Shown: positions 1 through 64,000 of the stretch, in pieces
Numbering within the stretch: position 1 is the stretch's first letter
How the letters are laid out: each line of letters starts with the position of its first letter
Source: Chloroflexi bacterium 54-19
GTDB lineage: Bacteria; Chloroflexota; Chloroflexia; Chloroheliales; Chloroheliaceae
DNA: 64,000 bases
Direction: 5' to 3'
NCBI GenBank assembly: GCA_001898225.1
Contig: MKTJ01000056.1
Span: 1 to 64,000 of the forward strand
Position numbers and translations under genes: made by a program
Notes under the pieces: generated by a model
The model's input: the letters and a program-made list of their open reading frames with translations, nothing else
What the model was told of the DNA's origin: nothing
Database searches by the model: none

Positions 1-121
1 TAGCTTTCACCAACTACTAGCAATCAAGGTAATAAATCAATCAATGATTGATTAAGGTTCTGGGAAATCCAGGCAAAATAACTCCAAAAACGGATTTCCT
101 TAGAACAATGAGTAGGGTTCA

Positions 122-1882
122 ATGATTAAACCGCTTTCCATAAGTCGTTTGGCCAATCTAGGGGCAAACACCATTTACAATGCCTTTCTGGAATACAGGT
201 TTCAGTTCAATTCGATTACCTCACGGGCTAAAAATCGTTTTGCAAACAGGGATTGGCAAAGTGGTCAGTCTGACGCGGTGGAGCGGTTGGAACTTTACAA
301 GAAAGTCATTGACCAGCTTGTAACCTCAACCCAACCACTTCTGGAGGAACGCCTCCACGAAAAGCTGGTCTGGGCCAGTATAAAAGCGGTCTATTCCGGT
401 CTTATTTCCCAGTGTGAAGATTGGGAAATCGCCGAGACCTTTTTTAATTCACTGACGCGAAGGATTTTTGTCACGGTTGGTCTGGACCCCCAAATTGAAT
501 TTGTCGATACCGATTTCGATACTCCTCCGACTCACCCAAAATTTAACCTGTATAAAGTTCTATCCTGTGAAGGGTCTCTGCCCGATTTGGTCCTCAGTAT
601 CTTGAGTGAATACGACTTTGGCTGTGAATTCGAGAACCTCCGGCGAGATGTTGGGGCAATTTATTCTGAAATCGCCCGGTATATGACCCAATTACAATCT
701 TCAAAATTGGAGGATATTTCTGACAAAATCGAAAGAGCAGAGATGCTTAAGTCGGTTTTTTACCGGGGCAAAAGCGCCTATTTGATTGGCCGCTTGTTTA
801 CTTCTTCCGAGAAGTTGATTCCTTTCGCCATTGCCCTTCTTAACCCTGTTAAAGGAATGGTCGTAGATGCCGTCTTACTTGAAGAAGACGAAATAAACAT
901 TTTATTCAGTTTTACCCGCTCATATTTCCAGGTCCAGGTCATCCGCCCCTATGATATGGTCACTTTCCTGAAATCTATCATGCCCCAAAAGCGGACCGCC
1001 GAGCTTTATAACTCGATAGGCTTTAACAAACATGGTAAGACCGAATTGTATCGCAATCTGCTTGAACACCTCGCAAACTCCTGCGACAACTTTGAAATTG
1101 CCAGGGGAATTCCGGGTATGGTTATGACTGTTTTTACCCTCCCTTCGTATGACATTGTTTTTAAGATTATCAAGGACCAATTCGATTATCCGAAGACCAA
1201 TACCCACAAAGAGGTGATGGAAAAGTACGACCTGGTTTTCAAGCATGACCGGGCCGGGCGCTTGATTGACGCCCATGAATTTGAACACCTGAAATTTGAG
1301 CGAGCACGGTTTTCAGCCGGGCTTTTAGCAGAACTCCAGCGTATTGCCTCCCAAAATGTCAGAACCCAGGGTAATTTTGTCATCATAAAACATGCCTATA
1401 TCGAACGCCGGGTCACACCCCTTAACCTTTTTATCCGGGAAGCAAGCGAAAGTGATGTCCTTGCAGCCGTCCTCGATTGCGGTAATGCCGTCAAGGATTT
1501 GGCCGCTACTAATATCTTCACCGGAGATATGCTACTCAAGAACTTCGGGGTTACCAGGCATGGCCGGGTAGTATTTTATGATTATGACGAGTTATCGCAT
1601 GTCACCGATTGCAATTTCAGAGAGTTTCCTGAACCCGAAACAATAGATCAAGAACTTGCCGCCGAACCCTGGTTCAGGGTTGATGAAAATGACATCTTTC
1701 CGGCTGAATTTAAATCCTTTCTCGGTCTGAACGGCAAGTATCGGGATTACTTTGTCAAAAACCACGCTGACCTGTTTAAAGTTGAATATTGGTGGCAATT
1801 ACAAAATCGCCTTAGAAAGAGCGAAATTTTAGACATTTTTCCCTACAAAGAGAGCAAACGCTTATCGAAAGAACCTCAGTAA
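122..1882 (+). CDS. aceK: Isocitrate dehydrogenase kinase/phosphatase (AceK family)
   Basis: The 586-residue product has the length of the AceK family (E. coli AceK is 578 residues). AceK is a cytosolic bifunctional enzyme that phosphorylates and dephosphorylates isocitrate dehydrogenase and so divides isocitrate between the TCA cycle and the glyoxylate bypass. Visible family signatures are FFNSLTRRIFVTVGLD (about residues 107-122), VMTVFTLPSYDIVFKIIKDQ, and the kinase-like active-site region with D469 in GDMLLKNFGV and D487/D489 in VVFYDYDEL. The gene appears intact. No isocitrate lyase, malate synthase or isocitrate dehydrogenase gene is nearby in the window, so its partner must be encoded elsewhere. 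AceK is best known from Proteobacteria, which makes it an unexpected neighbour for the Chloroflexi-like genes here. The 278 bp after it hold only short overlapping frames that I cannot assign. Confidence 0.93.
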   Translation: MIKPLSISRLANLGANTIYNAFLEYRFQFNSITSRAKNRFANRDWQSGQSDAVERLELYKKVIDQLVTSTQPLLEERLHEKLVWASIKAVYSGLISQCEDWEIAETFFNSLTRRIFVTVGLDPQIEFVDTDFDTPPTHPKFNLYKVLSCEGSLPDLVLSILSEYDFGCEFENLRRDVGAIYSEIARYMTQLQSSKLEDISDKIERAEMLKSVFYRGKSAYLIGRLFTSSEKLIPFAIALLNPVKGMVVDAVLLEEDEINILFSFTRSYFQVQVIRPYDMVTFLKSIMPQKRTAELYNSIGFNKHGKTELYRNLLEHLANSCDNFEIARGIPGMVMTVFTLPSYDIVFKIIKDQFDYPKTNTHKEVMEKYDLVFKHDRAGRLIDAHEFEHLKFERARFSAGLLAELQRIASQNVRTQGNFVIIKHAYIERRVTPLNLFIREASESDVLAAVLDCGNAVKDLAATNIFTGDMLLKNFGVTRHGRVVFYDYDELSHVTDCNFREFPEPETIDQELAAEPWFRVDENDIFPAEFKSFLGLNGKYRDYFVKNHADLFKVEYWWQLQNRLRKSEILDIFPYKESKRLSKEPQ

Positions 1883-2160
1883 GCGAAAATGGTAGTAGAA
1901 TGATTACTATTTTCTATCAAAAGGGACAAGGAATCTTTTTATCCAGGCCGGGTCCAGTATGGTGGATGGTTTTCCGGTTTTGGAGTTTGCTGCGGAAAAT
2001 TATTTGTTCTGGCAAATTTCCTACTTTACTCAAGACAATCACTGGGAAATTCTTAAGGAAGATGGCGTTACCTATATCTTTGGCGGTCAACCTGAAGCGG
2101 TGCAGTGGGGGGTTAAATGGCACCTTTTCTTAATCCCTGGCATGTTTCCTCCACTGTTGA

Positions 2161-2991
2161 TTACCACTTAACCTCCACCCGGCGGCCCTGCTCGGCGCTT
2201 TCAACGGCTGCCAGGACCATCGCAAGACTTTTTAAATTGTCAATACAGACCGTTTCAGGGGTCTGACCGGTTCGGATACACTCGACCATTTCCGCAATTA
2301 TACTGGCGTGGCCGGAATCCCTTCCGGCACTAGGCACTTCGGGTACCTGAACCTCGTTTAATTCCGACCGGAAACCTCCTGGCTGGGCTACCACCTTGGC
2401 GGAAAAACCCTGGCCGCCATCCCATTTCAGGCTTCCATTTGGCCCGACTATTCGCCAGTCGCTTTCCCAGTTTGTGTTTAGACCTTCGGTGCACCAGCTA
2501 CCCCGGTAGGTGTAAACCAGCCCGTTACTCATCTCAAATATCGCCACTGCCGAAGCGCCCTGCTCGAACCACGAACCTGCCGGGTTCCACTCTTTGCAAT
2601 AAACCGATACAGGGTCGGCCCCACTGATAAACCGAGCCGTATCGAAGGTATGGATTGCCATATCAACCAGCAAAACATGAGGCATCGTCAGGCGAAAACC
2701 CTCAAAATGAGCGCCCAGGTAAAAATCGCTATTCTGCGTGGTAAACGGGCCAAGCGTACCGGTTTTGATAAACTCTTTTAACCGCCTTACGTTTGGGTCG
2801 TAGCGGCGGTTCTGGATTACCGCGTAAATTTCCCCCGCTTTCTGGGCTGCCGCGACCATTTTCCGGGCATTTGCCAGGGAATCAGCCATTGGTTTCTCAC
2901 TTAGGACGTGACAACCGTGGGCCAGGCAGTCAGGGTCACTTCCGTATGGGCCTGGAGCACCCGTCGTGGTTACTTCCTTCATCCGAGTCAA
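2161..2991 (-). pseudogene. Gfo/Idh/MocA-family oxidoreductase lacking its N-terminal Rossmann fold
   Basis: The frame reads as the C-terminal two thirds of a Gfo/Idh/MocA NAD(P)-dependent sugar oxidoreductase. It contains the EKP motif (HVLSEKPMADS, near residue 34) that normally follows the dinucleotide-binding fold, the QNRRYDP segment, and HTFDTARFISG with the usual catalytic-region spacing. The N-terminal GxGxxG Rossmann half, about 90 residues, is missing. The first roughly 20 codons (TRMKEVTTTGAPGPYG) do not resemble the family and lie in an inverted repeat at 2963-3022, so the gene was probably cut there. Without the cofactor-binding half it is unlikely to be functional. It converges with aceK and is followed upstream by a formamidase on the same strand. 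Confidence 0.85.
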
Positions 2992-3022
2992 AATGAGTTC
3001 AGATGAAGGAAGTAGCCACGAC
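2963..3022. repeat. Inverted repeat at the truncated end of the oxidoreductase gene
   Basis: Arms 2963-2983 and 3002-3022 are complementary over 21 bp with a single mismatch (GATGAAGGAAGTA, then R, then CCACGAC on one arm), separated by 18 bp. The right arm, extended to 3028, is repeated at 4353-4379. The element sits exactly where homology to the Gfo/Idh/MocA family begins. It could be a REP/MITE-like element or the fused ends of an excised mobile element. Confidence 0.75.
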
Positions 3023-3219
3023 GACCCAGGATAATTGTTAACGTATCTGGAACTACACCGCCAAAAAAGTAGCCCAAACTGCTTGTACCCAGTGTTCCTC
3101 AGCCTTGAAAATCGTCTTGATCCTGACCGCCATACTTAGCTGGTTAACCTAAGGTCCCGCTTTTAATTTAGCCCAGCCTCAATCTCCTTTTTTCTTTTAA
3201 CCCTCAAGCCCGTTTCACT

Positions 3220-4167
3220 CTAGCCGGGGAAAATATCCTGCGGCAAAAAGGCCGACACAATCCAGTTAGGCGCGTCCACTACTTCGCTTATCTTCAGGTC
3301 AACCGCTACGCTGCAAAGCACATAAGCGTCTTCCGGGGAAAGCTGGTAGGTGCGGCCCAGGTAATCAATCATGTAGCGGATGCAATTTTTGGTAGATTCC
3401 ATTAGATCAGGGCCGTGAGCGGTGGTAACGTAATAGCCCCTTCGGTTGGTTTTATCCATCCGGCTGCCGTAAGTGAAGAACTGCAACTCCTGGAGCGGCT
3501 GATTTTTATGCAAAGTCACCTTGAAGGTGACCGTCATTGGGCATTCGATGGCCGTTCCGCATACTTCCCCATCTCCTTGAGCGGCATGCCCATCACCAAG
3601 CGAAATTAAAGCTCCGGGGTAAAGAACCGGGAGTTTGATCCGGCTACCTTTGGTAAGCTGCTTAATATCAACATTCCCCCCGTTCTGGCGGGGTGGGATG
3701 GTGTTTAAAACTCCGGATTCCTTTGGGGCTACTCCCATAACCCCCATAAAAGGGTCAAGCGGAATAGTTATGCCAGTAGAGCCAAAAGTAGCTGTGTCAC
3801 CCTTGGTCAAATTCCATGTCACAAGGTGAGGCGTGGTAAAATCCTCTGCTAGCAAGCTGAAACCAGGAATAATAGCCGTCCAGCCCCAACCCTTGGGCTT
3901 CAAATCAAGAACTTCCAGCTCAACCACGTCTCCTGGCTCAGCGTCTTCAACCGCCACAGGGCCAGTAAGAGGGTGAATGCGGCTGAAGTCAAGGTTCCTA
4001 AGTACCGCTAAATCCGCTTCCAGAGCGAGTTGCCCGTCAGAAGCCTCTCTGGTTTCCATCTCTACAATTTCGCCGGAGCGGACGGTAAGTAACGGACCAA
4101 GGCTATTGTCCCATTTGGCATAAACTTGCTCATCTCCCAGATGGTAAGTTTTAATCTCAGTAGTCAT
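3220..4167 (-). CDS. Acetamidase/formamidase family protein
   Basis: The 315-residue protein matches the FmdA/AmdA family, cytosolic amidases that hydrolyse formamide or short aliphatic amides to ammonia and the carboxylate. Family signatures are PPRQNGGNVD (about residue 160), GDGHAAQGDGEVCGTAIE (about residue 192) with the conserved His and Glu of the metal/active-site region, and a C-terminal segment with SPEDAYVLCSVAVDLKISEVV. Length is typical of the family. The start is an ATG preceded by GGAG-type purines (GGGAAGGAGT) a few bases upstream. The substrate cannot be told from sequence. It lies between the truncated oxidoreductase and a long non-coding stretch, with no urea or amide transporter beside it. 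Confidence 0.9.
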   Translation of the reverse strand: MTTEIKTYHLGDEQVYAKWDNSLGPLLTVRSGEIVEMETREASDGQLALEADLAVLRNLDFSRIHPLTGPVAVEDAEPGDVVELEVLDLKPKGWGWTAIIPGFSLLAEDFTTPHLVTWNLTKGDTATFGSTGITIPLDPFMGVMGVAPKESGVLNTIPPRQNGGNVDIKQLTKGSRIKLPVLYPGALISLGDGHAAQGDGEVCGTAIECPMTVTFKVTLHKNQPLQELQFFTYGSRMDKTNRRGYYVTTAHGPDLMESTKNCIRYMIDYLGRTYQLSPEDAYVLCSVAVDLKISEVVDAPNWIVSAFLPQDIFPG

Positions 4168-5347
4168 AGTAACTCCTTCCCATTTCCCTTTTTCTCTCGG
4201 CTTCCTTTGGTATGTGTCAATTCAAAGTGTGTGAATAGTATCAGCCCCGCTCATATTATAGATAGAGCGACAGCGACCGCAACCTTTCGACCAATTGAAA
4301 AGGTCTTAATAACCATTAGGCCTGTTCTGGGTACCTGGGCTGTCCGAGCTCGGATGACGGAAGTAGCCAGGACGACCCATCAGGCGCTCACAATTTGCAT
4401 TCGCATTTGGAGCTTTAATGGGAGTATTTTTACACTTCGATGCCAACTCCTTCGGCTACTTGCTTAAATTTAGATCCAAATTTTGCATCATTTTCTCGAA
4501 TCAAATACTTTGGTCGCTGCTCAAATGGGTTCGCCTCTCGGAGTTGTTGGGCGGTCCATTCATCAGTAGGATGAGATGTAATACCAACATGTTTAGTTCA
4601 AACCAATATCGTTAGCATTCTAGAAAAAATTTACCCTTAATGCATTTATATTAATTGTAACCCTGGTGGTTCATTAAAACCTGGTTTGGGTGATACCACA
4701 CCTGAAAAAGTGTCATGAAGCGGTCAAAACTGATGGGCTAGAATTACAAAAGTGAGTAAATGAAACATTCTTGCTCCGATTCTGGTGGGTTTCCAACCTT
4801 TGGTTAGACCTAAAAACTGTAATTCCTTCTCGATTATCCGTACCTTGACAATACACAAACTTAATGTACTACAGATGGAAAAGGTTTTGTTAAAGGAGGG
4901 TTCAAATTCTAAATCTACCAAATAATGGGCTTATACTGAGGCTATCGTTTGACTTTTAAGCCATAACAGAACCAACTCTAGCATTCACGATAACAGGCTG
5001 ACAAAATCCAGGAGTGTGATAAAGTTAACACTAAAATCCGATTTTAAACTCTTGACGCACCTCATTTTTTAATGTAACCTTTATTCATCGGCTAAGTAAC
5101 AACTTAGCAAACGCAAACAATTCTTACTTAAAAAATTACGGAAGTAAAAGGGAACTTACGTACCCGATGGTACATGAGTTAACTGAAAAGTTATCCAGGC
5201 ATTAAGTCCATAACTCACTGGGTTTCTTAGTTATTCTATTTACCTGGTGATGGATAACCAAAACCATTTTAATTACACAAAGCATTATCGGTTATAGCTT
5301 TTGAAGCAATTCGAATATATAACTGATAATAATAGGAGAATTGAACG
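4168..5347. other. Non-coding stretch upstream of the WXG100 genes
   Basis: This stretch of about 1.2 kb contains only short frames without recognisable similarity or good ribosome-binding sites. It is AT-rich in its second half. It holds one copy of the dispersed repeat (4353-4379). A weak promoter-like pair, TTGACG at 5052-5057 and TAACCT at 5075-5080 with a 17-bp spacer, could drive the WXG100 genes, but that is tentative. Confidence 0.5.
4353..4379 (+). repeat. Third copy of the 27-bp dispersed repeat
   Basis: GATGACGGAAGTAGCCAGG and the following bases match 3002-3028 in 25 of 27 positions. No inverted partner is seen next to this copy. Confidence 0.6.
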
Positions 5348-5662
5348 ATGGCTGACAAAGTACAAGCGCAATACGAGCAGTTAGACCAAATCGTTAGTCA
5401 ATTAAATCAACAGGCTCAGGCCGTTGAAGATGTGAATAACAAATTAAAAGGCCCCTATGAGGAGCTTGTTCCTGACGGGTGGAAAGGTAAGGGTGCTGAT
5501 CAATTCAAACAAGAAATGGATCAGAGGATCTTTCCTATGCTAGGCAAGATGAAAGACGCTCTGACTCAGGCTTCGAGTACTACCAAGCAGATGGCGGAGA
5601 CTTTCAAGCAGGCGGAGGAGGAAGGCAACAACCTCATTATTAGCATCCAGATACAGTTTTAG
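5348..5662 (+). CDS. WXG100-family protein (ESX-like secretion substrate), copy 1
   Basis: This 104-residue all-helical protein has the size and the central turn of WXG100 proteins, with WKGKGAD at about residues 45-51. Members form four-helix hairpin dimers and are exported by type VII (ESX) machineries, often acting also as structural partners of larger substrates. A clear AGGAG lies 10 bases before the ATG. It starts a row of four such small genes (5348-6889) and is followed after 27 bp by a partner lacking the WxG turn, which resembles the EsxA/EsxB pairing. No YxxxD/E export motif is evident at the C-terminus, which ends in ISIQIQF. Confidence 0.88.
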   Translation: MADKVQAQYEQLDQIVSQLNQQAQAVEDVNNKLKGPYEELVPDGWKGKGADQFKQEMDQRIFPMLGKMKDALTQASSTTKQMAETFKQAEEEGNNLIISIQIQF

Positions 5663-5689
5663 GTTAAATAGCAAGCAAAGGAGAAAACA

Positions 5690-5998
5690 ATGGCTAACGA
5701 CGAGATAAAACTAGATTACGCAAAAGCTGACAAAATGGCCTCTGCCTTTAAGGCCGGCAAGGAGGAGCTTGAAGGTGTTAAGCAGGCGATGACAAAGATA
5801 GCTTCCGATCTTGAGGGTGGTGCCATGCTCGGTACGGGTGGTGAGGCTTACGTTCATGCTATCCGAGAAGTATTTCTCAAGAACCTGGATAAGTTCATCC
5901 AAAAAATGGAAGAAGAAGCAGGCGATGTGAATAATGCGATTAAAGATATGCAGGCGGCCGATAGTAGTGCCGCTTCGGCAAACAAAAGTGTTGGTTAG
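5690..5998 (+). CDS. WXG100-like partner protein, copy 2
   Basis: This 102-residue helical protein lies 27 bp after the first WXG100 gene and has its own AAGGAG site. It has the same two-helix layout, but the turn carries GGAMLGTGGEAY (about residues 43-54) and no tryptophan, as in the divergent half of an Esx heterodimer. The tail after about residue 88 is Ala/Ser-rich and probably flexible. Assignment rests on size, helical pattern, the Gly-rich turn and context, not on a strict WXG motif. The 198 bp after it hold a short inverted repeat (GGCATTAA at 6109-6116 with TTAATGCC at 6159-6166) and no gene. Confidence 0.72.
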   Translation: MANDEIKLDYAKADKMASAFKAGKEELEGVKQAMTKIASDLEGGAMLGTGGEAYVHAIREVFLKNLDKFIQKMEEEAGDVNNAIKDMQAADSSAASANKSVG

Positions 5999-6196
5999 GA
6001 TTGCATTAAGCTACTCTCGGTTGATCTACTGTTAGTTATTTATGCGGGTCAAAATAGAGTAGCCCATCTTATCTTTCAGTGAGCTAAGCATTACAGATTA
6101 ACGGATCCGGCATTAACGGGCTTAGTAAAAGTTTATTTTCACAAACAAAGTTTAACCCTTAATGCCTGAATCTAAATATAAACCATGGAGGTAATT

Positions 6197-6523
6197 ATGA
6201 GTTTTCTCAGCATGATTTTTGGTCAGGTTGAAAGTTCTATTGCAGGAATCAGGCAAGTAGTTCAGACCGTAGAGCAAGCGGCGTTAGCACCCATAGCAGC
6301 GATGGCTCAGCAAGTCGTAGGCGGTGCATGGAAGGGTGATGGTGCCGATGCTTTTGTAAATCAGCTTATGTCCATTGCAACGCCTAAACTTCAAAAGATG
6401 AACCAGGCGGCCACGTTGTATCATACTAATATCGGAAAATCGCGCGACACAATACAGCAGGCTGATCAGAAAGTAGCCGGTCTAGCCAAGAACCTCGAGG
6501 AACCCTTTAATTTCTTCAAGTAG
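6197..6523 (+). CDS. WXG100-family protein, copy 3
   Basis: The product (about 108 residues) contains AWKGDGADAF at the helix-helix turn, the defining WXG100 feature, followed by a second long amphipathic helix. I place the start at the ATG at 6197 because GGAGG at 6188-6193 sits just before it. An upstream in-frame ATG at 6185 would put the ribosome-binding site inside the gene. It begins the second pair of small Esx-like genes. The N-terminus SFLSMIFGQVESSIAGIRQ is more hydrophobic than in copy 1. Confidence 0.85.
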   Translation: MSFLSMIFGQVESSIAGIRQVVQTVEQAALAPIAAMAQQVVGGAWKGDGADAFVNQLMSIATPKLQKMNQAATLYHTNIGKSRDTIQQADQKVAGLAKNLEEPFNFFK

Positions 6524-6586
6524 GTTTACACTGTAGCAGTATTGTAATTCTATTCATTTAAGTAAAAATTAACATGGAGGTATGTA

Positions 6587-6889
6587 ATGGCAGACGTAGT
6601 TGATATGAAGGTGCCGGAAGTTCAGGCAATGGCTAAATCTCTTGATACTATTAGCACGGTACTGAGTACTTGCTCTAAAACGCTTCAGGTTATCAGCATG
6701 GCGTTAAAATCGAACATTTTTACCGGTCTGGTCGGAGCGGCCGCTATAGTTTGGATTGACACTTACAGGCCACGAATTGATGATATGGCTGACAAGACCG
6801 AAAAGTTAAGCCAGGCAGTAACTAAATCGGTTGAAGCCTTTCAAAATGGTGACATGGAAGCATCCAATTTATTCATGACCGGTCTGTAA
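6587..6889 (+). CDS. WXG100-like partner protein, copy 4
   Basis: This 100-residue helical protein has a good GGAGG site and follows copy 3 by 63 bp. It lacks a WxG turn. Instead it has a hydrophobic, Gly/Ala-rich centre (FTGLVGAAAIVWIDTYRP, about residues 45-62) flanked by two amphipathic helices. By position it is the second member of the second pair. The hydrophobic turn could make it membrane-active or simply be a divergent helix junction. Family membership is inferred from size, helices and context. Confidence 0.65.
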   Translation: MADVVDMKVPEVQAMAKSLDTISTVLSTCSKTLQVISMALKSNIFTGLVGAAAIVWIDTYRPRIDDMADKTEKLSQAVTKSVEAFQNGDMEASNLFMTGL

Positions 6890-6934
6890 GCATAGCCGGC
6901 CACTGGCTCCTATCTATGAGGCAGGGTTTTTAAG

Positions 6935-8035
6935 CTAAACCCTGGATAAAACGACGTTTAGCAGGATTGTAATAACAATTGCAGTTATGAGCAGGATAGC
7001 CAGAAGCATAAACGCGGTCCGTGGGCTTAACCCCCGATTGCGTTTTGTTTCTGGCGTGTCTTCAAAAGCCGTACTCAGTAACTCTTTAAGTGCATCCGCA
7101 ACGTTGTTTGGTCTCTCTGAAGGGTTTGGCATGGTAAACCTGATTGCCAGAATGGCAGCAGGCCTCACATCCTCAATCCGGTTCATAGGTACGCGGCGGT
7201 TCGCTCTTACAGCTTCATAAACCTCAGAATCATTAGATAACCGGAAAGGAAAGGCCGGTTGTCCGATCAATAATTCGTAAAGAATAAGTCCCACGCCGTA
7301 TACATCAGTACGGTAATCGGCGTAAGGTCTTTTCCCAAGCAACTCTGGGGCAGTATAGGCGGGAAGAACAGCATCTTTATACCAGAAATTTATAATGTTG
7401 TCGGGAGTACTTACAATACCCAGGTCAATAAGCAAGATGGTAGGTACAGCCGGGTCTCCCTCAAAACGGACCAGAATCGATTCCGGGCAGAGACCGCAGT
7501 GCAAAATCCCTATGCTATGCATGAGGGCAACTGTACGAGCCAGATTTATCTCGAGCCATCCAATGTGGTAAACCCATAACTGGGGGTTTTTAATTAAGCT
7601 ATCCCTTAGTGGTTCGCCTTCAAAGTATTCAAACAGGAAGAAGTAGAGTAAGTTTCCTTTAAACATGGCCTTGCCATAGCCTTCGGTGCCTGATTTGTTG
7701 CTATAAGGAGGGATCAGCCTGGGTAAACCGCTGTTATATTTGTTATATTGTTTTTTACCCGCAATTTCCTGTAGAAAACTGACCTCCCGCTTGATACGAT
7801 TGGTATGCTCTGGCCCTGGATGGGCAACTTTCAGCATGATTTTCTTTTTATTAACTTGCGCCTCGTAAAGTGTTGCGGAACGCAGGACAGTAACCAGGCG
7901 AATAATCTCAATATCGCCGAGCAACTCACCGTATTCAAGAATATGTGGAGACATCTCCGCAGGGCACGAGGCTTCATGACAAAAGAGGTTACTGTCTGTT
8001 GAAGAACGCTCACATTGCAGGCAAATTTGTTTCAA
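6935..8035 (-). CDS. Membrane-anchored pseudokinase with N-terminal zinc-knuckle (EssB/YukC-like role suspected)
   Basis: The 366-residue protein has three parts. The first is an N-terminal Cys cluster (C5, C8, C19, C24), probably a small zinc site. The second is a Ser/Thr-kinase-like domain (about 40-320). The third is one C-terminal transmembrane helix (about 340-364) with almost nothing beyond it. The kinase fold is recognisable: K69 in the VAIK position, DLG at 204-206 in place of DFG, and APE at 229-231 (TAPELLG). Catalysis looks impossible or strongly impaired: the glycine-rich loop is absent and the HRDLKPEN motif reads HCGLCPES (179-186), so catalytic Asp, Lys and Asn are replaced. 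EssB/YukC, the core membrane component of Firmicutes type VIIb systems, is also a pseudokinase with a transmembrane helix, though it has a further outer domain. The gene is divergent from the giant ATPase gene and converges with the Esx-like genes. Confidence 0.8.
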   Translation of the reverse strand: MKQICLQCERSSTDSNLFCHEASCPAEMSPHILEYGELLGDIEIIRLVTVLRSATLYEAQVNKKKIMLKVAHPGPEHTNRIKREVSFLQEIAGKKQYNKYNSGLPRLIPPYSNKSGTEGYGKAMFKGNLLYFFLFEYFEGEPLRDSLIKNPQLWVYHIGWLEINLARTVALMHSIGILHCGLCPESILVRFEGDPAVPTILLIDLGIVSTPDNIINFWYKDAVLPAYTAPELLGKRPYADYRTDVYGVGLILYELLIGQPAFPFRLSNDSEVYEAVRANRRVPMNRIEDVRPAAILAIRFTMPNPSERPNNVADALKELLSTAFEDTPETKRNRGLSPRTAFMLLAILLITAIVITILLNVVLSRV

Positions 8036-8052
8036 AGCTAATTCCTTTTGTA

Positions 8053-8086
8053 TTATGTTTGACTAATTGTGTTATGTTAGACTAAT
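8053..8086. promoter_or_regulatory. Tandem 15-bp repeat in the divergent pseudokinase/ATPase promoter region
   Basis: TTATGTTTGACTAAT at 8053-8067 is repeated as TTATGTTAGACTAAT at 8072-8086, one mismatch with a 19-bp period. The two lie in the 125-bp space between the divergent starts at 8035 and 8161. Two same-facing sites about two helical turns apart suggest an operator for a regulator controlling both genes. Confidence 0.5.
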
Positions 8087-8160
8087 CACACTCTATTAAG
8101 TTATAACGAGTCTGTCAAGGTCTAATCTGCTTTATTAACTAGAAAATACTTTAGATAAAC

Positions 8161-11100
8161 ATGAATTATATAGATCGTCCACCACGCATCCAACCAGAAT
8201 TACCGTTTAATGAATTTGAAATTCCAGAACCGCCGACCAAAGAAGATCAGACCTGGATTCGGCTGCTTCAGATTGGCGTTCCAGTTATAACTGTGCTTGG
8301 TTTTATACTTGTATCTGTTCTGGGTTCTGGCTCAGGTGGTCTTTTGTTGATAATACCAATGGTGTTATCAATAGTAGCTTCAGTTACCTTCTCACTATAT
8401 AGTTATAGCAAAGAACGCCAGAAAATTTTTGAAGCTGAAAAGGCTTATGAAAGTCGTCTTATTGAGCTAAATAAGGAAATGCATACCTGGCATGACCTGC
8501 AACGGCGTTTTTATGTACATAATTACCCTGATATAAATGAACTTCAATCTATTGTGGTGCAAGCGAACGGCGAAGCTGTAAAGTTTGGAGAAATACAGAG
8601 ACCCATAGCCCGTTTGTGGGAAAGACGTACGAGCGATGCCGACTTTGGCTTTGTTCGACTTGGTATCGGTACCTTACCATCTACGGTTACCTATTCTCTG
8701 AAAGGCCACACCGAGGATCGAAGTAGCCAACTTACGCGAGCAGCTCTAAAACTTGATGCTGACTCCCGGTTTGTTACCGATGTGCCGGTAGTTATTTCGC
8801 TTCGAAAACCTGCTGAAGAAGATGATGACGAGGATGAAAATAAAAAAGAAAAAAAGGAAGAATCTCTTTATACTCCCTATACCCACGCGCTTGGTATAGC
8901 CGGTAGACCTGAAGCAATTTATGGATTTGCCAGAACTCTGCTGGCTCATTTCGTAGTGTTTCATTCACCCTCAGACGCTCGCCTCTTTGTGCTGGCTAAC
9001 AAAAGTCATGAATGGGAGTGGACTAAACCGTTACCACACTGTAAAGGGCATGAACAAAATCTCAATCATTGCTTTGTAAGTGAGATAAAAGAAGATACCG
9101 ACGCATACGAGTTTAACGATGATAATGAAGGTGAGCTTGAGAAATTTCTCGAAGGGATTCGTAAAGAGCTTGCTCAACGGAAAATTCGCTTGCAGGAGCA
9201 TGAAGGAAACGAGGAGCGGGGAGATGTTACCCTGCCGCATTTAGTAGTAGTAGTTGACCTGCTCGATCTGGGTGATAAAAATTCACCTTTACGGAATATC
9301 GAAAGTGATGCTGCAATCTCCATACTTCTTGAGGAAGGTGCTCAACTAGGGGCCAGCATAATATTTCTGGTACCTGACCGAGGTAAAATCCCAGGCGGGT
9401 GCGAAGCGGTATTAGAAGTAGCCCATACAGCCCCGGCTACCAATAGCCAGAATCAATTCAATAAAAAGCTTCATTTTCGTTTCGCTGAAATTGGACTAAA
9501 CGGTGATCATTACGTTGGGGTGGCAGACGCTTTTAATATCCAGCAAGCCACTCTACTGGCGTTTAATTTATCGCAGTTGGCTATCCGAGAGGGAAGTGGG
9601 GCCAGTCTGGCTAGCGCCGTACCATTTTTGGACTTGATGGCTTATAAAACCCTGCAGGAGCTTAAACAAGACGCATGGGGGCGCTGGCAGGCCAGCAAGG
9701 AACCCCGCTATAGCAACTGGCTTCGAGTGAAAATGGGTCTAATGGCAGGTAACAAACCCCGTTCCCTGGTATTTTCAGCCAAGCGGGATGGCGTTCATGG
9801 AATGGTGGCTGGTAGTACCGGTTCAGGCAAATCAGAGCTTCTGATTTCGCTTATTACCGGTATGGCCTTGAATTACGACCCGTCTGTACTTAATTTTGTT
9901 TTAGTTGACTACAAAGGCGGCGGCGCATTTAGTGAGTTCGTGGCGCTACCCCATTGTGTCGATATTATAACTAATCTCGCTCCTGACGGTGTTACCCGTA
10001 TGTTTACGGCTATTCAAGCAGAGATGAAACGCCGTCAGGCCCTTAATGTTGAGACAAAAACCAAGAATATTGTGGAATATCGACAGAAAGGATTGCATCA
10101 CGTCAAGCCCTATCCATTTCTGTTTATCATCATTGATGAATTTGCCGAAATGATAGCTGACCGGGCAGAATTTAAGGGCGAGCTTGAAAGTATTACACGG
10201 GTTGGACGAGCGCAGGGCATTTCTTTGATTCTGGCAGCACAGAGGCCCAGCGGTGTTACCGATCAAATGCGCTCGAATATCAAGTTCCGGATCTGTTTAC
10301 GGGTAGAGACACCAGGAGAGAGCCGGGAGATGCTCCGGCGGACTGATGCTGCCTTCTTACCACCCAGTATTCCAGGACGAGGTTATTTACAGGTGGGTAA
10401 CGAGGAGATTGAGCTTATTCAATCTGCCTATACCGGTGATAAATTTGTTGATCCGACTAATAATCCTGTACTTCCGGTAATATGGCCGGATCGGGGGGGT
10501 CGTAATTACGAGCTTACAGAAGAACAGGCTCCGCCGGAACTATACAAAAGCATCATTACCATCTTTAATAAAATGGCAAGTGAAAACCATTATGAGGAGC
10601 AACATGCTCCCTGGCCTGCTTTCTTACCCAAGCACCTGGCGCTGTCCGAACCGCTTATCTCAACCGATCAAACGCAACCTACGATTACAGCGAAGCAGTA
10701 CCTTAATAAGGTTGACCAGATAACGATGGGACAAGATCCAGAAGAAACCCTGACGCTTAATCCTGCTATTAATCAATGGCTGGACGGTCAGAACGGCTGG
10801 ACTGACCAATTAGACTGGGATAAATACGCAATGCGCCCGGTAATAGGCCTGGTTGATAATCCTTATGCAGCTCAGCAGTTGCCTTTTACCGTCGATCTTC
10901 CGCGTGGACATGCAGTTGTCTTTGGTACATCGGGATCCGGCAAAACTACTTTTATTCGAACGCTGGTTACTAGCCTTGCCGCCCGTTACTCCCCCGATCA
11001 ATTTCACGCTTATATTCTTGATCTTGGTGGCCGAAATTTATCCGTTCTGGGCAATCTTCCTCACGTTGGCGCATTAATATTACCTGATGAGGAGGGTTAC

Positions 11101-14100
11101 CAGGAGCGCGTTCAGCAAGTTATTCGAGAAATCAATAATATTGTGGAAAAGCGCAAAAATGCGCTGAGTCTGGCACGCGTTACGGATGTGTACCAGTATA
11201 ATCAGCAAAATCCCGAACAACCATTGCCCCCTATCCTGGTGGCGATAGACAATTTCATTGAGTTTATTGAGACTTTTGGGGTCGAGAAGGACAATGTAGA
11301 GAGTATCCTCACGGGTTTAATTACCCTTGCCCGACAGTCCAAGTCCTACGCAGTTCATTTTCTAATTTCAGTTAACCGGCTGGGAGACCTTTCAACCCAG
11401 CTATTTAGCATTTTTACAGAACGATTTGCTCTCCGTCTGGCCGATAGTACCGAGTACCGGTCATTAGTTGGTAGCAGTGTTCCGGAAATCGGAGATATTC
11501 CCGGTCGAGGTTATACTCAACTCGATGGGTATGCTCTTAGTTTCCAGGTGGCAATTCCAATCGCTTTGAGACAAGATAATAAAGCGGAGCCAACCAACGA
11601 GCTTAAAGAGTTGGATCTATTGGTTCAGCAGATTTGCAATTATGTAGATAAAAGCGGTCAACAGTATAACTTGCCGGTTAAAGTAGGCAGCTTACCCAAG
11701 TCTATTCTGGATAAAAAACTGATCGCCGATAAGCATATGCTAAAGCTGGACGCATCTTTCCTGGAGGGCTTGTATAGTTCTACTTCCCAGGAGTGGAACA
11801 ATAGTATCGACCCGGCAAAATGCGATTGGTTGAGTGTTTTGATCGGGGTTTCCTCCGGTAATAAACCCCGAAAGCTCAAATTGGAAGCCAAAGAAGATGG
11901 CGTCCATGGTATGGTAGCGGGTGGTACTGGCTCTGGTAAATCAGAACTGTTAATGACCCTTATTGTTAATCTAGCCCTTGGGTATAATCCCGATATTCTA
12001 AACTTTGTGCTTGTGGATTATAAAGGTGGGGGGGCTTTTAAACCCTTTGAGAAATTGCCGCATGTTGTCGATTCGCTTACCAATCTAAATAAATCGGCTG
12101 TAAGACGTATGTTCACCTCAATTATAGCTGAGATGAACCGGCGTGCGCAGTTGAATACCGCGACACTTACCGCCAATATTGTCGAGTACCATCAGAAAAA
12201 TTATCATAATACCCATGCTCCCTACCCGCATTTGCTTATCATTATTGATGAATTTGCCGAAATGATAAGCGACAGCCCGGAATTCGGGCAAGCCCTTAAT
12301 AGTATTACCCGGCTTGGCCGGGCGCAGGGTGTATATCTCTTGCTGGCTGCCCAGCGCCCTGTTGGGGTTTCCGACCAGATGAGAGCTAACATTAAATACC
12401 GGATCTGCTTGCGCGTAGAAGGTGCTGATACTAGTCGCGAGATGCTCCGCCGTTCTGATGCGGCATTCCTACCGAACGGTATGCCTGGCCGGGGCTACTT
12501 GCAGATTGGCAATAATGATATAGAACTCATTCAGGTAGCTTATGCCGGTGAGAATTATGATTATGCACCCTTAACCGAAAGAGGAGATAAACCCAAGTTT
12601 TTTGAGATAGTGGTACAGCTTTGTAATGATTTGGAAGCCCGGTTCAAAAAAGATAAACTTTCAATTCCCCAGAAAAAATTAACCGGCGCCCAGCAGTTAT
12701 CAGACAAGGATCCAAGTGGCCTGGAGATACCACGGCGTCCCTGGCCGGAGGCTTTGCCTTCAACCTTAGAATTTTCTTATAACATGGTTGCAAAATATGT
12801 TGATCAGGATAGCCAGCAATTAATGAAGCTGGATCAAAATAAACCGCTTATGATCAACCCCTACATCAATGATTGGCTCAGCGGCTCTGGGAGTTGGCCC
12901 AGCAAATCATGGAGTAAAAGGGCTATGGAAGCGGTGGTCGGGCTGGTAGATGATCCCAACAGCGCCCACCAGTTACCGCTTACGGTTGATTTTAAACGCG
13001 GCCATGTAGTTATTTTCGGAGCTTCCGGATGGGGTAAAACAACCTTTTTGCGCTCTATGGTACTTAGTTTGGCTTCTACCCACTCGCCGGATGAAGTAAA
13101 CTTCCATATCCTTGACCTGGGGGGTCGGAACCTGGAAGTACTCAAAGATTTTCCGCAGGTTGGTACAATAATTGTGCCGGACGAACGGGGTTATGAAGAG
13201 CGAGTCCAACAACTTTTGAGAGAGCTAAACGATGAGATTGACAGGCGTAAAAAGATCTTTGGGGCCCTTACGCTCTACCAGTACAACGCACGACCTGATG
13301 TAACAACAAAATGTCCTGCAATTGTCGTAATAATCGACAATTTCGCCGAATATATTGAATCTTTTGGCACTAATGCTCAACCAGATGATGCTAATAATTT
13401 ATTCAATATTCTGGTAACCCTCATCCGACAGGCAAAAGCTTATGGCTTACATTTTGTTATTACTGCCAACAGGCTCAATCTATTATCAAGCAAACTCTAT
13501 AGTTTGTTCACGGAACGCTTCACCCTCCGCCTCTCTGACCCCGGTGATTATGTAGGAATTGTTGGCTCCAATATGCCTGATATTGAGGAAATCAGTGGGC
13601 GTGGCTATGTCAGGGTCGGCCGTATGGCTTTAAATTTTCAAGTTGCAGTCATACCGGGTGCAATTGATGAGGAAGGACGGGTAGGGAAAGAAGTTGAGCA
13701 GATTCAGCAGCTCGGCCAGCAAATGCAAAGTTACCTTTCCAGGTCAGGGAATTCTTATTCTGAGCCTTTACGTATCAGCGCCCTTCCCGATAGCTCATCA
13801 TTCCGTACAATTTTAGCAAGAAATGATAATATTAGCCTGGAGGACGGGACTTTTATAGATTCGCTTAAGGAATCGACTATAGCTCACTGGGCGTTTAACG
13901 GTTCCGCCGAACACGCAAACTGGTTGCAGGTACCGCTTGGTATCGCTTCAGGTAACCGCATTCGTACTCTTTCACTGGAAGCAAAGCGAGACGGCGTTCA
14001 CGGAATGATAGCCGGTGGTACTGGCTCAGGCAAATCAGAACTTCTCATGACCTTGATTGTCAGTCTGGCGCTACGTTACTCGCCTGACATTCTAAACTTT

Positions 14101-17031
14101 TTGCTGGTTGACTACAAAGGCGGTGGCGCTTTTAAGCCATTTGATGATTTGCCGCATTGTGTTGATATTGTAACGAATCTTAATAAAGCGGCTGTAGCCA
14201 GAATGTTCACCGCAATTAATGCCGAAATACGCAGGAGGCAGGAGCTTAACGTCAGAACAAATACCAAGGATATTATTGATTATCGCCGTAAAGGCTTGCA
14301 CCTTACCGGTGAGCAGTATCCGCACCTCTTCATCATAATTGATGAATACGCAGAAATGATTTCGGATAACAGCGCATACCTTAATGAACTGGAGAGTATT
14401 ACCAGAGTTGGCCGGGCCCAGGGTGTCAATTTAGTACTGGCTTCCCAGCAGCCAAAAGGTGTTACCGACCAGATGCGGGCGAATATAAAGTTTCGCCTTT
14501 GTTTACGGGTGGAACAAGCAGATACCAGTCGTGAATTACTGCGCCGTCCCGATGCAGCCTTCCTGCCTAATGGTATACCCGGACGAGGCTACCTGCAGGT
14601 TGGCAATGAGAATATAGAGCTAATCCAGGTATCCTATACCGGGGAGAAGCAACCCGATGACCGGGTTCAAACAACACTTTGGCCGGATCGCGACCAGGAT
14701 AATATTGAAAGTAGTGATGGCGAACCACCTCGCCTCTTTGATATGGCAGTTCAGCTTGCCCTTGAACTGGTGAACGGGAAAAAAGCGCCCAAGCCCTGGC
14801 CAGCTTTCCTCCCGGACCGCTTTAGCCTTGAATCAGCTATGGTTGATGCTAAAAATAATACAACCTTTACTCTGCAAAGCACGGTTACCGACTGGATCAA
14901 TGGGGAAACCGAATTGCTATGGAATGCTGATAGCTTGGAAAAGGGCCAATATAACTCTTTGTCTGCAATTACAGGTCTGCTGGACGATCCGATGGAAGCC
15001 ACTCAGGAACCGCTGGTTTTTGATCTTAGCCGTAATCACCTGGTTGTGTTGGGTGATTCGGGTATGGGAAAAACGAGCCTGTTACGAACCATATTAATCA
15101 GTCTGACGGCTGAACATAGTCCTGATGAATTACACGTTTACGTACTGGACCTGGGGGGCCGTAATTTCCGCAGCTTTGAAGAATTACCTCATGTCGGGGC
15201 AGTAGTCTCCGTAACTGAAGAAAACTTTGAAATGCGATTTAACCGGCTATTGGATTATTTAAGCAAAACTATTAGTAGCCGTCAGCAAATAATTAGTGCT
15301 GCGGAGGCCAGCAGTTTTTCAGATTATAATACTCGGTTCAGTGAGCAAGCTTTACCTACAATTGTGGTAATGATCGACAATTTCGCTGAAATGGCTGTTC
15401 AGATTCGGGAAGAAAATTTTGATACTTTATTAGAGAACAGAATTATACCCCTGGTACGTAGCGCCTTAAGTGCAGGAGTTATATTCGTTGTTACAGCCAA
15501 CATTCCTACCAATTTACCAAACCGGCTCTATGGCCTCTTCAGTGAGAGAATTACATTTAAACAAACCGATACGGACCGCTATTTAGATATAGTTGGTCGG
15601 GGAGCAGTAGAGATCGGTGATATTCCGGGGCGGGGTTATATCAGGCGTGATCGGAAGGTATTACTTTTCCAAACTGCCTTGCCGCTTGGACATTTTGATA
15701 AAGATGGACGTTTAAAGGCAGTTGAAGCTGACGATATTCGATTGTTATCTACACACATGGCGGAAACTCTTAAAGCAAGAGGAAGAAAAACAGCCCCACC
15801 GGCAACTTTACAGGCTTTGCCAGCGGAGATTAGCCTTTCTAAATTGTTGCAGATGGCTGAGTCTAACAAATCGGATAAATCGGATAAAGTTGAGGCTATT
15901 GTAGGTCAGCAGGTTGATCTGAGTCTTGTACAAATTGATCTGAAGAAAGTCGGTCAACACTTTATGGTGGTGGGACCACCCTTATCCGGTAAGACAACTT
16001 TATTGTATAACTACACTTTGTCACTGGCTAGTCGTTACGCTCCATCCCAGGCAAAGTTTGTTTTGATTGATACCCAGGGTAAATTCTTTAATTACGGGGG
16101 GATTTTAAGCCTTGATTCGCTCCCTCATGTCTTAGAATGTATATCTGAGATAAATCAAGTTGAGGAACTACTTCCAAAAATTAAGGCAGAGTGTGAAACG
16201 TTATCTGCAAAGAACAATAATACTTCACTATTCGTCATAATCGATAACTTCGATGAATTAAATGAGGAAATAGGCCAACGACCTTTTGCACGTGAATTGG
16301 CTGGTCTTTTACGACGTTACGGTCGAGATGGATTGCATTTCATTATCAGCACCATGCCTCGAGCTGATACAAGTGTATTAAAACAAAGGATTTCAAGCTC
16401 AAGGTATGGTATCAGTTTGCGGAACCGAGACGCTTTAGAGGTTTTGAGTCCAAGTTTAAGAACACCCGCCGCACTCCGTGATAAAGAATTACCGCTGGGC
16501 AGAGGGTTTATTATCGAATCTGGACAGGCGACTATGATTCAGTGTGCTAACCCTTATAGTGAAGAGTCAGAGGTAATGCTGCTAGGAGGGCAGCCGGAGG
16601 AGGATAGAAGATCTAAAGCACTGGACAAGTGGGTAGCTAATATTAGAGATAAGTACCTTAACCAGCATGCTCGTTGGGCTTCAACCTCCAGTTCCGAAAG
16701 TGATGGAAATACTGTGCATACTGGAAATGGAACCAGTCCTATGGTTTCTGCAAAAGCAAAGCGAATGCTTGGTATATTACAATCGGGAATGCGTAAAGAA
16801 CTTGAAGAGCTACAGGGGGAAAATGGTAATGGAACCCTTCTTACACTTCAGTTGGTACTCCAGGATGTAAACAAATGGAATGATGAAACTGTATTGACCG
16901 GTTTATTGAGAGAGCTATATGTGAAACAATCAGGAGTAACTGGCCCTCTTGAAGAAGTTATTAGGGGCCTTGCCTCAGGGATGGATGCGGACGGGTTGAT
17001 GAGCAATTTTGAGGGGAATACTGAAGCATGA
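8161..17031 (+). CDS. Giant EssC/FtsK-type ATPase of the type VII-like secretion locus, seven P-loop domains
   Basis: The 2956-residue protein begins with a short cytosolic segment and two transmembrane helices (about 34-54 and 57-80). A charged region follows, with an acidic insert near 218-237, and then seven ATPase-like domains. Walker A motifs are at 551-558 (GSTGSGKS), 922-929 (GTSGSGKT), 1254-1261 (GGTGSGKS), 1620-1627 (GASGWGKT), 1952-1959 (GGTGSGKS), 2298-2305 (GDSGMGKT) and 2605-2612 (GPPLSGKT). Domains 1, 3 and 5 have FtsK-like Walker B ends (IIIDEFAEM or IIIDEYAEM). Domains 2, 4, 6 and 7 read IDNF, losing the catalytic Glu. EccC and EssC, the motors of type VII secretion, share the two-helix N-terminus and tandem FtsK domains but normally have three or so ATPase domains. 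There is no FHA domain at the N-terminus as in EssC; FHA domains are on the next two genes. It overlaps the next gene by ATGA. Confidence 0.92.
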   Translation: MNYIDRPPRIQPELPFNEFEIPEPPTKEDQTWIRLLQIGVPVITVLGFILVSVLGSGSGGLLLIIPMVLSIVASVTFSLYSYSKERQKIFEAEKAYESRLIELNKEMHTWHDLQRRFYVHNYPDINELQSIVVQANGEAVKFGEIQRPIARLWERRTSDADFGFVRLGIGTLPSTVTYSLKGHTEDRSSQLTRAALKLDADSRFVTDVPVVISLRKPAEEDDDEDENKKEKKEESLYTPYTHALGIAGRPEAIYGFARTLLAHFVVFHSPSDARLFVLANKSHEWEWTKPLPHCKGHEQNLNHCFVSEIKEDTDAYEFNDDNEGELEKFLEGIRKELAQRKIRLQEHEGNEERGDVTLPHLVVVVDLLDLGDKNSPLRNIESDAAISILLEEGAQLGASIIFLVPDRGKIPGGCEAVLEVAHTAPATNSQNQFNKKLHFRFAEIGLNGDHYVGVADAFNIQQATLLAFNLSQLAIREGSGASLASAVPFLDLMAYKTLQELKQDAWGRWQASKEPRYSNWLRVKMGLMAGNKPRSLVFSAKRDGVHGMVAGSTGSGKSELLISLITGMALNYDPSVLNFVLVDYKGGGAFSEFVALPHCVDIITNLAPDGVTRMFTAIQAEMKRRQALNVETKTKNIVEYRQKGLHHVKPYPFLFIIIDEFAEMIADRAEFKGELESITRVGRAQGISLILAAQRPSGVTDQMRSNIKFRICLRVETPGESREMLRRTDAAFLPPSIPGRGYLQVGNEEIELIQSAYTGDKFVDPTNNPVLPVIWPDRGGRNYELTEEQAPPELYKSIITIFNKMASENHYEEQHAPWPAFLPKHLALSEPLISTDQTQPTITAKQYLNKVDQITMGQDPEETLTLNPAINQWLDGQNGWTDQLDWDKYAMRPVIGLVDNPYAAQQLPFTVDLPRGHAVVFGTSGSGKTTFIRTLVTSLAARYSPDQFHAYILDLGGRNLSVLGNLPHVGALILPDEEGYQERVQQVIREINNIVEKRKNALSLARVTDVYQYNQQNPEQPLPPILVAIDNFIEFIETFGVEKDNVESILTGLITLARQSKSYAVHFLISVNRLGDLSTQLFSIFTERFALRLADSTEYRSLVGSSVPEIGDIPGRGYTQLDGYALSFQVAIPIALRQDNKAEPTNELKELDLLVQQICNYVDKSGQQYNLPVKVGSLPKSILDKKLIADKHMLKLDASFLEGLYSSTSQEWNNSIDPAKCDWLSVLIGVSSGNKPRKLKLEAKEDGVHGMVAGGTGSGKSELLMTLIVNLALGYNPDILNFVLVDYKGGGAFKPFEKLPHVVDSLTNLNKSAVRRMFTSIIAEMNRRAQLNTATLTANIVEYHQKNYHNTHAPYPHLLIIIDEFAEMISDSPEFGQALNSITRLGRAQGVYLLLAAQRPVGVSDQMRANIKYRICLRVEGADTSREMLRRSDAAFLPNGMPGRGYLQIGNNDIELIQVAYAGENYDYAPLTERGDKPKFFEIVVQLCNDLEARFKKDKLSIPQKKLTGAQQLSDKDPSGLEIPRRPWPEALPSTLEFSYNMVAKYVDQDSQQLMKLDQNKPLMINPYINDWLSGSGSWPSKSWSKRAMEAVVGLVDDPNSAHQLPLTVDFKRGHVVIFGASGWGKTTFLRSMVLSLASTHSPDEVNFHILDLGGRNLEVLKDFPQVGTIIVPDERGYEERVQQLLRELNDEIDRRKKIFGALTLYQYNARPDVTTKCPAIVVIIDNFAEYIESFGTNAQPDDANNLFNILVTLIRQAKAYGLHFVITANRLNLLSSKLYSLFTERFTLRLSDPGDYVGIVGSNMPDIEEISGRGYVRVGRMALNFQVAVIPGAIDEEGRVGKEVEQIQQLGQQMQSYLSRSGNSYSEPLRISALPDSSSFRTILARNDNISLEDGTFIDSLKESTIAHWAFNGSAEHANWLQVPLGIASGNRIRTLSLEAKRDGVHGMIAGGTGSGKSELLMTLIVSLALRYSPDILNFLLVDYKGGGAFKPFDDLPHCVDIVTNLNKAAVARMFTAINAEIRRRQELNVRTNTKDIIDYRRKGLHLTGEQYPHLFIIIDEYAEMISDNSAYLNELESITRVGRAQGVNLVLASQQPKGVTDQMRANIKFRLCLRVEQADTSRELLRRPDAAFLPNGIPGRGYLQVGNENIELIQVSYTGEKQPDDRVQTTLWPDRDQDNIESSDGEPPRLFDMAVQLALELVNGKKAPKPWPAFLPDRFSLESAMVDAKNNTTFTLQSTVTDWINGETELLWNADSLEKGQYNSLSAITGLLDDPMEATQEPLVFDLSRNHLVVLGDSGMGKTSLLRTILISLTAEHSPDELHVYVLDLGGRNFRSFEELPHVGAVVSVTEENFEMRFNRLLDYLSKTISSRQQIISAAEASSFSDYNTRFSEQALPTIVVMIDNFAEMAVQIREENFDTLLENRIIPLVRSALSAGVIFVVTANIPTNLPNRLYGLFSERITFKQTDTDRYLDIVGRGAVEIGDIPGRGYIRRDRKVLLFQTALPLGHFDKDGRLKAVEADDIRLLSTHMAETLKARGRKTAPPATLQALPAEISLSKLLQMAESNKSDKSDKVEAIVGQQVDLSLVQIDLKKVGQHFMVVGPPLSGKTTLLYNYTLSLASRYAPSQAKFVLIDTQGKFFNYGGILSLDSLPHVLECISEINQVEELLPKIKAECETLSAKNNNTSLFVIIDNFDELNEEIGQRPFARELAGLLRRYGRDGLHFIISTMPRADTSVLKQRISSSRYGISLRNRDALEVLSPSLRTPAALRDKELPLGRGFIIESGQATMIQCANPYSEESEVMLLGGQPEEDRRSKALDKWVANIRDKYLNQHARWASTSSSESDGNTVHTGNGTSPMVSAKAKRMLGILQSGMRKELEELQGENGNGTLLTLQLVLQDVNKWNDETVLTGLLRELYVKQSGVTGPLEEVIRGLASGMDADGLMSNFEGNTEA

Positions 17032-17735
17032 GCATGAATAACAAACAACCTCGGCTGGAGCTGTTTATTGATATTTTTAGTTTGAAAAAACAGCGGGCGC
17101 TTGTGCTTCCAACTTTGATGCCTTCTGAACTGATTACACAGGTGCTAAAAGAGTTTGGCGGCACCAACAACATAGGCAAAGGAGTTTCAGAGGCTGCACC
17201 CGAAAAGTTCCTTAAAATGGAGTACATTTCCGACTCTCCCGACGAATATTTGCTAATAAAAGCCAGCACCAGGCAACCACTCAATCCTACTGTACCGCTT
17301 GGGCAACAACTTGCGCCAGGTGAGCTATTAGTCCTGGTGGAGCTTAACAAGCCCTTACCGGCAGATACAGTGAGACCTTCACGGCCTATCTACCTGGTAG
17401 AGCAAAGATCCAATAAAGTTTATAAGATACACTGGTTGCCCGCAATCATCGGCAGGTCAAGTTCAAATCTGCCCTTTAATGATCGTTTAGCTGTTAATTT
17501 AAGCTGGCACCCGGACGGGCAACGAGTTTCCCGCCGCCATGCCCAAATAACCGAGGTGAGTGGCCAATTTTTTGTAACAAGCCTATCAAATAATCCAGTA
17601 CTTATAAAACGCAGCCAGGATATGCAGGTACGAATAGATAGTGAGCGAGGTGTACAAGCGCTTAATAAAGGGGATGAATTAGTATTTAATAACAATTTAA
17701 TTGTGTTAAAATTTATTGTGCGTGATGAGAAGTAA
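17028..17735 (+). CDS. Ubiquitin-like (EsaB/YukD-like) plus FHA domain protein
   Basis: The 235-residue cytosolic protein starts at the ATG of an ATGA overlap with the giant ATPase gene, so the two are translationally coupled. The first 105 residues have the strand-helix-strand order of a ubiquitin-like fold, with YLLIKASTRQPLNP and LGQQLAPGELLVLVE resembling YukD/EsaB small accessory proteins of type VII systems. Residues about 130-232 form an FHA phosphothreonine-binding domain, with IIGRSSSN and VSRRHAQI as the conserved GR and SRRH elements. In EssC the FHA domains belong to the motor itself; here they seem to be supplied by this separate subunit. What phosphoprotein it binds is unknown, since the adjacent kinase-like protein looks inactive. 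Confidence 0.82.
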   Translation: MSMNNKQPRLELFIDIFSLKKQRALVLPTLMPSELITQVLKEFGGTNNIGKGVSEAAPEKFLKMEYISDSPDEYLLIKASTRQPLNPTVPLGQQLAPGELLVLVELNKPLPADTVRPSRPIYLVEQRSNKVYKIHWLPAIIGRSSSNLPFNDRLAVNLSWHPDGQRVSRRHAQITEVSGQFFVTSLSNNPVLIKRSQDMQVRIDSERGVQALNKGDELVFNNNLIVLKFIVRDEK

Positions 17736-17763
17736 TTAGAAGAGGCAGGAGAGGTTCTTTTGT

Positions 17764-20280
17764 ATGAAGTTTTCATTCCGTCATTTAAAGGCTATTCCAT
17801 TACTCTGCTTTATTTTTATATTTTTAACCACAAGTTCAAACACTACTGCTCAAAGCATCAAAATTGAAAATCCTGATTTTCTAAAACTCTGGTCACGAAC
17901 GGACAGTTTAGTGCTTAGCAACCAGGTTTCACGTACTTATCTATGGGGGCCTGCACCCTTTACTGGCGCAATACAAGAACCTTACGTTGAATCTCCTGGC
18001 GGTACGCGCCTTGTTCAATATTTTGATAAGAGCCGCATGGAAATAACCCATCCTGAAGGGAGTAAATCCGACGTTTTTTATGTAAGTAATGGTCTGCTTG
18101 TACAACAGTTAGTATCCGGAATGCTTCAACTGGGCGACAATAAGTTTGAAAAGCGTGAGCCTTCAACCACTGGAGTGGCAGGCGACAACGATGATACCAG
18201 TGGTCCTACTTACAAGGCTCTTGGCAAATTGACCGCTACAACCAGCAATGCGGAGGGGCAGCCTGTAGCAAAAGCAGTGGACCGAGCTGGAAATACAAGG
18301 GACGCTAACTCCGAGTTCGGACAGTACAATATTACTTATGCTCATTTTGAGGCTGGCGTTGGTCACAATATAGCTAAACCTTTTTGGGACTTCTTAAATA
18401 TCACTGGTCCGGTGCAAAACCCTGACGGTTCGATTGTTACAGGGCGACTATTTGATCCAGTATTTTATGCTACGGGCCTGCCAATTACCGATGCTTACTG
18501 GGCAAAAGTAAAAGTGGGCGGTCAGATTAAAGACGTTTTGATTCAAGCATTCGAGCGACGTGTTTTGACCTATACCCCCTCAAACTCTAACGGCTTTCAG
18601 GTGGAGATGGGTAATGTAGGACGGCATTTTAAGGATTGGTTAGATAGACCCCCGGCGCCTCCCGCGACCGTTCAAATCAGAGCCATAGAGCGCACTGCTG
18701 CAAATTTTGATTTAAAGCTCGTTGTGACAAGCGATTCACGTGAAAGTATCAAAGAGTTTTTGGTTGAGGTCAAAGACAAGGAAGATAATGTTAAAGTTTT
18801 CTCGCCTCCACTTGTGCCTTTTGATCCTGCAAACCAGGAAACCGATATCAGTATACCTATTGATAAGCTTACCCCCGGTCAAGAATACGTAGTTACCGTT
18901 AGTGCAAATGATAGGTTCGGTAGATCAATTATCTCAAATGGTACGACCGAGTCAACAATCTTAGCAACCGATTCCTTTACATATCCGCTTCCACCAACAG
19001 CAACAATTTTGTTTGATGCCAGACCACAACTTGATAGTACCGGCAAAAATTTCACTGCTAATTTCACAATAAATACCACTTCACCACAGACTATTGAAAA
19101 AATTCTTGTCGACGTTGTAGATGATAAAGATCAACCTATTAGTCCGCCACTTGCACCTATTGGATTCGACCCAAAATCAAAAACAGTGCAAATTACAATA
19201 CCAGTAGAACGCTTGCGTCCAGATACAAAATATACCGTAGAGGTTAGAGCAAAAAATAAGGATGACAGTTTTGTTTTTACTCCAAATAACAGCAACATTT
19301 TGGGTACTTCAGATTTCTCATACAGTTCGGCGGCACTTCCAAAGCCTGTTACAATTAAGCTTAGAATTACACAACAAACGAAAGATGCTACTGGGAAATT
19401 ATTCTTACCTGTTTATGTAGAAGTTCAGGATCCAGATAAGCGGCTAGATCCATTCAGGGGTTTTGTTAAATGCCAGGTTACTCTCCAGGCTAATAATGTT
19501 GATATTCTTAAGGTACAACCTGATTGTAGTAGTGATAGTAAAGATCCCTCAACATTTTTTGTTAATGTACCCTTGACTCCTGATACACTCAAGCCAAATC
19601 AAGACTACGTTATAACCGTTGACATACTAACTCCTGCGACCAGTAATTTAAATATTACTTCAGGCCCTCAAACCTTCAAGCCAATACTACTAGCACCTCC
19701 TGGTTTCTTTGAATCAGTAATTCAACCTAATCTAATCTTAATTATAACCACTTTTCTAGCTATTCTTATTTTTATTGCAACAATCCTCTATTTTCGAAAT
19801 CGACCACGTAAAAGAGAAATACCTGCACCACTTCCGAATCCATATAGTGAAGCAACAATGATACACGCGATTGTACCTCGGGTACAACCAGCGGGTACCA
19901 TGGTCCAAAACCCTGTAGTACCTAACAAAAAGAGCTTACAGTTGATTATTCGAGTTAGACGGACACCAGATCAACAGCAAATAAGGCAGGAAGTATTTGG
20001 TAACTTTCCAGTGGTTATCGGGCGCCAGGTAAATAATTCCTATCCAGTAGTTGTCGGGCCAAACGGTAAATTTGTTATTTTGGGGGATCCCAAAATTTCA
20101 GGTAATCACATAGAAATACGCAGGGAAGCAGATAATTTTATATTGGTTGATCTTAATAGTACCAATGGAACAATAGTTAACGGGGGAATGCTGGAAAAAG
20201 GAGGTAGAGTAAGTTTTAATAAGCCTACTGTTGTTGAGCTAGGGCCAAATACTACTATAGAGCTAAATCCACAGATCTAG
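17764..20280 (+). CDS. Secreted/transmembrane protein with repeated Ig-like domains and cytosolic FHA domain
   Basis: The 838-residue protein has a signal peptide (residues 1-29, ending near TTAQS). A large outer region (30-655) follows, then one transmembrane helix (about 656-678), a basic stop-transfer (RNRPRKRE) and a C-terminal FHA domain (about 735-838, with VVIGRQ, ISGNHIEI and NSTNGTIVNG). The first outer part (about 60-300) carries a module, VQYFDKSRMEI and later VLIQAFERRVLTYTP, that also occurs in the GerMN protein at 32449-33900. The middle has at least two related beta-rich repeats that end in phrases such as LTPGQEYVVTV and LRPDTKYTV, probably Ig/fibronectin-like. It follows the ubiquitin-FHA gene by 28 bp in the same direction. 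It may link the secretion motor to the cell surface or cell wall. Confidence 0.78.
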   Translation: MKFSFRHLKAIPLLCFIFIFLTTSSNTTAQSIKIENPDFLKLWSRTDSLVLSNQVSRTYLWGPAPFTGAIQEPYVESPGGTRLVQYFDKSRMEITHPEGSKSDVFYVSNGLLVQQLVSGMLQLGDNKFEKREPSTTGVAGDNDDTSGPTYKALGKLTATTSNAEGQPVAKAVDRAGNTRDANSEFGQYNITYAHFEAGVGHNIAKPFWDFLNITGPVQNPDGSIVTGRLFDPVFYATGLPITDAYWAKVKVGGQIKDVLIQAFERRVLTYTPSNSNGFQVEMGNVGRHFKDWLDRPPAPPATVQIRAIERTAANFDLKLVVTSDSRESIKEFLVEVKDKEDNVKVFSPPLVPFDPANQETDISIPIDKLTPGQEYVVTVSANDRFGRSIISNGTTESTILATDSFTYPLPPTATILFDARPQLDSTGKNFTANFTINTTSPQTIEKILVDVVDDKDQPISPPLAPIGFDPKSKTVQITIPVERLRPDTKYTVEVRAKNKDDSFVFTPNNSNILGTSDFSYSSAALPKPVTIKLRITQQTKDATGKLFLPVYVEVQDPDKRLDPFRGFVKCQVTLQANNVDILKVQPDCSSDSKDPSTFFVNVPLTPDTLKPNQDYVITVDILTPATSNLNITSGPQTFKPILLAPPGFFESVIQPNLILIITTFLAILIFIATILYFRNRPRKREIPAPLPNPYSEATMIHAIVPRVQPAGTMVQNPVVPNKKSLQLIIRVRRTPDQQQIRQEVFGNFPVVIGRQVNNSYPVVVGPNGKFVILGDPKISGNHIEIRREADNFILVDLNSTNGTIVNGGMLEKGGRVSFNKPTVVELGPNTTIELNPQI

Positions 20281-20405
20281 AAATTGTTGTAAATGAAGGC
20301 CACTGCTAACGCCTGATCTTACGAAATTACCTGACCAGAGAGTATATAATCGGAGGTGTAAACAGACGAGGCTCTGGAAGCCTGACTGTCTGAGCCGCTA
20401 TCGGT

Positions 20406-20468
20406 TTTGTTGTTTCCGCCTTGCACTATTTACGCTCAATTTTTAAATCCGGAGGCGGAAATAACAAA
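20406..20468. repeat. 15-bp inverted repeat after the secretion operon
   Basis: TTTGTTGTTTCCGCC (20406-20420) pairs with GGCGGAAATAACAAA (20454-20468) with one G-U pair across a 33-base loop. It may be a large 3' hairpin of the operon transcript, lying 100 bp before the terminator. Confidence 0.5.
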
Positions 20469-20562
20469 TAGAGTAGCTGATTTCTTTTCTAATTTCACGC
20501 GACCTTCGCCCGTCACTTCCGCGCTACCCTTTCCCAATCGAATAAAATAGTTGGGAAAACTG

Positions 20563-20590
20563 AAAGGACCATCTTTTAAGGTGGTCCTTT
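20563..20590 (+). terminator. Rho-independent terminator of the type VII-like operon
   Basis: AAAGGACCA (20563-20571) and TGGTCCTTT (20582-20590) form a perfect 9-bp stem with a 10-base loop, followed by TTCG. The poly-T is short but continuous with the stem's T residues (five T in a row). Confidence 0.7.
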
Positions 20591-20855
20591 TTCGTTCTGC
20601 TGGAGTGATATTTAACTATACTTCACCTCGTTATCATTTTCCCATAAAATCATTCTAACCATGGCAAGCCCCCTATAATTCCTGATGGTGGACCGGGTGC
20701 GGTACTCAGCACTCCCTTTTGACTAGATGGGGTAGCTGAAAAATTGGTGAAATTTCGGGTTCTTCCATGCTTTTAGTGAAAACTTTAAAAAACCCTTTCG
20801 TAAATAAAAGGTAGACAAACCACGTTTTACCTTTTACCAGAGGAGAATTTCTTAA

Positions 20856-21044
20856 TTGCTTGAACTTTTCTTGCCAGATGTTCCGGGCTTACTTCTCGAA
20901 AAATCTTATGCCGGAGACAAGCGATTGTTGCTGTTTCTTCCTTCAACACTCCATTCGGCAATTTGTCCAAAATGTCAGGTCATTTCCACTAAGGTCCATA
21001 GCCACTACACTCGAATTGTGGCCGACTTAACCTGGGCTGCGCAC
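20856..21044 (+). pseudogene. ISL3-family transposase, N-terminal fragment
   Basis: About 63 residues match the start of ISL3-family transposases: the zinc-finger part CPKCQ, then KVHSHYTRIVADLTWA, where intact members continue into the helix-turn-helix and DDE domain. A TTG start has AGGAG 10 bases upstream. The sequence about 100 bp before it (GGGTTCTTCCATGC near 20757) resembles an ISL3 left terminal repeat. Homology stops at about 21044, where an unrelated structured sequence begins. The remaining transposase and right end are not in the window. Confidence 0.8.
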
Positions 21045-21140
21045 CTACGGGAACCCCTAAAGGGGCCAGATCCCTCCACGGCGGTCGCAACACAAGGGTG
21101 TGACAAAACAGGAGCGAAAGTCCCAACTGGATTTTTTTAG
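21040..21140 (+). other. Possible 5' fragment of a group II intron inside the ISL3 remnant
   Basis: Where ISL3 homology stops, the sequence becomes rich in short complementary arms (AACCCCTAAAGGGG) and contains GTGTGACAAAACAGGAGCG followed by AAAGTCC. This is the style of domain I in bacterial group II introns; the complete intron at 34117-36624 has a comparable GGCGAAAGTC element. No RT or domain V follows, so it would be a 5' scrap. The assignment is tentative. Confidence 0.3.
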
Positions 21141-21696
21141 AAAGCTATTAGTCGTAGAATTTAAATGGGCAAAAGGGGGTAGGCGTGGTACCTCTATCAA
21201 CCTCCCAGTTTTGTAAAATTAGGGTGTGGAATAAAATTTGAAGGGGGTCTTAAATCAATAAAAACTTTGATGTAAAGACCTGTTTGGACCTCTATGATAG
21301 GGTTGAAGGTATGCGGGCCGGGGATTAACTTTTTGAAGTGGCAAGAAAATTTGTCTAATATAAGTTTAACGTGGCGGCTGATGAACTACACTTATGGAAA
21401 GTATATAATAATGGGAAAGGCTTGCCAAAAAGGGGAATAAACTTTATTATTAACCTTATAAGTTTGCCTCTAATTAATGAAAATGGGTTCTCCGGTATCA
21501 TCGCCGGAAGCCGGCAGCCCAAATTTAGCGATAAAAAGACAAAAGTGTGACAAAGGTCAATGTTTTTTTTCGGTCCACACTAGATAATAGTCCATAAGAA
21601 ATGCATTCACTTATGTACGGTATTTGGCAGGCTCAAATGAAATAACCTTGAACCGCCTCCCAATACCGTAGATAGGAAGGAAGAAGTGCAAATCAG
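21141..21696. other. Non-coding stretch with an inverted repeat before the E2-like locus
   Basis: No coding frame is convincing here. TACGGTATT at 21616-21624 is complementary to AATACCGTA at 21662-21670, and the two flanking Gs and Cs extend the pairing with one bulge. The repeat ends just before the GGAAGGAAGAAG ribosome-binding region of the next gene, so it may be an operator or a 5' hairpin. Confidence 0.4.
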
Positions 21697-21885
21697 ATGA
21701 GTAACGAAGCAGCCAAAAATGCCAGGAAAAGCCTCGAAGATTTAAAGAAGCAACTCCAGACAGCCCAGCCGGTTTTTGTCGACTCTCAAGGGCGGTTGAC
21801 CACCCCTGAAGAAGAAACCCTGTACGGAGAAGGAGAAAGCAACAAAACGGGGTACATGAAAGTTAAACCCAGCCGCTGGTTTTAG
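21697..21885 (+). CDS. Small hypothetical protein upstream of the E2-like gene
   Basis: The 62-residue, charged protein has no recognised family. It begins with a predicted amphipathic helix (about residues 3-22, AAKNARKSLEDLKKQLQTAQ) and ends in KVKPSRWF. A purine-rich ribosome-binding region lies about 10-20 bases upstream. It is too short and lacks a C-terminal GlyGly, so it is not an obvious ubiquitin-like modifier for the neighbouring E2-like protein. Its 138-bp distance from that gene allows co-transcription. Confidence 0.5.
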   Translation: MSNEAAKNARKSLEDLKKQLQTAQPVFVDSQGRLTTPEEETLYGEGESNKTGYMKVKPSRWF

Positions 21886-22023
21886 TCTCGAAATGACGGT
21901 GGAGCTCAACCGCCTGGGGTCAGTACGGGTGTGCGTCTGGCCCAAAGTTAGTCAAGAAGCAAACCAACCTGTAAATTTGTCTAAGGTTTCAAGTTTTAAT
22001 CCACCGAGAATAGGTCCCAAGTT

Positions 22024-22446
22024 ATGGCCTGGTACGAATACGATCCGCAGCGTTTATTGATTGAGCGGAAAGCGATGGCGCTCAAATTTCCTCAATTCCA
22101 GCTTTTGAAAAGAGAAGATGCTTTTTGCTGGCTGGGCACACCCGAATCCAACCGAGGGAATAAATACGAAATCCTGGTGGAGTACCCGGAGCATTTTCCG
22201 AATATGGCCCCGTCGGTCTTTCCGGTGACGCCAGGGGTGAACTCGACGGACCTGACTGATCAGCTTAAGCACCACTACCCGAACGGTAAGTTGTGTCTTT
22301 ATTATCCGGGGGACCGGACTTTCTCCAACGATACTACCGCCGCCACGGTAGTCGTCACTGCCGCCTGGTTCTTCCCGTATGAGGCATGGTTGGAAAGTGG
22401 TAAAAGAGTGTGGCCCGGCCAGGAGCTGGACCACATGCAAATATAA
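22024..22446 (+). CDS. Prokaryotic E2-like (ubiquitin-conjugating fold) protein
   Basis: The 140-residue protein has the pattern of bacterial E2/UBC-like domains. It starts with an N-terminal helix and a beta-meander, YEILVEYPEHFPNMAPSVFP (about 48-67), which matches the E2 strand-strand-PxxxP stretch. Next comes HHYPNGKLCLYYPGD with a candidate catalytic Cys at position 91, and a C-terminal helical part with WFFPYEAWLESGKRVWPGQE, typical of prokaryotic E2s that attach to small modifiers. Bacterial E2s usually travel with an E1 (ThiF-like), a JAB peptidase and a ubiquitin-like gene; none is seen here. It could be an orphan trans-acting enzyme or a non-catalytic binding module. It precedes a broken TPR gene, the W-motif protein and the kinase in the same direction. 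Confidence 0.72.
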   Translation: MAWYEYDPQRLLIERKAMALKFPQFQLLKREDAFCWLGTPESNRGNKYEILVEYPEHFPNMAPSVFPVTPGVNSTDLTDQLKHHYPNGKLCLYYPGDRTFSNDTTAATVVVTAAWFFPYEAWLESGKRVWPGQELDHMQI

Positions 22447-22454
22447 GGCAGTAA

Positions 22455-23419
22455 ATAAAATGTATCTGCTTACCGCCGGACAATGTTACGCTTGATTACG
22501 GCAAGACGATCTCGCAACCGGCTTTGGGTCTGGATGTGCGGTTTGTCAGTCTGATTGCGTCGAGAGTGGCACTGGTGTTTTTGCTGCAAGAGGACAAGAC
22601 GAGTCGTCTGACCGGATATTCGACAAACTGGGTGCTGCTGGTGAACAAATCGGCCCCACCTCCGGCGAATACCACGCCAATAAGTGTCCTTTTTCCGTTT
22701 AATAACCTGACACCTATGGCAAGCACCAGTGCTGGCATCAGCACGACTATAAGTAGCACGACACCTGGCGCGACCACTCCTGCCGGGAATGGCGGGACGG
22801 GCGTGGACAGCCTGTACAACCAGGCTCAGACTGAACTGAAGAAAGCCAGTTCAAGGAAGCGGCGGCGACCCTTGAACAGTTGCGGACTTTGCAGACGCAG
22901 ACGGGGAACAATAAACACCCGGATGTCCCGGCGCTGCTTTTCAGGGCTTATCTGGACCGAGGCGATCAGCTAAACAAAGCCGCGAAGATTGCCGACTTCC
23001 AACTGAGTATCGAGGCTTACCAGAAGGAGTTGGACACGGCTAAAACATTGGACGCGAAGGACCGCAACCAGCAGGAAGAATCGGCGGTGCAGAGCCGGAT
23101 TGAACTGGGAAACCTATATATTCTGGCGTACCAGGATTACAACCAGAAGAACTATGACGCAGTGGTGCCGCTGTTCAGCCAAATTTATAACAAGGACCAG
23201 AATTTCAGGGAAGCTTCGACCCTGTACTACGATGCGCTGACCAAAATCAGGGACGGATAATTCGCGGAAAATTTGTTGCCGGAAGCGTACCAGAGTTATG
23301 CCAGGGCGGCCCAGTTGAAGAATGTTGCCGATACGCGGTACGCCCACGCCCGCGCTACCAGTATAAAAAGCCAACTTCGGCAGGCTGGAAAACCAGTCCC
23401 GACGGTTCCGGCCCCTTAA
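22455..23419 (+). pseudogene. TPR-like membrane/secreted protein gene broken by a frameshift and a stop
   Basis: Two frames together give one protein. The first (from about 22455) runs through a beta-rich part (GKTISQPALGLDVRFVSLIA) and a Ser/Thr/Gly-rich linker to NQAQTELKKA. Near 22850 the reading frame must change to continue as FKEAAATLEQLRTLQTQTG and several helical TPR-like repeats. At 23258 a TAA interrupts the frame, yet similarity to a TPR pattern (ENLLPEAYQSYARAAQLK) continues to a stop at 23417-23419. It resembles the C-terminal half of the next gene, suggesting paralogy. No start codon with a good ribosome-binding site is evident. Two separate lesions argue for decay and not for a sequencing slip alone. 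Confidence 0.7.
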
Positions 23420-23473
23420 TTATTTCGGAGCTTTGCCAATAGGTGAAGCGGACATCTCCAAACAGAGGTAAGA

Positions 23474-25540
23474 ATGAGTAACGAAAGACCTGAGGACAGG
23501 TGGAAAAGGGAAAAAGAATATCAACCGCCGACCTCAGACCAAGGGGATCAAACTGTTATCGACGCTTTTTGGATGGCGGAAAAGCGCAGGCAAGTCCCAG
23601 GCCAACAGAACACCGGCGGTCAACAATACACGGGCGGCCAGCCGAACAACCAGCAATACGACCAACCGGTCGAAATAAAAACCGAGCTATTTGATTGGAT
23701 GGATGAGAACCGCGGGCAAGTCCCAGGCCAACAGGGGCAGCAGTATACGGGCGGCCAGCCGAACAACCAGCAATACGACCAGCCAATCGAAATAAAAACC
23801 GAGCTATTCGACCAGCCGGTCGAAATAAAAACCGAGCTATTCGATTGGACGGATGAGAACCGCGGTTCAGGCCAACAGGGCGGGCAGCAGTACGGCCAAC
23901 CTCAAAATAACTCTGGTAATCAAGACCAGTGGATGGCCGAAAAACGGGGACCAGTCCCAGGCCAGCAGAACACCGGCGGTCAACAGAACTATTACGGACA
24001 GCAAAACACGGGCGGCCAGCCGAATAACCAGCCGGTCGAAATAAAAACCGAGCTATTTGATTGGATGGCGGAAAAGCGCAGGCAAGTCCCAGGCCAACAG
24101 GGGCAGCAGTATACGGGCGGCCAGCCGAATAACCAGCAATACGACCAGCCGGTCGAAATAAAAACCGAGCTATTCGATTGGACGGATGAGAACCGGGGAC
24201 AAGTCCCAGGCCAGGGGGCGGGGCACGGCGGCAACCAGTACGGTCAGCAAGGTCAACCGAACGGGCAAAAGCAGTGGATGGCTGAAAAACGGGGACCAGT
24301 CCCAGGCCAACAAAACCCTAACGGCGGTCAACCAGGCAGACAAGGTGGGCAACCGAACGGGCAAGAACAATGGATGGCCGAGAAACGGGGTGGTCCAACC
24401 CCCGGCCAGAACGGGCAGCAGTTCACAGGCGGGCAGCAATACAGACAGCAGAGCGGGCAGCCGAGTGGAGCTCAATGGATGGCCGAGAAAAGGGGCGAGC
24501 CAGTCCCAGGCCAGAACGGGCAGGCGAACCAGTATCGCCCGTCCGGGCAGGTAGGTCCAGCCGCCGACCCGAACCAGTGGATGCGCGAGAAGCAAGGGGG
24601 ACCAGTCCCTTTTGCTGCCCAGTCGAGTGCCGTTGAAGCGGCCTGGCACCAGGAAAAGAATTTTAAGGCTCCGAGTTCAGGCGGAAACCGTAATCTCTAC
24701 TTTATTCTGGGTGGAGTCGGGGCGCTGGTGGTAATCGCGATTGTAGTAGTGGTGATTTTGCTGCTTCAGCCTAAAACTCCGCCGGTCCCGGCAGCAACCG
24801 CGACCGCAGCGATTACGACTGCCGCCGTAACGACGAGCAGCGCGACAACTGCCGCCGTAACGACAGCGGCGGTAACAACCGCCCCGGTGACGACCGAAAA
24901 GGCGGCCACCACAGCGGCGGTTACAACCAGCCCAGCCAACGATTCGGCCAAACTTCTGACATTGGCCCAGGACGCCACCAATAAGCAAAACTGGCAGGAC
25001 GTAGTTAGCACGCTCGAACTGCTTTCGCCGAGCGACCCGAACTTCAGCAAGGCCAAACCGTTGCTGGTTAATGCTTATGTAAAGCTGGGCGAACAGGCTG
25101 TCGCGGATAAGAGCAACAGCCAGGAGTCGGCTAATCTGGCCCTGACGAATTTCCGCAAGGCTAACGCACTCGACGCGAGTTTTGCCGGGTTAGCCGCCGA
25201 ACTTCAACAGGCCGATACATTTGCGACCGGACTATTGCAATTCAACTCGGAGCAGTATCAGCAGGCTGTGAACACGATTAAGCCGCTGTATGACTCTTCG
25301 GCGACGCAGGTGGACGGTGTGCATTATCGCAATACGGGGGACATTCTTTACAACTCGTATTTGAAACTTGGCGATAAGGTCTTTAATCCGGGCAACGTGG
25401 ACGCGCTAAACCAGGCCCGCAATTTCTACAGCCTGGCGCTGGCGGTGGACGTTGATAACAAAGACGACGCTAAAAAAAAGCTCTTGCAAGTAACCAACGC
25501 GCTAAAATTGATGGGGCCAACTCCGACAACCAAGAAATAG
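23474..25540 (+). CDS. Membrane protein with about twelve WxxE(K/N)R-PG repeats, Thr/Ala linker and TPR-like outer domain
   Basis: The 688-residue protein has four parts. Residues 1-395 are low-complexity and Gln/Gly/Asn-rich, with twelve copies of a Trp motif, best form WMAEKRGPVPGQQ. Five copies of EIKTELFD occur among the early repeats. A transmembrane helix (about 413-436, FILGGVGALVVIAIVVVVIL) follows, then an Ala/Thr/Val linker, and a C-terminal alpha-helical TPR-like region (about 490-680). The long N-terminal part is therefore cytosolic and the TPR part outside. The kinase 17 bp downstream carries one more such motif (WMEEKRGPVTG) in its tail, so the two proteins may be bound by a common partner. 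Repeat units are nearly identical in DNA, a sign of recent expansion. The start has GAGGTAAG just before the ATG at 23474. Confidence 0.75.
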   Translation: MSNERPEDRWKREKEYQPPTSDQGDQTVIDAFWMAEKRRQVPGQQNTGGQQYTGGQPNNQQYDQPVEIKTELFDWMDENRGQVPGQQGQQYTGGQPNNQQYDQPIEIKTELFDQPVEIKTELFDWTDENRGSGQQGGQQYGQPQNNSGNQDQWMAEKRGPVPGQQNTGGQQNYYGQQNTGGQPNNQPVEIKTELFDWMAEKRRQVPGQQGQQYTGGQPNNQQYDQPVEIKTELFDWTDENRGQVPGQGAGHGGNQYGQQGQPNGQKQWMAEKRGPVPGQQNPNGGQPGRQGGQPNGQEQWMAEKRGGPTPGQNGQQFTGGQQYRQQSGQPSGAQWMAEKRGEPVPGQNGQANQYRPSGQVGPAADPNQWMREKQGGPVPFAAQSSAVEAAWHQEKNFKAPSSGGNRNLYFILGGVGALVVIAIVVVVILLLQPKTPPVPAATATAAITTAAVTTSSATTAAVTTAAVTTAPVTTEKAATTAAVTTSPANDSAKLLTLAQDATNKQNWQDVVSTLELLSPSDPNFSKAKPLLVNAYVKLGEQAVADKSNSQESANLALTNFRKANALDASFAGLAAELQQADTFATGLLQFNSEQYQQAVNTIKPLYDSSATQVDGVHYRNTGDILYNSYLKLGDKVFNPGNVDALNQARNFYSLALAVDVDNKDDAKKKLLQVTNALKLMGPTPTTKK

Positions 25541-25557
25541 TCAGGGACTAAACGGTT

Positions 25558-26529
25558 ATGTTTCTGGAAATTGTCCAGTTCGGGGGCTACAAGTTAAAAA
25601 GCATGATTGGTAAGGGCGGGGTCGCGGAAGTGTGGCTAGCCGACCAGTTGGCGTTGGACCGCGAAGTAGCCGTCAAAGTTATTTCTTCCGAACTGGTCAA
25701 CGGGGATGACGCCGATTTTATTGACCGCTTCAAGCGCTAGGCTCATTCGGTAGCGAGGCTCGACCATCCCGGTATTTTGCCGGTCTTTGACTACGGTGAG
25801 TCGAGCGGCTACCTGTAGTTGGTGATGCCTTACGCCAGCGGGGGAAATTTGCGGAGCCGGGTCCGCCGCAATCCGCCCACCAAAGAAGAAATTGCGGAGA
25901 TTTTTCAGAATATCACGGGCGGCATCGGGCACGCCCACAGTCACGGGCTGATACACCGCGACCTGAAACCAGCCAACATCTTGCTGAACGAGGAAGGCCG
26001 GGCCTTTATCGCCGACTTCGGTATCGCCAAGACGATGGACAACAATACGAACATGACCCAGGCAGGAATTATCCTGGGGTCGCCTTCGTATATGGCTCCC
26101 GAACAGTTTTTGGGTCAAGCCGACCACCGCACCGATATTTACTCGATGGGTCTGATTCTGTTCTTTTTGCTGACCGGACGCAAGCTGTACAAAGGGCGGC
26201 TCCCTTTTGAAATCGGCAAACGGCACCTGGAAGACCCGATTCCGCTGCCGGACCCGCAGGTTCCATCGGAGTACGAGCCGTTCCTGTACAAGGTGCTGGC
26301 AAAAAATCCGGACAACCGCTACCAGACCGCCGCCGAAATGCTGCAAGGTTTCAAGCAGATTGCAAAAACGCGTTCGGCTCCGGTTTCGTACAATTCGGGC
26401 GGAATTTCGAGTTCGCTGGGGCCTAATCCGCCTCTCCCTGAAAAGCCCCGCCCGGAGGTGAGTAACGACTCGGCTTCGTCGGCGCGCTGGATGGAAGAAA
26501 AACGTGGACCAGTCACAGGTCGGTTCTGA
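25558..26529 (+). pseudogene. Ser/Thr protein kinase gene with two in-frame TAG codons, 3' end cut by an IS
   Basis: One continuous frame encodes a Hanks-type kinase domain with all catalytic motifs: IGKGGVAEVW (glycine loop), VAVKVI, HRDLKPANILL, DFGIAK, SYMAPEQ. It is interrupted by TAG at 25738-25740, where homologues have Glu (FKR-E-AHSVARL), and by TAG at 25816-25818, where an aromatic residue is expected (GYL-Y-LVMPY). Both positions are well conserved and each stop is one base from the expected codon. After the domain come a Pro/Ser-rich linker and WMEEKRGPVTGRF, the Trp motif shared with the preceding membrane protein. The TGA stop at 26527 is the first three bases of the downstream IS terminal repeat, so a longer tail was lost. 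It is probably a recent pseudogene; UAG read-through is possible but unsupported, because TAG is the normal stop of intact genes here. Confidence 0.82.
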
Positions 26530-28094
26530 CACCTAAATTTGGCTCAAATAAGTGACAACCTGCCCGAAAAAGGGATAAAACTGCCAAACCTTATCAATAA
26601 ATAATAGACTCACCAAAATTTTAAAACTAAGCAGTACCCTCTTGGTATTAGTTACAACTTTACTTTCTAATCAGGAGGGCTAATTTTATGACTAATCCTG
26701 ACCTTTCACAATCTTTAGCCCAAACCGAGAACGACCTTTTCACTCCTCGGGCGGCTTTAGCCGCTTTAGGCATCAAACTGGCTAAACTTGACCTTTTCGC
26801 GCCAATTCGTAACCAGGTCAAAATTAAGCAGAAAACCGTCCATTATAGACCTGATTAGAAACTGTATGCAGCCTTCCTCAATATCTTAGCTGGCCGCAAG
26901 AAAATGGTTGAACTTAACAAACTGGTTCGGGCGGATTTTGCTCTCCAACAAACTTTTATTAGAGTAGTTGGGGCTGAACAATCGGTAGTACAGACCACTT
27001 TAGATGCTTGTAGCGAGATAAATCTAGTGCAAATGCACCAGGCCATCCAGGACATTTTCCGCACTTATTCTCACGTTTACAAACACGATTATCAAAAAGA
27101 GTGGCAACTACTTGATGTGGATATGACCGGAGCACCTTATGGCAAAAAGGCCGCTCTTGCCACTAAAGGTTACTTTGCTAATCAAAGGCGTAACCGGCGG
27201 GGTCGCCAGATTGGCCGAGTATTAGCTACCACTCATAAGGAAATTGTAGTTGATCGGCTCTATACCGGCAAGGCTCAACTTAATAATTCTTTAGGAGATC
27301 TGGTCGCTGCTACCGCACAGGTTCTAGGTTTAGAGGAACAACAGCGTCAGCGCACCATCTGGCGTATCGATGCTGGAGGAGGTAGTCTGAACGATGTAAA
27401 TAGCCTTTTGGCACGGGGTTATCAGGTGCATTGCAAAGACTATTCGGCCCAACGCACCCGTAATTTAACCAAGAGTGTTAAGGAGTGGTTCCGAGACCCA
27501 CTGCATGGTGACCGGGAAGTAGGCTGGGTTACTTTGGAAAGTGGAGATTATGTGAGACCGGTAAGACGCATTGCGTTGCGCTTTAAGAAAGCCAATGGGC
27601 AATGGGGTGAGGCCGTCATAATCTCAACTTTACCTGGCGAAGATGTGCAGAAATTAGCCGGTGAAACCGGAAGTGAGCCATCAAACCAGAAGGCCAGCGC
27701 CCTGGCTTACGTCCACTTTTATGACCAGCGGGGTGGAGGGATCGAAACTGAGTTCAAAGAAGATAAAACAGGTTTAGGCTTAAATAGCCGCAATAAAAAG
27801 AGTTTTTGGGGCCAGGCCATGGTGGTACAGCTGGGGACGTTGGCTCAAAATGTATTAATTTGGGCACGGGATTGGTTAAGTAATGGTCAACCCTAGTTAA
27901 GTCAGGATGGCATAAAGCGAATGGGGCGGGATTTATTAACCATCAGTGGAGTTGTGCTCAGTGACAGCAAAGGGAAGGTTCGGGTGGTGATCCTCAATCG
28001 CAGTGACACATATGCAAAACTAGTCAAGGCAGGTTTAGCTAAGCTTCTGGCTGTCGAACATGTTGCCGTTGTTTTGGGCGAAATTTAGGTGACA
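26527..28094 (+). mobile_element. IS element with DDE (IS4-superfamily-like) transposase, 1568 bp
   Basis: The ends are terminal inverted repeats: TGACACCTAAATTTGGCTC at 26527-26545 and, read from the other strand, TGTCACCTAAATTTCGCCC from 28094 to 28076 (16 of 19 match). Inside lies one transposase frame, itself disrupted. No target duplication is seen; the left flank is the kinase gene and the right flank an unrelated CHRD fragment, suggesting a deletion or rearrangement after insertion. Confidence 0.8.
26688..28088 (+). pseudogene. DDE transposase with two in-frame TAG codons
   Basis: A single frame from the ATG at 26688 (GGAGG just upstream) to the TAG at 28086-28088 encodes a transposase of about 465 codons. 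Candidate acidic residues are D in LLDVDMTGAPYG, D in WRIDAGGGS and E in DQRGGGIETEFKEDKTGL, the last being the Y-x2-R-x4-E-x6-K type signature of IS4-superfamily enzymes. The frame is cut by TAG at 26856-26858, between HYRPD and KLYAAFLNIL, and by TAG at 27894-27896, after WLSNGQP, with clearly coding sequence continuing (ISGVVLSDSKGKVRVVILN). The enzyme is therefore inactive unless these stops are suppressed. The central frame alone is 330 codons. Confidence 0.8.
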
Positions 28095-28392
28095 CTACCA
28101 TCCGGCCCTGAATACGGTTGCGGCGCAGCAGACTTCCCGCACTTCTACCGTAACCCTGACCGCTCAGAACGGAACCATAGTGAGCGGGACGGCGACCCTG
28201 ACCGAAGTGCCGGGCGGCACCGTAAGGGTAGTGCTGGACGTACAGGGGGTTGGATCCCGGTCAACACAAAGTCCACATTCACGCGGGGACGTGCGCTAAA
28301 CAGGGTGACATCATTTATGACCTTGAAACTCTCAGGACGACGGCAGCCGGGAAAGCCACTTCCACGACGGTAATTAGGGTGGGTTGATTATA
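28095..28392 (+). pseudogene. CHRD-domain protein, internal fragment with a frameshift
   Basis: Read in one frame, 28110-28257 gives STVTLTAQNGTIVSGTATL and VRVVLDVQGVG. After a frame change near 28258 it continues as HKVHIHAGTCAKQGDIIYDL to KATSTTVIRVG. The VHIHAGTC signature with the preceding beta-strands is that of CHRD/SodC-like secreted domains. The start is missing at the IS right end (28094), and the end is missing at the IS481 left end (28393). The only uninterrupted frame across it, starting at 28089, is not the ancestral one. Confidence 0.72.
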
Positions 28393-29560
28393 TGTGGGGA
28401 TCGTATAGTTCGTTTAGTAATCGTGTTGTATAATGATTAAATGCAATCAGAAGTGAAAACCCGATTACGATGGGTTAAACTATATGAAGAGACCCATGAT
28501 GCTGAACTTGTTTGCCGCAGATGCGGCGTTTCCAGACCAACCCTGGAAAAATGGCTCCGGCGGTATCGAAAGTTCGGGGAAGAAGGTCTCAAAAGCCTGA
28601 GTCACCGGCCGGGTGTCTTTCCTAAAAGGAAAGTAACTGCCCAGCACGAGCAATGGATCCTGGAATTGAGAAAGCGAAGATTAGGCACTAGGCGGATTCA
28701 GAACGAGCTGAAAAGGGAGTATGATTGCTCCCTTTCTCGTGAGACTATTCATAAGGTTTTAACCAAAAATAACGTCAAACCTCTTGTTACTACCAGGCGA
28801 ATTAGAAAGAGCTTTAAGCGGTACGAGCGGGCTATTCCAGGCGAAAGAATTCAGATGGATACCTGTAAGATTGCCCCTGGCATCTACCAATATACTGCAG
28901 TTGACGACTGAACTCGGTTACGAGCCCTAGCCATTTATAAACAGCGTAGCGTGGAAAATACGCTCGAATTCCTTGAGTACATGATCGAGGAGCTGCCTTT
29001 TCCCTTTCAGCGAATCCAGACAGATCGAGGTCAGGATTTTTCGGATATAAGTTCCAGGAAAAGTTAATGGAATACGGCATAAAATTTCGACCGAATAAGC
29101 CGGCCTCTCCCCATTTAAATGGGAAAGTCGAACGGTCCCAAAAGACTGATCTGGAAGAATTCTGGGCAAGAGTAGATTTGAAAGATCCGAAATTGCAAGA
29201 AAAGCTGGTGGAATGGCAGGATTATTACAATCATTACCGGGTCCATGGCTCTCTAAAGAATCTAACGCCCTGGGAAAGATGGAAAGAACTAGAATTAAAA
29301 ACTCCAATTCATGAAGAAGCCGAAGCAATGTTTGACCCAGGCAAAGAACGAATAAAACTCCAAAATTATTGGGCTGATTTGCAGCAACTCAAGACAAATA
29401 AAAGTAAAGAAGAAGAACAAAAGCAAGAGGTGGCCTCAGCCACCTCTTGACCGCTGCATTCACGGCCAGATAAACTGGGCCGCTCATTTGGCGGAAATTA
29501 CTGTATTTGATTATTGTCAAGAATAGTTCTGATTATTAAACGAACTGGGCGATCCGCACA
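28393..29560 (+). mobile_element. IS481-like insertion sequence, 1168 bp
   Basis: Left end 28393-28422 (TGTGGGGATCG, three bases, AGTTCGTTTAGTAATC) and right end 29560-29531 on the other strand (TGTGCGGATCG, three bases, AGTTCGTTTAATAATC) are near-perfect inverted repeats beginning with TGT, as in IS481 elements. The enclosed transposase is broken. No target duplication is obvious. The right end lies 2 bp from the stop codon of the DUF6326 gene. Confidence 0.85.
28441..29450 (+). pseudogene. IS481-type transposase (rve integrase) with a stop and a frameshift
   Basis: The N-terminal half (157 codons) has a helix-turn-helix pair (ELVCRRCGVSRPTLEKWLRRY) and the start of the integrase core with the first catalytic Asp region (GERIQMDTCKI). 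TGA at 28909-28911 replaces an expected Cys codon in AVDD-C-TRLRALAIY. Coding continues to IQTDRGQDF, where a missing T in a T-run near 29037-29042 shifts the frame. The rest reads FRPNKPASPHLNGKVERSQK with the usual last catalytic Glu in NGKVER, to the stop at 29448-29450. Each lesion is a single-base change, indicating recent inactivation. It fills the IS481-like element. Confidence 0.85.
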
Positions 29561-29561
29561 G

Positions 29562-30104
29562 TTAAATCCTGGTCTTAGCAGGTTTCTCTATATCAGTGAG
29601 CTGAAGGTCTTCCGGTGCCTCGAATTGTGTGGGTGTAATCACTTTCATGTTGGTCACCCTGTTTAGCTTTGGCTTTGGATTAGGCCATCTCCATGCGTAC
29701 CAGACTATGAACAGGGTACAGGCGACTTCGATGATTGTGAAGAAGGCATAGAAGAGGTTTGGCCAGGTGTCGCCTATAAGTGACCAGCCCACAAACGCAG
29801 TATGAAATACGCCCGCAATGATGTTTGCCCAGCGATTGGCTGTGTAGTTCAAAATCCGGGACAGCAGCACCATAGCTATCGCGGTTTCCATCAATACCGC
29901 GAACACAAGGATGAATCCTTGAGTAATTTGCACGTCTCCTACGTACCCCGCTTCCAGTTGCCTCGTTGCTTCCTTCTGCAGGGTTGGGTTGAAGAACAAG
30001 GTAAAAACATCTGCGTAAAGGTAGTTGAACATCGCGAAGATCCACAAGGTTGAAAGGATCACTCTTCTATCTATCTTCTGGCTGGAATATGTGTTTGGAT
30101 CCAC
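29562..30104 (-). CDS. DUF6326-family small membrane protein
   Basis: This 180-residue protein has four predicted transmembrane helices (about 16-36, 60-82, 90-110 and 115-137) and a hydrophilic tail. IFAMFNYLYADVFTLFFNP near the start, followed by the long loop to GFILVFAVLMETAIAMVLLS, is the pattern of DUF6326 proteins, whose function is unknown. The start appears to be GTG with AAGGGG upstream. It points the same way as the DUF4386 and oxidoreductase genes, and such membrane proteins often sit beside MDR oxidoreductases. The stop codon is two bases from the IS481 end, so the IS may have altered the last residues. Confidence 0.78.
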   Translation of the reverse strand: MDPNTYSSQKIDRRVILSTLWIFAMFNYLYADVFTLFFNPTLQKEATRQLEAGYVGDVQITQGFILVFAVLMETAIAMVLLSRILNYTANRWANIIAGVFHTAFVGWSLIGDTWPNLFYAFFTIIEVACTLFIVWYAWRWPNPKPKLNRVTNMKVITPTQFEAPEDLQLTDIEKPAKTRI

Positions 30105-30269
30105 CGCTTTACCCCTTTCTGAACGAAATTAGTTGGTTTCAATACGGCTTATGCTGAGGCGGCTACTATAGCTTCATTTAGGTATCGCTCCTCTCAGCTT
30201 CTGTCAGTATGTCCGCTAGGGACGATTCCATTCCCTTCCTGGTGCCCTGGTTCGACCTTCCTGCGAGAC

Positions 30270-30390
30270 TGCAAGATGCGAAGGTCTGTTCCAACGGATA
30301 GCAACTATTTACTCACCACTTTAAACTTTCCTGCCCCAGTAAGTTCTTTGAGGAAGACCGGATCTTTTGCCTTTTTGCTTTCTGGTTTTA
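30270..30390 (-). pseudogene. Remnant of a second MDR oxidoreductase C-terminus
   Basis: On the minus strand, KDPVFLKELTGAGKFKVV followed after a frameshift by CYPLEQT resembles the segment EDLIFLKELIEEGKIKSV...CYPLEQTAEAH of the intact oxidoreductase at 31288-32301. Only about 40 codons remain. The rest of the 404-bp gap (30105-30508) between DUF6326 and DUF4386 shows no gene. It suggests that this cluster once held a duplicated oxidoreductase. Confidence 0.65.
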
Positions 30391-30508
30391 AACCCTGCAG
30401 CCGATAACCTTTCCTTCTTTCTTACTACCTTCTAAAGAAACCAATAATGTTTGAAGAACATCCGCCAGCAGGGTCTACGGGCGGAGCGAGGGTTGTAAGG
30501 TAAATTCC

Positions 30509-31225
30509 TCATCTGAATGCACTCATTTGAACTTCCTTTGGATTAGATATGGCAGGCTCGGAAGCAATTGCTGATGGATTGAATCCTTTAACTATCAACC
30601 ATACCGCCATGACCATTTCTTGCGGAAGCATAGGAAGCATTCCTATAGTTAGTTCAGGGCCAAACAAATTGTATATGCCTGCACCTAAATACAATACGGC
30701 CGCCAGGAAACCCCAAATTGATATCCAGCGAGGGATAAGTTTTGATTGATAGAGCACATAATAAAGCATCAAAGCGCCCAGGCTGAAAACGATTGCTAAA
30801 ATAGCACTAATAGAATCGGTTCCTTCCAATATTACAGTGCCGGACGTCTTAAAATAGGCGATATCCGGCGCCCCTGCTTTTACATATTCCTTACTCAAAA
30901 TTATTAAAAGTAACCAAGCGATTACCGATGCAATAGTGGCAAAGGTCTCCAGCGCCCCCCTGAAAACCACATACCCGATTGCCACAACTTCATTTAGTTT
31001 TTTTAGGATCGGAAACAGCACAACTGGAACCAAAGCAAGGGAAAGGCCCATTAATAATACTAAAATGGCTCCTACAATAAACTGGGTTTCATTGGCAGCC
31101 ACTTTATTAAGATAATCCTGACCTTCCAGGATTGATCCCGTAACAATCCAACTCGCTACGCCTGCCAGCGTCCCAATTATGTATAACACTCCTACCGTTA
31201 TGGCGATCTTTCGGTTTGTATTCAT
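30509..31225 (-). CDS. DUF4386-family membrane protein
   Basis: The 238-residue protein has six predicted transmembrane helices and matches DUF4386 (start RKIAITVGVLYIIGTLAGV, middle GYVVFRGALETF, near the end QEMVMAVWLIVKGFNPSA). The function of the family is unknown. It lies 63 bp downstream of the MDR oxidoreductase gene in the same direction, an arrangement consistent with one operon. A partial second copy of this gene's 3' end is found at 36857-37009. Confidence 0.85.
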   Translation of the reverse strand: MNTNRKIAITVGVLYIIGTLAGVASWIVTGSILEGQDYLNKVAANETQFIVGAILVLLMGLSLALVPVVLFPILKKLNEVVAIGYVVFRGALETFATIASVIAWLLLIILSKEYVKAGAPDIAYFKTSGTVILEGTDSISAILAIVFSLGALMLYYVLYQSKLIPRWISIWGFLAAVLYLGAGIYNLFGPELTIGMLPMLPQEMVMAVWLIVKGFNPSAIASEPAISNPKEVQMSAFR

Positions 31226-31287
31226 TTTCTTCTGCTCCCTTCTCCCTCCTGATTATTTTGATTGTTGTGTACCGTTACGATACTTTG

Positions 31288-32301
31288 TCAGGCTTTAACG
31301 TTGTTAGCTACCACCCTGATGGCTACATTTCCCTTTTTTTGACCTGTTTCAAAATACCTGTGAGCCTCGGCAGTTTGTTCTAACGGATAGCAGCGGTCTA
31401 TGACCGATTTTATCTTCCCCTCCTCAATCAGCTCTTTAAGGAAAATTAAGTCCTCTGGTTTTGGGATTGCCAGCGCACATATTACTTTCTTGCTCCCGAT
31501 TATCGAAGTCACAAGCATTTGAAAAAGTGGCCGCTGCTTGAAGCTGGCTAAAAGGTAACGTCCGTTTTGCTTTAGCGAACTTTTACAATCTGAAAACGAA
31601 CTCTTGCCTAAAATGTCAAAAATAAGGTCGTAGGTTTCACCGTTTTTGGTAAAATCCTCTTTGGTATAATCAATTACCTTATTAGCTCCTAGTGATTTCA
31701 CCAGTTCTACTCTTGGGGTACCGCATACTCCGGTAACTTCTGCCTCAAAATAGTTGGCAAGCTGGACAGCGAATGAACCTATTCCTCCTGAAGCACCGTT
31801 GATAAGCGCTTTTTGACCGGGCTGAATTTTTACTTTCCTGAGGAGACGCAGCGCCATTAATGCCCCGTAAGGAACGCAGGCAGCTTCTTCATAGGTCATA
31901 TTGGCGGGTTTTATTGCTACCAGTCCAGTTTCAGCCATACATAGGTACTCAGCATAAGCCCCAAAGCTCGAGTCTCGATAACCAAAAACAGAATCCCCTT
32001 TTCTAAATAATTTTACATCTTTGCCAATTGCTTCAATTACTCCGGCAAATCCATTCCCCAGTATTGTTTTTCTTGGTTTTCTGAAACCAAATATTATTCG
32101 CGTAGGGAGCCAGAGGGGCATGGGCATCCAGAACTTGCGAAGAGTGACTTTGTTGAAATTACGAGCTATAACATCCCCGAAATTTACCGTGGTCGCATAT
32201 ACTCTTATCAGGATTTCATTGTCCCTGGGAGTAGGTTTTTCTACCTCTTTTAATTTAAGAACATCAGGGGATCCGTATTCCGTGTATACAACCGCTTTCA
32301 T
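31288..32301 (-). CDS. Zinc-independent MDR oxidoreductase (quinone reductase-like)
   Basis: The 337-residue protein is a medium-chain dehydrogenase/reductase of the quinone oxidoreductase type. It has an N-terminal GroES-like domain (MKAVVYTEYGSPDVLKLKEV, LGNGFAGVIEAIG) and an NADPH-binding Rossmann domain with INGASGGIGSFAVQLA (about residues 163-178). The C-terminal part contains CYPLEQTAEAHRYFETG. The Cys/His zinc ligands of true alcohol dehydrogenases are absent, so it probably reduces quinones or enones with NADPH. GGAGG lies just before the ATG. It probably heads a transcript with the DUF4386 and perhaps the DUF6326 gene. Confidence 0.88.
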   Translation of the reverse strand: MKAVVYTEYGSPDVLKLKEVEKPTPRDNEILIRVYATTVNFGDVIARNFNKVTLRKFWMPMPLWLPTRIIFGFRKPRKTILGNGFAGVIEAIGKDVKLFRKGDSVFGYRDSSFGAYAEYLCMAETGLVAIKPANMTYEEAACVPYGALMALRLLRKVKIQPGQKALINGASGGIGSFAVQLANYFEAEVTGVCGTPRVELVKSLGANKVIDYTKEDFTKNGETYDLIFDILGKSSFSDCKSSLKQNGRYLLASFKQRPLFQMLVTSIIGSKKVICALAIPKPEDLIFLKELIEEGKIKSVIDRCYPLEQTAEAHRYFETGQKKGNVAIRVVANNVKA

Positions 32302-32448
32302 AAATGACCACCTCCAGCTACTAATACTATAATAAAGCTGATAGATGACTATTAGGGTGAAGACGAACTAAAAAATTAACTGGACTAACTCCTTTTCGGC
32401 GGCTAAAGGTTTTATCGGTCCCAGCCATCGTTGGGGAAAGGGGTCAGG

Positions 32449-33900
32449 TCAGGGTTGGAGCGCGTTGAGGTCGCCTTCAATAGAGATTTGAACCTGCTTT
32501 ATGCCAGGAAACTGCTGGAGGGTCAGGGTTATCTGTCTCGTTATTAAATAAACCCTGGTCGAGCCACCTCCATAGGCTTTCATCTCCTTTGAGAAATCGG
32601 CTGTTGCCACCCCATTCACAATTTCCAGGCTATTAAGCGTTACCCGTGGACCCCAATCCGACTGCCGTCCCGGATACGCCAACACCTCCTGGGGGGTCGG
32701 TAAGGCTGTGTAATAACCAAAATTAGTAGTTGTAAGGGGTCCCCATAAGAGTTCATTCAATGCAGCGGTAGCGACGGCCTCGGTTCGAAGGATAGTAGTC
32801 GCCAGGGGGGTTACAGTTACAGCGTCCCGTTGTACCACCCAGTATAGATTGATTGATTGGGCGGACGGTTCATTCTGGTTTAGCACGACAACCGGCTGCT
32901 GGGCAAGTAAGACATTATTATGGTTATAGATTTCAAGGCTGGCCGGTTGAGTTGGTGGTGTCGGGGGCTGGGGATGAGCGCCCCACCCCATATTGCCAAT
33001 TACCAGACCCTTACCGTCTTCACCGCGTAAAACCGTAATGGGAAAGTTAAGACGAGTACCGTCCTGCCAGGTGAGACGGGCTGTAACCTGCTCGCCCGGT
33101 TCTCCAACCCGGGCCAGAATGTGTACCGGGACAGTTACCAGTGCATTGGCGGCCGGGATTTCTATACTGCCAGTGCTAATTTCACTAAGATTTAGGATCT
33201 TTACCATATCACTACCAATGTTACCACGCTCAATTTGCCACTCCAGCGGATTGAGAAGGTCATAAGTCAGGACCGATCTTTCAAAAGCCTGGGTGACTAT
33301 AGTGCGTTCCACCCCGTTTTTGGTTGTCCGCACCGGGTAAGCCTGGGTCATTGGCAGACCTACATCATGCAGCCAGCCGCCCGGGAACAGATCCTGGCGG
33401 TTGATATAGTTCCAGAAGTACCGGGGAACAAGGTAACCTGGAGCCGCTCGCAAATATGAGTCAAAGGGTACAAAAACGCCTTCGCCCTGGGCGACAACAC
33501 CCCCGGTATAATTTTGGGGCGGATTCTGCCTGTTTTGGGGCTGCATTGCTACTTTCAGGTCAGCATAAGTCATACTGGTGTTATTTACAGAACCCTGGGC
33601 ATTTCTTTCGATCAGTTCTGCTGTTAACCGCCCATACATAAATTTCCAGTCCGGGCTGGTTAAATCGGTCTGATGGTTTTCGATGCGGCCTTTCTCAAAA
33701 TACTGGGCTGGATAGCCGTTTACAGTAACCAGGTTTGTCAACGGGTTGCCAAGCAATCGAATACCCTGATGGGTGTCGTAGTAATTGGTAAAGGGAGGAG
33801 CCACAGTTGAAGTCGCTCCGGCCGGGGCGGTGGACAATGGAACTAAGGCCAACAACAAGCAGGCTACCACTCCTTTTATTGAATATTTCCTCAGATCCAT
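32449..33900 (-). CDS. Secreted GerMN-domain protein with a Chloroflexi-type N-terminal module
   Basis: I start the gene at the ATG at 33900 (GGAGG 6 bases upstream), giving 483 residues. A longer frame to 33969 would hide this site. A signal peptide (about 1-30, GVVACLLLALVPLSTAPAGA) is followed by a module with LLGNPLTNL and AQYFEKGRIENH, and then by IVTQAFERSVLTYD. The same module occurs in the 838-residue FHA protein at 17764-20280. After a beta-rich middle part (Gmad2-like, VTVPVHILARVGEPGEQV) comes a C-terminal GerMN domain (ALNELLWGPLT, VATADFSKEM, RQITLTLQQFPGIKQVQISI). GerMN domains occur in extracellular lipoproteins and sporulation proteins and probably bind cell-wall material. Confidence 0.82.
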   Translation of the reverse strand: MDLRKYSIKGVVACLLLALVPLSTAPAGATSTVAPPFTNYYDTHQGIRLLGNPLTNLVTVNGYPAQYFEKGRIENHQTDLTSPDWKFMYGRLTAELIERNAQGSVNNTSMTYADLKVAMQPQNRQNPPQNYTGGVVAQGEGVFVPFDSYLRAAPGYLVPRYFWNYINRQDLFPGGWLHDVGLPMTQAYPVRTTKNGVERTIVTQAFERSVLTYDLLNPLEWQIERGNIGSDMVKILNLSEISTGSIEIPAANALVTVPVHILARVGEPGEQVTARLTWQDGTRLNFPITVLRGEDGKGLVIGNMGWGAHPQPPTPPTQPASLEIYNHNNVLLAQQPVVVLNQNEPSAQSINLYWVVQRDAVTVTPLATTILRTEAVATAALNELLWGPLTTTNFGYYTALPTPQEVLAYPGRQSDWGPRVTLNSLEIVNGVATADFSKEMKAYGGGSTRVYLITRQITLTLQQFPGIKQVQISIEGDLNALQP

Positions 33901-34009
33901 TCGTATGCCTCCTTTACCCCTTCGTAAACAGAATCTTCCTACCTGTATCCTAGTGGGTAATCCTGACAATCCGAGTTAATAGTCGTAAACAAGGTCATAA
34001 TATTTATAG

Positions 34010-34040
34010 ATTTATCTGCTAAAGCTGTCAGCAGATAAAT
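34010..34040. terminator. Hairpin between the GerMN gene and the group II intron
   Basis: ATTTATCTGCT (34010-34020) and AGCAGATAAAT (34030-34040) form a perfect 11-bp stem with a 9-base loop. No strong T-run follows on either strand, so it may be a terminator-like or an intron-target hairpin; many group II introns insert near such hairpins. Confidence 0.45.
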
Positions 34041-34116
34041 TAAAGGCAGCCATTGAACCAGCTTTGAGGGAAGAAGGGATTACCCATGCTTAGCTCAAAC
34101 TCCTATTTTTGCTATC

Positions 34117-34211
34117 GTAGGGTAGGCAGCCAGCGCGGTAACAGCTTTCACTGACCCGTTTCTGTCTACCCCCCTCCAAACTGACCGTACAACTTTCACT
34201 GTAGTCAGCTT
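34117..34211 (-). ncRNA. Group II intron domains V and VI
   Basis: Domain V is the 34-base hairpin at about 34178-34211 on the minus strand, with the catalytic AGC start (AAGCTGACTACAGTGAAAG) and closing GTACGGTCAGTTT. Domain VI follows, with a GGTAG/CTACC basal stem that should hold the bulged branch-point A, and ends at 34117. Domain V begins within the last codons of the maturase gene, as is common. Confidence 0.78.
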
Positions 34212-36037
34212 TCCAGTTCTCCCTTAACTATGGGTTGTGGTCTCAGCTTACCTTGATGTAATTCCTGGTGACACTTCTTACAGAGCACCATTGTTTTGCG
34301 CTGGCGTTCTATCATTCGTTTCTCCCAGATTTTCTTGGTTGTATCCTTCAAATCTTTAAGTTTACGGATATGGTGAACTTCCATTGGCCCCTGGGCATTG
34401 CCACACCATTCGCAGATGTTAGCCAAAATGCGTTTTCCCAGTTCATTTACGTTCCGGTACTTGAGCGTTTGAGGCAGGCTGTCCGGGTCACGGTAGTTTA
34501 TTATTCCTTTGTTCAATTGGCGCGTAGAGCCGAAGAGTTCGTACTCTTTTACTATGTGGCCTTTATCCCTCAGAAGTACCGAATATCTACCAGGTCCTCT
34601 CTTTAGACTTCGGATAACTTTTCCCATCGTAGTTCTGCGTTTGCAGGCAAGCGTTCTAAAGAAACTGGTATTGGTTAGCTTAAAGACTTTGTTTGCTACA
34701 TTTTTGAGGTTATCGGCTAGAGCGTAGTAGTTGAAGAACCCTCTAACCTCGGAGTTGTAGCACATCAGGATTTCCAGTTCGCTGAGGTTGAATAGTTTTC
34801 TACGATGTCTACCCTTCCAGTGGGTAATATCTCCGTATTCTTTGGCAAATTTTACCGTTTTATCCCGTGGTAACAGCAACCTTAAACTGTAGTTGCCGGT
34901 TCGTTTGGTTATTATTCTACGGGTTTTGGTACGGTACCTTAGAATACGTTGGCCTTTCCATTGTTGCACATCATAACCTAAAAACCTTACTCGCTTCTTA
35001 ACCGGGGTTATTAGCGTTTTTTCTTTGGATAGTTCCAAATTGAGCTCGGTTTTCAGGTAACCTTCTAGCCAGCCCTTTAGGGCAACCGCATCTGCCTTGG
35101 GGCCGATTAGCCCGAACAAGGTATCGTCGGCATAGCGGTAGTAAACCAGCCTGCGGTAATCCGGGTCATTGTTTTGATGAGCGGGTAGTTTGAAGAGTTG
35201 GGAACGTAGCGCTTTGTAAATGTCCCATTTACCAGTTAGTCTGGCTCGCTTTTTGGCCAGGAAAACTTTCTCTGCAAAGTTATGGTAAACCGGACTTATC
35301 TTCATCGCTTTACCTTTGTTGTACTGGTTTATCCTGGCACTAACTGTCTGGTCCAGTTCATTGAGGTAAATGTTACTCAGAATCGGGCTGAGATTACCGC
35401 CTTGCACTGTCCCCGAGAAGGTTTTATGGTATTGCCAATTGTCGTAATAGCCTGCTCGAAGGAGTTGAGAAATGAGGTGCAGGAAACGCTGGTCGGTGAT
35501 GCGCTTACCGAGTATTTTAAGTAAGATTTCGTGGTCTACGTTGTCGAAGAACCCTTTGATGTCTCCTTCTACCCACCAGCGCACTCCGGTTGCTTTGGTT
35601 TTGATCTGATGAATTGCTGTGTGACAACTTCTTCCAGGCCGAAAACCGTGGGAAGCGTTCGAAAAGGTTGGTTCGTAGATGGCTTCCAGGATAAGTTTAA
35701 GGACGGTCATCAGGAGTTTATCCCGGAAACAGGGAACACCAATCGGGCGTTGCCCATTGCCATTGGCTTTAGGTATGTAGACCCGCCGGGCCGGGTGAGG
35801 CTTGTAACTGGAGGCTTTTAGTTCAGAAATGAGACTTTTGATCAATCTCATGCCTGCTCCGTCGATGGTTTTGCCATCAACACCTCTGGACATGTTGCCC
35901 GGAATTGCCGCAATACTCAAATAAGCACTAAACCAGAGCTCTGGATTAAAGAGCTTTTGGAAAAGTTTGTCGAATTTAACCTCTGGTTTGCAACCCATAT
36001 TGCCAAGCATTGTAAGTAGAACTTTGGTCTGTTGCAC
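34205..36037 (-). CDS. ltrA: Group II intron reverse transcriptase/maturase with HNH endonuclease domain
   Basis: The 610-residue protein has the RT-maturase-endonuclease order of group II intron proteins. RT motifs span about 60-370: ASHGFRPGRSCHTAI, GDIKGFFDNVDHE, GTVQGGNLSPILSNIYL and the catalytic YRYADD. The maturase X domain is about 430-500 (SEVRGFFNYYALADNLK). The HNH nuclease is at the C-terminus, with CEWCG, EVHHIRKLKD and LCKKCHQELH. The start is GTG with GAGGAG 6 bases upstream. It promotes splicing and target-primed retrohoming of its host intron. All catalytic motifs are present, so the element may still be mobile. No other complete copy is in the window. Confidence 0.93.
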   Translation of the reverse strand: MQQTKVLLTMLGNMGCKPEVKFDKLFQKLFNPELWFSAYLSIAAIPGNMSRGVDGKTIDGAGMRLIKSLISELKASSYKPHPARRVYIPKANGNGQRPIGVPCFRDKLLMTVLKLILEAIYEPTFSNASHGFRPGRSCHTAIHQIKTKATGVRWWVEGDIKGFFDNVDHEILLKILGKRITDQRFLHLISQLLRAGYYDNWQYHKTFSGTVQGGNLSPILSNIYLNELDQTVSARINQYNKGKAMKISPVYHNFAEKVFLAKKRARLTGKWDIYKALRSQLFKLPAHQNNDPDYRRLVYYRYADDTLFGLIGPKADAVALKGWLEGYLKTELNLELSKEKTLITPVKKRVRFLGYDVQQWKGQRILRYRTKTRRIITKRTGNYSLRLLLPRDKTVKFAKEYGDITHWKGRHRRKLFNLSELEILMCYNSEVRGFFNYYALADNLKNVANKVFKLTNTSFFRTLACKRRTTMGKVIRSLKRGPGRYSVLLRDKGHIVKEYELFGSTRQLNKGIINYRDPDSLPQTLKYRNVNELGKRILANICEWCGNAQGPMEVHHIRKLKDLKDTTKKIWEKRMIERQRKTMVLCKKCHQELHQGKLRPQPIVKGELES

Positions 36038-36856
36038 TTTGTGCTCCTCTGCTTTAACTTACAATAGAAAAACCTGCTGGGCTTCACCTTGTACACGGCT
36101 CTCCCGTGCTCTGAAGGTAGCGCATAGCTTCTACCGATTACTACCCCAGCTCCGTTACCTGCTCTGATATTCAAGTTCTACGACTATAGCCCTTTGTTAG
36201 TGAAGTGAATTTGAGATGAAGGCGTTCAAAGACAGGTAATCTCCGTTTAGTTTTCAGGTCAGACCCATCCGGTTTAGGTCTCCGTTTTGAACCGTTTGGC
36301 CTTTATTGAGGCTGCGTCTTCTGAGTGGGTACGAAAGTCTAGGGGGAGTGACCTCCGTTCAGAAGAGAGTGAGTGCCACCATCGTTCTCACCCGGTGCTT
36401 TGTTACCCCGCTGGGTTCTAGGATTTGGGCAGTATAGCTCTGACCATGCCGGACTTATTCTGAGGAAACGATTGAGGGTGATGGCCCTCGCACTTTCCCC
36501 TTTAATGCCATGCTAGTGTCCCCGCCCGACTTTCGCCGAACAGGTAAGGCACCGAATACCCTCCATTCCCACAGGAGGTGAGGCTTACGCCTCACTGGAA
36601 CCAAAAAACCAATTACGGACGCACCCCCCTCAAATCCACAGTATCAAAACCCAAGTTTATCCATTCCATAAGCCGGTCTGGGCCTGGTTTAAAGAACGAT
36701 TAGCTTAGTTCATTCCGACCCCGAAAATGGTTTTACAGTCGCCTGGCTTCTCTTTACCGCAAAACCTTTTAGGTAGCTAGACCTGGAACTTGTTGGGCCG
36801 TTTGGTGAAGGTTTTAGGCAATATTTCGACCCTCCAAAACCTTCCAACTTAGATAT

Positions 36857-37009
36857 CTATGCCGCGCTCACCAACTCCTTCGGTCCCGGTTTGGCAGGCT
36901 GGGAAGCGGTTGCAGAGGTATTGAACCCTTTGATGATTAGCCAAACCGCCAGAACCATTTCCTGCGCAGCGAAAGGAAGCACCAGCGGAATGTACGCTGA
37001 ACAAGGACC
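36857..37009 (-). pseudogene. DUF4386 gene fragment (C-terminal 50 codons)
   Basis: The minus strand reads PFAAQEMVLAVWLIIKGF and then NTSATASQPAKPGPKELVSAA before a stop at 36857. This parallels LPMLPQEMVMAVWLIVKGFN of the complete DUF4386 gene at 30509-31225 but differs enough to be an old paralogue. The fragment ends at about 37008, where the truncated parB begins on the other strand. Confidence 0.8.
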
Positions 37010-37739
37010 TGCCAGGGAACCAGGTAAATTTGAAATTGTTACCGGTGAGCGGCGTTATTGGGCAGCCCAGATTACCTCTTTAAAGCAGGTACCAGCTATT
37101 GTCGAAATTTTTAGTGATGAAAAGGCCAGGGTTGTTTCTCTAACAGAAAACCTCCAAAGGCGCAACCTTAACTTTAAGGAAGAGGTAGAGTTTCTGGCTC
37201 AACTAAACGAAAGCCGCATCCAGGCAGGCTTTGGCGGTGAATCTGACCTTTCCCGTCTCTTACATAAATCCCGCACCTATATTGCCAAACGCCTTAAAAT
37301 CGCGTCTTTCCCTGATCTGATTGAGCGTGTAAACACTAATCAGATTTCCATCAACCACGCCTATACCGAGGCTGTGGACCTTGAACAATTGCAGTTGCCT
37401 TTTGAAAAGGAGGAAGAAGATAATAAGGAAACAGTTACTGGTGAAAAAATGCACAATGTGTTCCCGGGGAACACTTTTAGCTCAAAAGAGCTACAGTTGC
37501 CGTTTTCAAAAGATGTCCTAATGGAGAAAGCTCAAGTTTTTTCTGAAAGCCAGCCTAAAATTTATACCAGGAGTACTTTTAAGGCCAGAATTGTACCCTT
37601 TAGTCGGGCTAAAGAAGCTTTAAAACTGGTAGAGCAGGACCTTAATAATTTCAAGGAAGAAGAGCGTTCTCAATTAAAACAAGCTCTGGATGAGTTAGAG
37701 CAGGAACTTACCCGGTTTAAAGAATTTTTGGGATCTTAA
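37008..37739 (+). pseudogene. 5'-truncated ParB-family gene (second copy)
   Basis: About 243 codons align with ParB at 61369-62340 from its PAREPGKFEIV onward. The copy includes TGERRYWAAQ, SLTENLQRRNLNFKEEVEF, the helix-turn-helix DLSRLLHKSRTYIAKRLKI, and the tail with MHNVFPGNTFS. The first roughly 87 residues, including the start of the ParB/CTPase domain (IEKLISNPFQVRQDF), are absent. The open frame extends upstream only by running antisense through the DUF4386 fragment (first codons AGWEAVAEVLNPLM), so that N-terminus is not authentic. No partner parA is nearby. It may be non-functional, or still able to bind DNA through its helix-turn-helix if expressed. Confidence 0.85.
37458..37474. 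promoter_or_regulatory. 17-bp palindrome inside the truncated parB (parS-like candidate)
   Basis: GTGTTCCCGGGGAACAC has perfect 8-bp arms around one G. The same sequence lies at the equivalent place in the intact parB (62071-62087). It resembles parS in having TGTT and AACA ends but is 15 bp between those ends, not 16, and has a different core. Confidence 0.45.
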
Positions 37740-38085
37740 ATAACCACAAATATTAACCGGCTTTCTGAAAACCGTAAGCCTTACAAATTTTATCCACCTT
37801 GCTTTTCCTTTTGTCCCACGCTTCCCTTCCAGGGTATAGTCAGACAGACTGTAACCAGTAATAAGCATTCTATCAAGAGTGGCTTGTGTTAAAATAACAG
37901 GAAAGCTGGTCCTCTAACTTGCGAGGGCATTTTTGATGATGACATGGGTTTATAAGGCTTTTCTTTTATAGAAACGATTTGAAATTAATTGGAACATCAA
38001 AATTTTTGAAAGATTTTGTTCTAATTACAAAAAGCCAATCCAACTTTGGAAAACCTGTTAATGTAACGTAATAGGGTTGAAGAGT
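37740..38085. other. Spacer without a gene
   Basis: No coding frame is supported. CCTC at about 37911 and GAGG at about 37923, followed by GCATTTTT, form a weak terminator-like hairpin that could end transcription from the parB remnant. No good promoter for the following sensor kinase was recognised. Confidence 0.4.
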
Positions 38086-41000
38086 ATGCACCTTCCTCGA
38101 ACTATCGGTGTGCTTGTGGGTTATCCGGTATATCGGAGTAACACTCTTTCCCATATTCTCCGCTCTACTTTCCAGGGCATACTCGCTTCGGCAAAAGAGT
38201 ATAACTGCAATATATTAATTGGTTGCGGGTTGGATAGCCCGCTTCACCCCGATCAAAGAATATCTGCGGGACCGGTTCTTTCACCTCAGACTTCCTTTGT
38301 TCCTGTCGGCTCCTGGAATACCGACGGCTTGATTGTACTGCCCTCGGTACGACCCTATTTTTTTTCACAATATTTAGACGAACTAAACTTAAACGGCTTC
38401 CCAATGGTTTTTACCCAGTTGGATAACCGGGGTACTTCGGTTGTTTTAGACAGTATGGGCGGGCTTTTTCAGGCGGTTGAACATCTCTGGCAACACGGGC
38501 ACCGCCGTATCGCTTATATTGCCGGCTTTAAGAATGGTATCGGCGATAGTTTGCTCAGGTTAGAAGGTTTTCGAACAGCTATGAAATCTTTTGGTTCAGT
38601 CGCTGATCCGAACTTGATAGCATATGGTGAGCATTCTGTTAGCGGGGGCCGGGCGGCAATGGCCCAATTACTGAATTATTCCCAGTCCTTTACTGCTTTG
38701 ATAGTCGGAAATTTTGAATCGGCAGTTGGGGCAATGCAGGTTTTGAAAGAGGCCGGCTATCGGGTTCCCGAGGATTTAGCTTTTATCAGTGTTAATGATC
38801 CGGTGGCGGCAGATGCGCAAATTCCTCCTTTCACCACAGTTCACCTTCAAACTTTCGAGCAAGGGTATGAAGCAGTTGATTTGTTGGTTAAAACCATTGA
38901 AGGGAACCCGCCCGTACCTAAAACAGTGCAAATACCGGCGCAACTTGTAATAAGGCGATCTTGTGGTTGCCAGCCTTACCAATCCGAAGGAGTAAAAATA
39001 GTTTCTCCGCCCTTAGCACCCGCAGCTATAACTGAGCCGGTTATGACAAAATCACAACTGGCTAACCTGATGACCCGGGCGGCCCAGGCAAAATCTTACC
39101 GGCTAAACCAACAAGAGCTTACCCGCTGGTTTCTTTTACTTATAGATTCTTTTTTAATGAGCGCAGGGAATGGTAGTGAGGCTTCTTTTCTAACTACCCT
39201 GTTAGATATATTACATTATGTGCAAACAGTTGGGGATGGACCATATCTACTTCAAAGTGCAGTTTCGGTGCTTACCCAGTTCTACAGCACCTTGACCATC
39301 AATCCTGATGATCCGGGCTCCATAGAATTTGGCTACCAACTGATTGACAAAGCACGCCAGGTGATAATTGAACATGAGCGGCAATACGAAGCGCTCTCGC
39401 TGGTGGAACTTCAAGCGGTCGCGGACCGGTTTGGTACAATGACCGCCCAGTTGTTAGCAGCTTCAAACCCGGCCCAGGTACTAAAAATTCTCGAAACCTC
39501 CCTGCCTGATGTCGGTATCCAGGATTTTCAAATTGCCATGTTTGAACCTCTTCAAGAAGACGAAGAAGATGACGACATAGTAGGTAAGAGTACCTTATTG
39601 GCCCTTGATCCCTCATCAGCAGGGTTAAAATACCGCCCCTTTCTTACCCGGTCCTTCCCTCCTGGCGACCTTTACCCCGCCGGTGAACCGTATTCCCTGC
39701 TACTAACCCCTTTAATGTTGCAAGAAAAGCAGATAGGTTTTATTGCCTATGATACGGGTAATATAGATTTATGCGGCGCAATTACCAGGAATGTTTCAGC
39801 GGCCCTTTTAAATTGCAAACTTTATAATGAAGCCGCTGACGGCCGCAAGCTGGCCGAAGAAGCCGATCAACTCAAGACAAAATTCCTGTCAATGGTCAGC
39901 CACGAGTTACGTTCTCCGCTGAGCGTGATCGTTGGCCTGAGCGAACTGATTTTGCGCGAACACTCCGAGGGAAAACCGGCCCCCCGCCAGGACCTTGAAA
40001 GGATCAACGCCAGCGCCCAGCACCTGGGACTTTTAATCAGAGATGTGTTGGACCTGAGCACCAACCAGGCCGGTCAACTGCGGCTTTCCCTCGAACCCGT
40101 AAATTTAGTAGAAGCCCTTCAACCGGTCCTCGTTACGGTAGGACAACTGGCCCGTGATAAAGGTCTTAGCTGGCAGCTTACCATACCTGATCAGCCGGCA
40201 ATGGTACTCGGGGACCGCACCCGTCTGCGTCAGGTTGTCCTCAATTTAGTCAGTAACGCTATTAAGTTCACGGCTAACGGTAGCATAAAGTTGGTTGTTG
40301 AAATAACCGGTGAGCAAGTTTCCGTGTGGGTGAGGGACACTGGCATTGGCATATCCTCGGCGGAACAAAATAGTATTTTTGATGAATTTAGCCAATCTGA
40401 GAGAACCGCCAGCCGCGGATACGGTGGGTTTGGCCTGGGTCTCGCGATCAGCCGTCACCTGGTCGAGCTGCACGGCGGTACCATAAATGTAAGTTCCTCT
40501 GGCGTGGAAGGTGAAGGCGCCACCTTCTGGTTCACCTTACCTCTGCTTGAGCAGCAAGAAGCCACCGAATCGGCGCAACCTGGCCGGCCTCTCGTAGTTG
40601 TAGTAACAAACGAAACCAATAGCAAAAACATCGAAGGAATAAAAGTGGCCTTACATTCGCAAGACCTGGAAGTGGTAGTTTATCCTCCCGCTGAAATGGC
40701 TCAATGGCAGCTTCGCCTGGCGGCTGCGCCACCGGAGGCTATTCTTGTCGATCAAAGATTAAGTGCAACAGCAGGGTGGGACGTTTTCCGGGGCTTGCAA
40801 AACTATCCCGCAACCCAGAATATACCTGCTTTTTCATTTTCCTGGCCTGGTACGGTTGATAGCTCTTTAGTCATAAAGTTGGGTCACAGCGGCCCATCAC
40901 TCGATCTGGCCCAGTTCAAGCAGCTATTGAGCGCCCCGCCAGTCGCGACACCGGCCTTTCCAACCATCTTGATGGTTGACGATGACTTGAGTATCCTTGA

Positions 41001-41679
41001 AATGTACACCCGCCTGGTTCAATCAACTATCCCAAATTGCAATATTTCTTACGCTCATAATGGGCTTCAGGCTGTAAAATTTGTGCAAAACCGGCGGCCG
41101 GACCTGATATTGCTTGATTTGATGATGCCGGAGTTGGATGGCTTTGGTACCCTGGAAGTACTCAGAGGAAACCCTGCGACCCGTGATATTCCTGTTATTG
41201 TACTCAGTGACAGAGCCCTGACTGAAGAGGAAATGGGGCGACTAAATCAACAAAGCGTAGTAATGGTACTTGAGAAGGGTGTAATCAGCGCTGAGGAAAC
41301 CATAACCCAGCTAGGGAAAGTTTTGGATCGTACCAACCGCCCCGGTTCTGCGCCGCAACTACTGGTTCGCCGGGCCATTGCTTATATCCACGCTAATTTT
41401 GCTCAACCGATTACTCGTGAACTTTTAGCCCAATATCTCTCGGTAAATGAAAATTATCTCTCCACCTGTTTTCAACAAGAAACCGGCATTAGCCCTTTGA
41501 CCTTTCTCAACCGGTTCCGGATTAAAAAAGCCTGTGAGTTGTTAGAGCAGCCTGACCAGACCGTAACGGAGGTTGCTCTGGCAGTAGGCTTCTCGGATAT
41601 TGGTTATTTCAGCCGAGTTTTCCAACGTGAGGTTGGAAAATCGCCAAGCGCCTACCGGCGAAGTCACCGATTACATTAA
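38086..41679 (+). CDS. LacI-type sensor / histidine kinase / receiver / AraC one-protein regulatory hybrid
   Basis: From the ATG at 38086 the protein has 1197 residues. Residues 1-305 form a periplasmic-binding-protein-like fold of LacI type without the LacI helix-turn-helix (IGVLVGYPVYRSN, GHRRIAYIAG, VPEDLAFISVND). A helical/GAF-like linker follows, then a HisKA-HATPase kinase with H606 in SMVSHELRSP, the N box (LNLVSNAIKFT) and G boxes (DTGIGIS, GFGLGLAISRH). A degenerate receiver (about 835-945) precedes a true receiver (about 960-1080) with the DDD pocket and D1011 in LILLDLMMPE. The C-terminus is an AraC helix-turn-helix pair (FSRVFQREVGKSPSAYR). No signal peptide or transmembrane helix is seen, so it should sense a cytosolic sugar and control the operon downstream. 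In Bacteroides HTCS proteins the sensor is periplasmic instead. A TTG three codons upstream is an alternative start. Confidence 0.88.
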   Translation: MHLPRTIGVLVGYPVYRSNTLSHILRSTFQGILASAKEYNCNILIGCGLDSPLHPDQRISAGPVLSPQTSFVPVGSWNTDGLIVLPSVRPYFFSQYLDELNLNGFPMVFTQLDNRGTSVVLDSMGGLFQAVEHLWQHGHRRIAYIAGFKNGIGDSLLRLEGFRTAMKSFGSVADPNLIAYGEHSVSGGRAAMAQLLNYSQSFTALIVGNFESAVGAMQVLKEAGYRVPEDLAFISVNDPVAADAQIPPFTTVHLQTFEQGYEAVDLLVKTIEGNPPVPKTVQIPAQLVIRRSCGCQPYQSEGVKIVSPPLAPAAITEPVMTKSQLANLMTRAAQAKSYRLNQQELTRWFLLLIDSFLMSAGNGSEASFLTTLLDILHYVQTVGDGPYLLQSAVSVLTQFYSTLTINPDDPGSIEFGYQLIDKARQVIIEHERQYEALSLVELQAVADRFGTMTAQLLAASNPAQVLKILETSLPDVGIQDFQIAMFEPLQEDEEDDDIVGKSTLLALDPSSAGLKYRPFLTRSFPPGDLYPAGEPYSLLLTPLMLQEKQIGFIAYDTGNIDLCGAITRNVSAALLNCKLYNEAADGRKLAEEADQLKTKFLSMVSHELRSPLSVIVGLSELILREHSEGKPAPRQDLERINASAQHLGLLIRDVLDLSTNQAGQLRLSLEPVNLVEALQPVLVTVGQLARDKGLSWQLTIPDQPAMVLGDRTRLRQVVLNLVSNAIKFTANGSIKLVVEITGEQVSVWVRDTGIGISSAEQNSIFDEFSQSERTASRGYGGFGLGLAISRHLVELHGGTINVSSSGVEGEGATFWFTLPLLEQQEATESAQPGRPLVVVVTNETNSKNIEGIKVALHSQDLEVVVYPPAEMAQWQLRLAAAPPEAILVDQRLSATAGWDVFRGLQNYPATQNIPAFSFSWPGTVDSSLVIKLGHSGPSLDLAQFKQLLSAPPVATPAFPTILMVDDDLSILEMYTRLVQSTIPNCNISYAHNGLQAVKFVQNRRPDLILLDLMMPELDGFGTLEVLRGNPATRDIPVIVLSDRALTEEEMGRLNQQSVVMVLEKGVISAEETITQLGKVLDRTNRPGSAPQLLVRRAIAYIHANFAQPITRELLAQYLSVNENYLSTCFQQETGISPLTFLNRFRIKKACELLEQPDQTVTEVALAVGFSDIGYFSRVFQREVGKSPSAYRRSHRLH

Positions 41680-41864
41680 GAATTGCTATTTCGTGCGGTT
41701 CAGCTTGGTTGCGGATAACCATGTTTCACCTTTTCCTATTACACTCAAGATCAACTTCTTTTTTACTACCTGTATTACTCCTTAAATTAACTATACTGAG
41801 TTTTGTGCAAGTGAAACTGAGATTTGTCCAAGACAGTTAGGTTTTTATCTGGCACTATGTGTCT

Positions 41865-42245
41865 ATGGACACACAACGCTTATCTTACCTTCTATTATTA
41901 GAAGATGAACCACAATTTAAATATCTAATTCAGCGTTATGCCGTCAGAAGCGGGTTAGAGCTGCTGAATACTTCAAAAGACAGCGAAATCTTACCGCTGG
42001 CTATGCAGTGGCAACCGAAAGCGGTTATTGTGGATATTGACACGCCTGGCCTGGATATTGCTAAAGTGCTGGGCGAATTGCGCTCAGATACGATAGCCCG
42101 GCAAATTCCAATCATTGTGTGTTCTTCGTCCGAGGTGACCCTTAACAGGTGGGGGTTGGAAGTTGACGGCAGTTGGCTTAAGCCGGTACTGTACGACGAT
42201 TTCACGAATACTCTTGCCGATATTGGGATTTATACAACTACTTAA
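41865..42245 (+). CDS. Stand-alone response-regulator receiver domain
   Basis: About 126 residues form a CheY-like receiver: acidic pair in LLEDEP, phosphoacceptor Asp in AVIVDIDTPGLD (about residue 57), Ser in IIVCSSSE and Lys in SWLKPV. There is no output domain. An in-frame GTG at 41859 is a possible earlier start; neither has a clear ribosome-binding site. It lies between the hybrid kinase and the ABC operon, so it may accept phosphate from the upstream kinase and act as a phosphate sink or relay. Confidence 0.75.
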   Translation: MDTQRLSYLLLLEDEPQFKYLIQRYAVRSGLELLNTSKDSEILPLAMQWQPKAVIVDIDTPGLDIAKVLGELRSDTIARQIPIIVCSSSEVTLNRWGLEVDGSWLKPVLYDDFTNTLADIGIYTTT

Positions 42246-42312
42246 CCTAACAGACAAATAAAACCTAACGCCTTTTGTCAAAAAAACTAAATTCTGGTTA
42301 TTAACGTCTCTG

Positions 42313-42344
42313 TTGACAGGTACGTTTTGAAAGGTAATACCTGT
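42313..42344 (+). promoter_or_regulatory. Putative promoter/operator of the ABC transporter operon
   Basis: TTGACA at 42313-42318 is a perfect -35 hexamer; a poor -10 (TAATAC, 42335-42340) follows at 16 bp. An inverted repeat, ACAGGTA (42316-42322) with TACCTGT (42338-42344), overlaps the promoter and may be the binding site of the AraC output domain or another regulator. Confidence 0.4.
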
Positions 42345-42387
42345 TCAAGCTAAGTTTGCTATACCAATTTTCAAGGAGGAGAAGAGT

Positions 42388-43827
42388 ATGTCTGAGGAGA
42401 CAGCTAAAAGATTGAACCGGCGTAGATTTATCGCCTTGACCGGCGGCGCTTTAACGGCTGCCGCTATACTCGCCGCCTGCGGCGATAACACGCCCACTTC
42501 CGGCACTGTGGCGACTACCGCAGCTACCAATGCTACTACGGCCGCCAGCGCTGCCACTACCGCCGCCGGTGCTGCTACTACCGCTGCCACAACCGCGGCT
42601 TCGGCCACTACGGCTGCGGCTAATGTAGCCCCGAATGGCATAAAACTGGTCTTACTGAACCAGTCGCGCGGCCAGGCCGCGGCCCTGGAAGCCCTCGCCA
42701 AGACCTATCTGGCTCAAACCGGCGTCGAAGTCACCATTAACACAGCCGGCCCCACCGATTACCTCCAGAAGTTACAGGCCAGCTCCCAATCCGGTGACAT
42801 GCCCGATATGTACTCTGCCCTGGCTAAATACAACGATATGGCTCCGTATTACAAAGCCGGTTGGGCCATGAATTTGCAACCGGAAATGGACAAAGGCTGG
42901 AGCAAAAACTTCTCCTCCTCGGTGCTCAAGCAGATAACCTGGAAGGAGGGCAACCCTCAGGGCCTCCAACCGGGGATTTACGGGGCCCCTTGGGAGATAA
43001 ATACCTATGCCGTTCTGGGTAACCCGACCATCTTTAAGAAAGCCGGACTGGACCTGAGTACGCCACCGGCGACCATGCCTGAATTCATTGACCAGTTGAA
43101 GAAGATTAATAATTCGAAGAGCGCCCCGTTCTTGCTGGCTTCCTCGAATACGGCTCTGTTCATCCAGCATTATGTCTCTAACTTTTTAACCGATGACGAG
43201 ATCAGCCAGACCTTCGGCGGTAAGCTACCCTGGAAGTCCGATGCCTGGCGAAATGCCCTGCAACTTATCGTTGACCTGCGCGACGCCGGGGCTATCGCCA
43301 ATAACGCCCTGCCTACCGGTTCAAGCGATAACGCCACCGGCGAGAAGGAATTCTTTAACGTGCAGGATCTTGCTACTTACTACGACAGCGCCGTAAGCAT
43401 TTCGGTAGCAAAAACGACTGCCCCTGACTTCACCACCTTTATTTCATTTCCGCTTCCAAAGGCCGGCAACGGCAAACTCGAACCTCGCTCAGTCGGCGGC
43501 TTTGGTAGAGGCATGGCGATCAACCCGAAAGGTAAGCACCCCGATGAGGCGCTGAAATTCATTAAATGGATGACTGATCCGGCTCAAGAGAAGCAAATGT
43601 TTGATACGGTTCCTTTGCTTCCGGCCAATCCCAACGCCTTAGATACGTCGAAGCTTTCCCCGCAGGTAACCGGGTTCTCCTCGCTTGTCGATAAGACCCA
43701 GGTTATAAGCAACCCTCTAAAGGCGCAGGTGAACGAAGCGATGCAAAAAGGCATTCAGAGCCTGGTTCTCAAGGAGAAGAGTGTTGACCAGGTTCTCGAC
43801 GACCTGGAAGCAGCTCAAAGGAGTTAG
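42388..43827 (+). CDS. ABC sugar transporter, substrate-binding lipoprotein (Tat-exported)
   Basis: The 479-residue protein is a family 1 extracellular solute-binding protein (MalE-like). It has a twin-arginine signal (RRRF at 11-14), a lipobox LAAC with lipidated C31, and an Ala/Thr-rich tether (about 35-80). The mature domain starts near IKLVLLNQSRG. The family pattern includes EAYKAL-like LEALAKTYLAQTGVEVTI and, at the end, PDEALKFIKWMTDPAQEKQM. A strong AAGGAGGAG precedes the ATG. Together with the next two permeases it forms an importer for a sugar or oligosaccharide. No ATP-binding subunit is encoded here; such systems often share an MsmK-type ATPase encoded elsewhere. Confidence 0.93.
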   Translation: MSEETAKRLNRRRFIALTGGALTAAAILAACGDNTPTSGTVATTAATNATTAASAATTAAGAATTAATTAASATTAAANVAPNGIKLVLLNQSRGQAAALEALAKTYLAQTGVEVTINTAGPTDYLQKLQASSQSGDMPDMYSALAKYNDMAPYYKAGWAMNLQPEMDKGWSKNFSSSVLKQITWKEGNPQGLQPGIYGAPWEINTYAVLGNPTIFKKAGLDLSTPPATMPEFIDQLKKINNSKSAPFLLASSNTALFIQHYVSNFLTDDEISQTFGGKLPWKSDAWRNALQLIVDLRDAGAIANNALPTGSSDNATGEKEFFNVQDLATYYDSAVSISVAKTTAPDFTTFISFPLPKAGNGKLEPRSVGGFGRGMAINPKGKHPDEALKFIKWMTDPAQEKQMFDTVPLLPANPNALDTSKLSPQVTGFSSLVDKTQVISNPLKAQVNEAMQKGIQSLVLKEKSVDQVLDDLEAAQRS

Positions 43828-43829
43828 TG

Positions 43830-44759
43830 ATGGCTAGCACCCCAATCGCCGGCAAGGCAAAACCGCGATCCTTTGCTTCCAAACCCCGTCACAGGAGGCG
43901 GGGTTTGGAAGCTTACCTCTTTCTGCTCCCGGCCCTGGTCCTCATCGGAGTATTCACCCTTATCCCGTTCGTACAGGGGATTGTACTGAGCTTCCAGAGT
44001 TGGGACGGGGTTAGCACCGATACCCCCTTCGTCGGCCTTGATAACTACCTGCGGGTTTTCCAGGATAACATCTTCTGGAGTTCGATGCTTAACGCCGTCA
44101 TCTTCGGGGCGGTCGGCCTGGTTATTGGGGGTGCCGTCTCCCTTGGAATGGCGATGGCGGTCAATAAGGCCAAACGCTTTTCGGCTTTCTTCCGCACCGT
44201 CTACTACGTGCCCGGGGTCTTCTCCGTCGTAGTGGTTGGGATGATGTTCTCCTGGCTGCTCGACCCGCGGATCGGTATTCTCAACCGTTTCCTGGGGGCA
44301 ATCGGTCTGGACGCCTTGCAGCACAACTGGCTCAACGAACCTGACACCGCAGTCTGGGCGGTGGCAGCGGTCTTTGTCTGGTACCACTGGGGCTTCGGCT
44401 TTCTCCTTTTCCTGGCCGGCTTGCAGGATATTCCGAAGGAATATTACGAAGCGGCCGAACTGGACGGGGCCTCGCCCTGGGCCCGGTTCCGCTACATTAC
44501 CTGGCCGGACCTGGCCCCCGTCACTACGATTGTCAGTATTCTCACCCTGCTGGGCGGGCTGAAGATCTTCGGTACTGTCCTGGTACTGACCAACGGCGGC
44601 CCCGGCTACCACACCGAGGTACCGACCCTGCGTATTTACAAGGAAGCCTTTCAATTCCATCGTTACGGTTCGGCCGCGGCGATGTCGGTCATCTTCGGGT
44701 TAGGGCTGGTGGCGCTCTCGCTATTTCAACTCTGGATCTCGCGCCGTTCCAATGCGTGA
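43830..44759 (+). CDS. ABC sugar transporter permease (MalF/UgpA type)
   Basis: The 309-residue inner-membrane protein has six transmembrane helices, beginning with EAYLFLLPALVLIGVFTLIP. It has the EAA loop YYEAAELDGASPWARFRYIT that contacts the ATPase. The start is the ATG at 43830, three bases after the preceding stop, with GGAG upstream; a GTG at 43827 overlapping that stop is the alternative. It pairs with the following permease. Confidence 0.93.
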   Translation: MASTPIAGKAKPRSFASKPRHRRRGLEAYLFLLPALVLIGVFTLIPFVQGIVLSFQSWDGVSTDTPFVGLDNYLRVFQDNIFWSSMLNAVIFGAVGLVIGGAVSLGMAMAVNKAKRFSAFFRTVYYVPGVFSVVVVGMMFSWLLDPRIGILNRFLGAIGLDALQHNWLNEPDTAVWAVAAVFVWYHWGFGFLLFLAGLQDIPKEYYEAAELDGASPWARFRYITWPDLAPVTTIVSILTLLGGLKIFGTVLVLTNGGPGYHTEVPTLRIYKEAFQFHRYGSAAAMSVIFGLGLVALSLFQLWISRRSNA

Positions 44760-44786
44760 TGGGATCAGGAAGAGAGGACAGAAAAA

Positions 44787-45695
44787 ATGCAACAACCCCC
44801 CAAAATATCAGCACCGCCCCGGGCTCTTCGCGTTGATTTCCACTCATCAAGGGGCAACCAGCTAACGAGCAAGGCTCGCATTTTTACCAGGCGCTTTGCT
44901 TTCTACGCTCTGCTGGTGCTGGTAGCTTTCGTGGCGCTCTTTCCCATCGTCTCGGTGCTGTTAGGTTCAGTCCAAAAAGCCCAGGAACTTTACAGTGGGA
45001 GCAGCTTTTTCCCGACCACTTTCGAGTGGAACAACTACGTCACTGCCTGGAACGATGGGAATTTCAAGACGTTTCTGCCCAACAGTTTGTTCTACACGGT
45101 GATTGCGGTGATTGGCATCTTGATAGTGGCGAGCATGGCCGGTTATGCCCTTGCCCGTATCGAATTTCCGGGCAGCAAAGTGGTAATGTTCCTGATTCTC
45201 GCCATCATGATTATTCCGGCACCCGCCTCGTTCATCGCAGTCTACAAAGTGCTGGTTAATATGCACCTGGCAAACACCCGCCAGGGCTATATCCTGGTGT
45301 TGATCGCCGAGGGGCTGCCTCTTTCGATTATGATTATGCGCAGTTTCTTCGTGCGCCAGCCGAAGGAGTTGGAGGAAGCAGCGGTTCTTGACGGCAGTTC
45401 GTCCTTCGGTGTTTTCTGGCGGATCATGCTACCGCTGGCACGGCCCGGCCTGGCGGCGGTAGCGGTTATTGAGGCCCTGCATGTCTGGAATGAATACCTG
45501 CTAGCGCTGGTTATTTTCAACGACGATAGCCTGATGCCGGTGCAGCGGGGCCTGACCCGGTTCGTTTCGGCGGAAACACCCCAGACAAACATCCTGCTGG
45601 CGGCGACGGCGATCTCAGTGCTGCCGATCATCGTGCTCTATCTCTTCGCCCAGCGCAACATCACCCAGGGAATCGCGGAAGGGGCCGTCAAATAG
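44787..45695 (+). CDS. ABC sugar transporter permease (MalG/UgpE type)
   Basis: The 302-residue protein is the second permease subunit. It has six transmembrane helices (FYALLVLVAFVALFPIVSVL first) and the EAA-loop ELEEAAVLDGSSSFGVFWRI followed by PLARPGLAAVAV. The C-terminus QRNITQGIAEGAVK is typical of MalG-like subunits. It follows the first permease by 27 bp with an AGAGAGGA ribosome-binding site. Confidence 0.93.
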   Translation: MQQPPKISAPPRALRVDFHSSRGNQLTSKARIFTRRFAFYALLVLVAFVALFPIVSVLLGSVQKAQELYSGSSFFPTTFEWNNYVTAWNDGNFKTFLPNSLFYTVIAVIGILIVASMAGYALARIEFPGSKVVMFLILAIMIIPAPASFIAVYKVLVNMHLANTRQGYILVLIAEGLPLSIMIMRSFFVRQPKELEEAAVLDGSSSFGVFWRIMLPLARPGLAAVAVIEALHVWNEYLLALVIFNDDSLMPVQRGLTRFVSAETPQTNILLAATAISVLPIIVLYLFAQRNITQGIAEGAVK

Positions 45696-45735
45696 GAATA
45701 AAGGCCATTCGCCTTCCGTTAAGGACTTTTACACA

Positions 45736-46839
45736 ATGAAAATTGAACGAATCGAGACTTACCTTGCTCCGCAAGTGGCGGTGGTCCGCATAATTACGGA
45801 CGATGGCGTGGTAGGTACCGGGCAGACCTCGCCGTATATGGCAGATATAACGGTTGATGTATTACACAAGATGGTCGCCCCATTTTTCCTGGGCCAGGAC
45901 CCCTGGCAACTTGAGCGCCTGGTAGAAAAGTGCCTGGCGCATCACTACAAGTTTCACGGCTCGTTCCTCTGCCGGGCGCTGTGCGGGGTTGACACGGCCC
46001 TATGGGATCTCCTGGGTAAAGTCACCGGCCAGCCTGTCTATAAACTCCTCGGCGGGGCGGCCCGTCAGGAGGTGCCAATGTACGCATCCAGCATGAGCCG
46101 GAAAATCACGCCTGAGCAGGAGGCGCAGCGTCTGGCCGACCTCGTGAGCAGCCAGGGATTCCGGGGTGTCAAGGTGCGGATTGGCCAGGTGATGGGCCAG
46201 GATACAGACGCTGCCCCCAGGCGAACCGAACAGATGATTCCCCTGATACGAGAGGCGCTGGGTGAGGATTTAACCATCCGGGCAGATGCCAACGGAGGAT
46301 TCTCGGTGCCACGGGCAATTGCGGTCGGCCGGTTGCTGGAAAAGTACCGGTACTTCCACTTCGAGGAACCCTGCCCCTTCCCTGAAATTGAAAATACGGC
46401 CCAGGTGGCGGCGGCGCTTGATATAGCGGTGGCCGGAGGAGAGCAGGACCATTCCCTTGAGCAGTTCAACCGGATGATCCGGCTGGGCACGGTGGACATA
46501 GTGCAACCCGACATCGGTTATATCGGCGGTCTCAGCCGGGCCCGCAAAGTCGCCCAACTCGCCGAGATGGCCGGAATACCCTGTACCCCGCATTGCGCCA
46601 ACCGGTCGCTATTGCAGGTCTTTACCTTACACCTGGCGAAGGCCATGCCAGCCTGCTACCAGGACCAGGAGTGGAGCATCGAGGACAACCAGACCTGGGC
46701 CGATGAAATCTATGAGCCGGTACTGCAAGTCACTAACGGGGTCATACCCGTTTCAGACCGGCCTGGCTGGGGGATCGAAATTGTGCCAGCCTTTTTGAAG
46801 CGAGCAGAACGGCGCGTGTCGCAGGCGGCCGGTGGCTAA
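45736..46839 (+). CDS. Enolase-superfamily (mandelate racemase/muconate lactonizing type) enzyme, probable acid-sugar dehydratase
   Basis: The 367-residue protein has an N-terminal capping domain and a (beta/alpha)7-barrel. Magnesium ligands are D184 (RADANGG), E210 (HFEEPCP) and E236 (AGGEQD). The general base could be K146 in KVR (146-148), and H286 in TPHCANR is the second base, the layout of the mandelate racemase subgroup. Members dehydrate or epimerise aldonic and uronic acids. It is placed directly after the importer genes and before two reductases, so dehydration of an imported sugar acid is the likely role; the exact substrate cannot be read. Confidence 0.87.
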   Translation: MKIERIETYLAPQVAVVRIITDDGVVGTGQTSPYMADITVDVLHKMVAPFFLGQDPWQLERLVEKCLAHHYKFHGSFLCRALCGVDTALWDLLGKVTGQPVYKLLGGAARQEVPMYASSMSRKITPEQEAQRLADLVSSQGFRGVKVRIGQVMGQDTDAAPRRTEQMIPLIREALGEDLTIRADANGGFSVPRAIAVGRLLEKYRYFHFEEPCPFPEIENTAQVAAALDIAVAGGEQDHSLEQFNRMIRLGTVDIVQPDIGYIGGLSRARKVAQLAEMAGIPCTPHCANRSLLQVFTLHLAKAMPACYQDQEWSIEDNQTWADEIYEPVLQVTNGVIPVSDRPGWGIEIVPAFLKRAERRVSQAAGG

Positions 46840-46898
46840 TCCGCCCTGCCCTTATTCATTCGTGTGTGGGATTTTTTCTAAGGAGGGTTTTAGTAGAC

Positions 46899-48965
46899 AT
46901 GGGAAACTGGTGGCACGAGCAGCCTTTGCGCCTGGTCCAGACAAATTTACAGGAGAGCGACATCCGGCGCAACCCGCGTGAGATCGTCCGCGAGGTGGCG
47001 GCCTTTGATGCAAACGCGATTCTTTTCAGCGTTGGCGGGATTGTTTCTTTTTATCCATCAAAACTGCCTTTTCAGACGCCTTCACCCCTTCTGAGTAGCG
47101 ACATTGACTTTGTAGGCGAGGCCAGGGACGAGGCCCGCAAGCTGGGCCTGCGCTTTATCGCCCGGCTCGACCTGAGCAAATGTCATAAGCATGTATTTGA
47201 TCACCACCCGGAATGGTTCTTCCGGCGCGCGGATGGCAAGCCGCAGGTCTATAACGGTCTTTACTCTACCTGCGTAAACGGCGGCTACTATCGGGCCTAC
47301 TCCTTCGAGATTATAAATGAAATCATCGAACGATACGACGTGGACGGCCTGTTCTTTAACATGTTCGGCTATCAGCCGCGCGACTACAGCGGCACCGACC
47401 ACGGCATCTGCCAGTGCGTGAATTGTCGCAGCCGCTTCCGCGAGATGTTCGGGCGGGAGTTACCCACCGTGGAAAACCCCAACGACCCCAATTATCTTGA
47501 TTATCTATCCTTCAAGGAGATCACGAGCCGCGAGGCTGCTCAACAAGTCGGCGACTATATCCACACCCGCAAGCCCGGTATTGCTTTCAGCACTTACAGC
47601 ATCCACGGCACCGACCTGGTGCGGAGTGAGGCTAACACGGCGGTAGACCGACCCTTACCGCTCTGGCAGTACTCGGCCAGCGATAACGTCAAGCGGGCCC
47701 AGCATACCTACCCCCACAAGCGGTCGCTGAATACAGCCGTTTACTTCCTGGATATTCCCTACCGTTTCGCCGAGGTCTCCGCCGATCTGACCTCGCTGCG
47801 GCTGGCGCAGAATGTAATTCACAGCGCGCCCCTCGACCTTTACGTGCTCGGTACGCTTGACCAGCCCAATCGAAGCGGCCTTAAGTCAGCCCAGGAAATC
47901 TTTTCTTTCCAGGCTAAACACGAGCAAGAGTACCAGGGTCTGACCTCGCTGGCCCAGGTATGCCTGCTCTATCCGCATCGCAGCTTCCCGTACGGCAAAA
48001 GCAGCGAAACGGCCTACCGGGGCATGTTCCGGCTGCTTACCGAAAACCACATCCCGTTCGATTGTGTCCACGAGCACCGGCTGACCGAAGAAGACGCCAA
48101 CGAATTCCTGGCAAAATATAAACTGCTGATCTTGCCAGGAGCCGCTCTTTTAAGCGACCGACAGAGCGAGGTAATTGACTCTTTTGTGGCAACCGGTGGC
48201 AAGGTGCTGGCTACGGGCGAGACAGGTTTCTATACCGAAACAGGCCGCCCCCGCCCCGAAAATAGCCTGAAAAGTCTTGGCGCAAGCCGGGTAGAGCTAA
48301 CCCGCTCTGATATGCGTTCAGCCTATTTTCGTATCCATGACCAGCATGACCCCGGCCTTAACCGTCACTTTCCGCTGGATAAAGCCCGCCACTTTAATGA
48401 AACTGACCTTATATTTCTTGACGGTAATTACCTTTACTTGCCGGTAAAGGAGGAAGCGGAAAAGTGGCTAAGCCTTATCCCACCTACGACCTACGGCCCG
48501 CCGGAAAAGGTGTTCAGCGATGCGGAAGAAACGGATTGGCCGGGAGTAATCTTCTACCGGTATGGCCGGGGGACCAGCGCCTACCTGCCCTGGCAAGTGG
48601 ACGCGCTCTACTACCGGTTTAGCTCACCCGGCCACACCGCGCTGCTGCTGGCGGTACTGGATAGCCTGACTGGTGGCGACCGGCAACTGGTTTCAAACGC
48701 GCATCCGAGTGTTGAAATAGCCCTCCTGGCCCGCAAGGATGGCGCATATATGCTCAATCTGGCGAATGCCAGCGGTCACGGCGGTACCGCTATTTTCCCA
48801 CCTATTCCGATGCGTGACCTGGTAGTAAAAATTGCCTTACCGCAACCGGTCACGACTGCCTGTTCGCTGAAACAGGGCCGCCCGGTCGAACTCTGGCGAG
48901 AGCAAGGCTATACCTGTGTGCGGGTGGGCCAGCTCGAACTTTTTGACTCGATCATTTTACGCTAA
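46899..48965 (+). CDS. Putative glycoside hydrolase with TIM barrel and amidotransferase-like domain
   Basis: The start chosen is the ATG at 46899 behind AGGAGG (46881-46886), giving 688 residues. A GTG at 46866 lies upstream of that site and is unlikely. Residues 1-330 look like a (beta/alpha)8 barrel (FDANAILFSVGGIVSFYPS, LGLRFIARLDLSKCHK, YDVDGLFFNMFGY) with a CxxC pair (CQCVNC) in a loop. Residues about 360-470 resemble the trimerisation/glutamine-amidotransferase-like domain of beta-galactosidases and related hydrolases (LLILPGAALLSDRQSEVIDS, TGGKVLATGETG). No signal peptide is present, so it would act on imported oligosaccharides. The family is related to fucosidase- or galactosidase-like barrels, but no specific activity is assigned. 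Confidence 0.65.
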   Translation: MGNWWHEQPLRLVQTNLQESDIRRNPREIVREVAAFDANAILFSVGGIVSFYPSKLPFQTPSPLLSSDIDFVGEARDEARKLGLRFIARLDLSKCHKHVFDHHPEWFFRRADGKPQVYNGLYSTCVNGGYYRAYSFEIINEIIERYDVDGLFFNMFGYQPRDYSGTDHGICQCVNCRSRFREMFGRELPTVENPNDPNYLDYLSFKEITSREAAQQVGDYIHTRKPGIAFSTYSIHGTDLVRSEANTAVDRPLPLWQYSASDNVKRAQHTYPHKRSLNTAVYFLDIPYRFAEVSADLTSLRLAQNVIHSAPLDLYVLGTLDQPNRSGLKSAQEIFSFQAKHEQEYQGLTSLAQVCLLYPHRSFPYGKSSETAYRGMFRLLTENHIPFDCVHEHRLTEEDANEFLAKYKLLILPGAALLSDRQSEVIDSFVATGGKVLATGETGFYTETGRPRPENSLKSLGASRVELTRSDMRSAYFRIHDQHDPGLNRHFPLDKARHFNETDLIFLDGNYLYLPVKEEAEKWLSLIPPTTYGPPEKVFSDAEETDWPGVIFYRYGRGTSAYLPWQVDALYYRFSSPGHTALLLAVLDSLTGGDRQLVSNAHPSVEIALLARKDGAYMLNLANASGHGGTAIFPPIPMRDLVVKIALPQPVTTACSLKQGRPVELWREQGYTCVRVGQLELFDSIILR

Positions 48966-48999
48966 AGAAGGCACGGGTAGGGAGGGAGATAGATTAAAC

Positions 49000-49959
49000 A
49001 TGGCGACTTCACAGAGAAACGTTTTTATCTGGGGACAAAAGCCGGACGAGGAGCAGATGGTACAGCTGCGGAGGGCTGCCCCTGAGGCTAGAATCTGCGT
49101 GTTCGACAACCGGGCGGAGATGGAAGCCCAAATCGAGGAAGCGGAAATCATCGCGGGAAACGTCCGCCCTGAAGCCCTGGCCCGTGCAACGCGCTTGCGC
49201 TGGGTCCATAGTTGGGCTGCCGGACCGGACGCCCAGCTTTACCCTGAGTTTGTAGCAAGCCCGGTCTTGCTGACCAGTAGCAAGGGAAACGGGGCCATCC
49301 CGCTGGCCGAGCATGCCATTATGCTCATGCTCATGCTGAACCGGGACGCGCTGCGCTGGCTCCGCGCCCAGTCCGAACAGCGCTGGGACCGGTTCAACCA
49401 CGGCGAACTTACGGGGCTGACCTGTGGAATTATTGGGCTTGGGAATGCCGGGCTGGACCTAGCTGCCAAAGCAAAAGCTTTTCACATGCGGGTAATTGGC
49501 ATACGCCGAACCACCATAGCAACCACTTCCGACCTTGTAGACGAGCTTTACCCTCACGAACGCCTGCACGACTTTTTGGCCGCGTCCGATTTCGTAGTTG
49601 TAACAGCCCCGCTTACTCCCCAGACCGTGGGTATGCTGGGCGAAGCCGAATTCCGTAGCATGAAGCGGAGTGCCTATTACATCTGCTTCTCGCGAGGCGG
49701 TATCGCCGACGATGCAGCCCTGCTGCGCGCCCTTAATGAAGGCTGGATCGCCGGGGCCGGGTTAGATGCGCACAGCGAAGAACCGCTCCCGCCGGATAGT
49801 CCGTTCTGGACGGCGCCGAACACGATTGTTACTCCGCATAACGGCGCGACTACGCCGCTCACCCCCAGGCGTGGTTTTGATATTTTTGTAGAAAATCTTG
49901 AGCGCTACATTTCCGGCCAGCCTTTGAATAATCTCGTAGACAAACAGGCCGGATACTGA
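49000..49959 (+). CDS. D-isomer-specific 2-hydroxyacid dehydrogenase
   Basis: From the ATG at 49000 (GGGAGGGAG upstream) the protein has 319 residues. The NAD-binding domain shows CGIIGLGNAGLDLAAKAKA. The catalytic Arg is in CFSRGG and the catalytic His in VTPHNGA. A longer frame from 48916 overlaps the previous gene and has no ribosome-binding site. Such enzymes reduce 2-keto acids, such as hydroxypyruvate or glyoxylate, to D-2-hydroxy acids, or run the reverse reaction. Here it follows a sugar-acid dehydratase and precedes a tartronate-semialdehyde-reductase-like gene. Confidence 0.88.
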   Translation: MATSQRNVFIWGQKPDEEQMVQLRRAAPEARICVFDNRAEMEAQIEEAEIIAGNVRPEALARATRLRWVHSWAAGPDAQLYPEFVASPVLLTSSKGNGAIPLAEHAIMLMLMLNRDALRWLRAQSEQRWDRFNHGELTGLTCGIIGLGNAGLDLAAKAKAFHMRVIGIRRTTIATTSDLVDELYPHERLHDFLAASDFVVVTAPLTPQTVGMLGEAEFRSMKRSAYYICFSRGGIADDAALLRALNEGWIAGAGLDAHSEEPLPPDSPFWTAPNTIVTPHNGATTPLTPRRGFDIFVENLERYISGQPLNNLVDKQAGY

Positions 49960-50000
49960 GTTAATTGAAGGTGCTGGCTTGTAGAGAGGTGTGAAAGATA

Positions 50001-50897
50001 ATGTTGGAAAGAATCGGCTTCATTGGCCTGGGTATTATGGGCAAGCCTATGGCCCGCAATTTACTGAAGGCAGGATACTCCGTCACCGTATATAACCGTT
50101 CCCGGCCAGCCGTAGACGAGTTGGTGGAGGAAGGTGCGGCGGCAGCGGAATCTCCCCAGGAAATCGCCAAAAACAGCGAAGTGGTTATTACAATGCTGCC
50201 CGACGGGCCGGACGTAGAGGAAGCAGTGTTAGGGCTGGACGGTCTGTTGGCGGGTGCTAATAGGTGGCTCTTGATCATCGATATGAGCACGATTTCGCCC
50301 GGCGCTGCAAAACGGTTAGCGGAAGCAGCCCGTGAACGGGGCGTGGGTATGTTGGATGCGCCGGTGAGCGGAGGAGATAAAGGGGCTATCGCAGGCACGT
50401 TGTCAATAATGGTAGGTGGCAACGAGGACGACTTCAAGCGGGCCATGCCAATATTTGAAGCGGTGGGCAAAACGATCACTTACTGTGGGAGCAGCGGGGC
50501 CGGTCAGACCGTGAAAGCCTGTAACCAGGTCGCGGTCGCCCTTCACTACGCCGCCGCCTCGGAGGCGTTGGTGCTGGGGGCTAAAGCCGGGGTCGCGCCA
50601 GAGGTTATTCTTAAAGTGCTGGGAGGGGGGCTTGCCCAAAGCCGGGTAATGGACATGCGTGGCCCGGCCATGAGCCAGCACCAATTCACGCCAGGCTTCA
50701 AAGCTAGACTTCACAGCAAAGATTTGCGGATCATTATGGAGACTGCCCGCGAGTATGGTGCCACGTTACCCTTTGCCGCCCTGGCCGACCAGTTATACAC
50801 GGCCCTTGTGCAGAATGGCGGCGGCGAACTGGACCACTCGGCGCTCCTGACAGTTATTGAAAAATTATCCAACGGTAGTATAGGAGATACTCAATAA
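50001..50897 (+). CDS. Beta-hydroxyacid dehydrogenase, tartronate semialdehyde reductase type
   Basis: The 298-residue protein has the 6-phosphogluconate dehydrogenase-like fold of GarR/GlxR and 3-hydroxyisobutyrate dehydrogenases. It shows GFIGLGIMGKPMARNLLKAG for NAD(P) binding, DAPVSGGDKGA for the substrate loop, and the catalytic Lys in GAGQTVKACNQ. GarR converts tartronate semialdehyde to D-glycerate in galactarate and glucarate breakdown, which fits the acid-sugar context. 3-Hydroxyisobutyrate dehydrogenase is the alternative. Spacing to the previous gene is 41 bp. Confidence 0.87.
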   Translation: MLERIGFIGLGIMGKPMARNLLKAGYSVTVYNRSRPAVDELVEEGAAAAESPQEIAKNSEVVITMLPDGPDVEEAVLGLDGLLAGANRWLLIIDMSTISPGAAKRLAEAARERGVGMLDAPVSGGDKGAIAGTLSIMVGGNEDDFKRAMPIFEAVGKTITYCGSSGAGQTVKACNQVAVALHYAAASEALVLGAKAGVAPEVILKVLGGGLAQSRVMDMRGPAMSQHQFTPGFKARLHSKDLRIIMETAREYGATLPFAALADQLYTALVQNGGGELDHSALLTVIEKLSNGSIGDTQ

Positions 50898-50915
50898 ATA
50901 TAGGGTACATATGTT

Positions 50916-51290
50916 ATGTTACAGTCACTGACAATTTTACTGGTTTTCCAATTAATTGGAGAAGTAATGGCCCGGACTCTAGCGTTGCCGGTCCCAGGTC
51001 CGGTTATCGGCCTGGTATTATTATTCGCAGTTTTGATAATCCGGGGCAAAGCACCTGTGTCGCTTACCCATACCGCTAACGGGCTATTAGACTACCTCAG
51101 CCTGCTATATGTCCCCGCCGGGGTCGGGATTATGGTTAATTTCGCTCTTATTCAAAAAGAGTGGCCGGCAATCTTACTTACTTTGATTCTCAGCTTAACC
51201 CTTACTTTAATCATTACTGCTTTCGTCATGCGGTGGTTGATCAGGATGCTGGCAGCTAAGGCAGCCCAGCGGAGAGTTAGCCATGGGTGA
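50916..51290 (+). CDS. lrgA: LrgA/CidA-family membrane protein
   Basis: The 124-residue protein has four transmembrane helices and the LrgA/CidA signatures PVPGPVIGLVLLF and LLYVPAGVGIMVNF. Its C-terminal end overlaps lrgB by 8 bp. LrgA/CidA proteins were named as holin-like regulators of autolysis; LrgAB is also reported to transport pyruvate, and the plant homologue PLGG1 is a glycolate/glycerate carrier. Position behind hydroxy-acid reductases favours a small-acid transporter role here. Confidence 0.9.
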   Translation: MLQSLTILLVFQLIGEVMARTLALPVPGPVIGLVLLFAVLIIRGKAPVSLTHTANGLLDYLSLLYVPAGVGIMVNFALIQKEWPAILLTLILSLTLTLIITAFVMRWLIRMLAAKAAQRRVSHG

Positions 51291-52008
51291 GCGCCTTACC
51301 AGTATCTGGGTCTATCTAGCTCAGACCCCCTTGCTGTGGCTAACTGCCACCCTTATAATCTTCCAGCTTACTAACTGGCTATATAAGAGGGCGGGCAAAC
51401 CACCTTGGCTTAATCCTGTGCTTACCGCGATAATTTTGATTGCCGCCCTGCTGGTGGTTACCGGAACTCCCTACCAGGCCTACTTCGACGGAGCCCAGTT
51501 TGTCCATTTCCTGCTAGGGCCGGCCACGGTTGCTCTGGCGATTCCACTTTATGAACAGCGTAAAACACTCAAGCGACTGTTGATGCCCCTTTTGGGGGCG
51601 TTACTAACCGGGTCGGTTGCAGCGGTCCTCACGGTAATCGCGTTTGCCAGACTGTTGGGAGTATCAGCGCCTTCGACGCTCTCTTTAGTCCCAAAATCTG
51701 TGACGTCACCGGTTGCGATGGGTATTGCTGAAAAAATTGGAGGTATACCCTCGCTAACCGCCGTAATGGTAATCCTCACCGGCATCTTCGGAGCGGTGGC
51801 CGGACCATCCATCATTGATTTGATCGGGGTAAAAGAACCGGAAGTACGCGGATTCTCAATCGGACTGGCCTCACATGGAATTGGTACCGCCCGGGCCTTT
51901 CAAATTGATGAAGTGACAGGAGCATTTTCCGGTATGGCTATGGGAATGAACGCTTGTGTAACACCGCTTATCGCACCGGTGCTCGTAAGTCTGTTGCACT
52001 TAACATAG
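51283..52008 (+). CDS. lrgB: LrgB/CidB-family membrane protein
   Basis: The 241-residue protein has about seven hydrophobic helices and LrgB signatures: LVPKSVTSPVAMGIAEKIGG (residues about 138-157) and ASHGIGTARAFQIDEVTGAF. It overlaps lrgA by 8 bp, suggesting translational coupling and a fixed complex. See lrgA for the proposed role in hydroxy-acid transport. Confidence 0.92.
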   Translation: MGERLTSIWVYLAQTPLLWLTATLIIFQLTNWLYKRAGKPPWLNPVLTAIILIAALLVVTGTPYQAYFDGAQFVHFLLGPATVALAIPLYEQRKTLKRLLMPLLGALLTGSVAAVLTVIAFARLLGVSAPSTLSLVPKSVTSPVAMGIAEKIGGIPSLTAVMVILTGIFGAVAGPSIIDLIGVKEPEVRGFSIGLASHGIGTARAFQIDEVTGAFSGMAMGMNACVTPLIAPVLVSLLHLT

Positions 52009-52049
52009 CCTTTCCAATTTTAATTTCACTAACCAGGGTAAAAAACCAA

Positions 52050-54878
52050 ATGTCTATTAATCAAGGGCAGAATCTATTTGTCACCTGCGTGGCGAATGAA
52101 GAATCGGCAAAGGTCACCTATGCGTTAGGCCAGTTGCGGCAGGCGCTTGAAGAATCCCGGTATTCCGTCACAATTGAATTCCTCCCGCCTACCTCTGGCA
52201 ACCGCCTCGCTATCGGACTCGGTCTTGATAGAGTGCAGGCCATAATCGCCGCTCCCCGGACTGAGACAGACGACTCGACACCACTGGGTTATGAAGACTT
52301 TAGTTTGAAAAAGGGGGGAGATGGTACGGCAACCACGATTTTGATCGAGGCGGCAGGCGAGCAGGGGTTACTGTATGGCTGCCTCGCTCTCGTAGAGCAG
52401 TTGGAGTTGGGCGGCTTCGAGCAGGTCCAGTCAAAAACAGAACGAGCTTTTATTCCATTTCGCGGGGCCAAGTGCAATCTTCCCTGGGAACCCTATCAGG
52501 CCGGGTATTCTACTGAAATCAATCAGGCGGTGTATTGGGATCTGGGGGTGTGGGAACGCTACCTGGACCGCCTGGCACGGGGCCGGTACAATGTCCTGAC
52601 CCTCTGGAGCCAGCATCCTTATCACCTGATGGTGCGTATTCCTAAATACCCTGAAGCCTGCCCATTTACAGACGAGGAGATGGATAGCAAAATCGGCTTC
52701 TGGAAAACTCTCTTCGCCATGGCAAAAGCGCGCGGAATGGACATCTACATGCTAACCTGGAATATCCACCTTCCGGAGTCTTTTGCCCGCCATCACGGCT
52801 TTCATATTTACGGACAGGATCACCCGGTAATCCGCGATTACTTGCGGGAAGCCGTCAAGACGTTAATAGCTACCTACGATGACCTGGACGGTTTTGGAAC
52901 GACCGCCGGTGAGCGCATGCACGATTATACCGCGGGGGCATTTGAAGATTTTATGCTCGACGTGTATTTCAGAGCGCTCAAGGAAGCCACCCGGCAGGTG
53001 CCGTTTATCTTTCGAAGCCACTGGTTACCCCCGGAGGTTACCCGGGCCGCCCTGGCAAAAGCGGATTACCCGGGCACCGTCTATATTGACTGGAAATTCA
53101 ACACCTCGCACGGTCTATCTACCTGGAAACTCCAGGGTCGGGAAAACAACAAGCTGTTGAATCCGCCGCCCGATAACTTTAAGGTGTTGTGGCATATCCG
53201 TAATGAAGAGGCTTATCTTTTGCAGTGGGGCGATCCTTCATTCGTGGCTGCTCACGCAATCAATAACTATGATCCGCATGCGGTACAGGGCTACTTTTTT
53301 GGTCCTGAACGTGTGATACCCTTTCTCGAAGAAGTGCGGCTCGATGGCTCAGGCAAGCGAGTGCAAACCTTCGACTTCGACCGGCGCTGGTATCTGTACG
53401 AGATGTGGGGCCGGATGGGCTATAACCCGGCCACCCCAGACAGCCTTTGGAGCGAACGTCTCAATCATTACTATGGCCTACCCGGTGGAGAAGATGGCCT
53501 ATACCAGGCGCTCCAGGCGGCGAGCCAGGTTCCCCTTGAATTTAATACCTTCTGGGCCGGAACCTGGGACGGTTCATCTTATGCTGAAGGCAACCTCGGC
53601 TTCCCACTGGCGGTTGATTCCTGGGAAGGTAATCGCGAAAAGCGCTTTCTGAGCGTAACTGATTTTATCTTTCACGAGTGTCTCGACCCTGACTATATGA
53701 CAATTCCTGAATATGTCATTGCGGTTACGGCTCCCGCGAACGGCAATCGGCCGTTTATACGAGCGATCCAGGGCCGGGTAACGCCGTTTGAGGTAGCCCG
53801 GCATATGGAGGACATTAGTAAGCGCGTAGGCGCCTACCTGACAACCCTGGCTGCAAAAATCAAACCTGACACTGACACTACCAGGGCGCGAGCTCAGGAA
53901 TATACCTGGTTGGTTGAGGATTTGACGGTGTGGCGGGGGCTGGCTCAGTATTATGCCTGTAAAATTCGTGCAAGCACCTACCTGTATGCCTTTATGTATA
54001 CCGGCGAAGAACAATTCCGGCAGCAATCGGTTGACGAACTGGCGCAGGCGGCCGAGCAGTGGGAGAAAATCGCAAACTTTACTCGCGACCGTATCGCTCG
54101 CCAGAGCTACGATCACTTCGACGTGTTTCACTGGGAACGGTATGTCAAGGAAGCTCACAACGACATTGCCCTGGCCCATAAGGTCAAACCTATTGACGAA
54201 CTGGCAGGCGAAATTCGGTGCTACCAGCTTGGTCCTTATCCTTCGGATGGCTGGGGCGCTTCCCTGGACAGGCCGGAAGTCCCGGAACTGGCCCTTCAAA
54301 AATTAGATTTAGACACACCGGACCCTGCCCAGCGGTATGCGAAGTACCTTTCCAAGAAATATTCCATCGCGGGGCGGGAGTATAGCTGGCAGCCGCTGCC
54401 TGCCTTATCACCATCGGTTGAGGTGTTTAAAAGTAACCAGCCGCTGCAGATGGTTCCTGAGCTTCGCAAACGTTATGATATCCGCCATGATTTCCAGCCT
54501 GAGTTTGGCTCGTCTGGAACGGTGTATTTTGCTGCGGTTGTTACAGCGGACGAAGATGAAGCCGTTCAGTATGAATTGCGTACTCACGACTTCGCCCGCG
54601 TCTGGGTGAATGTTAAAGAAGTATTCAATAGCCCCAAGGCTAAATGGCATAACGAAAGCCGGCGAGGCGGCCGCTTTGCTGCGCTGTTGCGTGCCGGGCA
54701 GAACCTTATCTTGATCAAACTAGAAGCGACCCGTCCATTGTCTGCGGCCGTGAAAACGGTAGAAGATGATCCAGCAGGCTGGGGCTTTTACCTCCAGTCC
54801 GGTTTTGCGGGTTATCCCTTTCCCCGCCATCGCGAACGTCCCTATCAGCTTCGGCCGCCAGTCAGCCGCCCGGCCTAA
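52050..54878 (+). CDS. Large putative glycoside hydrolase (alpha-glucuronidase-like architecture)
   Basis: Starting at the ATG at 52050 the protein has 942 residues; an earlier in-frame ATG at 51954 overlaps lrgB and is less likely. The first 130 residues resemble the N-terminal domain found in GH20/GH67-type enzymes (TILIEAAGEQGLLYGCLALV). A long barrel follows (about 145-560), with RLARGRYNVLTLWSQHPYHL, MDIYMLTWNIHLPESFARHH, and a candidate acidic pocket around FGTTAGERMHDY. A helical region and a C-terminal beta-rich part come after. There is no signal peptide, so the substrate would be an imported oligosaccharide. Similarity to alpha-glucuronidases is architectural only; clear family identity was not recognised. 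It ends the operon. Confidence 0.6.
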   Translation: MSINQGQNLFVTCVANEESAKVTYALGQLRQALEESRYSVTIEFLPPTSGNRLAIGLGLDRVQAIIAAPRTETDDSTPLGYEDFSLKKGGDGTATTILIEAAGEQGLLYGCLALVEQLELGGFEQVQSKTERAFIPFRGAKCNLPWEPYQAGYSTEINQAVYWDLGVWERYLDRLARGRYNVLTLWSQHPYHLMVRIPKYPEACPFTDEEMDSKIGFWKTLFAMAKARGMDIYMLTWNIHLPESFARHHGFHIYGQDHPVIRDYLREAVKTLIATYDDLDGFGTTAGERMHDYTAGAFEDFMLDVYFRALKEATRQVPFIFRSHWLPPEVTRAALAKADYPGTVYIDWKFNTSHGLSTWKLQGRENNKLLNPPPDNFKVLWHIRNEEAYLLQWGDPSFVAAHAINNYDPHAVQGYFFGPERVIPFLEEVRLDGSGKRVQTFDFDRRWYLYEMWGRMGYNPATPDSLWSERLNHYYGLPGGEDGLYQALQAASQVPLEFNTFWAGTWDGSSYAEGNLGFPLAVDSWEGNREKRFLSVTDFIFHECLDPDYMTIPEYVIAVTAPANGNRPFIRAIQGRVTPFEVARHMEDISKRVGAYLTTLAAKIKPDTDTTRARAQEYTWLVEDLTVWRGLAQYYACKIRASTYLYAFMYTGEEQFRQQSVDELAQAAEQWEKIANFTRDRIARQSYDHFDVFHWERYVKEAHNDIALAHKVKPIDELAGEIRCYQLGPYPSDGWGASLDRPEVPELALQKLDLDTPDPAQRYAKYLSKKYSIAGREYSWQPLPALSPSVEVFKSNQPLQMVPELRKRYDIRHDFQPEFGSSGTVYFAAVVTADEDEAVQYELRTHDFARVWVNVKEVFNSPKAKWHNESRRGGRFAALLRAGQNLILIKLEATRPLSAAVKTVEDDPAGWGFYLQSGFAGYPFPRHRERPYQLRPPVSRPA

Positions 54879-54956
54879 CTCCGGCAGCAATCTAATTAAG
54901 TCCTCTCATCCTACCCCGGATTATCGTTTTTATTTGAACGTTTTTACAAAGCTTGC

Positions 54957-54988
54957 TGCCTGGCCAAAATTGTAAGATCGGCCAGGCA
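54957..54988. terminator. Hairpin after the sugar operon
   Basis: TGCCTGGCC (54957-54965) and GGCCAGGCA (54980-54988) form a perfect 9-bp stem with a 14-base loop. No T-run follows on the plus strand, so it is a hairpin of uncertain terminator strength. Confidence 0.45.
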
Positions 54989-55234
54989 AGCCCAGAGCAA
55001 GAATTCTACGCTGATACTACTTCCGGTTTCACAAAGTGGGGGCTTAGCAGGTTAATTGAAAACATTAAGTAAGCTCATTATTTCTTTTTGTACCTTTGGT
55101 GGCCGTTGATTAAGGGTTGTATTACCTGCTTTTCCCAAATCTTTCAATATCGGAGGTTAGAATTAGTCATAGGACGTAACACTTCTGCCTGTTTGAGGAA
55201 AGCTGGATTTTCTGAGAACCTATAACAAAAGGGA

Positions 55235-56068
55235 TCAAAGAAGTCTTTGCGTGTACGTACTGGTTTGAGGATTGAATTGCTTTGCAGCACCCCGCAAATA
55301 CGGCTTGGCGCTGCGCCGCAGGTAAGGAAGCAATCCTTCAGCCATAAGGGCATTGAGCGTCTCGCGGTAAAATGAAAAAATATGGACGTCACCAAGGTGA
55401 ATGCCGGCCTTGATTGCACTTGTAGCAATTGTCGTCGAAACTGTCAGGAGAGGTACCTTTTCGCGCTTACTTACTTCCTGAAGGTTCTGGTAGAGTTGAG
55501 CGAGGCTGGCGGCATCAGGCAACTCGTTAATGTTTTGGCGCAGGTTTTGCCAGGTCTGCCGCATATCTGCCACTTTGAGTGGCGGCAAGTCAACCACATC
55601 CGCAATGGCTCCCGAAGTCCCTTCCAAACCTACCAGCAGTTCTTCAACTGAGGTAATCTCAAGGTCCGGTGGTAAAGCACCTGCCGAGCGGAGGTCTGCC
55701 ACCAGAGTATTGAGGTATATGCCAGTGCCCTTTGTAATATCAGCTACGGCCGCGAGCAGCCACAAAGGCGACCAACCTGTGGTTAAAATTCCCGCAAGTT
55801 CGATGACATTCCCGGCCGCTTTACGTTTTAAAAGATCTTTAGCTGGTAGGCCACCTTCCTGGGATAAAGGAACTTCCTCAACACCTCCAACTACCTCGAT
55901 CATAATGCGTAAAAGGCCCCCTATCGTTGCCCTGTATAACCGAGAGTCGCGAACCATCCGTGGTAAGAGCAGTTGAGATGTTTCAGCCACCAATCCTCCG
56001 CCCACCGCAGCCGAAGCCCGTATTGTTCTTTCTGGTAAAGATAATAGATATTTAGTTTTGTTGGCCAT
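55235..56068 (-). CDS. Protein of unknown function, mostly helical
   Basis: The 277-residue protein has no recognised family. It starts with MANKTKYLLSLPERTIRAS and an Ala/Gly-rich segment, then amphipathic helices with short hydrophobic patches (SPLWLLAAVADITKGTGIYL near 99-118; LTVSTTIATSAIKAG near 208) but no clear transmembrane helix. It ends in a basic stretch (LRRSAKPYLRGAAKQF). The pattern could suit a membrane- or lipid-associated protein. It stands alone, with about 350 bp of unassigned DNA downstream toward the sugar operon and about 580 bp upstream. Confidence 0.6.
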   Translation of the reverse strand: MANKTKYLLSLPERTIRASAAVGGGLVAETSQLLLPRMVRDSRLYRATIGGLLRIMIEVVGGVEEVPLSQEGGLPAKDLLKRKAAGNVIELAGILTTGWSPLWLLAAVADITKGTGIYLNTLVADLRSAGALPPDLEITSVEELLVGLEGTSGAIADVVDLPPLKVADMRQTWQNLRQNINELPDAASLAQLYQNLQEVSKREKVPLLTVSTTIATSAIKAGIHLGDVHIFSFYRETLNALMAEGLLPYLRRSAKPYLRGAAKQFNPQTSTYTQRLL

Positions 56069-56650
56069 AATGATTTAACTCCTATTCTTCCATGTCCTGA
56101 GCGCACCATCGCATTGGCCGTATATGTTTTGTGGATCATATTGCTATTTAGATTTCAGTTCCCTTTTTCATTAGGCTCGTTATCGGGCAAGAAGGTAGGC
56201 ATCTTCCATCCAATTAGTAATTAAAATTACTTTCCAATTAATTCTTATTCTACTTCTACGTATCTACAATCTAAAAGTAACAGGAAGGGCCGCTACACTT
56301 CCTGCATCTAATCCATTACAGCTGCTTCGTTAACCAGGATATCCAGGCGACCACAAGTTGATACGGTCGGGTCTACCAGCTTTGGTGGCTACCATGGTCA
56401 TCCGACCCCACCGTACCTAAGCTGCGGCACGCTCATAACGGTGATGTAATCCGCCCATTACGGTAAAACTTACCACTTTCCCCTCTGAAAGCGAGCTGAT
56501 TTGTGTCGGATCTAGCACAGCCTGTCCAATTCCCTGGTGTGGTCTTGACTTATTGAAATACTCAACATATGGTATGCTTTCAGAAATCCAGACCACAAAC
56601 TGAAGAAGTTAGAGTAAAATACAAATCAGTTTGTGGAAAGGTAGGTTTGT
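56069..56650. other. Non-coding stretch before the IS3 remnant
   Basis: No gene is supported between 56069 and about 56640. It contains the promoter listed next. An inverted repeat, CCACAAACTG (56593-56602) with CAGTTTGTGG (56627-56636), lies just before the IS3 orfA ribosome-binding site. It may be a 5' hairpin restraining transposase translation. Confidence 0.45.
56545..56573 (+). promoter_or_regulatory. Sigma-70-type promoter upstream of the IS3 remnant
   Basis: TTGACT (56545-56550) and TATGGT (56568-56573) are separated by 17 bp. The pair is flanked by TGTGGTCT (56538-56545) and its complement AGACCACA (56590-56597). Confidence 0.55.
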
Positions 56651-57108
56651 ATGCAAGGGCGTTCTTATCCGCCGGAATTCAAGCTAAAAATCGTAAAGGC
56701 AGTCCTTGAGAATCAAAAAAGCGTGGCGCAGTTATGCCGGGAACATTCTATCTCGGATAGCCTGATCCCTGCCTGGAAGAAACTTTACCGGGAGAAAGGC
56801 GAAGCAGCTTTCAAAGCAGTTACTCAGGCCCATGCCAGGAGCGAACCGCTCAGTGCTGAACAACAGGAGTTGTTAGCCCCAGAAATAAAGTGGCGGAACT
56901 GGAACGCTTCTGCGGTCATATGGCTTTAGAGAATTCTATTTTAAAAAGCCCAGGAACTGTTGAAGCAAAATGCCAAACCATAGAGCAACTCTACCAGCTT
57001 AGCCAACAGGAAGGCTGGAATTATTCTATCCGGGGTTTGTGCCGTCTCTTCGGGGTGAGTTTGCACCAGTTTAGTGGATTGTTTAGACACGAGTATATCT
57101 GGCTTTAA
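56651..57108 (+). pseudogene. IS3-family transposase remnant (orfA and start of orfB)
   Basis: The first frame (MQGRSYPPEFKLKIVKAVLE, VAQLCREHSISDSLIPAWKK) is an IS3-type OrfA with its helix-turn-helix. Near 56885 the frame shifts; the coiled-coil part continues in the next frame as AELERFCGHMALENSILK. After another shift the sequence resembles the start of OrfB (QTIEQLYQLSQQEGWNYSIRG, LCRLFGVS), then ends at 57108 before any integrase core. The element is therefore 3'-truncated and frameshifted. Confidence 0.8.
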
Positions 57109-57332
57109 TCGTCTCTCAAAATTTTCCGGTGAGGTAAGGCCCAAAGATGAATGTACCTACTGCCAAGAGTAAAATACACAAGCTTGAAAACTCTTCTTTA
57201 AAAGTGATTGAGGTATCCAAACTATAAAAATGTAATATTGCAGACTATTATTGTTATCAAAACATTGGCTATATTGTTTTGGAAAATAACAGCGGAAGCG
57301 AAGTATCGTTAATTATCGCTCCCGCGGTACAA

Positions 57333-57358
57333 AAAAGACCCCTAAATAGGGGTCTTTT
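57333..57358. terminator. Bidirectional rho-independent terminator
   Basis: AAAAGACCCCT and AGGGGTCTTTT pair in a perfect stem (57333-57343 with 57348-57358) with a 4-base loop, A-rich on one side and T-rich on the other, so it can act in both directions. Confidence 0.85.
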
Positions 57359-57389
57359 CACTTATTTCACTACTATATATTGTATAGTT

Positions 57390-57405
57390 TGTGAAATATT
57401 TCACA
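57390..57405. promoter_or_regulatory. Perfect 16-bp palindrome TGTGAAATATTTCACA
   Basis: TGTGAAATATTTCACA at 57390-57405 is a perfect palindrome. Further half-sites (TTCAC) lie just upstream at 57356-57360 and 57365-57369. It overlaps the first possible start codon of the small helix-turn-helix protein, so it may be that protein's own operator, or an origin-related site. Confidence 0.5.
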
Positions 57406-57717
57406 GCGGAAGTGACGGGGTTCGCTCCATCATCTGCCATACAATTTTCACTCTTCGACGGTCACGAAATCATATTTTCTTCTCTGATTCCGGCCCAGCT
57501 TGTCGGACAGCTTAGGCCTAAAAAGCCCAATGCCGCAAACTTTACCCCAAACCAGGCAAGTCAAATAGTTGAAAGACATCACGGTGGCCAAAGCCTTAGA
57601 GAGCTGGCCGCTGAATTTGGCGTGTCTCACGAAACTATTCGTACCATCATTAAACAGCAACAAACCCTTAAAAGTCAATATCTTGTTTCAAAACCAGTGC
57701 AGAAAGGAGAGATTTGA
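57391..57717 (+). CDS. Small helix-turn-helix protein
   Basis: The frame encodes up to 108 residues. The second half is a resolvase/Hin-type helix-turn-helix (NFTPNQASQIVERHHGG, SLRELAAEFGVSHETIRTII). The first 45 residues (AIQFSLFDGHEIIFSSL) match nothing known. No ribosome-binding site precedes the GTG at 57391, which lies inside a palindrome, so the true start may be further in. It sits between two terminators, upstream of the replication genes, and may regulate copy number. Confidence 0.6.
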   Translation: MKYFTAEVTGFAPSSAIQFSLFDGHEIIFSSLIPAQLVGQLRPKKPNAANFTPNQASQIVERHHGGQSLRELAAEFGVSHETIRTIIKQQQTLKSQYLVSKPVQKGEI

Positions 57718-57741
57718 ATGTTCGATTCCAGCTGAAATAAA

Positions 57742-57772
57742 AAATTCACCCTGTTTGGATTAGGGTGAATTT
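57742..57772. terminator. Terminator hairpin after the helix-turn-helix gene
   Basis: AAATTCACCCT (57742-57752) and AGGGTGAATTT (57762-57772) form a perfect 11-bp stem with a 9-base loop; the stem ends in A and T runs. Confidence 0.75.
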
Positions 57773-57793
57773 CTAAATTTGTCTATAAAAGTC

Positions 57794-57828
57794 GAAAATC
57801 CCGAAGTTTGCAGACCGGTGGGATTTTC
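57794..57828. promoter_or_regulatory. Leader hairpin upstream of the replication gene
   Basis: GAAAATCCC (57794-57802) and GGGATTTTC (57820-57828) form a perfect 9-bp stem around a 17-base loop. It lies 30 bases before the short upstream reading frame and could be part of an attenuator or a second terminator. Confidence 0.5.
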
Positions 57829-57857
57829 TAAATGGGTCCTCTTACGAGGAGATTTCT

Positions 57858-57902
57858 ATGTTTTTAGCAGGGTTTGGTAGACCCTGGCTAGATCAATCTT
57901 AG
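57858..57902 (+). CDS. 14-codon leader peptide before the replication initiator
   Basis: ATG at 57858 follows AGGAG with the same spacing as the replication gene start. The 14-nt block AGGAGATTTCTATG is identical at 57847-57860 and 57933-57946. The peptide MFLAGFGRPWLDQS ends with TAG at 57900-57902, 41 bases before the initiator's ATG. Such a leader could couple or attenuate initiator translation. Its expression is inferred from the ribosome-binding site only. Confidence 0.45.
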   Translation: MFLAGFGRPWLDQS

Positions 57903-57943
57903 CATCAGAAATCTTCTACGTCAAGATGGGCCAGGAGATTTCT

Positions 57944-59095
57944 ATGCCCAAAAATCAAGTAGATAGAAAAGATTATTCCTCTCCAAAAGAGCAAAGTGGG
58001 AGAGAAAAGAACCTGTTCGTCCAGGTCCCTTTAGAGGTACTTGAAGCTGGAATCAGCACCAGTGCTTTGAAGCTTTACCTGATTCTGTTGAAGTATGCGA
58101 GGCAGTCAAACGAGTGTTGGCCGAGCCAACAAACCTTAGGATGGGATATGAATCTTAAGCCAAGGCGAATAGCAGATCTCCTGAAGGAACTGGAGTGCGC
58201 ATCTCTTATAACCATTATATGCCGGGCTAAAGAGGGACTGTCAAATCTTTACCGGCTTCTCAAAGTTGTTCCACCGAAAGGAGGTTCGAACTCATCCTTG
58301 CCAAAAACTGCTGACAGTGCTGCTGAAAAAGACTTACCGGGTAAGCAGAAAAAAGCAGGGGAGGGTATGCAAGATTCTGCTGACGAATCACATGAAGTTG
58401 AAATACATGCATTAAAAACACACACTCATATACAGCCTGCCCATGTTAATGGGGTGGTAGCTCCGACTAACTTGGATTTTGACCAACCAGCCAAAAGTGT
58501 GTGTGATTTTAGAAATTCTGGAAAAGATTCATCTGATAAAAGTGCAAGCATGCAAAGTAAAGAAGTGCCAGGTTCGATTCATATCCCACCACAAACTACG
58601 CTAAGTGAGAAAGTTATAGCCGTATTAACCGAGTTTGGAGTTTCAGAGGCACGAGCCAAACAGCTTGCTGTTACGGTAATCAAGGCAAAGCTGGACGATG
58701 AGTATGTGAGAGGTTTAGCCGAATGGATCCTGGAACAAACGGCTTCACGAACAATTTACAACCCCGCCGGTCTACTGGTGCAAATGGTCCACCAGCTCGC
58801 CCCTGTGCCCTTGCCCAGGGGAGCGGGAGTACCAACCCTAAACAGCCTTCAATTGGAAGCTGACCAGAGAAAAGAATATTTTGATAAACACTTGCCCCGG
58901 CTGATAGCGATTGAGGAACGCAATCTGGCAGATGCAGTATCCGTACGGGACAAAACTAGTATCAGGCTCAGATTAGATAAATACCTGGCCCTTCAGGCAA
59001 AAGAGAGTGAAAGGGCTTATCCAGTTGGCAAACCTAATCTACCAGCCCTAAGTGCTAACTATTCTTCACAAGCATTTTTTATGGAACAAAGCTAA
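57944..59095 (+). CDS. Winged-helix replication initiator/organiser-like protein
   Basis: Start at the ATG 57944 (AGGAG at 57933-57937) gives 383 residues; an upstream ATG at 57926 lies before that site. Residues about 20-110 form a winged helix of the HTH_36/RepA type (TSALKLYLILLKYARQSNE, WPSQQTLGWDMNLKPRRIAD, LLKELECASLITII). A long charged, low-complexity linker follows, then a helical C-terminal domain (VLTEFGVSEARAKQLAVTVI, IYNPAGLLVQMVHQLAP) like those of phage and plasmid replisome organisers. It is followed by a DnaB-like helicase and ParA/ParB, so it is probably the replicon's initiator or helicase loader. Confidence 0.75.
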   Translation: MPKNQVDRKDYSSPKEQSGREKNLFVQVPLEVLEAGISTSALKLYLILLKYARQSNECWPSQQTLGWDMNLKPRRIADLLKELECASLITIICRAKEGLSNLYRLLKVVPPKGGSNSSLPKTADSAAEKDLPGKQKKAGEGMQDSADESHEVEIHALKTHTHIQPAHVNGVVAPTNLDFDQPAKSVCDFRNSGKDSSDKSASMQSKEVPGSIHIPPQTTLSEKVIAVLTEFGVSEARAKQLAVTVIKAKLDDEYVRGLAEWILEQTASRTIYNPAGLLVQMVHQLAPVPLPRGAGVPTLNSLQLEADQRKEYFDKHLPRLIAIEERNLADAVSVRDKTSIRLRLDKYLALQAKESERAYPVGKPNLPALSANYSSQAFFMEQS

Positions 59096-59129
59096 CTAAA
59101 AAAATTAGCGCAAGAAGGAAGGATCAAAT

Positions 59130-60554
59130 ATGCAACAACCTACCAATTTCAATGGAAGGTCTTCCAACAGCAACGGAAAACTTGTGGAATTAAACATTCC
59201 CCAAAATCCGGAGGCTGAAGAAGCGGTATTGGGCAGCCTTCTAATCGACCGGGACTTGATTGTAACGGTTGCCTCTATTCTTAAACCAGGCCATTTCTTC
59301 AGCCAGGAACGAGCCAATATCTATCAGGCTATCCTCAACCTCTATTCAACAGGTGTTCCCGGCGACCTTATAACAGTGCGGGATGAGCTAAAAGCTATGC
59401 AACTGCTGGGAGATGAACCGGGTCAGATACGAGGCTCCTATTTGCTAAGGCTGATGGAGGCTGTTCCTACGCCGGTTCATGTTCAGTATTATGCCAACAT
59501 TATTTTGAATTATTGGCTAGCCCGCAAGCTGATAGCCGAAGGTTCTCACATAGTTGCAAGTAGCTATCAGGGCAAAGAGGAGTCTACAAAATTACTTGCA
59601 GAATTTATCGAGCGTATGCAGAACCTGGCCGTCCTTGTAAAGGGAAGAGAAAACTCCCATTTCACCACTCACGAGAAGAGTCTGGAGCATTTTGTCAAAG
59701 TAGCTTCAGACCTTGACGAAAAAAGAAATATCGAAAGCCAGGGTGTCTTGCAAGGTCAGAAAACTTTGCCCCACTTAAGGTTTGGCTGGCCTGAGTTTGA
59801 TGGGAGGGATTGGACCGAGGCTCCGGTTCTATCTCTGTTACCTTCAACCTTGACCACAATTCTTGGTAGAACCGGTGGAGGCAAAACTCTGGTGGCATCC
59901 CAGATTGCCGACACCAATGCCATTTTAGGGTTGAACGTACTTTATTTCCATGTTGAGTTGAACCAGGAGCAAATGCTAGCTCGCAGATATTGCCGCCTGA
60001 GTGGGGTGCCGGTGCTTTCTCAACTAAGAAGAAATTTGTCTGATCGAGAATTAGAGTTACTCTCAAAAGCCGCTGGAAAGGTGTCAGAGTGGTCGGGGAG
60101 GGTAGACTTTTGCCACTGCCCGGAATGGACATCAGAACAACTTATTCAAGAGTTAAAAGCTCGGCATTATGCCCTCGCAGTCAAAACCGGACGGGGTTAT
60201 GACCTGATTGTGCTGGATTACCTGCAGCGGCTTGGTTGGCCGAGGAATTGTAATTCGGAGAGAGAAGCCATGGCCTTTAATGTACGACGCTTCAGTGATG
60301 TCCTCAATGAATTGAATCTGGCTGGACTTATGACGAGCCAGGTAGGTCGCAGCGATTCCAGGCAGTACGAACCACCGGACCTTGATGAAGGTCTTGGAAC
60401 GGGTGAGATTGAGCGGTGCTCCAACCAGTTGCTTGCCTTTGCAATCAGTCAGGATAAGGCCCTGGCAAAATATGCTATCCGGAAAAATACCTTTTCTGAA
60501 GGGGATATAACCGGTGCCCTAACCTTTGATGCCAGAAAGGTTCAATTCCTCTAG
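59130..60554 (+). CDS. DnaB-like replicative helicase
   Basis: The 474-residue protein has the DnaB N-terminal helical domain (PQNPEAEEAVLGSLLIDRD, about residues 28-46, typical DnaB start) and a RecA-type ATPase core with Walker A GRTGGGKT at 246-253 and Walker B LIVLDYLQRLG. It lacks some of the usual DnaB spacing (shorter linker and C-terminus), as in plasmid or phage versions. It would unwind DNA at the replication fork as a hexamer. It lies 34 bp behind the initiator gene and before parA. Confidence 0.88.
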   Translation: MQQPTNFNGRSSNSNGKLVELNIPQNPEAEEAVLGSLLIDRDLIVTVASILKPGHFFSQERANIYQAILNLYSTGVPGDLITVRDELKAMQLLGDEPGQIRGSYLLRLMEAVPTPVHVQYYANIILNYWLARKLIAEGSHIVASSYQGKEESTKLLAEFIERMQNLAVLVKGRENSHFTTHEKSLEHFVKVASDLDEKRNIESQGVLQGQKTLPHLRFGWPEFDGRDWTEAPVLSLLPSTLTTILGRTGGGKTLVASQIADTNAILGLNVLYFHVELNQEQMLARRYCRLSGVPVLSQLRRNLSDRELELLSKAAGKVSEWSGRVDFCHCPEWTSEQLIQELKARHYALAVKTGRGYDLIVLDYLQRLGWPRNCNSEREAMAFNVRRFSDVLNELNLAGLMTSQVGRSDSRQYEPPDLDEGLGTGEIERCSNQLLAFAISQDKALAKYAIRKNTFSEGDITGALTFDARKVQFL

Positions 60555-60614
60555 CTCAGGCAATAGTTATTCAGAAGTTTGATTACCAATAATTTAGAGA
60601 GGAGGCACCAAAAA

Positions 60615-61382
60615 GTGAGTTATGTAATAGCCTGCAGCAACATCAAAGGAGGGACGGCAAAGACCAGCTCGGTAACGAGCCTGGCCGGTATCTTTGCCCA
60701 GCAGCACTACCGGGTGTTGGTTATCGACTGTGATCCTCAGAGCAACTTGACAATTGCCCTTGGTAAAAACCCTGAAAAACTGCAAAAGACTCTTGTGGAA
60801 GTTATTTCCAATGAGGAGATGTGCTTTTCAGAAGCCATTGTCCCAATCACCGAAGGGTTTGACCTGATACCGGCGCACATGGCTCTCCACGCCCTGGAAT
60901 TACGGATGGTAAGTATGTTTTCGAGAGAAAAACTTCTGCGGCGAAAGCTACAGGAGGTCAGAGCAAATTATGACATTATTTTGCTCGACTGCTCGCCCAG
61001 CATAAACATGCTCACGATTAACGCTCTGACGGCAGCCGATGGGATTCTTATCCCAGTCCAAGCCAATTCTTTCTTTGCTTTGTATGGGATGACGCAGTTA
61101 ATGACAACCATCAACTATATCCAGAGCGATCCTAACCCCGACCTCAAGGTGTTAGGGGTAGTTCTTACTATGAGCACTAATACCAAGATTACAAAGGAGG
61201 TCTCAAACCAGATAAAGGAGACATTTGGCGACCGGGTATTTGAAACAGTTATCAGGCTGAGTACCAGGATGGCTGAAGCACCGGCGATGGGTCAAACAAT
61301 AGGTAATTACGCCGGGGAGAGCAGTGTTGCGGAGGATTACCGGAATTTAGCAGAGGAGATAAAAGAGCGTGTCAATCTTTAG
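60615..61382 (+). CDS. parA: ParA-family partition ATPase
   Basis: The GTG at 60615, behind GGAGG (60601-60605), is the best start and gives 255 residues. An upstream frame to 60579 has no site. The deviant Walker A is CSNIKGGTAKTSSVTS with the signature Lys, followed by VIDCDPQSNLTIALG and IILLDCSPSINMLT. It is a type Ib/Soj-like ParA without an N-terminal DNA-binding domain. It moves ParB-bound plasmid or chromosome copies by ATP-dependent binding to the nucleoid. It overlaps parB by 14 bp. Confidence 0.93.
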   Translation: MSYVIACSNIKGGTAKTSSVTSLAGIFAQQHYRVLVIDCDPQSNLTIALGKNPEKLQKTLVEVISNEEMCFSEAIVPITEGFDLIPAHMALHALELRMVSMFSREKLLRRKLQEVRANYDIILLDCSPSINMLTINALTAADGILIPVQANSFFALYGMTQLMTTINYIQSDPNPDLKVLGVVLTMSTNTKITKEVSNQIKETFGDRVFETVIRLSTRMAEAPAMGQTIGNYAGESSVAEDYRNLAEEIKERVNL

Positions 61383-62340
61383 TAATAGCGGCAACAGTAA
61401 TCAGAACAATAGCCTGAGGAACAATTTGATGCGAGAAATGATTGCCCCTCAATCCTCGCTGGACGCCAACCCGAAAGCCAAACTTCTTCCAATCGAAAAG
61501 CTGATAAGTAACCCCTTTCAGGTTCGCCAGGATTTTGACACCCCTGAAGCCAATGCAGCCCTGGAGGAGTTGGCGGCAGATATTAGTGAGCACGGTATTC
61601 TTCAACCAATTCTGGTTCGACCGGCCAGAGAACCGGGCAAATTTGAAATTGTGGCGGGGGAACGGCGTTACCGGGCAGCCCAAATTGCCTCCCTAAAACA
61701 ACTTCCGGCTATCGTCGATAATTTCAATGATAAAGAAGCCAGGCTTGTCTCCCTTACTGAAAATTTGCAAAGACGTGACCTCAATTTCAAAGAAGAAGTA
61801 GATTTCCTGGCTCAACTAAACGAAAAACGAATCCAGGAAGGGTTCGGGGGTGAAACGGACCTCGCCCGCCTCATCCACAAATCTCGCACCTTTATTGCCA
61901 AACGCTTGAAGCTCGCCCCTTTTCCTGACCTGGTAGAGCGAGTAATCACCAACCAGATTTCCATCAATCATGCCTATACCGAGGCATTGGACCGTGAGCA
62001 GTTACAAATGCACTTACCATTCGAAAAGGAGGCAAGTAACGAAAGTGAAATTGGTGAAGAAATGCACAATGTGTTCCCGGGGAACACTTTTAGCTTAAAT
62101 GATCTAGCTCATACTAATGAGAATGTTGGAGAAAAAGAGGGAACTGAAGCAGTTAAATCGCCCAGAATGTCGCTCAGAGCTTCTTTTAGAGCTAAAATTG
62201 TACCTTTCAGCCGGGCCAGGGATGCTTTGAAATCCCTGGCCCAGGATTTTGAAAAATTTGAGGAAGAGGAACGGGTACAACTTAAGGTGGTCCTGGAAGA
62301 ATTGGAACAAACATTAGTCCAACTACGGGCGAAGCTATAA
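61369..62340 (+). CDS. parB: ParB-family partition protein
   Basis: The 323-residue protein starts at a GTG within the end of parA. After a short tail, the N-terminal CTPase/ParB domain begins at LLPIEKLISNPFQVRQDF, with GERRYRAAQIA and the SLTENLQRRDLNFKEE motif. The central helix-turn-helix is about 160-190 (DLARLIHKSRTFIAKRLKL). The variable C-terminal part (about 220-323) would dimerise. The truncated copy at 37008-37739 is its close paralogue. A 17-bp palindrome lies within this gene at 62071-62087. Confidence 0.93.
   Translation: MSIFSNSGNSNQNNSLRNNLMREMIAPQSSLDANPKAKLLPIEKLISNPFQVRQDFDTPEANAALEELAADISEHGILQPILVRPAREPGKFEIVAGERRYRAAQIASLKQLPAIVDNFNDKEARLVSLTENLQRRDLNFKEEVDFLAQLNEKRIQEGFGGETDLARLIHKSRTFIAKRLKLAPFPDLVERVITNQISINHAYTEALDREQLQMHLPFEKEASNESEIGEEMHNVFPGNTFSLNDLAHTNENVGEKEGTEAVKSPRMSLRASFRAKIVPFSRARDALKSLAQDFEKFEEEERVQLKVVLEELEQTLVQLRAKL
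62071..62087. promoter_or_regulatory. 17-bp palindrome inside parB (parS-like candidate)
   Basis: GTGTTCCCGGGGAACAC encodes the middle of HNVFPGNTF and is identical in the truncated parB (37458-37474). It is a candidate binding site for ParB; canonical parS sites were not found in the window. Confidence 0.45.
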
Positions 62341-62413
62341 GTCAGGCCGAAAAATTTTCAAAAAGTTCTCAAAGCTAAAAATAAAAGGTTAACCTAACCT
62401 GTTCTTCATACCT

Positions 62414-62437
62414 CCCTTTGCAAGGGCATTTCTTTTT
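62414..62437 (+). terminator. Weak terminator after parB
   Basis: CCCTT (62414-62418) and AAGGG (62422-62426) form a short stem followed by CATTTCTTTTTT. Confidence 0.45.
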
Positions 62438-62484
62438 TGAGTCAAGAATTTGGCAGGGTCGCCTCTTGTCTCGCCAGCGGATCT

Positions 62485-63315
62485 CTATCTGGACGTCCTG
62501 TCGTGCTCTCTTATTTGGGCAAGCTGCTGTAGTTGCCGTTCATGTACGCCAGGCGCCCAATCCTTGCCGACCGTGGCCGATGGGCCGATCCGCGGATCGT
62601 CGACAACACCGCCGTCACGCAAGGCTTGGACATATGCACGATCCTGTTCGATCCGTGCACGAAGCTGCTCCGCTCCGCCGACGGACCCGTGACCTGGGAT
62701 GAATACATCGACGCTGTCTGCCACGCTTTCAAGTAGTCGCAGCCCAGTGAGATAGTCTTCAATCGGGTCTGCGGTTTTAAGGTTGAGCAACGGAATCAGG
62801 ATATCAGAAACCATGTCGCCGGCGACGAGAACGCCACGTTCCTCGATCAACAGTGCTCCATGGCCCAGGGCATGCGCCTGATGTTCGATAAGGCGGACTT
62901 TAGGACCATCCCAGGGAAGGTACGCAGTTTCGGCTGGCAGGCCGGTAATGAGGCCGAATATATCCATTGGTATCTCCTCGGCGATGTCCAGCGGTAACAT
63001 CGAGGCAACACGCGCCTTCCAACCCTCGTTCGATAGCAGCTCGCTGACAATAGCCGCGTTGCGGGCCGTACCGTAACGGGGTGCTTCGCCGAGGCTGGGG
63101 TGCCAGAGCAGGTGATCCCAATGAGGATGCGTGGAGAAGCCTGCCACAACGCTATGGCCCAACTCGCGAAGGTCGTTAGTGAGAGCAGCCATTTCGTCGT
63201 CCTGTATTCCGGGGTCGATAAGCAACACGCCGGTCCGGCCTTGTACGACAACGGCGTTGCTCTGCATGAACTCGCTCTGGTGGATCAGCACACCATCCGC
63301 GACCTGTTTTAGCAT
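62485..63315 (-). CDS. Metallo-beta-lactamase-fold hydrolase
   Basis: From the ATG at 63315, behind GGAGGAGGA, the protein has 276 residues. An upstream ATG at 63348 precedes that site. The metal-binding motif is STHPHWDHLLW (HxHxDH), with later ligands in ALGHGALLI, LVAGDMVSD and FIPGHGSVGG. The fold covers lactonases, glyoxalase II-like and other hydrolases; no substrate is indicated. The protein resembles actinobacterial-type MBL hydrolases in style. It is more GC-rich than the genes around it, so acquisition by transfer is likely. It converges with the parAB genes. Confidence 0.88.
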   Translation of the reverse strand: MLKQVADGVLIHQSEFMQSNAVVVQGRTGVLLIDPGIQDDEMAALTNDLRELGHSVVAGFSTHPHWDHLLWHPSLGEAPRYGTARNAAIVSELLSNEGWKARVASMLPLDIAEEIPMDIFGLITGLPAETAYLPWDGPKVRLIEHQAHALGHGALLIEERGVLVAGDMVSDILIPLLNLKTADPIEDYLTGLRLLESVADSVDVFIPGHGSVGGAEQLRARIEQDRAYVQALRDGGVVDDPRIGPSATVGKDWAPGVHERQLQQLAQIREHDRTSR

Positions 63316-63965
63316 GGGGCTCCTCCTCCTTGTGCTTGTGGTTTGCAACCCGCTGGAGAGACGGTAGTAGCTTCACTCTTACTCATTAACTCATCGAATG
63401 CAGGGCATAGAAGCGAAAAAATACTGTCTTGGCCCTTCCCCAACCCATCAAGTGATATTGTCATACCGCCGACTACATTTCCCATAATCTTATCCCCTTA
63501 TATTTATCGTGACTTACCTCAGGTGAGGCAAGGTTTACTGCTGCGGCTAATTAGGCGATGGTTGGTGCTTTGAATCCGTGTAAAATGATCCGGAACTCCA
63601 CATTCTTATCATGGTAAACGCCAAAAAGGGCCACTGACTATTTTACCCAAAGGGTACTGGTCTTTGTCCAATATGCCTTGCGCCGGAGCTTCATTTGCAG
63701 TTAACTCTCACATCGCTATTACATATGCGGAATCACTGGACGACGTGTAATTGTGAACCAGAAGCACTATTCTGACCCGCCGGTTGGTACGACCGGGACA
63801 ATTAACCGGATACCAAGACCCGCTGTCACCAGAACGAAGTTACCGTGTTCTGGGACAGCGGTGAAACGGGTACCCTCGGCTGCTTGTCCTGGACATTATT
63901 GGGTCTCAGGAGAAGGCGTAAGAGTAGTCTAACCCTAACAGATAAAACCAGCCAAAACAAAGAAC
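63316..63965. other. Non-coding end of the window
   Basis: No convincing coding frame is present between the hydrolase start and the terminator at the window end. Short frames here lack ribosome-binding sites and similarity. Confidence 0.5.
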
Positions 63966-63996
63966 CCACTGGACCAATCCGGTGGAATTTTCTTTT
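63966..63996 (+). terminator. Rho-independent terminator at the window end
   Basis: CCACTGGA (63966-63973) pairs with TCCGGTGG (63978-63985), with one G-U pair and a 4-base loop, followed by AATTTTCTTTTT. The gene it serves is not recognised. Confidence 0.55.
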
Positions 63997-64000
63997 TGTC

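Follow-up and report, generated by a model that had tools for sequence, protein, structure and literature searches.

W-x-x-E-K motif arrays in the tails of a membrane protein and a kinase encoded with E1, E2 and JAB genes in Chloroflexota

Prokaryotic neighbourhoods of E1, JAB and Ubl genes, as well as neighbourhoods containing a kinase, YukD and an FtsK-type ATPase, have been described (PMC1779556), and a conjugation system has been described for CBASS (PMC10097602). The enzyme families of the operon reported here, and E1/E2/JAB operons as such, are already known. As in the bacterial operons of this kind (CBASS cap2/cap3 and related), an E2, a ThiF-type E1 and a JAB protein (EWHKHP) are encoded together and match the PADLOC E1-E2, E2 and JAB models. 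Unlike them, this operon contains two transmembrane (TM) TPR proteins and a TM kinase (WD40-CHRD) with motif-array tails. No CD-NTase or effector gene was noticed by inspection of the translated neighbours in two of the loci (L030 and L038), and no free ubiquitin-like modifier with a conjugable C-terminus was found in the operons examined, that of contig C85 (see below) included. The operon also resembles type VII (ESX/WXG100) loci with YukD and a Ser/Thr kinase, since an EccC/EssC protein scores above the curated cut-off in the DNA analysed and just below it in a second operon type (C58), where a weak YukD-like domain is present as well. It differs from such loci in its coupling to E1/E2/JAB genes and in that WXG100 is only sub-threshold (0.004). 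In the open-access literature, neither a type VII plus E1/E2/JAB system in Chloroflexota nor the coupling of E1/E2/JAB operons with motif arrays was found described.

The window, that is, the whole 64,000-nucleotide stretch of Chloroflexi bacterium 54-19 DNA that was analysed, encodes an intact bitopic membrane protein, TPR2 (Table 1), to which an earlier note on this DNA had assigned twelve motif copies; its coordinates were right and the count is exactly 12, all before the TM segment. The protein is composed of a Pro/Gly/Gln-rich N-terminal tail with the 12 WxxE[K/N] motifs, the TM segment, a Thr-rich linker and an α-helical TPR-like ectodomain. All 12 tryptophans ahead of the TM segment fall within W-x-x-E-[KN], nine of them followed by EK and three by EN. 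Shuffling of this tail (5000 shuffles) yielded 0.10 motifs on average and never more than 2; across the larger tails studied, shuffled means were 0.01–0.10 versus 4–12 motifs observed. The basic residues ahead of the TM segment suggest that the motif tails of TPR2 and of the kinase are cytosolic.

An intact operon was found on contig C85 of the same assembly (G000; locus L030), with the genes for E2, E1, TPR1, TPR2, kinase and JAB on one strand. The E1 matches PF00899 (ThiF, 2e-37), and the JAB protein, of the E..H.H..S..D type, matches PF14464 (1e-6) and the PADLOC JAB model (2e-21). The E2 has a PADLOC match of 6e-21 and a cysteine within LCLYYP; Pfam E2 families are sub-threshold. The E2 identity is taken from the PADLOC models and the cysteine in the sequence, and the activity is predicted. 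The C85 kinase comprises a kinase domain, 11 motifs, a TM segment, a WD40 propeller and a CHRD/SOD-like end, and the kinases of the intact loci contain 5–11 motifs followed by a TM segment and a WD40 propeller. The gene order of G001 (C17) and G002 (C477 and C438) is that of C85 as far as the contigs reach, with TPR2 orthologs on C17 and C477. The sharing of the motif between the membrane protein and the adjacent kinase, as proposed earlier, is thus seen as arrays in C85, G001 and G002; the common binding partner or multivalent scaffold that the earlier note deduced from it stays putative. Two of the E1 proteins (L038:6066-7268 and L030:8007-9245) have an N-terminal domain of ~110 residues that by eye looks like an inactive JAB, with LGWW/LGRW for GEWHKHP.

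The second operon type, on contig C58 of G000, encodes E2, JAB, RWD-like TM proteins (by inspection), E1, TPR1, TPR2, a YukD-like domain and an EccC/EssC protein just below the curated cut-off. Its TPR2 carries WQREKQAY. The YukD-like domain (L091:13489-14478) scores 1e-4, short of the curated cut-off, and forms part of a longer protein; a single sub-threshold WXG100 match (0.0039) was obtained in this locus. In the sister genus (G003), the operon reads E2-JAB-E1-TPR1-TPR2, with WMAEK and WMREK in a TPR2 at the same operon position. The earlier note would have abandoned its proposal had the motif been confined to one locus or been generic low-complexity sequence without co-occurring genes. Neither is the case: paired motifs are nearly confined to these loci (see below), and the motif recurs in other loci, in sister species and in the sister genus at the same operon position.

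Altogether, 69 instances of the motif were collected from 11 tails of four species and two genera, with copy numbers of 2–12 and none after the TM segment. The tryptophan is conserved in 66 of them (Y in 3), the glutamate at +3 in 67 and the lysine at +4 in 64, the other five having N (three come from the window copy). The flanking positions vary, and a broader consensus over the same instances is P-x-E-A-Q-W-M-[QR]-E-K-[QR]-G. The longer shared consensus first proposed did not survive this comparison, as RGPVPG occurs only in the window copy and the conserved core elsewhere is W-x-x-E-K. The corresponding search pattern, W-x-x-E-[KN]-R-x(0,3)-P-x-P-G, proved too narrow, with few matches outside the window copy, as frequent as those of a reversed-pattern control; the matches in G004 and on contig C20 of G001 are TM/linker low complexity at unrelated loci. 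The arrays share with known short linear motif arrays (multivalent scaffolds) a short conserved core, a variable copy number, disordered linkers and a predicted helix, but no known motif with this consensus was found. The earlier remark that no named motif like it was known agrees with our searches of the open-access literature, which gave no description of the motif or the family.

The wide range in copy number (2–12), together with a near-identical DNA repeat at 23765-23844 of the window TPR2 gene and a VEIKTELFD insert present in the window TPR2 only, would be expected if the tail had grown neutrally or by slippage as low-complexity sequence, its repeats having no function. However, the linkers have lost all similarity, yet both genera retain W, E and K, with a mixture of Glu (GAA 35/GAG 23) and Lys (AAA 43/AAG 15) codons. 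This mixed usage indicates that residues were kept and not merely DNA copied. A second operon protein, unrelated to the first, has the same motif too, and we regard such neutral growth as very improbable.

Genome-wide statements are based on a paired-motif DNA pattern, defined as two motifs 45–75 bases apart. The loci described here account for 13 of the 14 paired matches in G000 (three loci), 5 of 6 in G001 and 6 of the 7 listed in G002 (8 counted; two loci), and in 400 genomes drawn from the phylum the remaining matches are scattered singletons, like those of the reversed-pattern control. Of the 158 genomes of the class, 7 contain E1 relatives of this type. In the DNA examined, motif arrays are absent from the homologous E1/E2/JAB loci of three genomes outside the family (G024, G065 and G447), so the motif appears not to be essential to the cassette. 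A scan with the C85 kinase across GTDB returned only the window's own record, one sister species and two distant matches.

The window locus is itself a decayed duplicate of the E2-E1-TPR1-TPR2-kinase-JAB operon, in which E1, TPR1 and the kinase are broken (Table 1) and the JAB gene is absent. The 5' part of the kinase shares 83% identity with residues 11-327 of the intact C85 kinase frame, which has 1181 residues. An inserted element replaces roughly residues 328-1056, its flanks matching residues 11-327 and 1057-1148. The sequence WMEEKRGPVTG, found at 26488-26520 in the kinase frame, corresponds to the first of the 11 motifs in the intact C85 paralog. It had been reported to end the kinase; the motif is indeed at that site, but the frame stops after it because of the insertion and not at a natural terminus. 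With two TAG stops and truncation by the element just after motif 1, the gene is a pseudogene. TAG recoding is an unlikely explanation for the two stops, since interruption and truncation affect the gene as well. The ORF of the element (26904-27896) had no match in a Pfam search and is labelled a transposase by inspection. Around the decayed operon there are transposase-like fragments at 26904-27896, 28441-29450 and 20856-21140, and near it a group II intron maturase-like ORF at 34205-36037 on the minus strand. Since E1, TPR1 and the kinase are broken, the TPR2/kinase pair of the window probably no longer works as a pair.

Table 1. Features of the window and carriers of the other short motifs. 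Positions refer to the window unless a locus is given.
Feature	Location	Strand	Basis
EccC/EssC type VII secretion ATPase, 2956 aa	8161..17031	+	TIGR03928 1531 bits (cut-off 778); TIGR03924 1037 bits (cut-off 509)
FN3-like/TM/FHA protein adjoining EccC	17764..20280	+	PF00498 3e-11; PF00041 2e-9
E2/UBC-like protein, intact, HHYPNGKLCLY cysteine	22024..22446	+	PADLOC E2 models, best 2e-19; 86% to C85 E2
E1/ThiF remnant, 58/413 residues, fused by deletion to TPR1 sequence	22473..22646	+	tblastn 81% to C85 E1 residues 297-354
TPR1 remnant (TPR part), stop after 23257, N-terminal tail with DEYGE motif lost	22844..23416	+	tblastn 69% to C85 TPR1 residues 328-518
TPR2, bitopic membrane protein, 688 aa, intact frame	23474..25540	+	ORF and translation; motif count; orthologs; AlphaFold of C85 ortholog; weak BamD/TPR fold matches
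12 motif copies in TPR2, 15 bases each	23501..24658	+	motif scan and shuffle control
Starts of motif copies	23501, 23570, 23696 (EN), 23846 (EN), 23930, 24062, 24179 (EN), 24275, 24371, 24476, 24578, 24644	+	
TPR2 transmembrane segment	24695..24766	+	hydrophobic LYFILGG..LLL; helix 169-193 in AlphaFold model of C85 ortholog
Kinase pseudogene, 5' part: kinase domain, in-frame TAG at 25738 and 25816, WMEEK at 26488, false stop at 26527	25558..26529	+	frame analysis; PF00069 on longest open part
Inserted element with transposase-like ORF 26904-27896	26530..28100	+	kinase-matching flanks; approximate ends
Kinase pseudogene, 3' remnant: CHRD/SOD-like C-terminal domain in two frames	28102..28378	+	tblastn to C85 kinase residues 1057-1148, 74-84% identity
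TPR1 motif carriers (IDDFGEL in L084)	L030:6340-7893, L032:9795-10991, L038:7097-8383, L084:1056-2075		
JAB proteins with two FxPxPPAxLSxxY copies	L030:250-1434, L032:4287-5372		

The window EccC/EssC protein, which is far longer than usual, shows FtsK/SpoIIIE matches in seven stretches together with NACHT/AAA matches. The GC content of its gene is 0.45, and that of the EccC and FHA genes 0.41–0.45, against 0.53–0.57 for E2, TPR2 and the kinase; these genes may therefore have joined the operon side later, and EccC may not be a cognate neighbour of the window operon. Low dN/dS values between the window and C85 (0.18 for the TPR2 ectodomain, 0.06 for E2 and 0.07 for the kinase domain) point to two loci that diverged under constraint. 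The decay of the window kinase looks recent. The dS between both loci (0.9–1.2) resembles the values between species, which leaves three options for the window copy: old paralogy, acquisition, or a mis-binned relative. The assembly, from a metagenome, has 9.25 Mb versus 6.3–6.7 Mb in sister species. Genes for an HTH_36 protein, DnaB, ParA and ParB lie in a row at 57926-62340 of the window, and its contig (C56) may represent a plasmid or else an origin region.

An AlphaFold model of the C85 TPR2, run with 7 sequences, has a short helix on each of the six motifs, between low-confidence linkers, followed by a TM helix (169-193) and a helical TPR-like ectodomain that is confident from residue 252. 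The best match in a fold search of TPR2 was BamD (E 8e-4, low TM-score), with other weak matches to BamD/TPR proteins and many 14-3-3 chains at very low TM-score. In the model of the C85 kinase tail, 8 of the 11 motifs are in helices predicted with low confidence; the tail pLDDT is mostly below 50 and no confident docking of the tail in cis was obtained. The first motif of the C85-type TPR2 (N-terminal PED-W-K-REK) and the last one (AWHQ[E/A]K, before the TM segment) are conserved in position. The flanks read WQREKQAY in the C58-type and WMxEK[QR]G in the C85-type system, a difference within one genome that suggests separate cognate partners for each.

We favour, with a probability of about 0.55, the reading that W-x-x-E-K is a helical docking motif whose multivalent arrays recruit one cytosolic partner, common to TPR2 and the kinase, to the membrane. 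The arrays, spaced by Pro/Gly/Gln-rich linkers, would fill the cytosolic N-terminal tails of TPR2 and of the PknB-like kinase, the outside parts being a putative TPR-like ectodomain and WD40-CHRD, respectively. Both would most likely bind the same partner at many sites at once, which would hold the conjugation enzymes in one membrane cluster with TPR2 and the kinase. Amphipathic Trp segments that hold the tails on the inner leaflet or cluster homotypically, with no dedicated partner, could also account for the short predicted helices, which contain W, M and basic residues, and for the position-conserved copy directly before the TM segment. We find this quite unlikely: for helices on a membrane surface, a strict Glu at +3 and so little conservation at the other hydrophobic positions would be unusual, and the system-specific flanks fit a cognate protein partner better.

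The enzymes of the operon offer a further alternative, in which the motif lysines are acceptor sites: the E2 would read W-x-x-E-K directly and decorate the tails with a ubiquitin-like modifier, to be removed by JAB. Lysine is conserved in 64 of 69 instances; the operon encodes E1, E2 and JAB but showed no obvious E3 gene, so that an E2 reading a linear motif would make sense. Nevertheless, the lysine is no better conserved than W and E and is replaced by N in five instances (three in the window copy), and no free conjugable modifier was found, the YukD-like domain being fused to a longer protein; we consider this scheme unlikely. A role of the tails as kinase substrates or pseudosubstrates, which the presence of the motif in the kinase's own tail and in its neighbour might indicate, seems the least probable of all, given a core without Ser/Thr, with Tyr in only 3 of 69 instances, and a TPR2 with the motif in the C58-type and G003 loci, where no such kinase was seen in the operon.

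W-x-x-E-K is not the only short motif of the operon. The TPR1 tails contain [FV]DEYGE[LV]: C85 has three copies, G001, C58 and G003 have one or two, and G065 and G024 show looser variants. A sequence related to the TPR1 motif, LNSFGELK or FNSFSEIK, is present in two of the kinases. The JAB tails have FxPxPPAxLSxxY twice, between the JAB domain and a C-terminal TM segment (C85 and G001). The tails by the membrane thus hold at least three short-motif families. In a tentative and rather doubtful reading, the ubiquitin-like cassette might be organised at the membrane by three motif codes, W-x-x-E-K (TPR2 and kinase), [F/V]-D-E-Y-G-E-[L/V] (TPR1, with related copies in two kinases) and F-x-P-x-P-P-A-x-L-S (JAB), and the choice of membrane proteins to be modified would depend on multivalent docking or on direct motif reading by the E2.

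How bacterial E1-E2-JAB cassettes choose and place their targets is mostly an open question. The arrays in the kinase and TPR receptor tails of one operon provide a peptide-sized handle for finding the partner, and they suggest a membrane-anchored multivalent organisation that has, for one locus at least, a link to a type VII secretion ATPase.
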